Both the position numbers and the translations under genes were made by a program. A stretch of DNA of 46,575 bases, from NCBI GenBank assembly GCA_947626365.1, contig CANQRW010000022.1, positions 1-46,575 on the forward strand, in the 5' to 3' direction. Positions 1-46,575 of the stretch are shown here, piece by piece. The DNA is from an uncultured Lachnospiraceae bacterium. GTDB taxonomy: Bacteria > Bacillota > Clostridia > Lachnospirales > Lachnospiraceae. The stretch's first letter is position 1. Each line of letters begins with the position of its first letter. The notes beneath the pieces are model-generated. The model made no database searches. It saw only the letters and a program-made list of their open reading frames with translations, and was not told where the DNA came from.

Positions 1-18
1 CGTGATACAATAGTGAAC

Positions 19-91
19 GGAGGCATAGCTCAGCTGGGAGAGCACATGCATCACACGCATGGGGTCGCAGGTTCGAGCCCTGTTGTCTCCA
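19..91 (+). tRNA. tRNA-Val (anticodon CAC)
   Basis: A full cloverleaf can be folded by eye. The acceptor stem is GGAGGCA (19-25) with TGTCTCC (84-90), the D stem is GCTC/GAGC (28-31/40-43), and the anticodon stem is CATGC/GCATG (45-49/57-61). The 7-base loop ATCACAC puts CAC at 52-54, which reads the valine codon GUG. The T arm has loop TTCGAGC (72-78). The discriminator is A91 and the next bases are CG, so the CCA end is not encoded and must be added by CCA-adding enzyme. The promoter lies off the left edge or within the first 18 bases. Two repeat hairpins and a terminator follow. Confidence 0.93.
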
Positions 92-112
92 CGATTTCGA
101 TATCATTCATGT

Positions 113-198
113 AAAAAACGCGTCATTGGCGCGTTTTTTGCATACTGACGCAATACACAAAGAGCGTCACTGGCGTTCTTTTTGCATACTGACGTAAT
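113..198 (+). repeat. Two copies of a hairpin-plus-tail dispersed repeat
   Basis: Each copy is an A-run, a short GC stem (CGCG/CGCG at 119-134; GAGCG/CGTTC at 162-178), a loop of the type TCAYTGG and a T-run, followed by a tail ending in ATACTGACGYAAT (142-154 and 186-198). The same unit recurs at 10977-11100, and related copies lie near 1170 and 43250. The hairpins could serve as terminators for the tRNA, but the conserved tail is not needed for that and marks this as a repeat family. Confidence 0.8.
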
Positions 199-230
199 GC
201 GGGAATCCTTTTCGGATTCCGGCTTTTTTA
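199..230 (+). terminator. Rho-independent terminator after the tRNA region
   Basis: A 7-bp stem GGAATCC (202-208) / GGATTCC (214-220) with a TTTTC loop is followed by GGC and six T (224-229). The orientation fits termination of rightward transcription from the tRNA before the AraC gene. Confidence 0.7.
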
Positions 231-281
231 CATTATACCAAGGTTTGTTTCATCACTGCGTTTTGCGCAAGGGGGAGAATT

Positions 282-1124
282 ATGATCGATCAGGCCAGCC
301 AGCAGATGGCGTTCGGCCGCTCCGTCGCCATAGAACGGCTTCAGGGCGTCAACGATAATATGGTAAAACCTCACTACCACGAATATTTTGAACTGTATTA
401 CCTGGAATCCGGAGAGCGGTATCACAGGGTGAACGACACACTGTATCATCTGAAACCCGGCAATTTCGCCCTTTTCCCGCCTTTTTCCATGCACTACTCC
501 TACGGCGAGAAGGACATGCCCTATAAGCGGATCGTCATATACTTTTCCAGGGATGCTCTTCTTTTTTCCCAGCTGGAGAACGCCCTGGGACAGGATGCCC
601 AGATATTTGAATCCGATGAGGACCGGGATACCCACGCTTACCTGCGGAACATTCTGCGGGAACAGGAGATGGAAAGACCCCATTACCAGGAGCAGATGTG
701 TCTGCTTTTGAACCAGCTTCTCATTCATCTGCTGAGAGATTCGGTAAAGACGATCAGTCCCACATCCCAGGACCGCATCTCCGATATTATCCGATATCTG
801 AACAAAAACTACACGGAATCCATCACCCTTAACGATCTGGCCGCCCGGTTCTACATCAATCCTTCCTATCTGTGCCGGGAGTTCAAAAAGCATATCGGAA
901 GCACCGTGATCCAGTACGTCAACAGCCTGCGGATTCTTCACGCCCAGCGCCTTCTGCAGGAGACGGACCGAAGCGTCACAGAGATCAGCAAGATCGTCGG
1001 CTTTTCCAATGTGACCCATTTTAATCGGATTTACAAATCCCTCATCGGCATGTCTCCCACCAAGACCCGGAAAAAGAGCGAGGCGGAACGAAAGAACGCA
1101 CTTATTAAGCACGACCAGCAATAA
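282..1124 (+). CDS. AraC-family transcriptional regulator with N-terminal cupin
   Basis: This 280-residue protein has the layout of sugar-responsive AraC regulators. An N-terminal cupin-like sensor (about 1-130) contains the metal/ligand-type stretch HYHEYFELYYLESG, and two helix-turn-helix motifs follow (about 170-270). The second HTH includes ITEISKIVGFSNVTHFNR-like spacing and a closing GMSPTKTR. The start is ATG with the strong ribosome site GGGGGAG just upstream. It is a cytoplasmic DNA-binding protein. It sits alone on the + strand, converging on a hydrolase gene, close to a carbohydrate-uptake region that it may control. The effector sugar cannot be read from the sequence. A second AraC protein lies at 5054-6049, so which one controls which operon is open. 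Confidence 0.9.
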   Translation: MIDQASQQMAFGRSVAIERLQGVNDNMVKPHYHEYFELYYLESGERYHRVNDTLYHLKPGNFALFPPFSMHYSYGEKDMPYKRIVIYFSRDALLFSQLENALGQDAQIFESDEDRDTHAYLRNILREQEMERPHYQEQMCLLLNQLLIHLLRDSVKTISPTSQDRISDIIRYLNKNYTESITLNDLAARFYINPSYLCREFKKHIGSTVIQYVNSLRILHAQRLLQETDRSVTEISKIVGFSNVTHFNRIYKSLIGMSPTKTRKKSEAERKNALIKHDQQ

Positions 1125-1155
1125 CCGGCAATGGGGGGCGGCGGCAGAAATATTA

Positions 1156-1182
1156 CAGTGAAATTTTGCATACTGTCGTAAT
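1156..1182 (+). repeat. Degenerate copy of the dispersed repeat (tail only)
   Basis: The tail ATACTGTCGTAAT (1170-1182) differs by one base from the intact copies and is preceded by TTTTGC as in them. The GC hairpin is lost. It lies downstream of the AraC stop codon in the same orientation as the other copies. Confidence 0.55.
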
Positions 1183-1218
1183 CCAAGTGTGCGCGCTTTC
1201 GAGACATCTGTCCGCTCA

Positions 1219-1250
1219 GGGGCGGATAAAATCCGCCCCTCTATGATTTT
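1219..1250 (+). terminator. Terminator hairpin between convergent genes
   Basis: A perfect 9-bp stem GGGGCGGAT (1219-1227) / ATCCGCCCC (1231-1239) has a 3-base loop. A T-rich stretch follows on the + strand, ending AC gene transcription from the left. The hairpin lies directly beyond the stop codon of the leftward hydrolase and may also act on it, although no T-run follows in that direction. Confidence 0.6.
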
Positions 1251-2290
1251 TATCTGACCGATTCCCAGAACCTTACGGCCCGTCCCAGCCAGCCGTCCAG
1301 CTCCGTCCCGTCGGCCACGCCAAAGCTGTGGCCTCCATGGGCTGCAATCTCGGACTGATACGGAATACGCAGCTCATCCATCTTCTCCTTCATTATGTAA
1401 GAGGATACGATGGGCACGATGGGATCGTCCTTACAGGCCACCAGATATACCGGCGGATATTTTTCATCCATATGAAGGTTAATGCTGTATGTGTGAAGGG
1501 ACTCCCTGGTGAAGTTCTCCCCTTCCATTCTGGCCAGGAAATAGGACGCCGTCTCTCTGGCAGGGCCGGAAAGCTGCTCCATCCCATCATAGAACACATC
1601 CATAGACACTGCCGGATAACCCAGGATCAGCGCCGCCGGCTGGGGAAGGTCGTAATTCCTGGAGCCCAGGTTCACCGTCCCCCACTCCGCAGCCAGATGG
1701 GCCCCTGCCGAAAATCCAGCTACCGCGTACCCTTCCGCCTTCACACGGAACTCTTCATGCCGGTCCGTAATCCAACGGATCGCATTTGCCAGGTCTTCTT
1801 CCGGCTTGGTTTTCAGCGGGGTCGTAAAAGGCGGCTTCTGCAGCGTCCGGTAGTAGAGGATGAAAGCCGGATATCCCATCTTATTCAGCCTGGCGCCTAC
1901 GGCCAGTCCCTCGATGATCCCCCACTGTCTGGCGTAAGCGCCGCCGGGGCACACCAGGACGTAAGGCTTATCTGCCCGGGCCGCGGATTCCGCCGGATTT
2001 TTCCCGGTACCGGCCGTCCCCGCCGGCATAAAGATCAGCTTCACCGCCTCTTTATCCGGCTCCGCATGAATCTCCTCTTCCTCATAGATACCATAAAGCC
2101 GGCAGGCGCCGTCCCCTTTTTCCTTCAGCCGGTTCAGGGTTTCCTCAAATCCGCATTTCTCAAACCCGTAATGCTCCAGGGTATTGTTCCACACATCATC
2201 GGTCATCTTCGTGAAAAAGTAGTCGGAAAAAGGCTTCCACTCTCCGCTCTCGCACAGCTGGCCGATCGTAACGTCTTTTGTGACCTTCAT
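1250..2290 (-). CDS. Alpha/beta-hydrolase (esterase/deacetylase-like)
   Basis: This 346-residue protein has an alpha/beta-hydrolase fold in its last 240 residues. An oxyanion-type CPGGAYARQWG (about 114-124) is followed by the nucleophile elbow GFSAG (Ser194), an acid residue in ACKDDPIVP (about 288) and a late His in AHGGHSFG (about 320). This order resembles lipases/esterases of the BD-FAE and acetyl-xylan-esterase type, which remove acyl groups from plant polysaccharide fragments. The first 80 residues are an extra domain I do not recognise. No signal peptide is seen, so it acts in the cytoplasm, consistent with import of acylated oligosaccharides. The start is ATG with GGAGG 7 bases upstream. 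It reads in the same direction as the dehydrogenase and hydrolase genes but has its own likely promoter. Confidence 0.85.
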   Translation of the reverse strand: MKVTKDVTIGQLCESGEWKPFSDYFFTKMTDDVWNNTLEHYGFEKCGFEETLNRLKEKGDGACRLYGIYEEEEIHAEPDKEAVKLIFMPAGTAGTGKNPAESAARADKPYVLVCPGGAYARQWGIIEGLAVGARLNKMGYPAFILYYRTLQKPPFTTPLKTKPEEDLANAIRWITDRHEEFRVKAEGYAVAGFSAGAHLAAEWGTVNLGSRNYDLPQPAALILGYPAVSMDVFYDGMEQLSGPARETASYFLARMEGENFTRESLHTYSINLHMDEKYPPVYLVACKDDPIVPIVSSYIMKEKMDELRIPYQSEIAAHGGHSFGVADGTELDGWLGRAVRFWESVR

Positions 2291-2350
2291 AAAGCACCTC
2301 CGCGATCATCGTAGTAGTCATAGAATTTCAATGATGTATCTGTGACTTCT

Positions 2351-2379
2351 ATCATACGTGACAGGCCGCAAAAACGCAA
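2351..2379 (-). promoter_or_regulatory. Likely sigma-A promoter for the alpha/beta-hydrolase gene
   Basis: On the minus strand, TTGCGT (2374-2379) is separated by exactly 17 bp from TATGAT (2351-2356). The site lies 60 bp upstream of the start codon and directly beyond the tandem repeat. Confidence 0.5.
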
Positions 2380-2416
2380 GACAAAATTTAGTCCCGGCCG
2401 TTCGCCCAGTGACCCG

Positions 2417-2579
2417 CTGCTTCTGTCATTCCGCGGCTCACCCGTTCTCCCAGCAGCACGCTGCTTCTGTCATTCCGCGGCTCACCCGTTCTCCCAGCAG
2501 CACGCTGCTTCTGTCTCTCCGGAGTCCATCCGCTCTCCCATTGGCACACTGCTTCTGTCACGGCGCGGGTCACGGCTCC
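2417..2579. repeat. 44-bp tandem repeat, about 3.7 copies
   Basis: Units begin CTGCTTCTGTCATTCC. The copies at 2417-2460 and 2461-2504 are identical. The copy at 2505-2548 is diverged, and a partial copy covers 2549-2579. The period is not a multiple of three. The last copy overlaps the final codons of the dehydrogenase gene, so its C-terminus is encoded by repeat-like sequence. A short leftward open frame crosses the array but is judged not coding. Confidence 0.85.
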
Positions 2580-3637
2580 AGCATGACCTTTACCGCCGTC
2601 GGGTCGTTGGCCGCCGTATCATAAGCCTTCTCCCAGTCGGCAAGCTTAAAGGTATGGGAAATCAGGCCATCCGTCTTAATCAGGCCTTTTTCAATGCCCC
2701 GGATTACGGCAGGATACACCTTAGCGGACAGATGGGAACCGATGATGGTCAGTTCCTTTCCGTCGCCGATCACATTCCAGTCGGCCGTTACCAGATCGGA
2801 GAGTACGCCCATCTGGACAAACCGTCCGTGATTTTTCAGCACCGTCAGGCCCTGCACGGCGCTCTTGGGACTGCCGGATGCTTCCACATACACGTCGCAG
2901 CCCAGGCCGTCCGTCAGCTTCAGGATTTCCTCCGCCACATTCACCTTAGAAGGATTCAGCACCACATCAGCTCCGTATTCCTTTGCCTTCTCCGCCCGGT
3001 CGTCCCGAAGTTCCAGGCCGATCACCAGCTTCGGCATGGCCAGATCCGCGATGTTGCACATGGAAAGGCCGATGGCACCCAGCCCGGAGATCACCACCAC
3101 ATCATCATGACGGATATTGGCCTGTTCCAGCGCGTGCATGCCGCAGGCGATAGGTTCCACCAGCACGCCCTGCTCCGTGGTGAAATTCTGAGGAAGGACA
3201 TGGGTCCGAGTGCCTTTCGGCAGCTTTACATACTCGGCGAACCCGCCGTTAGCGTAATTCTTAAATCCAAACACGGCAGACCGCTGGCACATCCAGTGCA
3301 TTCCGTTTTTGCAGAAATAACATTCTCCGCAGGGAAGGATCTGCTCCGCGCATACCAGATCTCCCGCTTTGCAGCACGTCACTCCGGGGCCTGTTTCCTC
3401 CACGACGCCCACGAATTCATGTCCGGGGATGCTGCCGGGTTCCACATAGCGGTCCGCCTCCGAAGTGCCCCAGAAACGGATACCGCCATGGTAGGATTTC
3501 AGATCGCCGGCGCAGATGCTGCACCCTTTCACTTTCAGTAAGATCTCTCCCTCGCCGATCTCAGGCACGGAAACCTCCTCATATCTGCTGTCGTAAGGTC
3601 CGTAAGACGCCACCGCTCTCATTTTTTCCGGTTTCAT
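2570..3637 (-). CDS. Zinc-dependent medium-chain alcohol/polyol dehydrogenase
   Basis: This 355-residue medium-chain dehydrogenase oxidises an alcohol or polyol with NAD(P)+. The catalytic-zinc motifs are CSICAGD (Cys about 39) and GHEFVGVVEETG (His/Glu about 73-74). The structural-zinc lobe CGECYFCKNGMHWMC lies at about 102-116. The Rossmann motif SGLGAIGLS (about 183-191) binds the cofactor. The stretch FWGTSEADRYV and the WMCQ region resemble erythritol/threitol- and sorbitol-type dehydrogenases, but the substrate is not established. It lies 41 bp after the glycuronyl hydrolase gene and is probably co-transcribed, so it may process a released sugar or polyol. The C-terminus ends inside a tandem repeat. 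Confidence 0.88.
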   Translation of the reverse strand: MKPEKMRAVASYGPYDSRYEEVSVPEIGEGEILLKVKGCSICAGDLKSYHGGIRFWGTSEADRYVEPGSIPGHEFVGVVEETGPGVTCCKAGDLVCAEQILPCGECYFCKNGMHWMCQRSAVFGFKNYANGGFAEYVKLPKGTRTHVLPQNFTTEQGVLVEPIACGMHALEQANIRHDDVVVISGLGAIGLSMCNIADLAMPKLVIGLELRDDRAEKAKEYGADVVLNPSKVNVAEEILKLTDGLGCDVYVEASGSPKSAVQGLTVLKNHGRFVQMGVLSDLVTADWNVIGDGKELTIIGSHLSAKVYPAVIRGIEKGLIKTDGLISHTFKLADWEKAYDTAANDPTAVKVMLEP

Positions 3638-3678
3638 AAATAAATACCTCCTGCTTCATTATTTTATAATACCCTGTC

Positions 3679-4806
3679 TCATTCTTCTGCCAGATACAAT
3701 GCCTCTGTCAGGGCCAGGGAAGTCAACGACTGTCCATAGGCCATGGGGCGGATCACGATATCCAGGTAATGCTGCTTATCCATGCCCATGGCGGTTCCCG
3801 AAGACACTTTCTCCACGGTTCCATCCTCACCGATACACCGGATCAGCCCTTCCACCGCTTTCCTTCCCACGGCCGCGTAAGACGGATCCAGAAGACCGCT
3901 GCGGACTCCCAGAAGGATTCCAGCGGCGATGGCCGCCGAACCGGAGGCCTCCTCATAGCTGTCCGGATCGTCCAGGACCGTAGGCCACAATCCGCTGTCA
4001 TTCTGAAGCCCGGCCAGCGCCTCCGCCTGATGCCTCCATACATCCAGAATAAAAGTCCGCGCCGGCGCGGGAATCCGGCCGCCCATAACCTCCAGATACG
4101 CGACGCAGCCGTAGGTAAACCAGGAGTTGCCCCGGTTCCAGAACACTTTTCCGAAGTTATGGTTTCCGTTAAAAGTCCAGCCGTGATAGAAAAGCCCCGC
4201 GGACCGCTCATACAGATACTCGATGTGGACCAGGAACTGGTGAATTGACTCGTCGATCCACTCCTGATTCTCATAGCGCACTCCCATCTGTCCGAGGAAG
4301 AGGACCGCCATGAACAGAGTATCGTCCCACAGCTGCCCTTCATTTAAGATAACGGAATTCCGATCCGGAATCCCTGTGGTCACATGCTGAAATCCTCCGT
4401 CCCGGGTTCTGGGAAGGTCATGGACCAGCCAGTCCGCGTGTGCCTTGCACAATTCCTCCCACTGAGGGAAATGGTGGCGCCGCGTCACATCAAGAACCGC
4501 CAGGTAGGGCGCCGTGGTATTGATATTGCGGGACGGAAGTCCCCGTTCCAGGTTCTTTTTCACCCAGTCAATGAGGAAACCGTCGTAATCCGTGTTCCCC
4601 CGGGCCTTCTGAAGCTGGACAAATCCGTACAGGCCTACGCCCTGGGGCCAGTCCCACTCCTCGATGCCGAAATCCCTGGGATTCAGGCCTTTGAAAACCT
4701 CCTTCAGATCCGTCAGATCCACCTTCCCGGCGCCTTCCGGCATTCCCAGGTGCATGAGACGGTCGTTGACTCTGTCAATCAGTTCGTTTAACTGTGCTCG
4801 TTTCAT
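3679..4806 (-). CDS. Glycoside hydrolase family 88/105-type unsaturated glycuronyl hydrolase
   Basis: The protein of about 375 residues has the (alpha/alpha)6-barrel pattern of GH88/GH105 enzymes such as YteR/YesR, which hydrate and split unsaturated uronyl residues left by pectin or glycosaminoglycan lyases. Family signatures are LWDDTLFMAVLFL (with the catalytic Asp), FWNRGNSWFTYG, and DSYEEASGSAAIAAG near the C-terminus followed by PMAYGQSL. There is no signal peptide, so it works on imported oligosaccharides. I chose the ATG at 4806 because GGAG sits 6 bases upstream. An ATG at 4818 is in frame but lacks a good ribosome site. It is the first gene of a leftward unit with the dehydrogenase and follows an AraC gene in the same direction. 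Substrate (rhamnogalacturonan versus others) is inferred only. Confidence 0.87.
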   Translation of the reverse strand: MKRAQLNELIDRVNDRLMHLGMPEGAGKVDLTDLKEVFKGLNPRDFGIEEWDWPQGVGLYGFVQLQKARGNTDYDGFLIDWVKKNLERGLPSRNINTTAPYLAVLDVTRRHHFPQWEELCKAHADWLVHDLPRTRDGGFQHVTTGIPDRNSVILNEGQLWDDTLFMAVLFLGQMGVRYENQEWIDESIHQFLVHIEYLYERSAGLFYHGWTFNGNHNFGKVFWNRGNSWFTYGCVAYLEVMGGRIPAPARTFILDVWRHQAEALAGLQNDSGLWPTVLDDPDSYEEASGSAAIAAGILLGVRSGLLDPSYAAVGRKAVEGLIRCIGEDGTVEKVSSGTAMGMDKQHYLDIVIRPMAYGQSLTSLALTEALYLAEE

Positions 4807-4848
4807 AGTAATCTCCATTCCGCCGCCTTTCCGTTGGCGGCACAAATG
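4807..4848 (-). promoter_or_regulatory. Leader hairpin next to the ribosome site, shared with rmlB
   Basis: The minus strand reads GCCGCC, a short AACGGAAA loop, then GGCGGC, followed at once by GGAATGGAGA, the ribosome site. The leader of rmlB (23266-23310) has the same arrangement, GCCGCC...GGGCGGCGGAATGGAGA, also preceded by TTTGTGC-like sequence. Pairing could limit access to the ribosome site. Confidence 0.45.
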
Positions 4849-4881
4849 ATCTCTTTTGGGGCCGCCCTTTGATATATTCTC

Positions 4882-4910
4882 ATTATAAATCTCTGCCCGT
4901 CGGCGCGTTA
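4882..4910 (-). promoter_or_regulatory. Possible activator-dependent promoter for the GH88/105 gene
   Basis: A perfect -10, TATAAT (4882-4887, minus strand), has only a poor -35 (TAACGC) at 17 bp. That fits a promoter needing an activator such as the AraC protein encoded just upstream. Confidence 0.35.
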
Positions 4911-4944
4911 GTTATTTTTTTGCATGTTTCACCCTCTGATTTTT

Positions 4945-4975
4945 CAAAAAAATGACACGGCAAAACTGCCGTGCC
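4945..4975 (-). terminator. Terminator after the second AraC gene
   Basis: On the minus strand, the 7-bp stem CACGGCA/TGCCGTG (4956-4962/4967-4973) with a GTTT loop is followed by TCA and seven T. It separates the AraC gene at 5054-6049 from the hydrolase-dehydrogenase unit. Confidence 0.8.
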
Positions 4976-5053
4976 GGAATTTAACAGTATCCTATTTTAA
5001 TTCTGAAATCACGCCGGCGGGCCGTCATCCGAAGACGCGCTTTGCGCCTTTCG

Positions 5054-6049
5054 TCACAGGCAGGAGGACAAAATCACCGGGCGGCCCGCGTACTCGTTCA
5101 GCTTCCTCTGAACGACCTCATGGTCCGCCGGAAGCACTGTGGAACCGCCGATCTGCCCCACTCCTCCCTGGGCCTTCAGAGCCTCCCTGTATTTCCCGGG
5201 GCTCAGGTCCAGATACCGGCGGAAGGCGGAATAGAAGGGCTTGATGTCCGTAAAGCCGGAATCCAGGGCGATGTCCAGTATGGAATCATCGCTGTGGTTC
5301 AGCTGGTAGACTGCGTAGGCCAGGCGCTTGCGGATCAGATACTCATGAAAGCCCAGGCCGGTACTGCTTCTAAAATAAGTAGAAACATAGGATGTATTCA
5401 TCCCTGCCTGCTCCGCCAGGTCCGACAACGTCAGCTCTTCCCTGAAATGACGGTCGATATAGCGGATCATCTCCCTGGTCCGCTTCCTCTGCTGCTGAGA
5501 TTTCTCCTGTTGTCTCTCCGCCGGTCCCTTTCCGGAAAAATGCCTCTGAAGGACCGCCAGCAGAAAATCGATCTGGGTTCTGGCAAAAAATTCACTCTCA
5601 GGCCCATTTCTGTCCTCCGACATAGCCTGGAAGAAGGAGGCGATCAGAGCCCGGATCAGATTCGGAATATCGCCGTCTCCATTCTCCGGACCGCATTCAT
5701 TGGCGAACGCGGGAAGACCGCCGCAGACCTTCTTTACATATTTTTCTGATATGGTAAGAACCAGCACGATCGTGTCGTCCTCCTGGGTCAGAGCCGCATG
5801 GCCCACATTGGGATTGATGATCGCGAACCGGTCTTCCGGCACCTGGAATACCCCTTCCTCCGTATGAAGGTGGATGGCCCCCTTTAACACCAGGGTAATA
5901 TCCAGGTACGCGTTCCAGTTAAATCGGAAATTCCCGGCCCGGTAAGCGTGAGCCTCCGCTATGACGTCATCCTCTTCATCATAAAGAGTCCGGTAGATCT
6001 CCGGATTGTCCTCCGGTTTCTGATTGCTGCTCTGACGGTTGGAAGCCAT
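5054..6049 (-). CDS. AraC-family transcriptional regulator
   Basis: This 331-residue protein has a cupin-like N-terminal sensor (about 25-110) and two C-terminal HTH motifs (about 195-295) with the AraC signature DSILDIALDSGFTDIKPFYSAFRRY. A tail of about 45 residues follows the HTH domain. The ATG at 6049 is preferred because GGGGAGG lies 5 bases upstream; a longer frame to 6103 has no ribosome site and would include the promoter. It probably controls the adjacent GH88/105-dehydrogenase genes, the transporter operon to its right, or both. Its promoter region contains repeated and inverted motifs that could be its own operators. Confidence 0.9.
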   Translation of the reverse strand: MASNRQSSNQKPEDNPEIYRTLYDEEDDVIAEAHAYRAGNFRFNWNAYLDITLVLKGAIHLHTEEGVFQVPEDRFAIINPNVGHAALTQEDDTIVLVLTISEKYVKKVCGGLPAFANECGPENGDGDIPNLIRALIASFFQAMSEDRNGPESEFFARTQIDFLLAVLQRHFSGKGPAERQQEKSQQQRKRTREMIRYIDRHFREELTLSDLAEQAGMNTSYVSTYFRSSTGLGFHEYLIRKRLAYAVYQLNHSDDSILDIALDSGFTDIKPFYSAFRRYLDLSPGKYREALKAQGGVGQIGGSTVLPADHEVVQRKLNEYAGRPVILSSCL

Positions 6050-6065
6050 AAAATCCTCCCCAAAA

Positions 6066-6136
6066 TCCAAATTATTTTCCGTTATCCCGAAATCAGATTC
6101 CAAATTATTTATAATCCATTATAACGGAAAAGTCAA
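6066..6136 (-). promoter_or_regulatory. AraC-gene promoter with repeated operator-like motifs
   Basis: On the minus strand, TTGACT (6131-6136), a 17-bp spacer and TATAAA (6108-6113) form a good promoter. On the plus strand the 12-mer TCCAAATTATTT occurs at 6066-6077 and 6099-6110, and a related CCAAATAATTT begins at about 6177. An inverted pair TTCCGTTAT (6077-6085) / ATAACGGAA (6121-6129) brackets the -10. Placement over and below the promoter suggests autoregulation or DNA looping by the AraC protein. Confidence 0.55.
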
Positions 6137-6212
6137 TATAAACGGATATTTCATCGGATTTCAATTAATTTATCAGCCAAATAATTTACAATCTTTCTGG
6201 CAAAAAAACTTC

Positions 6213-6498
6213 CAATCGCAAGATCATGCTCGGCGAGAGAGGCGTTCCGGCTCCCACCAACGTAGCGGAAGAAATCGCTCCCCTTCTGAGCGAGACCGAC
6301 CAGGTAGTCACCGCCTTCATTAACGATGTGGTAACTCCCAACTCCTCTCCCATCAATCCGCCCCAGCCTGACGGAGCCAGCGAGGTATATGATCTGCTGA
6401 ACAGGGTGGTTGAGGAAGTATGCTACCGCCAGAGAACCGCCGAAGACGCAGCCGCCTACTTCTTCGATGAAGCCAACAAGATCATGGCGACCAAATAA
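6213..6498 (+). pseudogene. Truncated copy of the sugar-binding lipoprotein gene (3' end only)
   Basis: The frame beginning at about 6213 and ending at 6498 encodes about 90 residues. They match the last 90 residues of the intact binding protein (7603-8994) at all but about six positions, starting at LGERGVPAP and ending NKIMATK. There is no ribosome site before the first ATG and no signal peptide, so it is a remnant. Most DNA differences are at third codon positions, so the copy evolved under protein-level selection before it was truncated. That points to an older functional paralogue or a homologous import, not a very recent duplication. The break lies in AT-rich sequence upstream of the AraC promoter. 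Confidence 0.85.
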
Positions 6499-6557
6499 GC
6501 GGTTACGGCAAAATGAATTAAAAAAAGCGATTTTTCTTTGAAAGAAACCTTAAAAAT

Positions 6558-6600
6558 GCAGACAGCGAATCCGTCTGCCGCCTCCGGCGGGCGGATTTGT
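6558..6600 (+). other. Two mutually exclusive hairpins in a gene-free stretch
   Basis: In the 270 bp between the remnant and the esterase gene, GCAGAC (6558-6563) can pair with GTCTGC (6573-6578). Alternatively AATCCG and CCGCC (6568-6582) can pair with GGCGG and CGGATT (6586-6597). No good T-run follows, so this is at most a weak or former terminator of the truncated gene. The rest of the stretch holds the esterase promoter. Confidence 0.35.
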
Positions 6601-6700
6601 TGTCAAAATAGCCAACTCTGTCCTTTTTATCCTCTTATTTTGTTGGTATATTTTCCGTAAAAGTCAAAATAAGTTAAGTTTTGGACAATAAACGGCAATT

Positions 6701-6735
6701 TTTGTCTAGTGCAATCTGCAAAATATAACTATAAT
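6701..6735 (+). promoter_or_regulatory. Likely promoter of the esterase-transporter operon
   Basis: TTTGTC (6701-6706) and TATAAC (6724-6729) are 17 bp apart. A perfect TATAAT lies at 6730-6735, but no -35 matches it. The start codon is 34 bp further on. Confidence 0.45.
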
Positions 6736-6768
6736 TAGTTGTAAGTTATTTCTGATGGAGGTATCGTC

Positions 6769-7569
6769 ATGGCAAGTATGACATGTCACTATTACAGTTC
6801 CACGCTGATGCGCAACATCGCTCTCAACATCATCGTCCCTACGCCTACCAGCAATGAGCAGATCGTTGATGAGAACACTCAGAAGCAGTACGGTTATGAG
6901 ACCGGCCTTCCCGTAGTGTACCTTCTCCACGGAGCATACGGCGACTTCAGCTCCTGGATCCGCTTCAGCAACATTGAGCGTTATGCTCAGGACCGTCATA
7001 TCGTGGCTGTCATGGCTTCCTGCGGGAATAACTTCTATCAGGATATGGCGAAGGGCGACAAGTATCAGACATTCTTCACCAGAGAGCTGCCGTCCTTTAT
7101 CCGTTCCATCTTCCCCGTATCAAAGAAGCGGGAGGACACCTATGTAGCAGGCTTCTCCATGGGCGGCTACGGCGCCTGGTATCTGGCGCTCTCCGCTCCG
7201 GAGGTCTTTGCCAAATCCGCCAGCCTGTCCGGCGCCCTGGATATCGCGGGGCTTTACGAACAGGCCCTGTCCGGCACCGTGGACAGTCCCTTCTCCTGGG
7301 ATGCCATCTTCGGCAATCCGGCGACACTGGCGGGAAGCGATAAGGATCTGTTCGAGCTCTACGCCAGATGCCAAAAGAACGGCCTGGCTCCCGAACTGTA
7401 TCAGGCCTGCGGCACAGAGGATTTCCTGTATCAGATGAACCTGGATGCCCGTAAGCGCATGGCGGACCTGGGCGCCAATGTCCTTTATGAAGAAGGTCCC
7501 GGCGGACATAACTGGGATTTCTGGGATGTCTACATCCGGAAAGTCCTGGATTGGATGCTGACCGAATAA
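6769..7569 (+). CDS. Esterase of the CE1/esterase-D type
   Basis: This 266-residue alpha/beta hydrolase has the oxyanion stretch YLLHGAYGDFSSW (about 51-63), nucleophile elbow GFSMGGYG (Ser130), acid residue near GTEDF (about 218) and catalytic His in PGGHNWDFW (His247). This layout matches tributyrin/acetyl esterases and CE1 feruloyl/acetyl-xylan esterases. No signal peptide is seen, so substrates are probably acylated sugars taken up by the transporter encoded next door. The start is ATG with GGAGG at a 7-base spacing. It is the first gene of an operon with the binding protein (33 bp gap) and permeases. The exact acyl group is unknown. Confidence 0.88.
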   Translation: MASMTCHYYSSTLMRNIALNIIVPTPTSNEQIVDENTQKQYGYETGLPVVYLLHGAYGDFSSWIRFSNIERYAQDRHIVAVMASCGNNFYQDMAKGDKYQTFFTRELPSFIRSIFPVSKKREDTYVAGFSMGGYGAWYLALSAPEVFAKSASLSGALDIAGLYEQALSGTVDSPFSWDAIFGNPATLAGSDKDLFELYARCQKNGLAPELYQACGTEDFLYQMNLDARKRMADLGANVLYEEGPGGHNWDFWDVYIRKVLDWMLTE

Positions 7570-7602
7570 AGAAGTAACTATTAATTTTTAAGGAGGTTTC
7601 TT

Positions 7603-8994
7603 ATGAAAAGAAAAATCGCACTGTTACTTGCCGGCGTTCTCGCGGTATCCGCGCTGACCGCCTGCGGCGGAGGTTCTTCCTCTTCTTCTGATGCAGGCGC
7701 TGCTGCCGACACTACTGCCGCTGCTGCTGATGCAGGCGCTGCTGCCGACACCACTGCCGCTGCTGCTGACGCAGGTTCCGCGGAAGGCGGAAAGAACCTG
7801 GTCTGCTACTGGTGGGGCAATCAGGTTCGTAACGAGAGAACCGCTGCTGCTCTGGAACTGTATGAGCAGAACAACCCCGGCGTATCCATCGACCCGCAGT
7901 TCGCTGACTGGGGCGGTTACTGGGATAAGCTGGCTACCCTGGCAGCCGGCAACTCCATGCCCGACGTCCTTCAGATGGACTACATGTATGTAGACCAGTA
8001 CGCTAAGAGCGGCCTTCTGGTTGACCTGACGCCCTACATCGAGAACGGCACCCTGGACTGCTCTCAGATTTCTGAGAACACCATGGCTTCCGGCACCATC
8101 GACGGCGGCGTATACGCCATCTGCGCAGGAATCAACTCCCCGGCGCTGATCTACGACAAGACCCTGACCGACAGCATCGGCCTGACCATCAAGGACAACA
8201 TGACCATGGATGAGTTCTTTGAGTACTCCCGTGAGATCAATGAGAAAACCGGCGTGAAGACCGATATCAGCTATGGTACGGTTAACTCCTACAGCGAGTA
8301 CTTCATGCGTTCCTTCGACATCGTTCCCTTCGGCGACAAGAAGATGAACGGAACTGCCGAGGACTGGATTCCCTTCTTCGCGCAGTACGTAACCGGCCTG
8401 GACGAGGGCTGGCTCATCGACCCCAGCATCTTTGCTGAGATCTCCATCGGCGCTATCGAGCAGATGCCCATGGTTTACGGCTCCTCTCCCGAGACCCGTT
8501 CCTGGTGCGCTCTGGCCAACTCCAACCAGCTGGCAGCCGCTATCAACGCTGCTCCCGAAGGCATGGAGCTTGGAATCACCACATGGCCCGCATATGATCC
8601 TGTGAAGTCCGATTACTTAAAGTCCAGCCAGTTCTTCTCCATCGGCGCAGGTTCCGCCAACGAGGAAGAGGCTGTTAAGGTCCTGAACTTCCTGATCAAC
8701 GACATCGATGCCAACAAGATCCTTCTTGGTGAGAGAGGCGTTCCGGCTCCCGCTAATGTAGCAGAAGCCATCGCTCCCCTTCTGAGCGAGACCGACCAGG
8801 AAGTTACCGCTTTCATCAACGACGTAGTTACCCCCAACTGTTCCCCGATCAACCCGCCGCAGCCCGATGGCGCCAGCGAGGTTTACGATCTGCTGAACCG
8901 TGTAGTTGAGGAAGTCTGCTACCGTCAGAGAACCGCTGAGGACGCAGCTGCCTACTTCTTCGAGGAAGCCAACAAGATCATGGCCACCAAGTAA
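7603..8994 (+). CDS. Sugar ABC transporter substrate-binding lipoprotein (CUT1 type)
   Basis: This 463-residue family-1 extracellular solute-binding protein starts with a signal peptide ending in the lipobox LTAC (Cys21), so it is lipid-anchored outside the membrane. A low-complexity Ala/Asp/Thr linker (about 30-58) contains a 13-residue tandem repeat. The mature part begins KNLVCYWWGNQ and has the family features WGGYWDKLATLAAGNSMPDV and NFLINDIDANKILLGERGVP. It delivers sugars to the permeases encoded next. The ribosome site is AAGGAGG. A truncated paralogue lies at 6213-6498. A hairpin follows the stop, which probably keeps its expression higher than that of the permeases. Confidence 0.93.
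   Translation: MKRKIALLLAGVLAVSALTACGGGSSSSSDAGAAADTTAAAADAGAAADTTAAAADAGSAEGGKNLVCYWWGNQVRNERTAAALELYEQNNPGVSIDPQFADWGGYWDKLATLAAGNSMPDVLQMDYMYVDQYAKSGLLVDLTPYIENGTLDCSQISENTMASGTIDGGVYAICAGINSPALIYDKTLTDSIGLTIKDNMTMDEFFEYSREINEKTGVKTDISYGTVNSYSEYFMRSFDIVPFGDKKMNGTAEDWIPFFAQYVTGLDEGWLIDPSIFAEISIGAIEQMPMVYGSSPETRSWCALANSNQLAAAINAAPEGMELGITTWPAYDPVKSDYLKSSQFFSIGAGSANEEEAVKVLNFLINDIDANKILLGERGVPAPANVAEAIAPLLSETDQEVTAFINDVVTPNCSPINPPQPDGASEVYDLLNRVVEEVCYRQRTAEDAAAYFFEEANKIMATK
7690..7767 (+). repeat. 39-bp in-frame tandem repeat in the lipoprotein linker
   Basis: Two copies (7690-7728, 7729-7767), differing by a single base, encode the 13-residue unit DAGAAADTTAAAA in the spacer between lipid anchor and binding domain. 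Copy number could vary between strains and alter tether length. Confidence 0.85.
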
Positions 8995-9038
8995 TTGCTG
9001 CCAGGTAATTTATTCCAATCTGTTACATAACGATTCAA

Positions 9039-9079
9039 AGAGGGGCAGGGCAGCCTGAACTGCCCCTCTTATCTTTTCT
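9039..9079 (+). terminator. Intercistronic hairpin between binding protein and permeases
   Basis: A perfect 10-bp stem AGAGGGGCAG (9039-9048) / CTGCCCCTCT (9060-9069) is followed by a T-rich TATCTTTTCT. In transporter operons such hairpins act as partial terminators or RNA-stabilising ends after the binding-protein gene. Confidence 0.75.
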
Positions 9080-9158
9080 AAGGCCGACGGAAAACAGTTC
9101 CGCCGGTCCGCCTGCAGACAGTCCTGCGGCTCAGGCAAATAAATCAAGGGGGACGCAC

Positions 9159-10073
9159 ATGAATAACAAAAAGAAACAAATGACGTTAAAGCAGTTCATG
9201 GGCCAGGAAAGCACGGCCGGCGTGGTATTCAGCCTTCCGTTCATCATCGGCTTTCTTCTGTTCATGATCGTGCCCATGTTTATTTCACTGTACTACTCTT
9301 TCTGCGACTACAACATTCTGAATCCCGCGACATTCGCAGGTGTCAAGAATTATGTTAAAATGTTTACGGATGATCCCACCTTCTGGAAGACCATCCAGGT
9401 AACCTTCTACTTCGCCCTGGTTTCCGTGCCGCTGCGTCTGATCTTCGCTCTGATCGTAGCCATGATCCTTCAGAAGACCACTCTGGCAACCGGTTTCTAC
9501 CGGGCGGCTTACTACCTTCCCTCCATCATCGGCGGCTCCGTGGCCGTGGCTATTTTGTGGAGAAGAATGTTTGCCGCTGACGGCGTGTTCAACAGCCTTC
9601 TGGGCGTCATCGGAATCAAAACCAGCTTTGCCTGGCTGGGCAATGTCAACACCGCCATCTGGATGCTGATCATCCTGGCTGTATGGCAGTTCGGTTCCTC
9701 CATGCTGATCTTTTTGTCTTCCTTAAAGCAGATTCCTGTATCTCTGTACGAGGCTGCCAGAGTGGACGGAGCCAGCAAATGGAAACAATTCTGGAGCATT
9801 ACCCTTCCTCTGCTGACCCCCACCATTTTCTTCAACCTGGTCATGCAGATGATCAACGGCTTCCTGGCATTCACACAGTGCTTCATCATTACCCAGGGAC
9901 GTCCGCTGAATTCCACCCTGTTCTACACCGTTTACATGTATCAGCAGTCCTTCGAGTTCTACAATACCGGATACGGCGCTGCCCTTGCGTGGGTCATGCT
10001 CGGTATCATCGGCCTGATCACGATCGTCCTGTTCGCTACCAAACGGTTCTGGGTCTATTCGGAAGGAGTGTGA
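9159..10073 (+). CDS. Sugar ABC transporter permease, MalF-like
   Basis: This 304-residue protein with about six membrane segments carries the EAA loop EAARVDGASKWKQFWSITLP (about 195-214), the docking site for the ATPase. The GXXFXLPFIIGF N-terminal helix and overall length fit CUT1 permeases related to MalF/YteP. It forms the membrane channel with the following permease. No ATPase gene is in the operon, so a shared MsmX-type ATPase encoded elsewhere is presumed. The ribosome site is AGGGGG. It is 164 bp after the binding-protein gene, beyond the hairpin. Confidence 0.93.
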   Translation: MNNKKKQMTLKQFMGQESTAGVVFSLPFIIGFLLFMIVPMFISLYYSFCDYNILNPATFAGVKNYVKMFTDDPTFWKTIQVTFYFALVSVPLRLIFALIVAMILQKTTLATGFYRAAYYLPSIIGGSVAVAILWRRMFAADGVFNSLLGVIGIKTSFAWLGNVNTAIWMLIILAVWQFGSSMLIFLSSLKQIPVSLYEAARVDGASKWKQFWSITLPLLTPTIFFNLVMQMINGFLAFTQCFIITQGRPLNSTLFYTVYMYQQSFEFYNTGYGAALAWVMLGIIGLITIVLFATKRFWVYSEGV

Positions 10074-10079
10074 TAAATC

Positions 10080-10925
10080 ATGTTAATGAAGAGAAGAATC
10101 GGAACAGTTGTTTATCACGTATTGGTATGCGGCTTTGGCCTGGTTATGATCTATCCCCTGGTCTGGATGGTCATGAGCTCCTTCAAGCCTACTAACACGA
10201 TTTTCACCACAGCCAGCCAGCTGATCCCGGCGAATCCGACGCTGGAGAACTACTCTAACGGCTGGGCAGGATTTGCGAAGATTACCTTTGCAAGGTTCTT
10301 CAGCAACTCCCTGTTCATCTCCATTATCGCTACCATCGGTACGGTCATTTCCTCCGCTCTGGTTGGATACGGCCTGTCCCGCTGCCAGTTCTTCGGAAGA
10401 AGGATCCTGTTCGTGGCCATGCTTCTGTCCATGATGCTTCCCGCGCAGGTTCTGATGATCCCTCAGTATCTGTGGTATCAGAAGCTGGGCTGGGTCGGCA
10501 GCTACAAGCCCCTGATCATACCTTACTTCTTCGCCATCCAGGGCTTCTTCGTATACCTGACCATGAACTTCATCGACGGTATTCCGAGAGAACTGGATGA
10601 GGCTGCCAAGATCGACGGCTGCTCCTACTACGGAATCTTTGCAAGGGTTATCTTTCCCCTGATCACACCGGCTCTGATCACCGGCTGCATCTTCTCCTTC
10701 ATGTGGAGATGGGACGATTTCCTTTCCGCTCTGCTTTACGTCAATGAGTCCGCCAAATATCCGGTGAGCCTGGCGCTGAAGCTGTTCAGTGACCCTGGTT
10801 CCTCCTCCGACTACGGCGCCATGTTCGCCATGGCTACCCTGTCCATCATGCCTGCAGTGCTTATGTTCATCTTCCTGCAGAAGTACCTGGTAGAAGGAAT
10901 CAGCACCTCCGGTCTGAAGGGCTGA
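10080..10925 (+). CDS. Sugar ABC transporter permease, MalG-like
   Basis: The 281-residue second channel subunit has six predicted membrane segments and the EAA loop DEAAKIDGCSYYGIFARVIF (about 178-197). The C-terminus EGISTSGLKG is typical of CUT1 MalG-type permeases, where the final GG/KG region contacts the ATPase. It starts 6 bp after the first permease with AAGGAG upstream. It is the last gene of the operon, and repeat hairpins that can end transcription follow. Confidence 0.93.
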   Translation: MLMKRRIGTVVYHVLVCGFGLVMIYPLVWMVMSSFKPTNTIFTTASQLIPANPTLENYSNGWAGFAKITFARFFSNSLFISIIATIGTVISSALVGYGLSRCQFFGRRILFVAMLLSMMLPAQVLMIPQYLWYQKLGWVGSYKPLIIPYFFAIQGFFVYLTMNFIDGIPRELDEAAKIDGCSYYGIFARVIFPLITPALITGCIFSFMWRWDDFLSALLYVNESAKYPVSLALKLFSDPGSSSDYGAMFAMATLSIMPAVLMFIFLQKYLVEGISTSGLKG

Positions 10926-10976
10926 TGGTATCGGAACAAACAACAGTTATTCATAGCAAAAACAAGAAGCAAATAC

Positions 10977-11100
10977 AAAAAACGCGTCACTGGCGCGTTT
11001 TTTGTATACTGACGTAATACAAAAAAGAGCGTCTCTGGCGCGTTTTTTGTATACTGACGTAATACAAAAAAGAGCGTCTCTGGCGCTCTTTTCGTATACG
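10977..11100 (+). repeat. Three tandem copies of the hairpin-plus-tail repeat at a convergent junction
   Basis: Copy A (10977-11018) and copy B (11021-11063) are a hairpin plus tail ATACTGACGTAAT. Copy C (11066-11100) has a perfect GAGCG...CGCTC hairpin but a decayed tail. All run in the + direction. The hairpins carry A-runs on one side and T-runs on the other, so they can terminate both the sugar operon and the leftward antiporter operon that ends at 11121. The 195 bp between the genes hold nothing else. Confidence 0.85.
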
Positions 11101-11120
11101 GATGGAAAAGAGGCTCCCTT

Positions 11121-13463
11121 TTATCTCCCGAAGAACATGAACAGCAGGTATCCCAGCGTTATGCACAGGCCGATGCAGAACAGCATAAGGCCGAAGGAGA
11201 AACTGGTCTCCACCAGCCGGAAGATATGCTTAATCTGTTCCTCCCCGCGGACCAGACGAAGGGAGGCAGACTCCCTCACTGGAACCATACCCTCTTCCTT
11301 CCCGGAAGCGCCGGCTGCCGCCATATGCGACGCTCTTCTTCTCTCCGGCGACAATCTTTCTTTCAGCCCCGCCGCTCCATCGAGCACAGCTCCCAGAACA
11401 TGGGCCGCCAGATCGGTATCATGAGCCTCTCTCGCAGGTTTAATCTGACTGTGGGTGGTCAGCCTGGCCAGCCGGACAACTCCGTCAGTGGTGCTGTCCA
11501 AAAAGCGGGAAAATACCGTCGATATCACAAGCGTCACATGAAAGACTACACTGAGAAGCTGTTCCAGCATAGCGCAGGCCGTTCCGCAGATCGCCGGCAG
11601 GGCCACCTGCAGCACCGGACGGTACACCAGATTCTCCAGATCCAGCCACTGGGGCCAGCGGTTCACATAGTGCCTGCCCTCTCCCTCTTTTTCCATCAGA
11701 AGACCTCGGATCACCACCGCATACAGGAAGATTCCGATGCCGATACTGATCAGTCCGCCCTTCAGGTTGGCAAAGGAGAAATACGCCACCTCATGGGCGT
11801 GGCCCTCCATATGGAAGAAGCTTTCGCCCAGACGGGCGATATTGTCCATGGTAATGTGAGGCGTCAGGCCCAGAATGGGACACAGTGCCGCGGCTGCGGC
11901 CAGGGCTGTTCCGCTGGCGGCGTTCATGTACACCTTCCCGCCCTTTTCAGCATCCTTAACAACAGCTCCACCCGCGACGGCTCCGCTCGCACCGGCTCCG
12001 CGGCTTCGGACAGCACTGCTGCACAGAGCGTCGAACTCCGCCTGTCTGGTAGGGTGTTTATCTACAAACAGAGCCACAAACAGCTTCAGCATATAAGACA
12101 CGGTCATGCCGCCTGTGATGAGGAATACCCACTCGGCCGCGTGCCAGAACAGGGGGCCGCCCACAAATTCCATGTATTCCACGATGCTCTCGTGGATCAG
12201 AGTCTTGCTGATATATCCGTTCCACAATGGGATGCCTCCGATTCCCAGGGCCCCCATGAGAAACGCGAACATGAGCACCGGCTTGTTCCGGCCGAAGCCG
12301 CGGATGTCATCCAGCTCCAGCTGATGCAGATTCATATACACCGCGCCGGCACAGAGGAACAGAACCAGTTTAAACAGGGAATGGTTCATCATGTGGAGAA
12401 ACGCTCCCCGCACCGCCAGGCTGTTGCCCTCCCCCACGCTTCGGAGAAGGCAGGCCATGCCGATTCCCGTCAGGATAAATCCAATCTGGGACACGGAGGA
12501 ACAGGCCAGGGTCCGCTTCAGGTTGGTGGAAAACACCGCCAGAAGAGCTCCCAGGAACATGGTAATAAGGCCCAATACCGCGATGAGAAGTCCCCAGGCA
12601 TGGTCGGAACCGAACATGACGCAGGACACCACAATAATGCCAAAGACGCCGGTCTTAGTCAGAATGCCAGACAGCAGGGCGCTGGCCGGAGCCGGAGCCT
12701 CGGGATGAGCCTTGGGAAGCCAGATATGCAGCGGGAAACACCCTGCCTTGGCTCCGAAGCCAAAGAGCATCAGCGCGGCCGCCGTGTAAAGCTGAGCCTT
12801 CGCCGTCGGGAAAAAGCTCCCGGACAGTCCCGTCATATTTCCGCCCCACGGCATTTCCGAAACCTTAGCCGCGACCCAGACAGAGGTCGGTCCGTCCGCG
12901 CCGCCGATGACAGAAACCGCCGCGCCGGCATCTCCGCCTATGACAGAGACCGCCGCGCCCTCCGCTGCCGCCGCGGACAGGGCGTTTCCTGCCCCCAGGG
13001 GCCATTTTCCTGCCATCACCGCCTCCGCCAGAGGGCCGATGGCGTCCATCTCCAGGGTTCCCAGCAGGTCATAGAGAAGAAACAGTCCCATCAGCATGAC
13101 CATGCCGCCGATGACCGCCACCGCCAGATAGGTCTCCGCCGCCCGCAGGCTGGGCTTCCGCTCGTCGAACGCCACCCACACGTAGGAGGTAAAGGACATG
13201 ATCTCAAAGAAGATAAAAGTGGTAAACAGATCCGCCGACCAGAACACCCCTACCGTAGCGAAGAAGGTGGCCCAGAAGAACAGATAGTACCGCATTTTAT
13301 TCTTATAGTGGGACATATATTCTCTGGAGAAGATTCCGCTGACCGTCCACATCAGTATGGCAATACAGGTATAGACCAGCCGGAACCCGTCCAGCCGGAG
13401 GTGCATGCCCATTCCGCAGAATCCCGGTATCACCAGATCAAACAGCTTCCATCCCTGGCTCAT
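11121..13463 (-). CDS. ND5/MrpA-like antiporter subunit with inserted decarboxylase-type motif
   Basis: This 780-residue membrane protein is the last gene of the antiporter operon. It keeps the proton-path residues of NuoL/MrpA-type subunits: Glu87 in FIFFEIMSF, Lys239 in GAKAGCFPLHIWLPKAHPEA and Lys270 in ILTKTGVF. A loop at about 163-205, absent from the sister subunits, holds two tandem copies of AAVSVIGG, the second continuing ADGPTSVWVAAK. That string is the signature of Na+-translocating decarboxylase beta subunits. A second Ala/Gly-rich insertion lies at about 475-515. The C-terminal 200 residues include a lateral-helix-like segment and a final membrane helix. It overlaps the preceding gene by 4 bp. 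Confidence 0.87.
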   Translation of the reverse strand: MSQGWKLFDLVIPGFCGMGMHLRLDGFRLVYTCIAILMWTVSGIFSREYMSHYKNKMRYYLFFWATFFATVGVFWSADLFTTFIFFEIMSFTSYVWVAFDERKPSLRAAETYLAVAVIGGMVMLMGLFLLYDLLGTLEMDAIGPLAEAVMAGKWPLGAGNALSAAAAEGAAVSVIGGDAGAAVSVIGGADGPTSVWVAAKVSEMPWGGNMTGLSGSFFPTAKAQLYTAAALMLFGFGAKAGCFPLHIWLPKAHPEAPAPASALLSGILTKTGVFGIIVVSCVMFGSDHAWGLLIAVLGLITMFLGALLAVFSTNLKRTLACSSVSQIGFILTGIGMACLLRSVGEGNSLAVRGAFLHMMNHSLFKLVLFLCAGAVYMNLHQLELDDIRGFGRNKPVLMFAFLMGALGIGGIPLWNGYISKTLIHESIVEYMEFVGGPLFWHAAEWVFLITGGMTVSYMLKLFVALFVDKHPTRQAEFDALCSSAVRSRGAGASGAVAGGAVVKDAEKGGKVYMNAASGTALAAAAALCPILGLTPHITMDNIARLGESFFHMEGHAHEVAYFSFANLKGGLISIGIGIFLYAVVIRGLLMEKEGEGRHYVNRWPQWLDLENLVYRPVLQVALPAICGTACAMLEQLLSVVFHVTLVISTVFSRFLDSTTDGVVRLARLTTHSQIKPAREAHDTDLAAHVLGAVLDGAAGLKERLSPERRRASHMAAAGASGKEEGMVPVRESASLRLVRGEEQIKHIFRLVETSFSFGLMLFCIGLCITLGYLLFMFFGR
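12864..12960 (-). other. Inserted IGGADGPT peptide within the ND5-like subunit
   Basis: Residues about 168-200 of the protein encoded at 11121-13463 contain a 33-bp tandem duplication giving VSVIGG twice, then VSVIGGADGPTSVWVAAK. Oxaloacetate, methylmalonyl-CoA and glutaconyl-CoA decarboxylase beta subunits share IGGADGPT at their Na+/H+-binding region. Here it sits in a loop between two membrane segments of an unrelated fold. Confidence 0.7.
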
Positions 13464-15127
13464 CCCGCCTCACCTCCAATCATCTCTAATATTTTAAGAA
13501 GGGGCTCCGGATGGAGACCGATGACAAATATCATGATCACAAAAATCACCAGGGGCACCAGCATGAGCCAGCTGGGATCAGAAGCCTCCCGCTCCTCTCC
13601 CTCTGTCCGAACTGAGGTCCCTGAGGACTGCGCCGCGCCTGCCGAAGCGGCGTTTCCGGAAGAAGAAACCGCGCCTGCCGAAACGGTGCTCCCGGAGGAA
13701 GAAACCGCTCCTGCCGAAACGGCGCTCCCGGAGGACAGGGCCGCCCCCACCGCCGGGAAGAAGGCCCGAATCGCCACCGTCAGCATATAGATTCCGGTCA
13801 TCAGCGCCGAATAAAGGATTACTCCCACGCCCACATAAGGGATGAACCCGCCGGGGATTCCGGCAGCCACCGCGTCGCCTCCCCAGGACAAAGCCGCCTG
13901 GATCAGGTTCCATTTGCTGATAAATCCGGCAAACAGGGGGATTCCCATGAGGGACAGTCCCGACATCAAAAAGCAGGTGAAGGTCACCGGCATTTTCCGG
14001 CCCAGGCCGTCCAGCTGATGAATGTAGGTCTTTTCTGTCTGATGCATGATGGCGCCGGCACAGAAGAAAGCGCATATCTTCATAAACGCGTGGGCCACCA
14101 GATGAGTCAGGGCTCCTATGAGTCCCAGAGGCGTCATGATCGAAGCGCCGAAAAGAATATAGGACAGATTGCTGACCGTGGAATAAGCCAGCCGCCGTTT
14201 CAGATGGATCTCCTTCACCGCCATGGTAGAGCCGAAGGTAATGGTGACGAGGGCCGCCGTCATGGCCGCCCACTGGGCCCAGGTTCCCCGCAGGAAACTG
14301 GTTCCGTAGATGAAATAGGTAAACCGAAGCACCGCGAAGGCGCCGGATTTTACCACCGCCACCGCGTGAAGCAGGGCCGTCACCGGCGTAGGCGCCACAG
14401 ACGCCTTGGGCAGCCAGTCATGGAAGGGGAAAATCGCCGCTTTCACGCCGAAGCCGAAGAACGCCAGCACATACACCAGAAGAAGGAGATTTTTGTGCTG
14501 CCCTGCCAGCTCCGGATTCAGCATGCCGCCGGCCACGAATTCCGTGGTGCCGATGGCGGAATAGGACAGGACGAACACCAACCCGATAAAGGCGAAAGCC
14601 GCGCCGCCGATGGAATAATACAGATACTGGCGGCTGGCTCTGGCCGCCTCCCTGGTCATGGGATACAGCACCAGAGGCAGCGTGACAAAGGTCAGCATCT
14701 CATAGAACAGATACATGGTTATGAGATTGCCGGCCAGGGCCACCCCCAGAGTGACGCCGTAGGTCATGGTGTAGAAGGCGAAAAACATGGGCCTTCTGCT
14801 CTCATTCTTCATATATTCAAAGGAGTACAGGGTCGCCAGGGGCCACAGAAACGACACCAAACCGGCGAACACACTGCCCATCAAATCCAGTTTAAACATC
14901 ACGGTCAGCTGGCCGTACAGCCGAAACAGCACCAGATTGCCGCTGCGGCCGCCGGTGGAGATAATCAGCGCCGCCACCATCAGGCTGTTGACCAGCACCA
15001 GGCACTCCGTCACGATCTCCATCGTCCGCTCATGATGTCCGCTCCTGATAGGGTTATTGAATATCAAAAGCAGAAATCCGAAGATGATGGGAAGCAGCAC
15101 CACTGCCGTCATCAATGAATCATACAT
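13460..15127 (-). CDS. ND4/MrpD-like antiporter subunit
   Basis: This 555-residue polytopic membrane protein has Glu143 (LFYEMLTF), Lys229 (GVKAAIFPFHDWLPKAS) and Lys260 (VVKSGAF), the conserved charges of the half-channels in NuoM/MrpD-type proteins. The segment HAFMKICAFFCAGAI carries the usual His/Lys of the later channel. Residues about 465-505, between the last two membrane segments, form a Ser/Ala/Gly repeat with a 12-residue period that close relatives would not need. The ribosome site GACGGAGGAAGAG precedes the ATG. A 155-bp gap with tandem repeats separates it from the previous gene. Confidence 0.9.
   Translation of the reverse strand: MYDSLMTAVVLLPIIFGFLLLIFNNPIRSGHHERTMEIVTECLVLVNSLMVAALIISTGGRSGNLVLFRLYGQLTVMFKLDLMGSVFAGLVSFLWPLATLYSFEYMKNESRRPMFFAFYTMTYGVTLGVALAGNLITMYLFYEMLTFVTLPLVLYPMTREAARASRQYLYYSIGGAAFAFIGLVFVLSYSAIGTTEFVAGGMLNPELAGQHKNLLLLVYVLAFFGFGVKAAIFPFHDWLPKASVAPTPVTALLHAVAVVKSGAFAVLRFTYFIYGTSFLRGTWAQWAAMTAALVTITFGSTMAVKEIHLKRRLAYSTVSNLSYILFGASIMTPLGLIGALTHLVAHAFMKICAFFCAGAIMHQTEKTYIHQLDGLGRKMPVTFTCFLMSGLSLMGIPLFAGFISKWNLIQAALSWGGDAVAAGIPGGFIPYVGVGVILYSALMTGIYMLTVAIRAFFPAVGAALSSGSAVSAGAVSSSGSTVSAGAVSSSGNAASAGAAQSSGTSVRTEGEEREASDPSWLMLVPLVIFVIMIFVIGLHPEPLLKILEMIGGEAG
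13613..13735 (-). repeat. 36-bp in-frame tandem repeat in the ND4-like subunit
   Basis: About 3.4 copies encode SGSAVSAGAVSS-like units (residues about 466-505) in a hydrophilic loop before the last membrane segment. The period is a multiple of three, so length changes keep the frame. Confidence 0.8.
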
Positions 15128-15168
15128 GACTCTTCCTCCGTCAAACCTAAATGTAACCGAACTCCGCG

Positions 15169-15290
15169 CCGCCTGCCCGGCAGACAGACAAGTCTCACAC
15201 GCCGCCGCTCAGCAGGCAAATTCGCAATACTGCCACTCAGCGGGCAGGCGAGTTTCTCGCAAGCCGCCTGCTCTTCTGCCCGCTACAGGA
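15169..15290. repeat. Imperfect 31-33-bp tandem repeat between two antiporter genes
   Basis: Units begin CCGCC(T/G)GC at 15169, 15202, 15233 (CCACTCAGC) and 15264. On the transcribed strand they can form nested hairpins, for example GCGAG/CTCGC inside GCAGGCG/CGCCTGC. It fills the only long gap in a tightly packed operon and overlaps the end of the upstream gene by a few codons. Confidence 0.5.
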
Positions 15291-16764
15291 CCATCTCCGC
15301 GACGCTCCGGGCAAACGCGATCAGCGGCCCCGGGAAACATCCGAGAAGCAGGGACGCGATCCCCAGGATCCCGATGGGAACCAGCATGGCCGGTTCCGGC
15401 TCTTTTCCCTCCAGCCCTCTCTCCTTAATCTCCTGCCCGTCAAAGTCCTGCCCGGGGAAATATCCCTGGATCATAATGGGAAGCAGATAACCGGCCGTAA
15501 GAAGGGCGCTGATCAGCAGGATCACCGGCCCTATAAAGCCCAGGGCTCCCGTACCGGAAGCCAGGGAACCGGTGGCCAGATACCATTTGCTGACAAAGCC
15601 GCTGGCGGGAGGAATTCCGATCAGGGCCAGAGCCGCCAGCGTGTAGAAGGCCAGTGCCTTGGGCATGATTCTGCCCAGACCCCGCAGCTGCTCGATCCTG
15701 GTCCAGCCGGTCCTTACGATCACGGCGCCGGCGAAAAGGAACAGAGCATCCTTAATCACGGAGTGGAACACCACATGACAGAGGGCCCCCACGAAAGCCG
15801 TTGGTTCCAGGAGACTCAGGCCGAACAGCACGTAAGACACCTGGCTCACTGTCGAGTAGGCAAACCGTTTCTTCATCACCTTTTCCCGGTAGGCCAGCAT
15901 GGAACCCATAAATACCGTGAGAAGAGCCAGAACCATCCAGGCGTACTGGACCCAGGTCCCGCGGATCATAACCGGTCCTACGATAAAATAGACCACACGG
16001 ATAATGGCGATGACGCCGGCCTTGGTGATGACGCCGGACAGCACAGCGCTGGCCGGGGCCGGGGCCACCGGATGGGCCGTAGGCAGCCAGCCGTGAAGGG
16101 GGAACATGCCGGCCTTGGTGCCGAAACCCACGATCATGGCAAAGACGGCAAACAGCAGGAGCCCTTCCTTCCCGGCAATCATGTCCGGGGTCACCACACC
16201 CCCGGCCGTAAACTGCAGATTTCCGCAGACATTGGCCAGGAAGAAGATTCCGAACAGCGCCAGGAAAGCGCCTGCCACCGAATAGAACAGATATTTAAGA
16301 CCCGCATGGATAGCCTCCTTCGTCAGCTCATGGAGAACCAGCGGCAGGGAGGTCAGGGTCATCATCTCGTAGAACACATACATGGTGATCAGATCCGCCG
16401 AGAAATCAAGGCCTGCCAGGACGCCCACCACGATCAGGTAGAAGCCGTAAAACCGCTGCTCATCATGCTCATGCTTCATATAAGAAGTGGAATGGATTCC
16501 TGCCAGCAGCCACATCACCGATGTGAGGACCGCAAACAGGCTCCCCACCTTATCGATTTTCAGACCCAGGGTTATGGTGTCCGTCAGCTTCCAGAGCGTA
16601 ACGCTTCCGCCGCCCATCACGGCCAGGATCACCAGCACCGCTTCCGCCGCCAGCACCGCCGTAAAGCAGCCGGTCAGGACACCTCGATTTTCCTTCAGAT
16701 TTTTTAAGGCAAGAACCAGAACGCCTGCCAGAATCGGCACAAACACCGCCAAAAGCATTAACAT
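15283..16764 (-). CDS. ND4/MrpD-like antiporter subunit
   Basis: This 493-residue membrane protein has about 14 hydrophobic segments. Conserved channel residues are Glu133 (VFYEMMTL), Lys217 (GTKAGMFPLHGWLPTAHPVA) and Lys248 (VITKAGV), with His/Lys in VFHSVIKDALFLFAGAV. Length matches MrpD/MbhH-type subunits. It lies 12 bp after the preceding ND2/ND4-like gene. The ATG is preceded by AGGAGGGAG. It probably provides one of the proton or Na+ half-channels of the complex. Confidence 0.92.
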   Translation of the reverse strand: MLMLLAVFVPILAGVLVLALKNLKENRGVLTGCFTAVLAAEAVLVILAVMGGGSVTLWKLTDTITLGLKIDKVGSLFAVLTSVMWLLAGIHSTSYMKHEHDEQRFYGFYLIVVGVLAGLDFSADLITMYVFYEMMTLTSLPLVLHELTKEAIHAGLKYLFYSVAGAFLALFGIFFLANVCGNLQFTAGGVVTPDMIAGKEGLLLFAVFAMIVGFGTKAGMFPLHGWLPTAHPVAPAPASAVLSGVITKAGVIAIIRVVYFIVGPVMIRGTWVQYAWMVLALLTVFMGSMLAYREKVMKKRFAYSTVSQVSYVLFGLSLLEPTAFVGALCHVVFHSVIKDALFLFAGAVIVRTGWTRIEQLRGLGRIMPKALAFYTLAALALIGIPPASGFVSKWYLATGSLASGTGALGFIGPVILLISALLTAGYLLPIMIQGYFPGQDFDGQEIKERGLEGKEPEPAMLVPIGILGIASLLLGCFPGPLIAFARSVAEMVL

Positions 16765-16776
16765 ACGTTCTCCCTC

Positions 16777-18264
16777 CTAACTAAACATGATAAGTCCCTG
16801 ACCAATGGCGCGCACGATGGGCTGTGAGAACAGGCCCAGCACCAGGTTCAGCAGGATAAAACAAACGACGGCCAGACGAAGATTCCAGGAATCCCTGTGA
16901 ACCTCGTCCACTTTCCGTTTCTCCGGCCGGTACAGGCTGATGACCAGCCGCAGGAAATACACGGCGTTCAGCGTAGTGCTGATGGCCAGAGCGATCAGCG
17001 TGGGAAGCAGCTTCCCTGTATTTTCAAACGCCGAAGTGGCAAACAACAGCTTGGAGATAAATCCGGACAGCATGGGGAAACCTACCATGGACATGGCCCC
17101 CACCGTAAAGCCGATGGCAGCCAGAGGATTCCGGTAGCCGGCCCCGCGAAGGCTCAGATAATCCCGCTCTCCTCCGGAAGCCTCGTAAAGTCCCACGGCG
17201 CTGATAAACAGCAGGGCCTTGGTGGCTCCGTGGGAGAAGATATGGAAGATGGCCGCCGTGGTTCCCGCCTGGGTACCCAGGCCGATTCCCATGTAGATAT
17301 AGCCGATCTGGGCCACGGAGGAATAGGCGATCATCCGGCCTGTATCCTTCTCCTGAATGGCGTGAATGGAACCCATCATCATTCCGGCGATGCCGAACCA
17401 GTACAGCACGTCCAGAGTGTAGCTTTCCATCAGATGTTCCGGAGACATGACACGGTACAGGATCTTGATCAGCAGGAAAATGTATCCCTTGGACACCAGG
17501 CCGGACAGCACCGCGCTGGCCGCGGGCGTGGCATAGGCGTAGGTATCCGGTATCCAGTAATGGAAGGGATAGAGGCCGCTTTTGATGGCAAGGCCTACGC
17601 TGATCACCGCCAGGATCACCAGCATGGGAATCACGTAGGCGTCCGTCGCCGCCAGCTGAGCCACCGCCTCCTTGGCGGGGATCATCAGCAGCTGGCCGGT
17701 CACGTCATAGAGAAGGCTTAAGCCGATCAGGAACAGGCCGGAGCCCAGGGAACTCATGACCATATACCGGATAGCCGCGGACAGGCTTCTGCCCCACTGC
17801 CGGATCATGATCAGGCCGCAGCCGGCGATGGTATTGATCTCCACAAACACGTAAGCCGTGAACAGGTCGTTGGTGTAGACCAGGGCCAGCAGGGAACTGA
17901 GCATCAGGTCAATCATGATGTAGAACAGATTCAGCTTGCTGCCTTCCACGTCCTTTTCCGTGTGGTCCAGGCCGCCCATGACAGACAGCAGCATGACCAC
18001 GCCGAACATTAACGCCGTCAGGCCCTCCAGTACGCCGGCACGGATCTCATTGCCCCAGGGGGCCGGAAAATGTCCCATCATGTAGGTGTAGCTCTCTCCG
18101 GTCTTCCAGGTGTAGGCAAGAACCGCCGCTGACATGCAGGTGGTCACGCCGATGGCGAAGATACTTAAGTTTCTGGCCTTTTTCCCGGATATCACCGCCG
18201 AGACGATACCGGAAAACATGGCGATGATAATGGAAAAGAAAGGAAAATTCTGCACAAAACTCAT
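16777..18264 (-). CDS. ND2/MrpD-like antiporter subunit
   Basis: This 495-residue polytopic protein is the first of four ND-type subunits. Channel residues are Glu142 (YVFVEINTIAG), Lys228 (LAIKSGLYPFHYWIPDTYAYA) and Lys259 (LVSKGYIF), with FHIFSHGATKALLF for the later half-channel. Its start overlaps the stop of the MrpC-like gene by 4 bp (ATGA), so translation is coupled. By position it corresponds to MbhH/MrpD in the archaeal mbh and bacterial mrp orders. Confidence 0.92.
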   Translation of the reverse strand: MSFVQNFPFFSIIIAMFSGIVSAVISGKKARNLSIFAIGVTTCMSAAVLAYTWKTGESYTYMMGHFPAPWGNEIRAGVLEGLTALMFGVVMLLSVMGGLDHTEKDVEGSKLNLFYIMIDLMLSSLLALVYTNDLFTAYVFVEINTIAGCGLIMIRQWGRSLSAAIRYMVMSSLGSGLFLIGLSLLYDVTGQLLMIPAKEAVAQLAATDAYVIPMLVILAVISVGLAIKSGLYPFHYWIPDTYAYATPAASAVLSGLVSKGYIFLLIKILYRVMSPEHLMESYTLDVLYWFGIAGMMMGSIHAIQEKDTGRMIAYSSVAQIGYIYMGIGLGTQAGTTAAIFHIFSHGATKALLFISAVGLYEASGGERDYLSLRGAGYRNPLAAIGFTVGAMSMVGFPMLSGFISKLLFATSAFENTGKLLPTLIALAISTTLNAVYFLRLVISLYRPEKRKVDEVHRDSWNLRLAVVCFILLNLVLGLFSQPIVRAIGQGLIMFS

Positions 18265-18638
18265 GTCTTGCCTTCCTCCTTAACCAGAATCAGGATACGG
18301 TCCAGATTCAGGGAGCCGTACCGCTCATACAGGCGGATGGTCAGTGCCAGCATAAGGGCCGTGGTGCTTACGCTGACCACGATGCCGGTCAGCACCAGGC
18401 CGCTGGGCACCGGATTAATGTAAGCGGAAGCGTCCTGGATGCCGTCGCTCATAATAGGCACCATCCGGCCGGCGATATAACCCTTGGCCGCCAGGAACAG
18501 ATAGACCGCCGTATCCATAATATTCATCCCAATGATCTTCTTGATCAGATTGGGATGCAGAAGAAGCGTGGTAAACCCGATTCCAAACAGGATCATGGAT
18601 ACGGTCTCCTCGATATTCAGCATCAAATGAGCAAACAT
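18261..18638 (-). CDS. mrpC: Cation:proton antiporter subunit C (MrpC/NuoK-like)
   Basis: This 125-residue protein has three membrane segments. Family marks are GIGFTTLLLHPNLIKKIIGMNIMD near the start and NPVPSGLVLTGIVVSVSTTALMLAL in the last helix, as in MrpC/MnhC and NuoK. The ATG at 18638 has AAGGAGG 8 bases upstream; a longer frame to 18707 lies in the previous gene and is not used. It links the small subunits to the ND-type pumps. Confidence 0.92.
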   Translation of the reverse strand: MFAHLMLNIEETVSMILFGIGFTTLLLHPNLIKKIIGMNIMDTAVYLFLAAKGYIAGRMVPIMSDGIQDASAYINPVPSGLVLTGIVVSVSTTALMLALTIRLYERYGSLNLDRILILVKEEGKT

Positions 18639-18639
18639 A

Positions 18640-19674
18640 TCACATGCCTCCTTTCCGGAACAGAGTAAAGAACGCGTACATGGTGCAGGCCACCACCAGG
18701 CCCACACATATATTCAGCGGCAGAATCAGGCCGCTGCTTAAGATCGCCCCCGGCGTCCCCAGAGGAATCCCGCTTTCCAGATGGTTGGCCCCGGTAAAGA
18801 AGGAATAGCTCTTGGCCAGACAGTAGAAGGTCAAAGCGCAGAGGGTCATGCGCCGGTACACCTTCTCCGTGAAAAACCGGTGGGTCTTCTTAAATCCAAA
18901 TGCGTTCAGATACAGGATCAGGCCGGAGCCCAGCACTGCGCCGCCGGAGAAGCCTCCGCCCGGCGACAGGTGGCCGTTGAGCACAATGTAAATTCCGAAC
19001 ACCAGGATCATAGGCACCAGGATCTTGGCCGCCGTCTGAAGGACCACATCATTTCTGGGCTCGAAGACTGTATCATCCTCTCCCAGGTTCTCCCCGTTCC
19101 GCCCCTTAACCGCAATGTCCACCCGCAGAAGCACCAGCACACAGCAGGATGCGATAAAAAGCACGCAGGACTCGCCGAAGGTATCGAAGGCACGGTAATC
19201 CAGGATCATGCCGGTGACGAAGTTGACGGCTCCCGTCTCCTGGACGCCGCTCTCGATGTACCTCTGAGGCACCTCATTGTTGGCGGGATTTCCCGCCTCG
19301 CCAAACATGGGCAGGGCCGTCACCGTCCACAGAAGCACCGCGATAATGGCGGCGCACAGGATCACGGCCATGACCCGGTACAATTTCTCAAAAGACCAGA
19401 GGCCGCTGGCCTCAAGATTCCGGTAAATCTGCTCCTCCGTCGGTTTCTGACGGCCTTCCCAGACGGTCTCCTCTGACATACCCTGGGGCCACATCAGATT
19501 CTGAGAAGCCTGGGCTTCACTCTGCTGTATCCTCCATGCCTCAGGAACCTGCTCCTGCTCCGCAGGCGGAGCCTTGATCTCCGTAATCTCCTGCAGCAGA
19601 TCCACATCGCCGTCATACCACCGCTTCAGTTTGCGGGCCCGGCTGTTTTCATAGTTATCCCTGACTCTGCTCAT
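18640..19674 (-). CDS. MbhE-MbhF (MrpB-type) fusion with long hydrophilic N-terminus
   Basis: This 344-residue protein has three parts. The first (about 1-100) is hydrophilic and Glu/Gln-rich, of unknown role. The second (about 103-185) is an MbhE-like domain with FGEAGNPANNEVPQRYIESG and TGMILDYRAFDTFGES. The third (about 215-340) is an MrpB/MnhB domain with ILVPMILVFGIYIVLNGHLSPGGGFSGG. In archaeal mbh operons MbhE and MbhF are separate; in mrp operons the first is the end of MrpA. The ATG at 19674 has GAGGAGG upstream. Its start overlaps the DUF4040 gene by 20 bp. Confidence 0.85.
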   Translation of the reverse strand: MSRVRDNYENSRARKLKRWYDGDVDLLQEITEIKAPPAEQEQVPEAWRIQQSEAQASQNLMWPQGMSEETVWEGRQKPTEEQIYRNLEASGLWSFEKLYRVMAVILCAAIIAVLLWTVTALPMFGEAGNPANNEVPQRYIESGVQETGAVNFVTGMILDYRAFDTFGESCVLFIASCCVLVLLRVDIAVKGRNGENLGEDDTVFEPRNDVVLQTAAKILVPMILVFGIYIVLNGHLSPGGGFSGGAVLGSGLILYLNAFGFKKTHRFFTEKVYRRMTLCALTFYCLAKSYSFFTGANHLESGIPLGTPGAILSSGLILPLNICVGLVVACTMYAFFTLFRKGGM

Positions 19675-19921
19675 CCTCGTCCTCCTCATGAATGGCCCGG
19701 ATTTTCCTCAGGGTCACAAAGAAAAGAATACTGGTAACTCCGGCGCCTACGGCCGCCTCGGTGATGGCCAGATCCGGGGACTGCAGAAATACCCAGATGA
19801 CGCACATGATCAGGCTGTAGGACATGAAAATGACAATAGACGCCAGAAGATCCCGAACCACCGCCACACATACGGCGCAGACGATCAGAGATATCAGAAG
19901 AATGATCTCAAACAGTTTCAT
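19655..19921 (-). CDS. MbhD-like / DUF4040 antiporter subunit
   Basis: This 88-residue protein has three hydrophobic segments and the conserved stretch SPDLAITEAAVGAGVTSILFF. The same stretch occurs in MbhD and in the C-terminal part of MrpA. It ends in an acidic tail. It overlaps the end of mrpG by 14 bp and the fusion gene by 20 bp, a tightly coupled arrangement. Confidence 0.88.
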   Translation of the reverse strand: MKLFEIILLISLIVCAVCVAVVRDLLASIVIFMSYSLIMCVIWVFLQSPDLAITEAAVGAGVTSILFFVTLRKIRAIHEEDEDEQSQG

Positions 19922-20264
19922 CTTCCGCCTCCTTCTCCTTATCCTCGCGGATAATCAAAAGTTCTCCCAGATGCCGGTTGGTCAAAACCTCCAGCCGTCC
20001 GATCATATGACCGGACACCGGGGAGGCCAGCCAGAAGAACAGGATCACCAGAAACAGCTTCAGGGAATCCAGAGAGAATCCCCGCATGATGATCAGTCCC
20101 AGAAACACAAAAAGAATCGCCAGGGTATCGCCCATGGCCGCCGCGTGAATCCGGTTCAGGGCTTTCTTAAAACGGTTGACGCCAAACACCGCCAGCACCT
20201 CGAAGACCAGGCCGGTCACCAGAAATACTGCCGCGACAATAAAACGAATCCATTCCCAAACCAT
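19908..20264 (-). CDS. mrpG: Cation:proton antiporter subunit G
   Basis: This 118-residue protein has three membrane segments. Marks are LFFWLASPVSGHMIGR and FKKALNRIHAAAMGDTL, typical of MrpG/MnhG/MbhC. Its ATG shares one base with the stop of mrpF (TAATG), showing coupled translation. It is an accessory membrane subunit of the antiporter complex. Confidence 0.93.
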   Translation of the reverse strand: MVWEWIRFIVAAVFLVTGLVFEVLAVFGVNRFKKALNRIHAAAMGDTLAILFVFLGLIIMRGFSLDSLKLFLVILFFWLASPVSGHMIGRLEVLTNRHLGELLIIREDKEKEAEDETV

Positions 20265-20773
20265 TATGCTCCCTCCTTCGCTGCCTCAGGCTGCATGCGA
20301 TTCGCTTCCGCAGAAACCGCTGTTTTCACAGAGCCGGCGTTCTTCACAGCAATCTCATTTCCTGCCTCTTCCGCACTGCCGGATTCTGTACTGCCGGTTT
20401 TCTCCGCATCCGCTTCCACAACTCCGCTCTCCCGCACCTGGGCCTGCTGCTCCAGATTGTCCTCGATGGCCGTCAGATTGGCCTTCCGGTTTCGTTTCTG
20501 GAGGTAGACGCCGGTATAGACCTTGCACAGCACCACCACACCCAGGAAACTGACCATGGCGTAGATCAGGCACACATCCACCAGATAATTTTCATCCAGA
20601 TACAGGGAAAGGATGGCAATCAGCATAATGATGATGGTGCCGATCATATTGACCGCTATGATCCGGTCTGAGATTCCCGGTCCCAGCACGGACCGTATGA
20701 TCCCCAGAATGATCAGCACGCCCAGAACCAGCATGGCTCCCAGAAGAAGCACATGATAAGCCGTCTCAACCAT
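20264..20773 (-). CDS. mrpF: Cation:proton antiporter subunit F with C-terminal extension
   Basis: The first 95 residues are an MrpF/MnhF/MbhB domain with RSVLGPGISDRIIAVNMIGT and DVCLIYAMVSFLGVVVLCKV. Ordinary family members stop there. Here about 70 more residues, rich in Ala, Glu, Ser and Gly, follow and are probably disordered. It overlaps mrpE by 8 bp and mrpG by 1 bp. No frameshift is needed to explain the extension. Confidence 0.88.
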   Translation of the reverse strand: MVETAYHVLLLGAMLVLGVLIILGIIRSVLGPGISDRIIAVNMIGTIIIMLIAILSLYLDENYLVDVCLIYAMVSFLGVVVLCKVYTGVYLQKRNRKANLTAIEDNLEQQAQVRESGVVEADAEKTGSTESGSAEEAGNEIAVKNAGSVKTAVSAEANRMQPEAAKEGA

Positions 20774-21245
20774 AGAACCGCTCCTCCTCCGCTTCCATCT
20801 CTTTCAAAAGCTTCACAAACACCGACTGATTCAGGCCTTCCGCCAGCTTCCGGTCCAGGCAGTGGACGCAGAACCGGTCCCCCTCCACCGACACGGTGAT
20901 GGTTCCCGGCGTCAGGGTGATGGAATCCGCCAGCATGGCCCGGGACAGATCCCTGCGGAAATCCGTGTCAAAATAGACCAGCGCCGGCTCCGGCTCCATC
21001 ACGGGAGACACGATGATCTTCAGCACCTCCACATTGGCCTTGACGATCTCCTGAACCAGCACCCAGAAGTACCGGATAAACAGCGGAATCATCCGAAACA
21101 GAAGCAGCTCCTTCTTCACGCTGTAATCCATAAACCGGCACATAAAGAAAAACAGTGCCGCCGATATGCCCAGTCCGAAGAGACAAATCTCCATCGTCAC
21201 TTTACCGTTCAATATCAGCCACACTGCAAAAATCAGGATAAACAT
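20766..21245 (-). CDS. mrpE: Cation:proton antiporter subunit E
   Basis: The first gene of the operon encodes about 159 residues with two N-terminal membrane segments and a cytoplasmic domain. The MrpE/MnhE/MbhA signature SITLTPGTITVSVEGD is intact, followed by FCVHCLD. I prefer the ATG at 21245, which has AAGGA about 10 bases upstream; a GTG at 21254 is in frame but too close to the ribosome site. It is required for assembly of Mrp-type complexes in other bacteria. Confidence 0.92.
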   Translation of the reverse strand: MFILIFAVWLILNGKVTMEICLFGLGISAALFFFMCRFMDYSVKKELLLFRMIPLFIRYFWVLVQEIVKANVEVLKIIVSPVMEPEPALVYFDTDFRRDLSRAMLADSITLTPGTITVSVEGDRFCVHCLDRKLAEGLNQSVFVKLLKEMEAEEERFYG

Positions 21246-21278
21246 GCCATTCACTTCCTTTTGAAATGTACGGCAACA

Positions 21279-21307
21279 ATTATATACCCATTTTTTTAGA
21301 AAAACAA
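21279..21307 (-). promoter_or_regulatory. Promoter of the antiporter operon
   Basis: On the minus strand, TTGTTT (21302-21307), a 17-bp spacer and a perfect TATAAT (21279-21284) lie about 34 bp before the mrpE start, in the 77 bp after rmlD. A strong, apparently unregulated-looking sigma-A promoter. Confidence 0.7.
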
Positions 21308-21322
21308 GCCTTATCTGTCATT

Positions 21323-22162
21323 TTATCCCAGCTCCCTCAGATACCTTCCCAAAGCATCCTGCCACGCAGGCAGCCGCTGAAATCCGGCCGCGTCCAGCTT
21401 GGACTTGTCCATGCGGCTGTTGGCCGGCCGCTTCGCTTTCGCCGGATACTGATCGCTGGTCACCGGGATCACGTTCACCTTCATGCCGGCCTGGCGGAAG
21501 ATCTCCACGGCAAACTCATGCCAGCTGCACAGACCCTCGTTGGTGGCGTGATAGCGGCCGTAGCGGTCCGTCTCGATCATATCCGCCAGAAGGCGGGCCA
21601 GGTCATAGGTATACGTAGGCGAACCGATCTGATCACATACCACAGTCAGGGTATCCCTGGTCTTTCCCAGATTCAGCATGGTTTTGATGAAATTCTTCCC
21701 GTTGACGCCGAAGACCCAGGCGATGCGCACGATGAAATATTTCTCCAGCCCCTCCACCGCCAGCTCGCCCTCATATTTGGTCTGACCGTAGACGTTTAAC
21801 GGCTGGCGCTCATCGTCCGGCTCCCAGGGGCGTGTGCCCTGGCCGTTAAAGACATAATCCGTACTAATGTACATCAGCTTGCAGTTAAGTTCCTTACAGA
21901 CCCGGGCGATATTCTCCGTACCGCCTGCGTTGACCCGGCGGCACAGCTCCTCATTGTCCTCGGCGGCATCCACCGCCGTATAGGCCGCGCAGTGGATCAC
22001 AGCGTCGGGCGCCGCATCCTTTATGACACGCTCCACTGAAGCGGCGTCCGTGATATCCATTTCATCAATGTCCACGCCGACGGCGGTATGGTTCCGCTTT
22101 TCCAGTTCATTTACCACGTCATGGCCCAGCTGGCCCTTGACGCCTGTCACCAAAACCTTCAT
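21323..22162 (-). CDS. rmlD: dTDP-4-dehydrorhamnose reductase
   Basis: This protein of about 279 residues in the short-chain reductase fold makes dTDP-L-rhamnose by reducing dTDP-4-keto-L-rhamnose. The NAD(P) loop VTGVKGQLGHDV is at the N-terminus, the catalytic YGQTKYEGE gives Tyr-X3-Lys, and DINDVAAV-equivalent positions carry DITDAASVERV. The ATG at 22162 is used; a TTG at 22168 sits nearer the AAGGAG site and may be the true start. Product feeds rhamnose into cell-wall glycans. It is the last gene of the rmlA-rmlB-rmlD unit, and no rmlC is present. Confidence 0.93.
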   Translation of the reverse strand: MKVLVTGVKGQLGHDVVNELEKRNHTAVGVDIDEMDITDAASVERVIKDAAPDAVIHCAAYTAVDAAEDNEELCRRVNAGGTENIARVCKELNCKLMYISTDYVFNGQGTRPWEPDDERQPLNVYGQTKYEGELAVEGLEKYFIVRIAWVFGVNGKNFIKTMLNLGKTRDTLTVVCDQIGSPTYTYDLARLLADMIETDRYGRYHATNEGLCSWHEFAVEIFRQAGMKVNVIPVTSDQYPAKAKRPANSRMDKSKLDAAGFQRLPAWQDALGRYLRELG

Positions 22163-22230
22163 TTTCAATCATTCTCCTTTATCTCCGGCCTTCCGATTCT
22201 TACTGCCTCGCAGATTCCGAACCGCAGCTC

Positions 22231-23265
22231 TCATGAATTTGTTTCCAGCCGTTTCCCGTACATCTTATCAAAATAGTTGGCGTACTCCCCGGAGATGATA
22301 TGCTCCCACCACTCTCTGTTGTTCAGATACCAGTCGATGGTCTGGCGGATGCCGGTGTCAAAGGTGTACTTCGGCCTCCAGCCCAGCTCCGTCTCGATCT
22401 TGGTGGGGTCGATGGCGTAGCGCAGATCGTGTCCCGGACGGTCGGTGACAAAACGGATCAGGCTCTCCGGCTTATCCAGAGCTTTCAGAATGGTCTTCAC
22501 CACCTCCAGGTTGGTCTTCTCATTGTGGCCGCCGATGTTGTAGACCTCTCCCACTCTTCCTTTGTGAATGATCAGATCGATGGCCTCGCAGTGATCAGAC
22601 ACATGGAGCCAGTCCCGGACATTCTCCCCCTTGCCGTAGACCGGCAGCTCCTCGTCCGCCAGGGCCCGGCTGATGATCAGGGGAATCAGCTTCTCCGGAA
22701 AATGATAGGGCCCGTAGTTGTTGGAGCAGCGGGAAATGGTTACCGGCAGCCCGTAGGTCCGGTGATACGCCAGCACAAACAGGTCGGCGCTGGCCTTGGA
22801 AGAGCTGTAGGGACTGGAGGTATGGATGGGAGTCTCCTCGGTAAAGAACAGATCCGGCCGGTCCAGGGGCAGGTCCCCGTAAACCTCATCGGTAGACACC
22901 TGATGATACCGTTTCACGCCGTATTTTCTGGAGGCGTCCAGAAGCACCCGGGTTCCCATCACATTGGTCTGGACGAAGATGCCTGGGTCTGTGATAGAAC
23001 GGTCCACATGGCTCTCCGCCGCGAAATTTACCACGACATCAAACTTCTCCTTTTCGAACAGGTCCATGATAAAGGGCTCGTCGGCGATGTCGCCCTTCAC
23101 AAATTGATAATTAGGTTTGTCCTCCACAGGCTTTAAGGTCTCCAGATTGCCCGCGTAGGTCAGAAGATCCAGATTCACGATCTGGTAATCCGGATATTTA
23201 TTTACCATATGATGAACAAAATTTCCTCCGATAAATCCGGCTCCGCCGGTCACTAATACTTTCAT
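22231..23265 (-). CDS. rmlB: dTDP-glucose 4,6-dehydratase
   Basis: This 344-residue extended short-chain dehydrogenase converts dTDP-glucose to dTDP-4-keto-6-deoxyglucose. NAD-binding motif TGGAGFIGGNFV is at about 7-18, STDEVYGDLP gives the Thr/Asp/Glu active-site triad, and YSSSKASAD gives Tyr-X3-Lys. The ATG at 23265 has GGAGAGGA 3-4 bases upstream; a longer frame to 23370 runs into rmlA and lacks a ribosome site. Its leader contains a hairpin shared with the GH88/105 gene. Confidence 0.95.
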   Translation of the reverse strand: MKVLVTGGAGFIGGNFVHHMVNKYPDYQIVNLDLLTYAGNLETLKPVEDKPNYQFVKGDIADEPFIMDLFEKEKFDVVVNFAAESHVDRSITDPGIFVQTNVMGTRVLLDASRKYGVKRYHQVSTDEVYGDLPLDRPDLFFTEETPIHTSSPYSSSKASADLFVLAYHRTYGLPVTISRCSNNYGPYHFPEKLIPLIISRALADEELPVYGKGENVRDWLHVSDHCEAIDLIIHKGRVGEVYNIGGHNEKTNLEVVKTILKALDKPESLIRFVTDRPGHDLRYAIDPTKIETELGWRPKYTFDTGIRQTIDWYLNNREWWEHIISGEYANYFDKMYGKRLETNS

Positions 23266-23310
23266 ATTCCTCTCCATTCCGCCGCCCTTTATCCGGCGGC
23301 CCGCACAAAT
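23266..23310 (-). promoter_or_regulatory. Leader hairpin of rmlB, shared with the GH88/105 gene
   Basis: On the minus strand, GCCGCC, a GGATAAA loop and GGGCGGC abut GGAATGGAGAGG, the ribosome site. See 4807-4848 for the second occurrence. It sits in the 98-bp gap between rmlA and rmlB. Confidence 0.45.
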
Positions 23311-23363
23311 ATAAATTGTATGATAAAGCTTTTTAAGACATCTCCCTGCCGCCTGCGGCTCCG

Positions 23364-24248
23364 TCACCACTTATCGATGTATTTCCCCGCCAGGACGTCC
23401 AGCAGGTACTGGCCGTACTGGTTCTTCTTCAGGGGTTCAATATTCTCCAGCAGCTGCTCCCTGGTAATCCAGCCGTTTAAGTAGGCGATCTCCTCCAGGC
23501 AGGCGATCTTCCGGTGCTGATGGGTCTCCATGGTGCGGACAAAATTGGTGGCGTCCACCAGAGATTCATGGGTCCCCGTGTCCAGCCAGGTAAAGCCCTG
23601 TCCCAGAAGTTCCACTTCCAGCTCTCCGTTCTCCAGATAAAGCCGGTTCAGGTCAGTGATCTCCAGTTCTCCCCGGGCCGACGGCTTTAAGTTCCTGGCG
23701 TATTCTACCACCCTATTGTCATAGAAATACAGGCCGGTCACACAGTAGTTGGACTTGGGAGCTTTGGGCTTTTCTTCGATGGAAATGGCTTTCCCCTCGG
23801 AATCAAACTCTACGATGCCGAACCTCTCCGGGTCATCCACATAGTAGCCGAAGACGGTTGCGCCCTTCTGCTTGCCTGCCGCCTTACGGAGACGCTTCTT
23901 CAGCCCGTGGCCGGCGAAAATATTGTCCCCCAGGATCATAGCCACATGATCGTCCCCGATGAAATCCGCGCCGATGATAAAAGCCTGGGCCAGGCCGTCC
24001 GGCGAAGGCTGCACCGCGTAGGACAGATGGATGCCGAAATGGCTTCCGCTGCCCAGCAGATGTTCGAATCTGGGCGTATCCTCCGGCGTGGAAATGATCA
24101 GGATATCCCGGATTCCCGCGTTCATCAGTACGGAAAGAGGGTAATAGATCATAGGCTTATCATAAATGGGCAGCAGCTGTTTGGATGTGACCATCGTCAG
24201 CGGATAAAGCCGGGTGCCGGAACCTCCGGCCAGAATAATACCTTTCAT
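23364..24248 (-). CDS. rmlA: Glucose-1-phosphate thymidylyltransferase
   Basis: This 294-residue nucleotidyltransferase joins dTTP and glucose-1-phosphate, the first step to dTDP-rhamnose. The signature [20 protein letters not shown] is at the N-terminus, followed by [11 protein letters not shown] and [10 protein letters not shown]. It also has [21 protein letters not shown] and ends at the short-form length. The ATG at 24248 has AAGGAGA upstream. It is the first gene of the rml unit and has a promoter with an unusually long spacer. Confidence 0.95.
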
Positions 24249-24337
24249 GACTGCGCTCTCCTTTTCTCTCACAGGTTCGTTCGGCAAAATAGAACCCTTT
24301 ATCATGCGTCCATAGGCAACATGTACCGTCTGAACAC

Positions 24338-24368
24338 ATTATAAAGGGTTACGTTACGTCACTGTCAA
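24338..24368 (-). promoter_or_regulatory. rmlA promoter with 19-bp spacer and palindrome (MerR style)
   Basis: On the minus strand, TTGACA (24363-24368) and TATAAT (24338-24343) are both perfect but 19 bp apart. The spacer contains GTGACGT-A-ACGTAAC, a 7+1+7 inverted repeat with one mismatch. Long spacers with a central palindrome are the hallmark of promoters remodelled by MerR-family activators. A MerR-family gene ends 27 bp upstream. Confidence 0.7.
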
Positions 24369-24394
24369 GAACTATTTTCCTTATTTTACAAAAA

Positions 24395-25576
24395 TCAGGC
24401 ATATCCGTCGCAAATGAATATTCCTGCCTGCTTCGTTATGCGTATGCCTCCCTTTTCCCGGATCTTTCCGTCCAGAAAATTCTTAAACTCCCCTCTTCTG
24501 AGTCCCAGAAATTCATTCTGGTTTCCATGACAGGACATAATATAGTCCAAAAGAGGCTCCGCCTCATCCACCAGCAGTTCATCGTCGTACAGGCGCATCT
24601 CTGCCTTACCGAAGACCCTGCGGAGCATATCCTGTCCGTTTTCCAGGCCGAACAGCTCATAGAGGGACACCTCCGACAGGGAAATCCTCGGATCAAACTC
24701 CTGCACCAGCGACGTGATCTCCTTCATGTGGAGCCGTCCGTAAGTGCTGCAGTAAAACGCCCCTTCAGGGCGGAGCACCCTTCGAATCTCCCCAAGAGCC
24801 CTGGGAATATCCTTTACATAGAAAAGCACATGGTTGGCAATGACCGCGTCAAAGGATTGGTCCCCGTAGGACAGCTTCTGACAATCCTCCGTGCGGAAAT
24901 GAAAGCCCTCCGCCGGCAGCCGGGCAACCGCGTCTTCCACCATTCCCGCCGACACATCCGTCACATGGATATTCCTCCCTGAAATGATCTTCGGATCCAC
25001 ATGCTGCCACAGCTCTCCGTTGCCGCAGCCTGTCTCCAGAATATCCTTCGCCCTGTCAAAATCAATCTGGTCCGCCAGCCAGGAAAACCAGCTGACCGGA
25101 TTGCGGGAAAAGCGCCGGTGAAGGCCGATCCGGACGTCGATATTCACTGCGGATTTATACTGCTCGATAATCGCATGCTCCATATTGGTAATATGAATCA
25201 GCTGCAGGATCCGGCTCCAGTCGATCTGCCGGGACTGTTCCACGATCCTCTGCGTATCTTCCAGGGCCCGGTCCATACTCACCAGATGACGGATCCTCTT
25301 CTGAATCAGGCTTTTCTGCATGGCAAGGGAACGGGCCACGTCGTCCGCGTCGTCGCCCATGGGCATGGCTGTGATCTCTTCCAGGGAAAATCCCAGATAC
25401 CGAAGGGACAATATCCGCTGCAGCCGCCCGAAATCCTCATCAGTATAGAGGCGGTATCCGTTCTCCCCTACCTTGCTGGGCTTTAAGATTCCCTGCTTAT
25501 CATAGAACCGGATGGTCCGGATCGTCACATTGGCCTTCCTGGCAAACTCGCCGGAAGTATAATATCCCTCCTGCAT
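24395..25576 (-). CDS. MerR-family regulator fused to a SAM-dependent methyltransferase
   Basis: This 393-residue two-domain protein starts with a MerR winged helix (about 5-75): YTSGEFARKANVTIRTIRFYD, GYRLYTDEDFGRLQRI, and a dimer helix to about 115. A class I methyltransferase follows (about 170-290) with motif I ILETGCGNGELW, acidic motif VTDVSAGMV and FDAVIANHVLFYVKDIPRALG. The enzyme part may sense SAM or a metabolite, or methylate a small molecule. It follows the MFS gene by 79 bp, and a TACAAT-like -10 lies in that gap. The neighbouring rml promoter has the architecture such a regulator would use. Confidence 0.88.
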   Translation of the reverse strand: MQEGYYTSGEFARKANVTIRTIRFYDKQGILKPSKVGENGYRLYTDEDFGRLQRILSLRYLGFSLEEITAMPMGDDADDVARSLAMQKSLIQKRIRHLVSMDRALEDTQRIVEQSRQIDWSRILQLIHITNMEHAIIEQYKSAVNIDVRIGLHRRFSRNPVSWFSWLADQIDFDRAKDILETGCGNGELWQHVDPKIISGRNIHVTDVSAGMVEDAVARLPAEGFHFRTEDCQKLSYGDQSFDAVIANHVLFYVKDIPRALGEIRRVLRPEGAFYCSTYGRLHMKEITSLVQEFDPRISLSEVSLYELFGLENGQDMLRRVFGKAEMRLYDDELLVDEAEPLLDYIMSCHGNQNEFLGLRRGEFKNFLDGKIREKGGIRITKQAGIFICDGYA

Positions 25577-25655
25577 ACCTCTTCCTCTTCTATTGTATCT
25601 TGAATCTGCCGGTCCTTCGCGGCAGCCTTCCGCAGCGTCTTTTCCGGACTTCCGT

Positions 25656-26876
25656 TTACGATTCTTCTATCCTCAGAAGATTCCACACAAGCACTCCGAT
25701 ACACAGAAGCACCGGGAACAAAATGCCCATCATCAGTCCGCCCTGAAGGCTTCCCGATTCCGCCGACGCCAGTCCTACGACCGTCGGCCCCATAGAGCAG
25801 CCCAGGTCGCCGGCAAGCGCAAGAAAGGCGAACATGGCCGTGCCGCCTCCGGGAAGGGTATCCGCTGCCAGGCTGAAGGTTCCCGGCCACAGCACGCCTA
25901 CGGAAAATCCGCAGATCCCGCAGCCCATAAGCCCCAGAAAAGGCGTCGGGGCGTATACCGCCAGAAGATAACTGCACACACATAAGGCGCCGCTTCCCAG
26001 CATAAAATGTTTCAGCGATATACGGCTGCTGAACCTGGCATAGAGCACGCGGGACGCACCCATAAGCGCCGCGAACATACAGGGGCCGGCCAGATCGCCC
26101 GCCGTCTTGGTAACCGAAAGCCCCGCCTCCGCAAAAGCGGACGCCCACTGGCTCATGGCCTGCTCCGAGGAACCTGCGCAGAACATCAGCATAAAGAAAA
26201 TCCAGAACATTTTTCCGGAAAACAGGGTCTTTACAGACACCGGTTCATGTTCCTCTTCCAGGGAGCGGATCGGCACCCGGCCGAAATACACGGCATTGCA
26301 CAGAGGCAGAAGCGCCCAGAGAATACAGAGCGTTCTCCATCTCTCCTCGCCTGCCGCCACGAAAAAAACGGTGGACAGCACCACCACGATCATATGTCCC
26401 CAGCAATAGAAAGAGTGAAGCAGGCTCATGGCGGCCGCCTTCTCCTCGGTGGGGCAGGCCTCCACAATAGGACTGACCAGAACCTCGATCAGCCCGCCTC
26501 CCACGGCGTAGAGACACGCCGACACGAGAAGTCCCGCGTAAGCGGCGTCGGAAGAAGAAAGAAACAAAAAGCCCGCGTGCCGGAGACCGTCCGGAAGCAC
26601 CGCCATCCCGGAGATCCCCAGGGCCGCGCAGATGTGGGCGAACACCACGCCCCGCTTGTATCCGATCCGGTCAATCCAGGCGGCAGACAGAAGATCCACC
26701 AGCAGCTGAACTCCAAAATTTACCGTGATCAGCAGCGTAATCCTGTCCAGGGACAGCCCATACCATTTCTGAAAAATCAGAAACAGAAGGGGCGCCAGAT
26801 TGTTTACCACTGCCTGGGTCACATACCCCAGATAACTGGCCCATATGGTATGTTGATATCCTAACGTCCGGTTCAT
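25656..26876 (-). CDS. MFS transporter
   Basis: This 406-residue protein has 12 predicted membrane segments in two halves. The first-half loop reads WIDRIGYKRG, the usual MFS signature between helices 2 and 3. The helix-rich pattern VLWPGTFSLAADTLPGGGTAMFAFLALAGDLG resembles fucose/sugar-type or YitZ-like MFS proteins in clostridia. The substrate is unknown. The ATG at 26876 has GAGGT 8 bases upstream. It is co-directional with the MerR-methyltransferase gene. Confidence 0.88.
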   Translation of the reverse strand: MNRTLGYQHTIWASYLGYVTQAVVNNLAPLLFLIFQKWYGLSLDRITLLITVNFGVQLLVDLLSAAWIDRIGYKRGVVFAHICAALGISGMAVLPDGLRHAGFLFLSSSDAAYAGLLVSACLYAVGGGLIEVLVSPIVEACPTEEKAAAMSLLHSFYCWGHMIVVVLSTVFFVAAGEERWRTLCILWALLPLCNAVYFGRVPIRSLEEEHEPVSVKTLFSGKMFWIFFMLMFCAGSSEQAMSQWASAFAEAGLSVTKTAGDLAGPCMFAALMGASRVLYARFSSRISLKHFMLGSGALCVCSYLLAVYAPTPFLGLMGCGICGFSVGVLWPGTFSLAADTLPGGGTAMFAFLALAGDLGCSMGPTVVGLASAESGSLQGGLMMGILFPVLLCIGVLVWNLLRIEES

Positions 26877-26910
26877 GATAATAACCTCGCTGTACCATTT
26901 CAGCATTCAT

Positions 26911-26942
26911 ATTATCATATTCCGCCGCCCGGTTCAATGACC
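26911..26942 (-). promoter_or_regulatory. Possible promoter for the MFS gene
   Basis: On the minus strand TTGAAC and TAATAT are 17 bp apart, in the 67 bp between sigE and the MFS gene. Both hexamers match the consensus at four of six positions. Confidence 0.3.
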
Positions 26943-26943
26943 T

Positions 26944-27684
26944 TTATTCAAAACGGACGATCTCCTTCTTCAGCCGCTTCATGATCTTCTTCTCCAGCCT
27001 TGATATGTAGGACTGTGAGATTCCCAGAAGATCCGCCACCTCCTTCTGCGTCATCTCCTCCCCGTCCTCCGTGGTGAGGCCGTAACGAAGCTCCACAATC
27101 TTCTTTTCCCTTGAGCTTAAACGGCTGATGGCCATATTCAGCAGGTCCTTCTCCGTCTCATGCTCCAGATTTTTGTAGATCACGTCCTCATCTGTGCCCA
27201 GAATATCCGAAAGGAGAAGTTCGTTGCCGTCCCAGTCCACATTCAGCGGCTCGTCGATGGATACCTCCATCCGGGTCTTGTTGTTCCGCCTCAGATACAT
27301 GAGGATCTCATTTTCAATGCACCGGGAGGCATAGGTGGCCAGTTTGATGTTCCGGGTGGGATTGAAGGTATTGATCGCCTTGATCAGGCCGATGGTCCCT
27401 ATGGAGATCAGGTCCTCCACACCTACGCTGGTGTTGTCGAACTTCTTGGCTATGTACACCACCAGCCGCAGATTGTGCTCGATCAGGGCCGACCTGGCCT
27501 CCTTCTCCCTCTCCGTGCCCAGAAGCTGAATCATCCGGTTCTCCTCCTCATTGCTCAGAGGCGACGGAAGGATATCCGCTCCCCCGATATAATGAATCTC
27601 CCCTTCCCGGTGAAACAGCATGGTCTTAAAGCTGGGAATGGACTTAAACTGAAAACGATTGGGTATCGATACTTTAATCACCAA
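26944..27684 (-). CDS. sigE: Sporulation sigma factor E (pro-form)
   Basis: This 246-residue sigma-70 factor controls early mother-cell genes. Region 2 reads [33 protein letters not shown] with [20 protein letters not shown], nearly the Bacillus SigE sequence. Region 4 is [28 protein letters not shown]. The N-terminal 30 residues, ending around [15 protein letters not shown], are the pro-sequence removed by SpoIIGA. The start is TTG with AAAGGAGGA upstream (GTG one codon later is possible). It follows spoIIGA by 29 bp, as in other spore formers. Confidence 0.96.
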
Positions 27685-27713
27685 CGGTAACTCCTCCTTT
27701 TGTCCTGCAAATT

Positions 27714-28595
27714 TTAAATGTCTTCATGAAGCAGAATCTCATATCTTCCGCTTTCGGAAACAGGGAACGGAGCCCGGCCGATCCAGGCGCGGCAGGTTCC
27801 GGAACTATCTTCCGGCCGTCCCTTCTTCCCTCCGCCGTCCGGCCGCCTGCGGCTTCTGCCTGGGAATCCATGCGCCTGCGAAGCTTCTTCCGCAATCCTC
27901 AGCGAGTCGATCTCCGCCGCCTCCAGAAATCCGCCCGGATTTCCAATGGTATGGTAAGGGATCCGCCGAATGCGGCACTCGGGCACCTGAAGCTTCCTCC
28001 AGATCCTGTCTGACACAATGTGAACAGGGCGGCCGCTTTCCGGCTCGCGCAGCCGGTTGCCTGTGTCCACAAAACCGGCCGCCTGAACCTTCACCGGCCC
28101 AAGCTCCAGCTGAACCATCTGCAGATGAGCCCTCTCCCTCCTGGTTTCCGCCGCCGTCAGCCACAAAAAACGAAACAGAAAGAACGCCCCCGCCGCCGCG
28201 GCTGCCCAGGCAAGAAGGGGCATGCCTGCCGCCGGATTCCCGCTCAGAAACGCTGCCAGATAGTACCCGGCCGGCGTGTGCTGATACAGGATCTCCATGA
28301 TTCCGCCCACGCCTGCCGCCGTGAATAATAATATCAGCCCCTCCTTTGCCAGCTCCCGGATGCCAGGCGGCCGAAACGCTGCCATGACCATAACCGCAGG
28401 CGATGCCAGAAGCCACAGGACCATCCCCGGCAGAAATAAAGCCGCGCAGGCCATGACTGTTCCGCACAGGGCGGCGGATGCCAGGCGGACCGCGGAACCG
28501 GGAACCTTCAGAATCCTTCTCACAATCAGCAAAAGTCCCAGGTCCATGCAGAAATTCACCAGGACGAACACATCTATGTACAGCACATACTCCAA
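27714..28595 (-). CDS. spoIIGA: Sporulation aspartic protease SpoIIGA
   Basis: This 293-residue protein processes pro-sigma-E. Five N-terminal membrane segments begin [18 protein letters not shown], followed by a cytoplasmic protease half with the active-site motif [10 protein letters not shown] (about residues 170-180). I chose the TTG at 28595: AGGAGG lies 8 bases upstream and the start fits the family. A longer ATG frame to 28655 would begin inside the promoter. The C-terminal 70 residues are unusually basic and Gly/Arg-rich. Confidence 0.92.
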
Positions 28596-28622
28596 GGCGC
28601 CTGCCTCCTGTCTCCAAAACTC

Positions 28623-28656
28623 ATTATAGGCAATTCCACCTTCGGATTTTGTCAAA
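28623..28656 (-). promoter_or_regulatory. spoIIG-type promoter with Spo0A box
   Basis: On the minus strand, TTGACA (28650-28655) and TATAAT (28623-28628) are separated by 21 bp. The 0A-box TTTGTCAAA (28648-28656, plus strand) overlaps the -35. Bacillus subtilis spoIIG has a sigma-A promoter with a 22-bp spacer and 0A boxes at the same place, so Spo0A~P activation is inferred. Confidence 0.8.
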
Positions 28657-28708
28657 CGCTGACATCTGATTCAATTTTTTTATCGTGGAAAAATAAGAAG
28701 AATCGACA

Positions 28709-28736
28709 TAAAAAAGAGACGCTTCTCAGCGTCTCT
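28709..28736 (-). terminator. Terminator after ftsZ
   Basis: On the minus strand a perfect 8-bp stem GAGACGCT/AGCGTCTC with a 4-base GAGA loop is followed by six T. It separates the division cluster from the sporulation pair spoIIGA-sigE. Confidence 0.93.
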
Positions 28737-28772
28737 CAGAAATCAAGGGGATCATGAAACAGACCTGCGTCT

Positions 28773-29942
28773 CTATCTTTTATTCTGCAGGAAGGAGGGA
28801 AGCGTCAGCTCTTTCATGTTAGTGTTGGGGCGGTAGGTCACGCCGCCGGACGTCTGTCCGCCGGAATGGCTGCCATAGGAGGCAGAGCCAAAGGGAGGAG
28901 CTCCTGTCTGGGTGGTAGCCGCAGCCTCGGATGCGCCGGTCTTGGGCTTAAAGGTTCCGAAGGTTCCCATCTTGGACACAGGGGCAGCGCCCTTCTCGTC
29001 CAATCCGGTCGCGATCACCGTGATGGTAGCCTCATCCTGGGCGTTCTCATCATACACAGCGCCGAAAATAATATTGGCATCATCGCCGGCCAGTTCCTGA
29101 ACATAGCTGGCCGCCTCATTGGCCTCGATCAGGCTGATGTCTCCGGAGATATTGATGATCACATGGGAAGCGCCCTCGATGTTGGTCTCCAGAAGCGGGC
29201 TGGACACCGCCTGCTTCACAGCCTCCAGCGCCTTCTCGTCGCCCTTGGCCCTGCCGATACCGATATGGGCAATGCCCTTGTCGATCATGACGGTCTGCAC
29301 ATCGGCAAAGTCCAGATTGATCAGGCCGGGAACATTGATCAGGTCGGTAATTCCCTGAACTGCCTGCTGAAGAACCTCGTCCGCCTTCTTAAGGGCATCC
29401 GGCATGGTAGTCCTGCGGTCAACAATCTCAAGAAGCTTGTCATTGGGAATCACAATAAGCGTATCGACGTTGTCTTTCAGGTGCTCGATACCCTGAACCG
29501 CGTTGGTCATACGGGTCTTGGCCTCAAAACGAAACGGCTTGGTCACCACGCCTACGGTCAGAATCCCCATATCCTTGGCAATCCTCGCCACTACAGGAGC
29601 CGCGCCGGTACCGGTGCCGCCTCCCATGCCGCAGGTGACAAAGACCATGTCCGCGCCGCGAAGCGCCTGAGCCAGCTCCTCAGAACTCTCCTCAGCCGCC
29701 TTCTCTCCCACCTCAGGCTTGGCTCCCGCGCCAAGGCCCTTCGTCAGCTTCTCGCCGATCTGCATGGCAGTCGGAGCCTTGCAGAACTGAAGCGCCTGCT
29801 TGTCCGTATTCACGCCAATAAACTCCACTCCAGCAATGTTCTCATCTATCATACGGTTCACCGCGTTATTGCCGGCGCCGCCAACGCCCACAACAATGAT
29901 GCGGGCTGAACTTTCAGCCTCGTTAATCTTAATCTCTAACAA
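28773..29942 (-). CDS. ftsZ: Cell division GTPase FtsZ
   Basis: This 389-residue tubulin homologue forms the division ring. It has the GTP-binding start [17 protein letters not shown], the tubulin signature [15 protein letters not shown], the T7 loop [11 protein letters not shown], a variable linker (about 310-370) and the C-terminal peptide [10 protein letters not shown] that binds FtsA/SepF-type partners. The start is TTG at 29942 with AAGGAGGA 7 bases upstream; a longer frame to 29996 is not used. A separate promoter and terminator mark it as its own unit at the end of the cluster. Confidence 0.97.
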
Positions 29943-30023
29943 GAAAAACTCCTCCTTCACTGTACGGACATCCCCCATGCCCTTTTTATAATGCACACTC
30001 TCTTAAGTCTAGCCCTAACCTAT

Positions 30024-30052
30024 ATCATATTGGATTTCAAATAAAATATCAA
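30024..30052 (-). promoter_or_regulatory. Promoter of ftsZ
   Basis: On the minus strand TTGATA (30047-30052), a 17-bp spacer and TATGAT (30024-30029) lie in the 132-bp AT-rich gap between divIB and ftsZ. Confidence 0.65.
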
Positions 30053-30074
30053 CCACTTTTTTCACAAATTTCTC

Positions 30075-30809
30075 TCAATCATGCAGATTTTTTTTAAAGG
30101 TGGAAATCATATCCTCATCGTTCTCGTCGTAGTTGTCCAGATAGAGTGTTCCGTCCAGATTTTCGATCTGGGGCATCATATCCGCCAGCAGGGAAATCTT
30201 TCCGTCCATCTGGGAACTGTCGCCCAGCACCACCTCCACCTTGTTGAAATACAGGATGGCATCTCCCTTGGAATCATACTGGATCCGGTCGATCTTCACC
30301 TTTCTCACAGAAAGCATCTGGGTCAGATTCAGTATCTTCTCGAACACGCCTGAATCCTCCACCGGAAGGGGCTGATAGAGGACAATATGGCCGAACTCCA
30401 GCCCGGAGACTCCCGGAATGCCATCGATGGGCTGGCTGGTGCTTTCCACCACGATTCCATCCTTATCAAAATACATGTAGCTGTCCATGTAAGTCACATA
30501 TCCTACCACGCTCTTTTCATGGACGATGATCTGGATATGAGTGGGACTGAGGAAATGTATCTGATAGTCTTCCACAAAGGGAATCCGGATATGCTCCCTG
30601 GTCCTCTCTTTCAGGAAAAACCAGGCGCTGTTGTAGTCTATGTTCTTCTGAAAGACCATATCCACGATCTCCTGATCCGTGTACTGGCTGTTGCCGGTGA
30701 TGGTCACCTGGCGGATATTGACCGACAGAACCGCCGCGGCTATCACCGCGATAATGAGCGCCAGCACAATGGGACCCTTATGCAGTTTTCCCTTTGAAGT
30801 ATCTTCCAT
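30075..30809 (-). CDS. divIB: Cell division protein FtsQ/DivIB
   Basis: This 244-residue single-pass membrane protein has a short basic cytoplasmic tail, a membrane helix (about 13-31) and a POTRA domain starting VRQVTITGNSQYTDQEI-like sequence, then a beta domain. It recruits FtsL/DivIC-type partners at the septum. The ATG at 30809 has GGAGGA 5 bases upstream; a longer frame to 30878 overlaps murA and lacks a site. It lies between murA and ftsZ as usual. Confidence 0.92.
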   Translation of the reverse strand: MEDTSKGKLHKGPIVLALIIAVIAAAVLSVNIRQVTITGNSQYTDQEIVDMVFQKNIDYNSAWFFLKERTREHIRIPFVEDYQIHFLSPTHIQIIVHEKSVVGYVTYMDSYMYFDKDGIVVESTSQPIDGIPGVSGLEFGHIVLYQPLPVEDSGVFEKILNLTQMLSVRKVKIDRIQYDSKGDAILYFNKVEVVLGDSSQMDGKISLLADMMPQIENLDGTLYLDNYDENDEDMISTFKKNLHD

Positions 30810-30874
30810 AAATCTCCTCCATGGCAGCCCCGCCCATGGCTGCGGCCCTTCGCGGCCTGAACCGGCGCCGCCGA

Positions 30875-32134
30875 TCATTCCCCGGACGGCATGCGGATAT
30901 GGGCGCCCAGGCTTTCAAGATCCCGGCAGATATCCTCATATCCCCGGAAAATGTGGCCGCACTCCCTGATCTCTGTCCTGCCCTCCGCCGCCAGCCCGGC
31001 TACCGCCATAGCCGCGCCGCCCCGCAGATCCGTCGCATTCACGGAAGCGCCGGTGAGAGGAAACCTTCCCTCCACGCGGGCCGTACAGCCCTCAACGGTA
31101 ATTCTGGCCCCCATCTTCTCCAGTTCCGCCGCCGCCGCGAACCTGCTCTCAAAAACGGTCTCCCGGATACTTCCGGATCCGCTGCTGACCGCAAGCACAG
31201 ACAGCAGAGGCGACTGCAGATCGGTGGGAAAGCCGGGATAGGGGCCGGTGGTAAGGGACACAGCCTTCGGCCGTTCCTTTACCGCAATCCGGATATCGCT
31301 GCCGGCTGCCCTGATATCGGCTCCCATGGCCGCAAACACTTCCAGAACCCGGTCCAGCTGGCCGCTGTCGATTCCCCGGACCGCGGCGCTGCCTCCTGCC
31401 GCCATGACGCAGGCCAGGTAGGTTCCCGCCACAATCCGGTCTCCGTCCACCGCAAACTCCGCATCGTGAAGCCTCGGCACTCCCTCGATTCTCAGGGACG
31501 CTGTTCCGATTCCGCTGATTTTGGCCCCCATGGCGTTGAGAAAGCGGCACAGCTGGCCGATCTCCGGCTCCGCCGCCGCCCCGGCTATGACCGTAGTTCC
31601 CTCCGCCAGAACCGCGGCTAACAGAATATTCTCCGTGGCTCCCACGCTGGGAAACGGAAGACGGACCAGGGCCCCGCGAAGCCGCTCCGCCCTGGCCGCC
31701 AGCTTTTCATCTCCCAGTTCGGAGATCCTGGCGCCAAGACATCTCAGGCCGTGAAGATGAAGATTGATGGGACGGCTTCCTATGGAACAGCCGCCCGGAT
31801 AGTAGGTGGCCGCCTCCCCGCATCTGCCCAGAAGAGCTCCCAAAAGCACAATGGAGGAACGCATGGCTGTCACATAATGTCTCGGAATGGCTATGCGGGA
31901 CAGCGTCTCCGCGCGGATGGTCAGGCAGTGATCCTCAAAACTGCATTTGCAGCCTACAGACTCCAGTATCCGGATCATACAGAAGATGTCCTGTATGTCC
32001 GGCACATTCCTGAGAACCGTGGTGCCTTTATTGAGAACTGCGGCAGCCGCCATAGGCAGTGCCGCGTTTTTTGAACCCTGAATCCATACTTCACCTTTTA
32101 ACGGATGTAATCCCTGAATCTCTATGGCAGACAA
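30875..32134 (-). CDS. murA: UDP-N-acetylglucosamine 1-carboxyvinyltransferase
   Basis: This protein of about 419 residues adds enolpyruvate to UDP-GlcNAc, the first committed peptidoglycan step. It has KNAALPM at the N-terminus and the catalytic Cys in YYPGGCSIGSRPINLH, which makes fosfomycin a likely inhibitor. The FPTDLQSPLLS loop carries the catalytic Asp. I prefer the TTG at 32134, with GGGAGG 7 bases upstream, over the TTG at 32149, which is part of that site. In many relatives murG precedes murA in this cluster; here it does not. Confidence 0.95.
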   Translation of the reverse strand: MSAIEIQGLHPLKGEVWIQGSKNAALPMAAAAVLNKGTTVLRNVPDIQDIFCMIRILESVGCKCSFEDHCLTIRAETLSRIAIPRHYVTAMRSSIVLLGALLGRCGEAATYYPGGCSIGSRPINLHLHGLRCLGARISELGDEKLAARAERLRGALVRLPFPSVGATENILLAAVLAEGTTVIAGAAAEPEIGQLCRFLNAMGAKISGIGTASLRIEGVPRLHDAEFAVDGDRIVAGTYLACVMAAGGSAAVRGIDSGQLDRVLEVFAAMGADIRAAGSDIRIAVKERPKAVSLTTGPYPGFPTDLQSPLLSVLAVSSGSGSIRETVFESRFAAAAELEKMGARITVEGCTARVEGRFPLTGASVNATDLRGGAAMAVAGLAAEGRTEIRECGHIFRGYEDICRDLESLGAHIRMPSGE

Positions 32135-32204
32135 CCTGCTCCCTCCCAAGGCATTTTCTATACTATCCTATGTAACAGGAAGGGCGTCTGTTGCCCGGCC
32201 ACAT

Positions 32205-33347
32205 TTATTTTTCCAGTTTTATCTGGTTGGACACGCTTAGGACCATGCCCATCTCAATCATCAAAAACAGAATGGATGTGCCTCCGTAACTGATGAACGG
32301 CAGGGTAATTCCCGTGTTGGGGATGGTGTTGGTCACCACGGCGATATTTAAGATTACCTGGATCGCGATGTGTCCCATAACGCCTACCACGATCATGGCG
32401 CCGAACAGGTCCGGCGCGTTGCTGGCGATGATCATAAAGCGGTAAATCATAAACATAAAAATCAGGATCAGGGAGATGGCGCCGAAGAGCCCCAATTCTT
32501 CGCATATGATTGAAAAAATCATATCGTTCTGGGCCTCCGGAACAAAACCCATCTTCTGGATGCTCTGACCCAGGCCCTTGCCGAACATGCCGCCGGAACC
32601 GATGGCGTACAGCCCCTGAAGCACCTGGAAGCCTCCCTCCATGGGATAGGACTCCGGGGACAGCCATACATTGATACGGTTCAGCTGGTAGGGCTTCAGA
32701 AGACCGATGCCTGTAAGGAAATGCCCGATGGGCCCCGCAAAGCCCATGACCAGTCCCGCTGCCGCCACACACAGGGCGAAGGGCCATTTTTTCTTGCAGG
32801 CCACAAACATCATGACAAAACCGATTCCCACGATGATGATCCCGGAACTCAGGTTGTTGGCGGCCACGATTCCGGCCAGAGGTATGACGATCAAAATCGC
32901 GCGGAATTTGCCGGCAAACCGGTCGATATCCTTTCCCACCCGCACGATCAGAACGGCCATGGCTACGATAACCGTAATCTTGACCAGCTCCGTGGGCTGG
33001 AAACTGACCGGGCCCACGCCCAGCCACCGCTTCTTTCCGTTGACCTCGCGGCCCACCAGCGACACGGCGATCATAAGCGCCCAGGAAACCAGGATGCCCA
33101 GCTGCCAGAACCTGGCGTACCAGTGGTAATCCATCTTGGAGATAATGATCATCACCACGAATCCCACTGCGGCGATGCCTCCCTGACGTATCATGAAGTA
33201 GGCCGCGTTGCCGTCATAGTCAATCTGGGCGCGGTAAGAACTGGCGCTGTATATCATGATCAGGCCGAATATGGTCAGAAATACAATGGCAAACAGAAGG
33301 CTGTAATCATAGAATCTCTGGGAACGCTTTCTTTTCTCCTGGGCCAT
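32205..33347 (-). CDS. ftsW: SEDS glycosyltransferase FtsW/SpoVE
   Basis: This 380-residue protein has about ten membrane segments and polymerises glycan strands with a partner class B PBP. SEDS signatures are GREVNGKKRWLGVGPVSFQPTELVK, ANNLSSG, GMFGKGLGQSIQKMGFVPEAQNDMIFSIICEELG and the end ITLPFISYGGTS. The ribosome site is AGGAAGGCAG-like. Located after murD. Two PBP genes upstream suggest that one acts in division and one in sporulation. Confidence 0.95.
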   Translation of the reverse strand: MAQEKRKRSQRFYDYSLLFAIVFLTIFGLIMIYSASSYRAQIDYDGNAAYFMIRQGGIAAVGFVVMIIISKMDYHWYARFWQLGILVSWALMIAVSLVGREVNGKKRWLGVGPVSFQPTELVKITVIVAMAVLIVRVGKDIDRFAGKFRAILIVIPLAGIVAANNLSSGIIIVGIGFVMMFVACKKKWPFALCVAAAGLVMGFAGPIGHFLTGIGLLKPYQLNRINVWLSPESYPMEGGFQVLQGLYAIGSGGMFGKGLGQSIQKMGFVPEAQNDMIFSIICEELGLFGAISLILIFMFMIYRFMIIASNAPDLFGAMIVVGVMGHIAIQVILNIAVVTNTIPNTGITLPFISYGGTSILFLMIEMGMVLSVSNQIKLEK

Positions 33348-33431
33348 GACTGCCTTCCTCCTCTCCTGAAGTCCCTGCGGCTTCCGCGGGAAAAACTATT
33401 CCGCAAAGCCGCAGCCTTTGAAATCCGCCGG

Positions 33432-34784
33432 TCACAGTTCCATGACGCATTCCTTAAAGATACGCCCTCTCTCCTCATAATTCTTAAACATGCCCCAGCT
33501 GGCGCAGGCCGGCGACAGAAGCACGCAGTCCCCGTCCTCCGCGTAATAGGCGCAGACACGGACCGCCTCCGCCATATCCTCCGCAAACATGATATTGTTG
33601 AATCCGTGCTCCTTGGCGCAGGCGGCGATGGCCTCCCTGGTCTGGCCGATCAGCACCAGGTACTTCACGTTGCCGTCGAAGGACTCGATCCACTCGTCGT
33701 AGGAGGAACCCTTATCGTAGCCGCCCCCTATAAGGATAATGGGGCCCGGCATGGCCTTTACCGCCTGAATGGCCGCATCCGGATTGGTCCCCTTGGAATC
33801 ATTGTAATATTTGATCCCCATGTGCTCCCGGACGAACTCAATCCTGTGCTCCACGGCCTTGAACTCGCGGACCACTTTCCGGATGGTCTCCACCGGCACT
33901 CCCATAGCCATGCTCATGGCAATGGCGGCCATGACATTCTCGTGATTATGACGGCCCAGCAGGTTCATGTCATAGATGTCGATAATGGGCGTCGCCTTGC
34001 CGTCGTGATGGTAAGTGATCACGCTCTCCTCGATGCAGTACCCTTCCGTCAGCTTCTGACGGCTGCTGAAGAATACAACCCTGGGGGCAAGCTCTTCCTT
34101 CTGGCCGAAAGCCCTCAGGACCTCGTCGTCATAATTGAGCACGCAGGTATCTTCCTCCGTCTGATTGGCCGTGATGCTCTCCTTCACCGCTATGTAGCAT
34201 TCCATGGTGTGATGGCGGTTCAGATGATCCGGCGTGATATTTAAGATAGCGCTGACATTAGGATGGAAGTCCGCTGCCGTCTCCAGCTGGAAGCTGCTGA
34301 CCTCCGCCACCGTCACACTGTCCTCCTCTGTCTTTAAAGCCTCCTCCGCGTAGGGAATGCCAATATTCCCCACCACATGGACGTCCTTAAAATGGGCTTT
34401 CATGATCTCTCCCACCAGGGCCGTGGTAGTGGTCTTGCCGTTGGTTCCCGTGATGGCGATGAGTTTCCCCCTGGCGCAGTGATAGGCCAGCTCGATCTCT
34501 CCCCAGATAGGTACCCCGGCCTGGCGGATCATATCCACGAAGGGCTCCTCCAGGGAGATTCCCGGACTTATGACGCAAAGGCTTACTCCCCGCAGGTCCT
34601 CAAAAAGAAGCTGTCCCACGATCATGGAGACACGATCCCCCTGCTCAAAATTACTCATAACCGCTTTCGCGTCCAGAACAGCGTTGCTGTCATAAAGCAC
34701 CACTTCCCCGCCCATGGAAAGCAGCAGCTTTGCTGAAGAAATACCGCTTTTACCGGCTCCCGCCACCAACACTCTTTGATCCAT
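33432..34784 (-). CDS. murD: UDP-N-acetylmuramoyl-L-alanine:D-glutamate ligase
   Basis: This 450-residue Mur ligase adds D-Glu to UDP-MurNAc-L-Ala. The N-terminal domain starts RVLVAGAGKSGISSAKLL, the ATP loop is AITGTNGKTTTTALVGEI, and NITPDHLNRH and EFKAVEHRIEFVREHMGIKYYNDSKGTNPDA match the family. The ATG at 34784 has GGAGG 7 bases upstream, 11 bp after mraY; the longer frame to 34880 lies inside mraY. Confidence 0.96.
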   Translation of the reverse strand: MDQRVLVAGAGKSGISSAKLLLSMGGEVVLYDSNAVLDAKAVMSNFEQGDRVSMIVGQLLFEDLRGVSLCVISPGISLEEPFVDMIRQAGVPIWGEIELAYHCARGKLIAITGTNGKTTTTALVGEIMKAHFKDVHVVGNIGIPYAEEALKTEEDSVTVAEVSSFQLETAADFHPNVSAILNITPDHLNRHHTMECYIAVKESITANQTEEDTCVLNYDDEVLRAFGQKEELAPRVVFFSSRQKLTEGYCIEESVITYHHDGKATPIIDIYDMNLLGRHNHENVMAAIAMSMAMGVPVETIRKVVREFKAVEHRIEFVREHMGIKYYNDSKGTNPDAAIQAVKAMPGPIILIGGGYDKGSSYDEWIESFDGNVKYLVLIGQTREAIAACAKEHGFNNIMFAEDMAEAVRVCAYYAEDGDCVLLSPACASWGMFKNYEERGRIFKECVMEL

Positions 34785-34795
34785 CTGTTTTCCTC

Positions 34796-35764
34796 CTATA
34801 AGCCCATATACGCGATCAGGCACAGAATGGCTGTCACGATGGAGAATACTGCCACCACCCTGGTCTCCGACCATCCGCACAGTTCAAAGTGATGATGGAT
34901 GGGGGCCATCCTGAAAATCCGTTTCCCGCCTGTCTTTTTAAAATAAGTAACCTGTATGATAACAGATAACACTTCCAAAAGATATATGAATCCGATGATC
35001 GGTATGAACAGCGGCAGCTGCATGATCAGGGCGCTGGAAGCCACAAAGCCGCCCAGGGCCAGGGAACCTGTGTCGCCCATGAACACCTTGGCCGGATACA
35101 CGTTAAACAGCAGAAAGCCCAAAAGGCTTCCCACTACCGCGCCGGTCATGGGGCTGATGCCGTTGCCCTCTCCCAGGGCGATGATCGTCATAAAAGTGGC
35201 TACCAGTATGGTCACGCTGGTACACAGGCCGTCCAGGCCGTCGGTAAAATTGACGCCGTTGTCGGTTCCCAGCATCACCAGGAACACAAAGGGAATATAT
35301 AGGATTCCCAGATCCAGCTTAAGCCCCTCTTCGAGGCCGCCGGTAAAGGGAATCAGAATGGAAGTGCCGACGCCGCCGGAGCTCATCAGATAGTAGGTGA
35401 AAATTCCGGTAATCACAAACTGGCCGGCCAGCTTCTGAATGGGATTCAGTCCCTCGGACCGCTTCATAACGATCTTGATATAGTCATCCAGAAAGCCGAT
35501 GATGCCAAAGCCTACCGTCACAAACAGCACCGGAATGATCCTAGGATACTCCGGAATGTAGAACAGGGATGTGATAATAATGCTTCCCAATATGATCAGG
35601 CCGCCCATGGTAGGCGTTCCCTGCTTTTTCAAATGGGTCTGGGGACCGTCTTCCCGCACCTGCTGCCCGAACTTCAGCTTGTGAAGAAAGGGGATCACGA
35701 TGGGGCACAGCACCGCGCTGATAGCAAAGGCAATGATGATTGCCAGTATGGTTTCATTGATCAT
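34796..35764 (-). CDS. mraY: Phospho-N-acetylmuramoyl-pentapeptide transferase
   Basis: This 322-residue protein with ten membrane segments makes lipid I on the cytoplasmic face. Motifs are GPQTHLKKQGTPTMGGLI, GFLDDYIK with the Mg-binding Asp pair, NFTDGLDGL, and MGDTGSLALGG with MAPIHHHFELCGWSETRVV near the end. Length is standard. murE and murF, often just upstream of mraY, are not here. Confidence 0.97.
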   Translation of the reverse strand: MINETILAIIIAFAISAVLCPIVIPFLHKLKFGQQVREDGPQTHLKKQGTPTMGGLIILGSIIITSLFYIPEYPRIIPVLFVTVGFGIIGFLDDYIKIVMKRSEGLNPIQKLAGQFVITGIFTYYLMSSGGVGTSILIPFTGGLEEGLKLDLGILYIPFVFLVMLGTDNGVNFTDGLDGLCTSVTILVATFMTIIALGEGNGISPMTGAVVGSLLGFLLFNVYPAKVFMGDTGSLALGGFVASSALIMQLPLFIPIIGFIYLLEVLSVIIQVTYFKKTGGKRIFRMAPIHHHFELCGWSETRVVAVFSIVTAILCLIAYMGL

Positions 35765-35845
35765 ATCGCACCTCGGACTCTTATGTAGTTTGAAAATGAA
35801 CGGCCGCCGAAATCACACAGCGGCGCCTGACTGCATAATCACACA

Positions 35846-37639
35846 CTAGGGAATAGTATACGTCTTTTTTGCGGAATAATCAACCACAGATTCTATTGGA
35901 AGAAACTGCTCTTGCGCCTCTTCGGCTTCAATTCCCAGATATGGCAGGATATTTTTGAAAATATCTCCGATGACCGGAGCCGCAATGGTGCCTCCATAGT
36001 AGACTCCGACCGGCTCGTCGATGGTGATCAGGGCGATGACCCGGGGATTGTCCGCCGGTGCGAATCCCACAAAACTGGAAATATATTTTTTCAGGCTTCT
36101 GGGCAGCTTCTCGGAGGTGGCCGTCTTGCCGCCGATGCGGTAGCCCTCCAGCGCGGCGTTCTTTCCGCTGCCGCCGGCCACTACCTGCTCCAGAATATAG
36201 CGCATGGTCCCGCTGGTTTCCTCAGACACCACGCCGGTCCTTACGGGATAGGAAAATTCATGGACCCTCTCCCCGTCGGCGCTGACGGAGCGGATGGCAA
36301 AATGGGGCGTGATCCGGTTTCCGCCGTTGATGATAGAAGAAGCCGTGGTGATCAGCTGCAGAGGCGTGATCTGGAAGGACTGGCCGAAGGACACTGTCGC
36401 CAGTTCCACCAGTCCCATGTTCTCCTTCTTATGCATGATGGTGGACGCCTCCCCCGGCAGATCCACTCCGGTTTTCCCCAGAAGTCCAAACTGCGTAAAA
36501 TAGTGGTAATACCGCTCCACTCCCAGGCGCTGGCCTACGTCGATAAATACCGGGTTGCAGGAGTTCATGGCTCCCTGAAGAAATGTTTCCCCACCATGGC
36601 CGCCAACTTTATGGCATCGAATGCGCCTGTCCTCCACTATGCGGAATCCAGGACAGGAAAAATGGTCCTCAAGTCCCACCACGCCTGCTTCCAGCCCGGC
36701 CGCGGCCGTAATGATCTTAAATGTGGAGCCAGGCTCATAGGTATCATTGATGGCGGGATTCCGCCACATCTGATTCAGCAGGTCCTGCCTTGAGGCGGCG
36801 CTTCCTTCTTCCGGCTCCGCATTCAGCGTAAAAGGATCGTTCAGATCAAATTCCGGCACGTTTACCATGGCCAGAATCTCTCCGTTCTGAGGATTCATGA
36901 CGATAACGCTGACACGCTTCGCTTCCTTTTCCTCCATCACCTTCAGGGCCGCCTGCTGGGCGTAGGTCTGGATGTTCACATCCAGGCTGACCGTCAGGTC
37001 GCCGCCTGCCACCGGCTCCACCCTCTCCTCGAAGGCGTTTTCCAGTTCCACACCTGCGGCGTCGGTCATGGTGAGGATCAGGCCGTTCTGGCCTTTCAGA
37101 TACTCCTCGTACTTCACCTCCAGGCCGATGATACCCTGGTTGTCTCCCCCGGTAAAGCCAAGCACTTTGGAGGCCAGGCTGCCGTAAGGGTAATAACGCT
37201 TGTAATCCTCGTCTGCCTTTACTCCGGCCAGACGGTAATTGCGGATGACGTCTCCCTTTTCCTTATCTACATTGGTCTTGATAATCTCTCTTGAACTGCG
37301 CTTTACAACCTTTTTCCGGACTTCCTCCTGAGGAAGTTCAAGCTCTTCCGACAGAAGGGATATCACACGTTCCGGATCCTCAATCTGATTATGGATCACG
37401 GATATGGTACAGACCGTGCGGTTGTCGGCAATAACCGTGCCGTTCCGGTCCAGAATCCTTCCCCGGGCCGCCTTGATGGTCCGTTCCCTCTGATGAAGGT
37501 CCTCCGCCATCCGGCTGTAATATTGGGAGCGGAACACCATCAGATATCCCAGCCGTCCCATGAGTCCGGCCATGAAAACGCACACCGCCAGACATACGAT
37601 GGCAGTCCTTACACGGTGGCAGCTTTGATTTCGGTTCAT
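35846..37639 (-). CDS. spoVD: Class B penicillin-binding protein, SpoVD/FtsI-like
   Basis: This 597-residue peptidoglycan transpeptidase has an N-terminal membrane anchor (about 11-32), the dimer/pedestal region with RGRILDRNGTVIADN, and a transpeptidase domain: SxxK in YEPGSTFKI (about 312-320), SxN in MNSCNPVF, and KTx in IGGKTATSEK. The last motif reads KTA, where KTG is usual. No PASTA domain follows. It is one of two adjacent class B PBP genes; by position and motifs it is the better SpoVD candidate, but the split between division and sporulation roles is inference. Confidence 0.87.
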   Translation of the reverse strand: MNRNQSCHRVRTAIVCLAVCVFMAGLMGRLGYLMVFRSQYYSRMAEDLHQRERTIKAARGRILDRNGTVIADNRTVCTISVIHNQIEDPERVISLLSEELELPQEEVRKKVVKRSSREIIKTNVDKEKGDVIRNYRLAGVKADEDYKRYYPYGSLASKVLGFTGGDNQGIIGLEVKYEEYLKGQNGLILTMTDAAGVELENAFEERVEPVAGGDLTVSLDVNIQTYAQQAALKVMEEKEAKRVSVIVMNPQNGEILAMVNVPEFDLNDPFTLNAEPEEGSAASRQDLLNQMWRNPAINDTYEPGSTFKIITAAAGLEAGVVGLEDHFSCPGFRIVEDRRIRCHKVGGHGGETFLQGAMNSCNPVFIDVGQRLGVERYYHYFTQFGLLGKTGVDLPGEASTIMHKKENMGLVELATVSFGQSFQITPLQLITTASSIINGGNRITPHFAIRSVSADGERVHEFSYPVRTGVVSEETSGTMRYILEQVVAGGSGKNAALEGYRIGGKTATSEKLPRSLKKYISSFVGFAPADNPRVIALITIDEPVGVYYGGTIAAPVIGDIFKNILPYLGIEAEEAQEQFLPIESVVDYSAKKTYTIP

Positions 37640-37709
37640 ACGATCACCATTGAGGCCATTGCTACAATATATGAACCTGTTTCCTTTTTATGCAGCGGCC
37701 GCCGGTTTT

Positions 37710-39971
37710 CTAATCCTCGTCAGGAGCCGGTTCCACGGTCTGTCCGCCGCCTGCCGGAAGCATATCCGGCAGATCGGAAGGAATCATGGAACCATCCTCA
37801 GCCGTCTCCATGGGAACATACTCTTCCGTGTCATATGGCATAGGCTGGACGATCGTTCCCTCTCCCGGCGCCGGCTGTCCCGGCTCTGTCTCACCGTCCG
37901 CCGAAGGCTGCCCATCGCCGGACGGATTCTCGCCTTCCGCATTCTGACTGCTTTCGTCCTGGCCGTTCTCACCCTGGCCGTCTTCCGCCGGGCTGCCCTC
38001 TCCTGAGGCCTGGGTCTCTCCGCTCTGTCCTTCCTGTCCGGCCGCCGTCTCGCCTTCCGCGGCGGGAGAAGTCTCCCACGGCCTGGGCGTCACGATCTCC
38101 ACATCTCCGGACGGGAATATATTCAAATAAGGAAGAATATCTCCCATGATCTTGGAAAATACTTCGCTTGCGAAGGTTGAGTGGGCCTGGTCTTCCACGT
38201 GAGGCTGGTCGATGACCACATACACCAGCACCTGGGGATCGTCCGCCGGGGCGAATCCGATAAATGATACCACGTAATCTCTTTTGTTTCGCCCCTGTTT
38301 TTCCGCGGTTCCGGTCTTTCCGCCGATCTCGTATCCCTCTACCTGGGCCGCCTTGCCGGTCCCTTCCGCTACGGTTCTGCGCAGGGCCTCCCGCAGGAAG
38401 CGGCTGGTCGTATCCGACACGGTCTCCCGCACCAGAAGTCCGTCGTTCTTCTGGATCACAGAGCCGCTCTCATTCATGATCTCCTTCATCACATGGGGCT
38501 CATAATAGTAACCGCCGTTGATGGCTGAGGAAAACGCCGCCGCCATCTGCACCATGGTGCAGTTATAGTTCTGGCCGAAGGCATTGGTGGCAAGGCTGGC
38601 GGAATCCATGTTGTCTACCCGGTAAACCAGAGTGGAGGCAGACGCTTCTCCCGGCAGGTCAATGCCGGTCTTGGCTCCAATATTGAACATGTCCTGATAT
38701 TTCTTGAAGATCGTCTTGCCCTCCATGGCCGCCATCTGCATCATGGCGTCGTTGCAGGACTGCATCAGCGTCTCTTCCAGGCTCAGGGTGCCGTGTCCGC
38801 CCTTCCGATAGGCGGTGCAGCGGATATCGAATCCGCCTACGTGCTGGTATCCGTCGCAGTAAAAGGTGGTGTTTGTGTTAAACAGATTCTCTTCCAGACC
38901 TGTGGCCACCGTCAGCACCTTGGACGGCGACCCGGGTTCATAGGTATCATTCAGGCAGAAATTTCTCCACATCTGATTCATGGCATTAAACTGCTGCTCC
39001 GAATCCATGGCGTCAATCTCCTCCTGGGTGTAAGCCGCAGTCAGGTCCCTGGGATTGTTCAGATCATATACCTTCTCATCGGCCATGGCCAGGATCTCCC
39101 CATTATTGGGATTCATGACGATAACGCCGATGTGCTCGCTTCCCGGATTGGCCTTCCACTCCTCGATCCGGCGCTCCACCATGCTCTGGACATTTACATC
39201 GATGGTGGACATGACCGTATATCCGTTCTCCGCCGGTTTAATGACGATCTCGCGGTTGGACTCGTCATCCAGATATCCGTACTCCCGGCCGTTAGTTCCC
39301 ACCAGTTTGTCATTGTAATACTGCTCGATTCCTCCGTTTCCCACAGAACCGTCGCTGCTGGCAAAGCCGATCAGGTTGCAGGCCAGGGAATTGTAGGGAT
39401 AAATCCGCTGATATTCTTCCTCGAACCATACGCCGTGGACCCTCGCCTTATTATCCGCTTTCTCATTGGCGTCGTTGATCTGCTCCTCCAGCGCCTCAAA
39501 TTCTTCCTTCTTCTCGTAGGATATCCGCCGTTCGTAACGGATATAAGGAGAATTTTTCTGGCTGGCAAGGGTATCCAGAAGCTCCTGCCTGTCATAGCCG
39601 AAGCACTGAACCAGGGCGTCCACCGTAGTGCCCAGATAGTTTGCCTCGCTGGCGTACATCTGGGTGGCGTCCAGGATTACATTGTATACTTTGCTGCTGG
39701 TAGCCAGGCAGGTGCCGTTCCTGTCCACAATATCTCCGCGCCGGTAAGGGATGGTCCTGCTGTCGAAGGTAGATCGCTGAGTCAGGACCGTCTTCGTATA
39801 CTCTTCATTTTTCTGGTCCACCAGACGGTACAATACACCGCTAAGCGCAAGTAAAGCCAGCATTATCACAACGACCGTGATTGCCAGCTTTTCCTGCATA
39901 TATCGCTTAAAGATCTTTTTCTTAGAACCGTGGTTTCCCTGATGCTCATCAGTATTGCGGGAGGTCTTCAT
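37710..39971 (-). CDS. Class B penicillin-binding protein, Pbp2B/FtsI-like, with acidic tail
   Basis: This 753-residue transpeptidase has a cytoplasmic start, membrane helix (about 29-50), pedestal RGDIVDRNGTCLATS, and a transpeptidase domain with SxxK in YEPGSPSKVL, SxN in QSCNDAM and KTG in GGKTGTAEKQ. After the domain (about 640) comes a tail of about 110 residues. It is rich in Gly, Glu, Ser, Gln and Pro, carries no PASTA fold and is presumably exposed outside the membrane. It overlaps ftsL by 23 bp. Likely the septal partner of FtsW. Confidence 0.9.
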   Translation of the reverse strand: MKTSRNTDEHQGNHGSKKKIFKRYMQEKLAITVVVIMLALLALSGVLYRLVDQKNEEYTKTVLTQRSTFDSRTIPYRRGDIVDRNGTCLATSSKVYNVILDATQMYASEANYLGTTVDALVQCFGYDRQELLDTLASQKNSPYIRYERRISYEKKEEFEALEEQINDANEKADNKARVHGVWFEEEYQRIYPYNSLACNLIGFASSDGSVGNGGIEQYYNDKLVGTNGREYGYLDDESNREIVIKPAENGYTVMSTIDVNVQSMVERRIEEWKANPGSEHIGVIVMNPNNGEILAMADEKVYDLNNPRDLTAAYTQEEIDAMDSEQQFNAMNQMWRNFCLNDTYEPGSPSKVLTVATGLEENLFNTNTTFYCDGYQHVGGFDIRCTAYRKGGHGTLSLEETLMQSCNDAMMQMAAMEGKTIFKKYQDMFNIGAKTGIDLPGEASASTLVYRVDNMDSASLATNAFGQNYNCTMVQMAAAFSSAINGGYYYEPHVMKEIMNESGSVIQKNDGLLVRETVSDTTSRFLREALRRTVAEGTGKAAQVEGYEIGGKTGTAEKQGRNKRDYVVSFIGFAPADDPQVLVYVVIDQPHVEDQAHSTFASEVFSKIMGDILPYLNIFPSGDVEIVTPRPWETSPAAEGETAAGQEGQSGETQASGEGSPAEDGQGENGQDESSQNAEGENPSGDGQPSADGETEPGQPAPGEGTIVQPMPYDTEEYVPMETAEDGSMIPSDLPDMLPAGGGQTVEPAPDED

Positions 39972-40461
39972 TTTGCCTTACATACTCACTTTCTGTCTTA
40001 TTATACAGGAGTACCTGATTCTTGTCGGCATACACCATGCCAAGCTCTCCTACGGCCACCTGATATACATAATCCAGATTTACACTGGTATTGATGCTGG
40101 TCTCCAGTGCGTCATTTTCGGATTTGAGCGTCTCAAGCTGACGTTCCATGCACTTGATGTCGTCCATCCGCCCGTTGATTTCCGACTGAATATGAAGAAA
40201 ATTGATGCAAATATACAGCATGCAGCACGCGGCCACAATCAGCAGGGCCAGATACGGCAGATCCACCTGAAGAGCCTTTTCCTGATTTCTCCTGAGAGTA
40301 TTCCGATCCAAATGAGAATGTTCTTTTCTCTCAGGACTCTGTGAAGGTACCTGCGGACGGTATTCCGGTTCCAGCTTGCGCACAGTATTCCCATGCACAT
40401 AAGCCCGGACATTCTCCGGCCGTCTGGCGTTTCTGCCCCGCACTGCTTTCGTGGCTGCCAT
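39949..40461 (-). CDS. ftsL: Cell division protein FtsL-like
   Basis: This 170-residue small bitopic protein has a long basic cytoplasmic part (1-77), a membrane helix (about 78-98, LPYLALLIVAACCMLYICIN) and an extracellular coiled coil (about 100-125) followed by the typical GELGMVYADKNQVLLYN end. It lies between rsmH and the class B PBP genes, where FtsL is normally encoded. Sequence is poorly conserved, so the name rests on architecture and position. Confidence 0.87.
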   Translation of the reverse strand: MAATKAVRGRNARRPENVRAYVHGNTVRKLEPEYRPQVPSQSPERKEHSHLDRNTLRRNQEKALQVDLPYLALLIVAACCMLYICINFLHIQSEINGRMDDIKCMERQLETLKSENDALETSINTSVNLDYVYQVAVGELGMVYADKNQVLLYNKTESEYVRQNEDLPQY

Positions 40462-40475
40462 AATGGTTCTCCTTT

Positions 40476-41411
40476 CTAGCTTCGTTCAAAGACCCTAAGT
40501 TTTGAACTTTTACACCTCTTATTCTCTGATATCTCTTCATCGGTGGGAACCACCGGTTTTCTCGTAATTATCTTTCCCCTGCTCACCCTGCCGCAGACGC
40601 ATACCGGAAAATCCGGCGGGCACTGACAGGGATTCTCATTCTCGCGGAACCGGTTCTTGACGATCCGGTCTTCCAGGGAGTGGAAGGTGATGATACTCAG
40701 CCTCCCTCCCGGCTTCAGAAGACCGATCATCGTATCTATGGAGGAATTCAGCACATCCAGTTCACGGTTCAGTTCAATCCTCAGCGCCTGAAAAGTCCGC
40801 TTGGCCGGATGCCCGCCTGTGGCTCTCATCTTCATGGGAATCACCCCTTTGATGATCTCACACAGCTCTCCTGTCGTCTCAATTCTTTTGACCTGCCGCT
40901 GTCTTGCGATATGTCTGGCAATATTCCCGGCAAATTTCTCTTCGCCGTAATCCCGGATGATCCGGTATAGCTCCGCCTCGCTGTAATCATTGACAATATC
41001 GGCGGCGGTCCGTATCTGACGCTGATCCATCCGCATATCCAGAGGCGCATCCTCCCGGTAGGTGAATCCCCGGCCGGCATCGTCAAACTGGTGGGAGGAA
41101 ACTCCCAGATCCAGATAGATCCCGTCTACCTGTCCGATTCCCAGCTCCTCAAGGATCTCCGCAATCCTCTCATAGTTGCTGCGGACTACTGTTACCTTAT
41201 GGCCGAAGGGCTTAAGCCTTTCCGAAGCGGCCTCGATGGCATCCCCATCCTGATCGATACCGATCAGCCTTCCCTTTTCTCCCAGGCGGCTGCACACCTC
41301 CCAGGCATGTCCTCCGCCTCCCAGCGTACCGTCTACATAGATTCCGTCGGGCCTGATCATCAGGCTGTCAACGGTCTCATAAAGCAGTACGGGCTTGTGT
41401 TCAAACATCAT
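40476..41411 (-). CDS. rsmH: 16S rRNA (cytosine1402-N4)-methyltransferase
   Basis: This 311-residue SAM-dependent enzyme (MraW) methylates C1402 of 16S rRNA. Marks are [29 protein letters not shown] (SAM site), [28 protein letters not shown], and [12 protein letters not shown]. It starts within the last codon of mraZ (4-bp ATGA overlap). The second Met is an equally possible start. Confidence 0.96.
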
Positions 41412-41836
41412 ATGCCAAGACCTTCCAGTCCTGCGGCAATCTCGTTCACATCGTCATAGTTGCTGTATTCAGCCCACTCCTCTTTATCCCAGATCTCGAT
41501 GTGCCTGCCGTTGCCGATCAAAACCGCGTCCTTATCGATATGGGCAAACTCCCTTAAAACTGCAGGGAGAAGGATACGCCCCTGCTTGTCCACTTCGCAG
41601 GTCGTGGCTCCTGCCAGAAAAAAGCGGGTGATCTTCCGGCTGCCCGGATTGGTAATGGAAAGATTGGAGAGCTTCTCGGCAAATTTTTCCCACTCGGAAT
41701 TCTCATAGACATAGAGACAGTTATCCAAGCCCTTCGTGACTACGAACTCATCGCCCAGCTGGTCACGGAACCTGGAAGGAACTATCACTCTGCCCTTTGC
41801 ATCAACCGTGTGGTTGTACTCGCCGATGAATCCCAT
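41408..41836 (-). CDS. mraZ: Transcriptional regulator MraZ
   Basis: This 142-residue protein has two AbrB-like halves, each with the motif DxxGRxxx[10 protein letters not shown] at 12-20 and DKQGRILLP at about 84-92. It binds repeats upstream of its own gene and represses or tunes the division cluster. It is the first gene of the dcw operon, with AGGAG 6 bases before the ATG. Its operator repeats are directly visible upstream. Confidence 0.96.
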
Positions 41837-41872
41837 GTCCTTCTCCTAATGCCTCTCCTGGCGCTATGTGCA

Positions 41873-41908
41873 CCACTTTCTTCCACTTTGCTCCACTTTT
41901 TACCACTT
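41873..41908 (-). promoter_or_regulatory. MraZ operator: four direct repeats at 10-bp spacing
   Basis: On the minus strand AAGTGG recurs four times exactly every 10 bp (plus-strand CCACTT at 41873, 41883, 41893 and 41903), three of them preceded by an extra A. AAAGTG(G/T) repeats at this spacing are the known MraZ binding pattern in mollicutes. They lie downstream of the -10, inside the transcribed leader. Confidence 0.85.
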
Positions 41909-41917
41909 CGTAGTTCA

Positions 41918-41946
41918 ATTCTAGTACAAATCCTAAAAAATAGCAA
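41918..41946 (-). promoter_or_regulatory. Promoter of the dcw operon
   Basis: On the minus strand TTGCTA (41941-41946), 17 bp and TAGAAT (41918-41923). Transcription would start near 41911, just before the MraZ repeats. Confidence 0.7.
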
Positions 41947-41966
41947 GGAAAATTTCAAAAAAAATT

Positions 41967-42008
41967 CAAAAAAAATAGGGCAATTGCTTGATTTTTCGCA
42001 ATTGCCCT
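41967..42008 (-). terminator. Terminator after the Spo0E-like gene
   Basis: On the minus strand a perfect 11-bp stem AGGGCAATTGC/GCAATTGCCCT (41977-41987/41998-42008) is followed by A and eight T. It isolates lgt-spo0E from the dcw promoter. Confidence 0.92.
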
Positions 42009-42023
42009 AAATGTGGTAAACCC

Positions 42024-42182
42024 TTAATAACCGGCCACTATATATTGTTCGATCAGTGAATCCAGGTACACGCTTTTTTTCAGAATCTCGTCATATTGAT
42101 CTCTCGCATTAATGCTCTGATCTAATTTTTCTCTGGCTGATTCTATTTTGCGTACTAATTCTTCTCTGGTAATCTGTTCCAT
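42024..42182 (-). CDS. Spo0E-like aspartyl-phosphate phosphatase (52 aa)
   Basis: This gene is small and easy to miss. It encodes 52 residues starting MEQITREELVRKIESAREK and ending with SVYLDSLIEQYIVAGY. The helix-loop-helix layout and the final S-x-x-L-D-x-L-I pattern are the hallmark of the Spo0E family, which dephosphorylates Spo0A~P and so delays sporulation. GAGGAGG lies 7 bases before the ATG. It begins 16 bp after lgt and is followed by a strong terminator, so it is co-transcribed with lgt. Identification is by motif; the target phosphoprotein is inferred. Confidence 0.85.
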   Translation of the reverse strand: MEQITREELVRKIESAREKLDQSINARDQYDEILKKSVYLDSLIEQYIVAGY

Positions 42183-42198
42183 AAATTATCCTCCTCTT

Positions 42199-43062
42199 TT
42201 ATGAACGGCGCAATTTTAAATGATTTATCGCCAACGCTAGTGCTGCTATGCAGACAAGCAGCAAAGATAATGCCTGAGACACCGGGATACCCGTTGAAAA
42301 CAGGATCAGCTGGTCTGTCCTCAGACCTTCGATCCAGAAGCGTCCCAGACCGTATCCAAACAGATACACAAAAAGCATCTCTCCGTCAAACTTTTTCCGT
42401 TTGCGGTACCACAACATGAACATCAATAGCCCCAGATTCCATACGGATTCGTACAGGAATGTGGGATGAACCTGGATATACTCCACCCCCTCTTCTATAA
42501 TCAGGTGATCGATGAGATTCCGTGAGATCATACTTTCGTTTACCAACGCTCTTCTGATCCTCATGGCAAACAGGCTGTCGGTGTATCTCCCAAATGCTTC
42601 GCAGTTGAAAAAATTACCCCAGCGGCCTATGATCTGTCCGGTCACCAGACCCAGAACTGCTGTGTCGGCCATTGAGAGGAAGGATATCTTCTTCAATCTG
42701 GCAAAGATAATCAATGTCAGGGCGCCGCCGATGACTCCGCCGTAGATGGCAAGCCCGCCGGCCCTGATGTTGAATATCTGAATCAGATCGTTTCGATAGT
42801 TCTCCCACTCGAACAACACATAATACACTCTGGCTCCAATGATGGCAAATATGATGGCATACAACGCAAAATCCAGATATAAATCCGGATCCTGGCCGCG
42901 TCTTTTTGCGTCCGATCGGGCTACCATTATACCTGCCAGCATTCCTATCCCGATAATGATTCCGTAAAACGCAATCCGGAAACCGAATATCGAGATACTG
43001 TTTCTAAGGTGCTGAATGCCTAACCCAAGATGCACGAAACGGATATCTGCTGCTGTAATCAT
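42199..43062 (-). CDS. lgt: Prolipoprotein diacylglyceryl transferase
   Basis: This 287-residue, seven-helix membrane enzyme transfers diacylglycerol to the lipobox cysteine of pre-lipoproteins, such as the sugar-binding protein in this window. The Lgt signature GQIIGRWGNFFNCEAFG is intact, with NIRAGGLAIYGGVIGG before it and FLYESVWNLGLL after it. GAAGGAGAGG precedes the ATG. It is followed by the Spo0E-like gene. Confidence 0.96.
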   Translation of the reverse strand: MITAADIRFVHLGLGIQHLRNSISIFGFRIAFYGIIIGIGMLAGIMVARSDAKRRGQDPDLYLDFALYAIIFAIIGARVYYVLFEWENYRNDLIQIFNIRAGGLAIYGGVIGGALTLIIFARLKKISFLSMADTAVLGLVTGQIIGRWGNFFNCEAFGRYTDSLFAMRIRRALVNESMISRNLIDHLIIEEGVEYIQVHPTFLYESVWNLGLLMFMLWYRKRKKFDGEMLFVYLFGYGLGRFWIEGLRTDQLILFSTGIPVSQALSLLLVCIAALALAINHLKLRRS

Positions 43063-43095
43063 ATGCGCACGCCTCTCCTTCGTCAGATATTCTAC

Positions 43096-43124
43096 ATTTT
43101 ACTCCCTATCCTCTGAAAAAGCAA
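43096..43124 (-). promoter_or_regulatory. Promoter of lgt
   Basis: On the minus strand TTGCTT (43119-43124), a 17-bp spacer and TAAAAT (43096-43101), about 34 bp before the start codon. Confidence 0.5.
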
Positions 43125-43221
43125 TGAAATTCGACCGACAGAATCCGGCACAAATCGACAAAACATGGATAATTATAAGGCTTCTAAACGCTTCCCCGGA
43201 CTGGACGTACGCCGCAAAATG

Positions 43222-43264
43222 CAAAAAGAGCATCACTAATGCTTTGTTTACGTACTGACGTAAT
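43222..43264 (+). repeat. Single diverged copy of the hairpin-plus-tail repeat
   Basis: A hairpin AGCAT/ATGCT with CACTA-type loop (about 43227-43243) is followed by tail GTACTGACGTAAT (43252-43264). Unlike the others it lies between divergent genes (lgt and ychF), so here it is not simply a gene-end terminator. Confidence 0.65.
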
Positions 43265-43301
43265 CCGAAGAACCGCCGGGAACGAACCTGACATTTTCCG
43301 C

Positions 43302-43330
43302 TTTCATTTTCTAACTATGTGTGATATACT
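43302..43330 (+). promoter_or_regulatory. Likely promoter of ychF
   Basis: TTTCAT (43302-43307), 17 bp, TATACT (43325-43330). The -10 is good and the -35 weak. Predicted transcripts start near 43337, giving a leader of about 110 bases. Confidence 0.5.
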
Positions 43331-43345
43331 CCACGTAGACAATGA

Positions 43346-43413
43346 GAAGCAATCCCATAGGACAAAGCCCGAAGGGCGAGGAACCGCAGGCTCTGAGTCC
43401 CACGCTTCGTTCC
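43346..43413 (+). ncRNA. Candidate structured leader RNA of ychF
   Basis: The leader folds by eye into a closed junction. The outer stem is GAAGC/GCTTC (43346-43350/43404-43408) and the inner stem GGAC/GTCC (43360-43363/43397-43400). Two arms are enclosed: GCCC-GAA-GGGC (43367-43377) and GAG..CC-GCA-GG-CTC (43378-43393). GGAAC (43380-43384) in the second arm can instead pair with GTTCC (43409-43413) outside, a possible pseudoknot. I do not recognise it as a known riboswitch. Confidence 0.4.
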
Positions 43414-43445
43414 GTCATTCGAATATCAGAGAAAGAGGTTTTTCC

Positions 43446-44543
43446 ATGAAACTTGGTATCGTCGGCCTTCCCAACGTAGGCAAAAGTACATTATTTAATT
43501 CCCTGACCAGGGCGGGGGCGGAATCCGCCAACTATCCCTTCTGCACCATCGATCCCAACGTGGGCGTCGTGGCTGTTCCCGACAGCCGGCTGAAGCTGCT
43601 GGGCGATATGTATCATTCCAAAAAGGTAACTCCTGCCGTGATAGAATTTGTAGATATCGCGGGCCTTGTGAAAGGCGCCTCCAAAGGCGAGGGCCTGGGC
43701 AACCAGTTCCTCTCCCATATCCGGGAGGTGGACGCCATCATCCATGTGGTCCGCTGCTTTGAAGACAGCAACGTCATCCATGTGGACGGCAGCGTAGACC
43801 CCATGAGAGATATCGAGACCATCGACCTGGAGCTGATTTTCTCCGATCTGGAGATTCTTGAAAGAAGGCTTTCCAAGACTTCCAAAAGCGCCATGAATGA
43901 TAAATCCCTGGCGAAGGAAGCAGAACTTCTGAAAGCCCTGAAGGCCCATCTGGAGGACGGAAAGGCGGCCCGCACCTTCCAGTGCGAGGATGAGGACCAG
44001 GCGGTTATTCTCGCCGGCCTTAATCTTCTGACCTATAAGCCGGTTATTTTCGCCGCCAACGTAAGCGAAGACGACCTGGGCAGCGACGGTGCTGACAACC
44101 CCCATGTACAGAAGGTCCGCGCCTTCGCCGCGGAAACCGGTTCCCAGGTGTTTGTCATCTGCGCCAAGATTGAGGAAGAGATTGCCGAACTGGACGAGGA
44201 AGAAAAGGGTATGTTCCTGGATGCCCTGGGCCTTAAAGAGTCCGGCCTTGAGAAACTGATCGCCGCAAGCTACGACCTGCTGGGGCTCTTAAGCTTTCTT
44301 ACCTCCGGCGAGGACGAGACCCGGGCCTGGACCATCAAAAAGGGAACCAAAGCGCCCCAGGCCGCCGGCAAGATCCACTCCGACTTCGAGCGGGGCTTCA
44401 TCCGTGCCGAGGTGGTCAACTATCAGGACCTGCTGGACTGCGGCGCCTACGCCGCCGCCAGAGAGAAAGGCCTGGTCCGCCTGGAAGGCAAAGACTATGT
44501 GGTGCAGGACGGAGACGTGATCCTGTTTAGGTTTAACGTCTGA
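43446..44543 (+). CDS. ychF: Ribosome-associated ATPase YchF (OBG family)
   Basis: This 365-residue conserved P-loop protein has [12 protein letters not shown], switch motif [20 protein letters not shown], the altered specificity motif AANVSEDD in place of NKxD (typical for YchF, which prefers ATP), a coiled helical domain (about 130-200) and a C-terminal TGS domain from [15 protein letters not shown] to the end. It binds ribosomes and affects translation and stress responses. The ATG at 43446 is chosen because the P-loop begins directly after it; an upstream frame from 43239 is the leader. It is monocistronic with a terminator. Confidence 0.96.
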
Positions 44544-44566
44544 TGTCATAGAATCCTTGGATTTAC

Positions 44567-44605
44567 TGGGAGCTGCCAGGGGTGTTCCGGCAGCTCCTTT
44601 TGGCG
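44567..44605 (+). terminator. Terminator of ychF
   Basis: A perfect 9-bp stem GGAGCTGCC (44569-44577) / GGCAGCTCC (44589-44597) is followed by TTTTGGCGTTT. Confidence 0.85.
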
Positions 44606-44827
44606 TTTCACCCCTACCTTACCCCTGGTAATTCACTTTCCTCAGCCAATCGCTGATGACGCTGAAAAAGTTTATACTTTTTTTATTTGATTTTATTATT
44701 GAAACGATGTATCATCATCTTTACAGGAGTTCTTACATTCTGGTAATTCACTGGAAGTCTTTCCTGCGGCCCGCCCGCGTGCCCGGAGGACAGTCATGGC
44801 ATTCCGCCGGAACCCCCTAAAATATTT
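44606..44827. other. Gene-free AT-rich stretch with 13-bp direct repeats
   Basis: The 326 bp between ychF and the nuclease gene hold no open frame that looks coding. Apart from the ychF terminator and the following promoter, the only structure I see is the exact direct repeat CTGGTAATTCACT at 44625-44637 and 44740-44752, each preceded by TTAC at a similar distance, flanking 102 AT-rich bases. Confidence 0.55.
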
Positions 44828-44856
44828 TTGCAAAAAGGATTGTTTTGTAGTACAAT
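44828..44856 (+). promoter_or_regulatory. Promoter directly before the Rpn-family gene
   Basis: TTGCAA (44828-44833), 17 bp, TACAAT (44851-44856). Only 13 bases separate the -10 from the ATG, so the transcript would have a leader of a few bases and lose part of the AAAGGAGA ribosome site. Confidence 0.45.
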
Positions 44857-44869
44857 GAAAGGAGAAACT

Positions 44870-45841
44870 ATGACGAAAAAAGAAAAGACTTTGTCAGAGA
44901 TGCCGGCGGAGCTGAAACCGGCCAGAAATCACAAGAGCCGGTTGTTTATCCGTCTTTTCAGCGAGCCGGAAGAACTGCTGACGCTCTACAATGCAGTCAA
45001 TGACTCTAGCTATACGGATTCCAGTCAACTGACAGTCAATACCCTGGAGGACGCCCTGTACCTGTCAATGAAAAATGACGTGTCATTCCTTATTGGTAGC
45101 GAGATGAATTTGTATGAACACCAGGCCACATGGAATCCTAACATGCCGCTGAGAGGGCTATTTTATCTGTCCGGTCTGTATCGGGGTTATATAGCCGCCA
45201 ACAGACTGGACATCTATTCCCGGGTGCAGCTGCACCTGCCCGTACCCAGGTATATCGTATTTTATAATGGCACGGATACGGTAGCGGAAAGGACAGAACT
45301 GAGACTGTCAGACTCCTTTGAAAAAAATGGGAGTTCCGGCTGTCTGGAGTGTACGGCGACAGTGCTGAATATCAATTTCGGGCATAATCAAAAGCTGATG
45401 AATGACTGCCGCCGGCTGTACGAATATTCGTACCTGGTCAGTCGAATCCGCTGTTACTGCATGAATGGCCTGGAGCTAAGAGCTGCCATAGACCGTGCCA
45501 TAGGAGACTGCCTGGCGGAAGATATCCTGAAAGAGTTTCTGACAAAGCACAGAGAGGAGGCCACGATGGATCTAATGACTGAACTGTTTTCTGTGGAAAG
45601 GCATGAGATGCTCATAAGAGAAGAAGGAAAGCTTCAGGGCGAGATGACAAAACTGATTTCTCAGACCTGCCGCAAGCTGTCCAGAGGAAAAACTCCAGAG
45701 ATGATAGCGGACGAACTGGAGGAGGATATCTCCGTAATCCGCCCTATCTGCGAGACAGCCCAAATGTTTGCGCCGGAATATGATGTTGAAAAAATATACG
45801 AGGAACTGGTAGCTGAAAAAGCGCTGCCGTCGGAAATGTAG
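44870..45841 (+). CDS. Rpn/YhgA-family PD-(D/E)XK nuclease (transposase-like)
   Basis: This 323-residue protein of the recombination-promoting nuclease group is often annotated as a putative transposase. The nuclease core is in the N-terminal third: Asp in MKNDVSFLI and the Glu-x-Gln of NLYEHQATWNPNMPLR are the PD-(D/E)XK acids. The C-terminal part is helical, with EEGKLQGEMTKLISQ and a repeat-like SRGKTPEMIADELEEDISVI typical of the family. ATG has AAAGGAGA upstream. Base composition is more AT-rich than its neighbours, and it sits next to a recombinase gene, so recent acquisition is likely. Confidence 0.85.
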   Translation: MTKKEKTLSEMPAELKPARNHKSRLFIRLFSEPEELLTLYNAVNDSSYTDSSQLTVNTLEDALYLSMKNDVSFLIGSEMNLYEHQATWNPNMPLRGLFYLSGLYRGYIAANRLDIYSRVQLHLPVPRYIVFYNGTDTVAERTELRLSDSFEKNGSSGCLECTATVLNINFGHNQKLMNDCRRLYEYSYLVSRIRCYCMNGLELRAAIDRAIGDCLAEDILKEFLTKHREEATMDLMTELFSVERHEMLIREEGKLQGEMTKLISQTCRKLSRGKTPEMIADELEEDISVIRPICETAQMFAPEYDVEKIYEELVAEKALPSEM

Positions 45842-45886
45842 AACGGCCCGATTAAACGACTTCCTTTCCAACAGGAAGAACAGCCT

Positions 45887-46087
45887 CTAAAAAAGAGACA
45901 ACCCATATCTTCTGGATTGCCTCTTTTTTCCTGGCCGCTCTGCAAATTGGATTTTATCCTTTATAAAATGACTCAATTGCCTCTGCAAAAAATTCAGCGG
46001 CCCCTTTGCCGGGTGGTCGTAAAACAGTAAAATTGCAAAATCTGAAAACCTTGTGTTTTCAAAGGGATTCGGCGTGATTTCGGTCAC
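45887..46087 (-). CDS. Small protein translationally coupled to the serine recombinase
   Basis: A 66-residue frame starts with GTG that overlaps the TGA stop of the recombinase gene (GTGA), a classic coupling signal. The product reads MTEITPNPFENTRFSDFAIL at its start and ends in a basic tail. I do not recognise a domain. Its 3' end runs into a terminator-like hairpin. The coupling is the main reason to believe it is expressed. Confidence 0.5.
   Translation of the reverse strand: MTEITPNPFENTRFSDFAILLFYDHPAKGPLNFLQRQLSHFIKDKIQFAERPGKKRQSRRYGLSLF
45889..45929. terminator. Bidirectional terminator hairpin
   Basis: AAAAAAGAG (45889-45897) pairs with CTCTTTTTT (45921-45929), extended inward by CAA/TTG and CC/GG with mismatches. 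It can end both the rightward nuclease gene and the leftward recombinase genes. Confidence 0.75.
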
Positions 46088-46575
46088 GCCGTTTCCTCTT
46101 TCATAAGTTCGTCCAGCGGGATAAATCCCAGCCCGTCATACTTGATGTGGATATGCTGCTGACGCTTGCCGCTGCTCTTGTCCGGCGCGTCCACATAAAT
46201 CGCGGACACCAGTTCATGCAAGGCGTAGGCATCAAGGGTTTCTATTCCCGTGTACTTATGGGCTTTCTGGATGAACATCTCGATGTTCTCGTTTTGTTGT
46301 TCCTGTACCTCAATTTCATTCTGTAGGGTGACGACTTCCGCCTCCAGCTGCTTCTGCTCCGCCTCATAGCTCTGGCTCAACAGTTCAAAACGTTCATCAT
46401 TCAACCGGCCGCTGGCATTGTCCTCATAGACTTTCATAAAGAGGCGTTTCAGCTCTGCTATACGCTTCTCGTCCCGGCTGAGCTGCTTCCTGCTGGCTTT
46501 GAGCTTTTCGTCGCTCTCCAACCGCAGCCTGCGCTCCATTACTGCACGGAAATGGCTTTCGTACCGCAGGATATA
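46084..46575 (-). CDS. Large serine recombinase, C-terminal part (truncated by window edge)
   Basis: The open frame continues without a stop to the right edge, so the catalytic N-terminus is outside the window. About 163 residues are visible. A long coiled coil comes first (RDEKRIAELKRLFMKVYEDN, then RFELLSQSYEAEQKQLEAEV), followed by the DUF4368-like end IHIKYDGLGFIPLDELMKEE. This C-terminal layout is typical of TnpX/Tn4451- and Tn1549-type recombinases that move integrative elements. A hairpin GGCGTGA/TCACGCC overlaps its stop codon. The element it belongs to extends rightward. Confidence 0.85.
   Translation of the reverse strand, partial: YILRYESHFRAVMERRLRLESDEKLKASRKQLSRDEKRIAELKRLFMKVYEDNASGRLNDERFELLSQSYEAEQKQLEAEVVTLQNEIEVQEQQNENIEMFIQKAHKYTGIETLDAYALHELVSAIYVDAPDKSSGKRQQHIHIKYDGLGFIPLDELMKEETA

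Follow-up and report, generated by a model that had tools for sequence, protein, structure and literature searches.

In the window (the whole 46,575-nucleotide stretch of DNA analyzed), one gene of an Mrp-type cluster encodes an ND5-like subunit with an IGGADGPT sequence in an extended loop (Table 1). IGGADGPT is the signature at the ion-binding site of the beta subunits (OadB) of Na+-translocating decarboxylases, and its Asp is held to bind Na+. We refer to the peptide of ~16 residues around this signature as the tag. The closest solved relatives of the ND5-like protein were subunit H of MBH (6cfw_H) and subunit 3 of formate hydrogenlyase (7z0s_C). Alignment with the three sister ND subunits left ~70 loop residues unique to the ND5-like protein, in line with the preliminary description, which had placed the peptide as an insertion in a loop that the sisters lack; most of the extended loop is missing from all three. 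The same description had read AAVSVIGG twice in tandem; this held for GAAVSVIGG and failed for the full signature, since the first unit reads IGGDA and only the second continues into IGGADGPT. Among the seven tagged ND5 orthologues the upstream 33-bp copy was present only in the window's protein, and degenerate or partial copies 5' of an intact tag were seen in the window gene, L187 and L229.

Table 1. Genes and features of the tagged locus, in window coordinates
Feature	Position	Strand	Basis
ND5/MrpA/Hyf-like proton-pump subunit, 780 aa, tag carrier	11121..13463	-	PF00361 (Proton_antipo_M) E=2.2e-51
Extended loop, residues ~140-226, Ala/Gly/Ser-rich, between TM6- and TM7-equivalent helices	12786..13046	-	alignment
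Tag, residues 182-200, AVSVIGGADGPTSVWVAAK	12864..12920	-	tag profile E=3.8e-14 in own genome
Second 33-bp unit, residues 180-190, inside the intact tag	12894..12926	-	27/33 bases identical to first unit
First 33-bp unit, residues 169-179, GAAVSVIGGDA, incomplete upstream copy	12927..12959	-	27/33 identity
Sister ND subunit without tag	13460..15127	-	PF00361 E=9.2e-57; alignment
Sister ND subunit without tag	15283..16764	-	PF00361 E=8.6e-56; alignment
Sister ND subunit without tag	16777..18264	-	PF00361 E=1.9e-48; alignment
MnhB/MbhE-like subunit in the Mrp-type cluster	18640..19689	-	PF04039 E=8.6e-27, PF20501 E=1.9e-9

Similarity of the loop to OadB

Against a profile made from 60 fetched OadB genes the loop scored E=1.7e-6 and the whole ND5-like protein 6.9e-5, while the best of 2000 shuffled loops reached 0.16. 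The resemblance to the decarboxylase signature noted at the outset was thus significant, and a chance-like loop was rejected because shuffled loops never approached this score. The signature pattern matched twice inside the window as compared to no match in 100 shuffles, and the reversed pattern gave 0 matches in every genome row of three genome pattern searches. We used the Pfam OAD_beta model (PF03977, gathering score 31.6 bits) as the measure of descent from OadB. By the OadB profile, the window loop contains the IGGADGPT ion-site segment of OAD_beta; hmmscan of the whole window protein failed to report OAD_beta even with the limit relaxed to E<=5, and the protein did not reach the gathering score. 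The ND5 orthologue of G010 matched the model with E=3.8e-4 in a genome search. Other tag proteins scored 17-28 bits over 22-46 residues or did not match, and five of the ten tagged hosts scanned had no OAD_beta match at E<=0.01. The sole tested tag protein above the cut-off was a microprotein of G135 (32.1 vs 31.6 bits, 47 positions).

Distribution of the tag over hosts and genomes

As the preliminary description had envisaged, the same peptide was found in relatives both as stand-alone small genes and embedded in other proteins. In a sample of hosts, not a census (genomes that had more than one match took precedence), the exact core occurred among the matches listed in at least 63 distinct non-OadB proteins, which formed 30 blastp clusters after tag masking. 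Three single-protein clusters, L124, L127 (with its duplicate L134) and L128, were dropped because they had only the 8-residue core in common, leaving at least 60 proteins in 27 clusters. OadB and tag were separated by sequence patterns in scripts, and starts were set by a simple Shine-Dalgarno score. Hosts of the ~16-residue peptide were membrane microproteins, HAAS and XRE membrane proteins, M56 sensors, PgsA, ABC permeases, lipoproteins and two soluble families. The ten hosts scanned with Pfam fell into HAAS, HTH_3, CDP-OH_P_transf, Peptidase_M56, ABC_sub_bind, DUF6449 and, below the cut-off, TM198-like, with L195 assigned to no family. The tag lay in mid-protein loops, at N-termini and at C-termini; in some hosts it followed a lipobox Cys, and some of its hosts were soluble. 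Some carriers were microproteins of barely more than the tag plus one or two membrane helices, and several of these, as well as HAAS and XRE hosts, ended in tag, helix and basic tail.

By a hand count, which is a lower bound, at least 39 of 200 Lachnospiraceae genomes (199 genera) had the tag, 33 with the exact core and 6 with variants only. IGGADGPT was more numerous than OadB genes in 25 of the 200 family genomes; the control, the conserved OadB motif MHAMGPNVAG, outnumbered OadB genes in none of them. No Pfam, NCBIfam or PHROGs model covered the tag in the proteins scanned, five tag proteins had no PHROGs match at E<=0.01, and a literature search found no published account of such a tag.

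Several candidate routes and associations were rejected. A link to the OAD operon did not fit the ten microprotein loci examined (five outside the family, five inside), which lay among differing genes, with only L165 and L167 having neighbours in common. A common locus for the pair of soluble tagged proteins in the window's own genome found no support; their tags are ~9 kb apart on contig C37, and no tie between them was seen. Spread by phage was judged on the two strongest of ten matches in a phage collection (MT836091 and MT837082, both 91%), and both proved to be contigs ending in ordinary OadB genes. Of ten plasmid matches, seven were annotated as OadB and three carried no annotation.

Consensus of the tag and its relation to OadB of the same genome

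The tag consensus was [AS]-[VI]-S-[VI]-I-G-G-A-D-G-P-T-S-[VI]-[FW]-[VIL]-A-G-K. Three positions set family tags apart from family OadB: V at -1 (23/44 vs 0/85), V at +9 (23/44 vs 0/85) and V/I at +11 (33/44 vs 2/85). With the seven ND5 orthologues removed, the tag counts were 16/37, 17/37 and 26/37, respectively. Two other positions moved with lineage in both. Inside the family T at +12 occurred in 0/44 tags and 3/85 OadB, outside it in 5/6 tags and 24/40 OadB; G at -2 occurred in 3/44 tags and 5/85 OadB inside the family, and in 4/6 tags and 35/40 OadB outside. Tags are similar to the OadB version found in the lineage they belong to, which would not be required of a tag whose partner is independent. 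The two cores differed in G141, where OadB carries IGAADGPT and the PgsA tag IGGADGPT. G054, a genome 93% complete, had tags and no OadB at 1e-30.

The exact-core search picks intact copies, while profile matches include altered ones. The Asp was substituted (E, N, C, Y, K) in 5 of 12 tags lacking the exact core, a set that excludes the degenerate copies lying upstream of the tag in the window, L187 and L229 and comes from genomes partly picked for a surplus of profile matches, a choice biased towards variants; Pro was kept in 12/12 and Ser in 10/12. Since the Asp is replaced in these five, Na+ binding by the tag is unlikely. A special link between the Na+-site peptide and the pump, whose meeting the preliminary description had called a striking coincidence, was not supported for this reason, and also because the majority of host clusters are something other than ion pumps.

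Conservation among ND5 orthologues and codon usage

Ten of 26 genus genomes, the window's included, had a close ND5-like orthologue, of which seven were tagged, one had a decayed tag and two were untagged. The remaining genomes had distant orthologues with a short loop and no tag (10), fragments only (2) or no match (4). Because two close orthologues do without the tag and one copy is broken, the tag is dispensable in the ND5-like protein and an optional addition to this pump; its absence from the two may be loss or the primitive state. A gradual, unrelated Ala/Gly loop, which the preliminary description had named as a contrary outcome, was not seen in the seven tagged orthologues, where the Ala/Gly/Ser-rich flanks varied freely and the tag was kept. 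In pooled pairwise counts for this one host family (seven orthologues), the IGGADGPT core had a pN of 0 and a pS of 0.30, and pN/pS was 0.08 for the 16-residue tag, 0.39 for the loop flanks and 0.20 for the rest of the protein. In the ND5 set the tag is therefore under purifying selection, stronger than on the flanks or the pump.

At residues common to tags, third-position identity between tags was 0.35, and five same-genome tag pairs had identical codons at 0.08-0.46. Tags have no recent DNA in common. Codon identity was 0.386 to the genome's own OadB and 0.319 to OadB of other genomes (p=0.0035), a small excess that shared codon usage could explain. The proposal that the insert is recently mobile DNA was not supported by these comparisons, as codons were unlike between tags and only slightly nearer to own OadB. 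A conserved hairpin in the tag DNA is unlikely given the scrambled codons.

Membrane side and predicted structures

With helices assigned by hydropathy, K+R was denser across the adjacent helix from the tag in 29 of 29 proteins, all chosen for having such a helix. By this charge count, membrane-adjacent tags are predicted to face outside. On the other hand, 15 of 60 tagged proteins, in two clusters (L003-type and L010-type), had no membrane helix or signal peptide beside the tag; since these appear soluble, a role outside the cell alone does not cover them. The model of microprotein L189 (2 sequences) had a mean pLDDT of 63, ~50 at the tag, and gave two helices separated by a break at the core. 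The ND5 model (4 sequences) averaged 46, dropping to ~30 at the tag, and showed short strands at 172-175, 182-185 and 193-195. The two models disagree and neither is trustworthy at the tag.

Discussion

The tag is dispersed over unrelated hosts and has a consensus of its own. Its similarity to OadB and the tracking of lineage suggest that it descended from the re-entrant ion-site segment of OadB. We give a probability of roughly 0.5 to the reading that the window insert is a portable, mostly surface-displayed recognition peptide, derived from OadB and selected as a peptide. Under this reading, the segment would have become a ~16-residue module lodged in the loops or at the ends of many unrelated proteins, with selection acting on the tag peptide and not on its DNA. 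In its carriers the tag would sit mostly just outside the membrane and most likely serve as a short recognition element. A putative common extracytoplasmic partner, such as a binding protein, protease or modifying enzyme, might dock on the tag and would then act on whichever protein displays it. That the tags form an undescribed class of portable mark, used again within the family and outside it on unrelated proteins and dedicated microproteins and read by one such partner, is a tentative proposal, which we hold at somewhat less than even odds.

An unlikely alternative is that copies of this piece of OadB have repeatedly entered other genes, are tolerated mainly in outside loops and tails, and decay there without function. 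The patchy presence among ND5 orthologues, the altered copies among profile matches and the partial copies upstream of intact tags in the window, L187 and L229 all suit such captured or selfish fragments; so does the likeness to own-lineage OadB, which local capture would yield, together with the codon excess, small as it is and open to explanation by shared codon usage. Against these stand the purifying selection in the ND5 set, a consensus that departs from OadB at three positions, and the failure of another fixed OadB motif to outnumber OadB genes in any genome. We consider it less probable still that the tags mimic OadB by binding whatever binds its segment, as a decoy against an antagonist (such as a bacteriocin that targets OadB) or as a pump regulator. 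Display on tiny membrane proteins suits a decoy and the -2 and +12 residues shift alike in tags and OadB between family and outside, though the outside set numbered six tags; the systematic differences within the family, the unlike cores in G141 and the tagged genome G054 without detectable OadB speak against mimicry. It is very improbable that the tag retains the ion site of OadB and so makes a loop of its hosts (a cation pump, membrane regulators) responsive to Na+. Transport or signalling proteins (ND5-like, HAAS, XRE, M56) are among the hosts and all exact-core tags have the Asp, although they were selected for it; variant tags lose the Asp more readily than the Pro or Ser, the OadB site presumably needs a surrounding fold that tags lack, and hosts such as PgsA, the lipoproteins and the soluble proteins are a poor fit. 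An unrelated low-complexity Ala/Gly loop resembling the signature by chance, for which the variable Ala/Gly/Ser-rich flanks and the missing Pfam OAD_beta match might be cited, has a negligible probability given that shuffled loops never come close, ND5 orthologues retain the tag and not its flanks, and the same peptide recurs in unrelated hosts.

If the recognition-peptide reading is true, a ~16-residue peptide marks otherwise unrelated envelope proteins across a large bacterial family, and a reader at the cell surface, for binding, processing or signalling, is implied. A short functional segment would have left its parent protein and spread as a module, and the partial sodium-pump-subunit scores of small unrelated proteins would be explained. 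The tagged microproteins are natural minimal carriers that make the function directly testable.

Among known systems, the window protein belongs to the ND-type subunits of Mrp antiporters, MBH and formate hydrogenlyase (PF00361), from which it differs in that the stretch between aligned blocks has 84 residues (143-226) as against 13 (200-212) in 6cfw_H, and its three sisters are untagged. OadB (PF03977, TIGR01109; 6iva, 6iww) is described as having ten helices and two re-entrant helices with the N-terminus outside (PMC8396727). It has in common with the tag the ~16 residues around IGGADGPT and, in part, the lineage-specific residues at -2 and +12. Hosts of the tag have none of the remainder of OadB, and OAD_beta, where it matched them at all, covered 22-47 residues; unlike OadB, tags prefer V/I at -1, +9 and +11, and the Asp can be lost from them. 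Rickettsia palindromic elements and their like are in-frame mobile coding fragments recognised by conserved DNA and hairpins. As with the tag, the same short peptide lies inside many unrelated proteins; in the tag, the codons are scrambled while the peptide is conserved, and copies are not alike at the DNA level. LPXTG, PEP-CTERM and GlyGly-CTERM are cell-surface sorting or processing tags which, like the tag, place a short motif by a membrane helix and basic residues on unrelated exported proteins. Microprotein L167 passed the NCBIfam LPXTG_anchor cut-off (18.5 vs 15.9 bits, E=0.0024) through residues 19-46, the helix and basic tail, outside the tag core at 6-13. A C-terminal motif, helix and basic tail did not describe tag hosts overall; in contrast to C-terminal sorting tags, the OadB-like tag is also carried in loops, at N-termini, next to a lipobox Cys and in soluble proteins.

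Results

The ND5-like subunit of the window has three sister subunits and a MnhB/MbhE protein as cluster neighbours, and carries a tag, a peptide of about 16 residues around the core IGGADGPT that resembles the ion-site segment of the Na+-decarboxylase beta subunit OadB (PF03977). Alignment with the sisters gave ~70 extra residues, and the loop measured 84 residues between the two stretches that align with MBH subunit H (solved structure 6cfw_H), as compared to 13 in that structure. Against a profile derived from 60 fetched OadB genes, the loop had an E-value of 1.7e-6 and the whole protein one of 6.9e-5, relative to 0.16 for the best of 2000 shuffles, while the Pfam OAD_beta model did not report the full-length protein. 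A partial 33-bp copy (27/33 identical) lies upstream of the tag.

Features of the window
Feature	Position	Strand	Description
ND5-like subunit	11121-13463	minus	PF00361, E=2.2e-51; in Mrp/MBH-type cluster
Tag AVSVIGGADGPTSVWVAAK	12864-12920	minus	Inside extended loop of the ND5-like protein
36-bp repeat	13633-13735		2.9 copies; Ser/Ala/Gly linker (SAGAVSSSG) in neighbouring ND subunit; low-complexity insert of the same gene cluster, resembling the tag loop in that respect
45-bp tandem repeat	10972-11099		About three copies directly 3' of the tagged gene, before ABC transporter genes on the opposite strand
Solute-binding lipoprotein gene	7603-8994
39-bp tandem repeat	7688-7775		In the solute-binding protein it gives a stretch of Ala, Asp and Thr that follows the lipobox region
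90-aa ORF	6226-6498		Slightly altered repeat of the C-terminal end of the lipoprotein; looks as if it were a truncated duplicate of that gene

History and selection in the ND5-like protein

In the 26 genus genomes we found ten close relatives of the ND5-like protein, the window included, of which seven had an intact tag, one a decayed tag (L205) and two none (L202 and L206). Ten more distant relatives had a short loop and no trace of the tag; in two of the remaining genomes the fragments recovered did not include the loop, and four gave no match. The simplest account, read from presence and absence rather than from a tree, is a single insertion within a sub-clade, followed by loss. Among the tagged orthologues the 33-bp duplication occurred in the window copy only. 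Degenerate partial tags preceded the intact tag on its 5' side at loci L187 and L229 (VIGGADGPA..., IIGGTDSATSI...), as in the window, and the intact copy was the C-terminal one in all three cases seen. The eight core codons of the seven tagged orthologues had a pN of 0 and a pS of 0.30. As pooled, non-independent pairwise counts from this one host family, pN/pS was 0.08 for the 16-codon tag, 0.39 for the loop flanks and 0.20 for the rest of the protein.

Dispersal among hosts

The genome of the window has the core in three places: the ND5-like protein, the genuine OadB (L002) and an unrelated protein of 221 aa (L003), which carries it N-terminally. A tag profile added an altered copy in L195. 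As a DNA pattern, the core matched 24 of 26 genus, 181 of 200 family and 131 of 299 phylum genomes, and the reversed pattern matched none in the three sets. Contexts were read from fetched matches, genomes with several matches being taken first, and most were OadB. Among the matches fetched, at least 63 distinct non-OadB proteins carried the core, in 30 clusters (blastp, tag masked). In three clusters of one protein each (L124; L127 with its duplicate L134; L128) the similarity went no further than the 8 residues and looks like chance. Without them 60 proteins in 27 clusters remained. Certain clusters are probably related to each other (short proteins, HAAS/XRE remnants), and by our reading there are ~15 unrelated kinds of host.

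A Pfam scan of ten hosts named a HAAS membrane protein, a two-helix XRE regulator, the CDP-alcohol phosphatidyltransferase PgsA, an M56 sensor, an ABC substrate-binding lipoprotein, DUF6449 permeases and, below cut-off, a TM198-like protein; L195 fell in no Pfam family, and the one match of L228 was to OAD_beta, below threshold. The insertion was plain in PgsA, with 34 residues (27-60) between aligned blocks as compared to 12 (45-56) in 7drj_A. By eye, PadR-like genes lay beside two HAAS genes and a BlaI-like gene before one M56 gene. Hosts known by sequence alone were two-helix microproteins of ~80 aa and anchored and secreted proteins; outside the family, microproteins of ~45-60 aa (L165, L167, L169, L172, L178) consisted of the tag, one helix and, in most of them, a basic tail. 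Two clusters, with 15 proteins, were apparently soluble. A later profile search of 12 chosen genomes added L251 (membrane-anchored, rhodanese-like by eye), L261 (lipoprotein-like) and others.

Locus L235 of genome G135 held two similar two-helix microproteins, separated by ~2.6 kb; the tag is intact in the first and altered in the second (IGGAEGPASIIISSK). The soluble N-terminal-tag family also occurred on contigs called viral (L129, L130, L131, L132); PHROGs had no family for L129 or L003. Contig C37 of the window's own genome carried both soluble tagged families (L237:13190-13852 and L238:3854-4852), their tags ~9 kb apart.

At least 39 of the 200 family genomes (199 genera) bore a tag, confirmed with the exact core in 33 and present as variants only in six more. 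The core count exceeded the OadB gene count (E<=1e-30) in 25/200 genomes, including two incomplete assemblies with match context unread (G031, G048), while the control OadB motif MHAMGPNVAG exceeded it in 0/200, which sets the core segment apart from the remainder of OadB that was tested. Three contigs, from Diplocloster agilis, Anaerosporobacter faecicola (both of which we take to be Lachnospiraceae) and an uncultured Lachnospiraceae bacterium, had tag regions identical to those of family-genome contigs, which identifies the family as Lachnospiraceae.

Conserved residues and orientation

Within the family, V at -1 and V at +9 each occurred in 23/44 tags and 0/85 OadB, and V or I at +11 in 33/44 and 2/85; without the seven ND5-like orthologues the tag counts were 16/37, 17/37 and 26/37. 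T at +12 occurred in 0/44 tags and 3/85 OadB inside the family and in 5/6 and 24/40 outside it, so that tags and OadB shift in the same direction there, with just six outside tags in the sample. Since the exact core had been the search key, we examined 12 tags lacking it (ten from profile searches, one decayed ND5-like orthologue and one neighbour of L038). Pro was kept in 12, Gly before Pro, Phe/Trp and Gly of AGK in 11 each, Ser and Thr in 10 each, and Asp, presumably the Na+-binding residue in OadB, in 7. The beta-branched residues would suit an extended form of the tag, but the predicted structures, of low confidence there, disagree: helix, break, helix in a microprotein (pLDDT ~50) and short strands in the ND5-like protein (pLDDT ~30).

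The N-terminus of ND-type subunits lies outside. Relative to a sister, the ND5-like protein lacks ~58 N-terminal residues, which we read as TM1 and TM2, and its TM6-TM7 tag loop should therefore be on the outer side. K+R were denser on the far side of the tag-adjacent helix in 29/29 proteins picked for such a helix (28 of the 63 core-bearing proteins and L251). PMC8396727 gives OadB itself an outside N-terminus and two re-entrant helices.

Relation to OadB

Across hosts, third-position agreement at shared residues was 0.33 for tag-OadB, 0.35 for tag-tag and 0.41 for OadB-OadB pairs. The fraction of codons identical to the tag was 0.386 for the OadB of the same genome relative to 0.319 for that of other genomes (39 pairs, Wilcoxon p=0.0035), an excess that shared codon usage could explain. 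The tags are therefore no recent copies of one another, and they are probably not recent copies of OadB. In G141 the OadB core was IGAADGPT while the PgsA tag had IGGADGPT. Among the genus genomes tested, five gave no full-length OadB (G010, G013, G014, G015, G016); two of these carry the ND5-like tag, but they are 80-93% complete. The 12 family genomes >90% complete and without OadB yielded a single tag match (E<=1e-6), in G054 (93% complete; OadB absent at 1e-30). Given a rate of roughly one genome in five, this argues in neither direction.

Discussion

The tag is a dispersed peptide, mostly outward-facing and under selection in the one host family tested. We prefer recognition as its role, in which a common reader, whose existence we infer, would recognise the tag across hosts. 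Neutral capture of OadB fragments is less favoured because of the selection result in the ND5-like orthologues and the control motif. Ion binding by the tag is likewise less favoured, since the Asp is expendable and the hosts are diverse. The rival readings stay alive because of the two clusters of apparently soluble proteins and because tags and OadB track each other by lineage. The tracking is the main fact that recognition alone leaves unexplained; either the tags had more than one origin in OadB, or tags and OadB came repeatedly under the same constraint.

The proteins scanned gave no model of the tag in Pfam, NCBIfam or PHROGs. In open-licence papers we found no full-text mention of the core peptide or its shorter forms, and nothing on small transmembrane proteins related to decarboxylase subunit beta in Lachnospiraceae. 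Among known families, tag proteins surface as partial OadB matches, below cut-off save one, and one microprotein scores above the LPXTG_anchor cut-off owing to its helix and tail.
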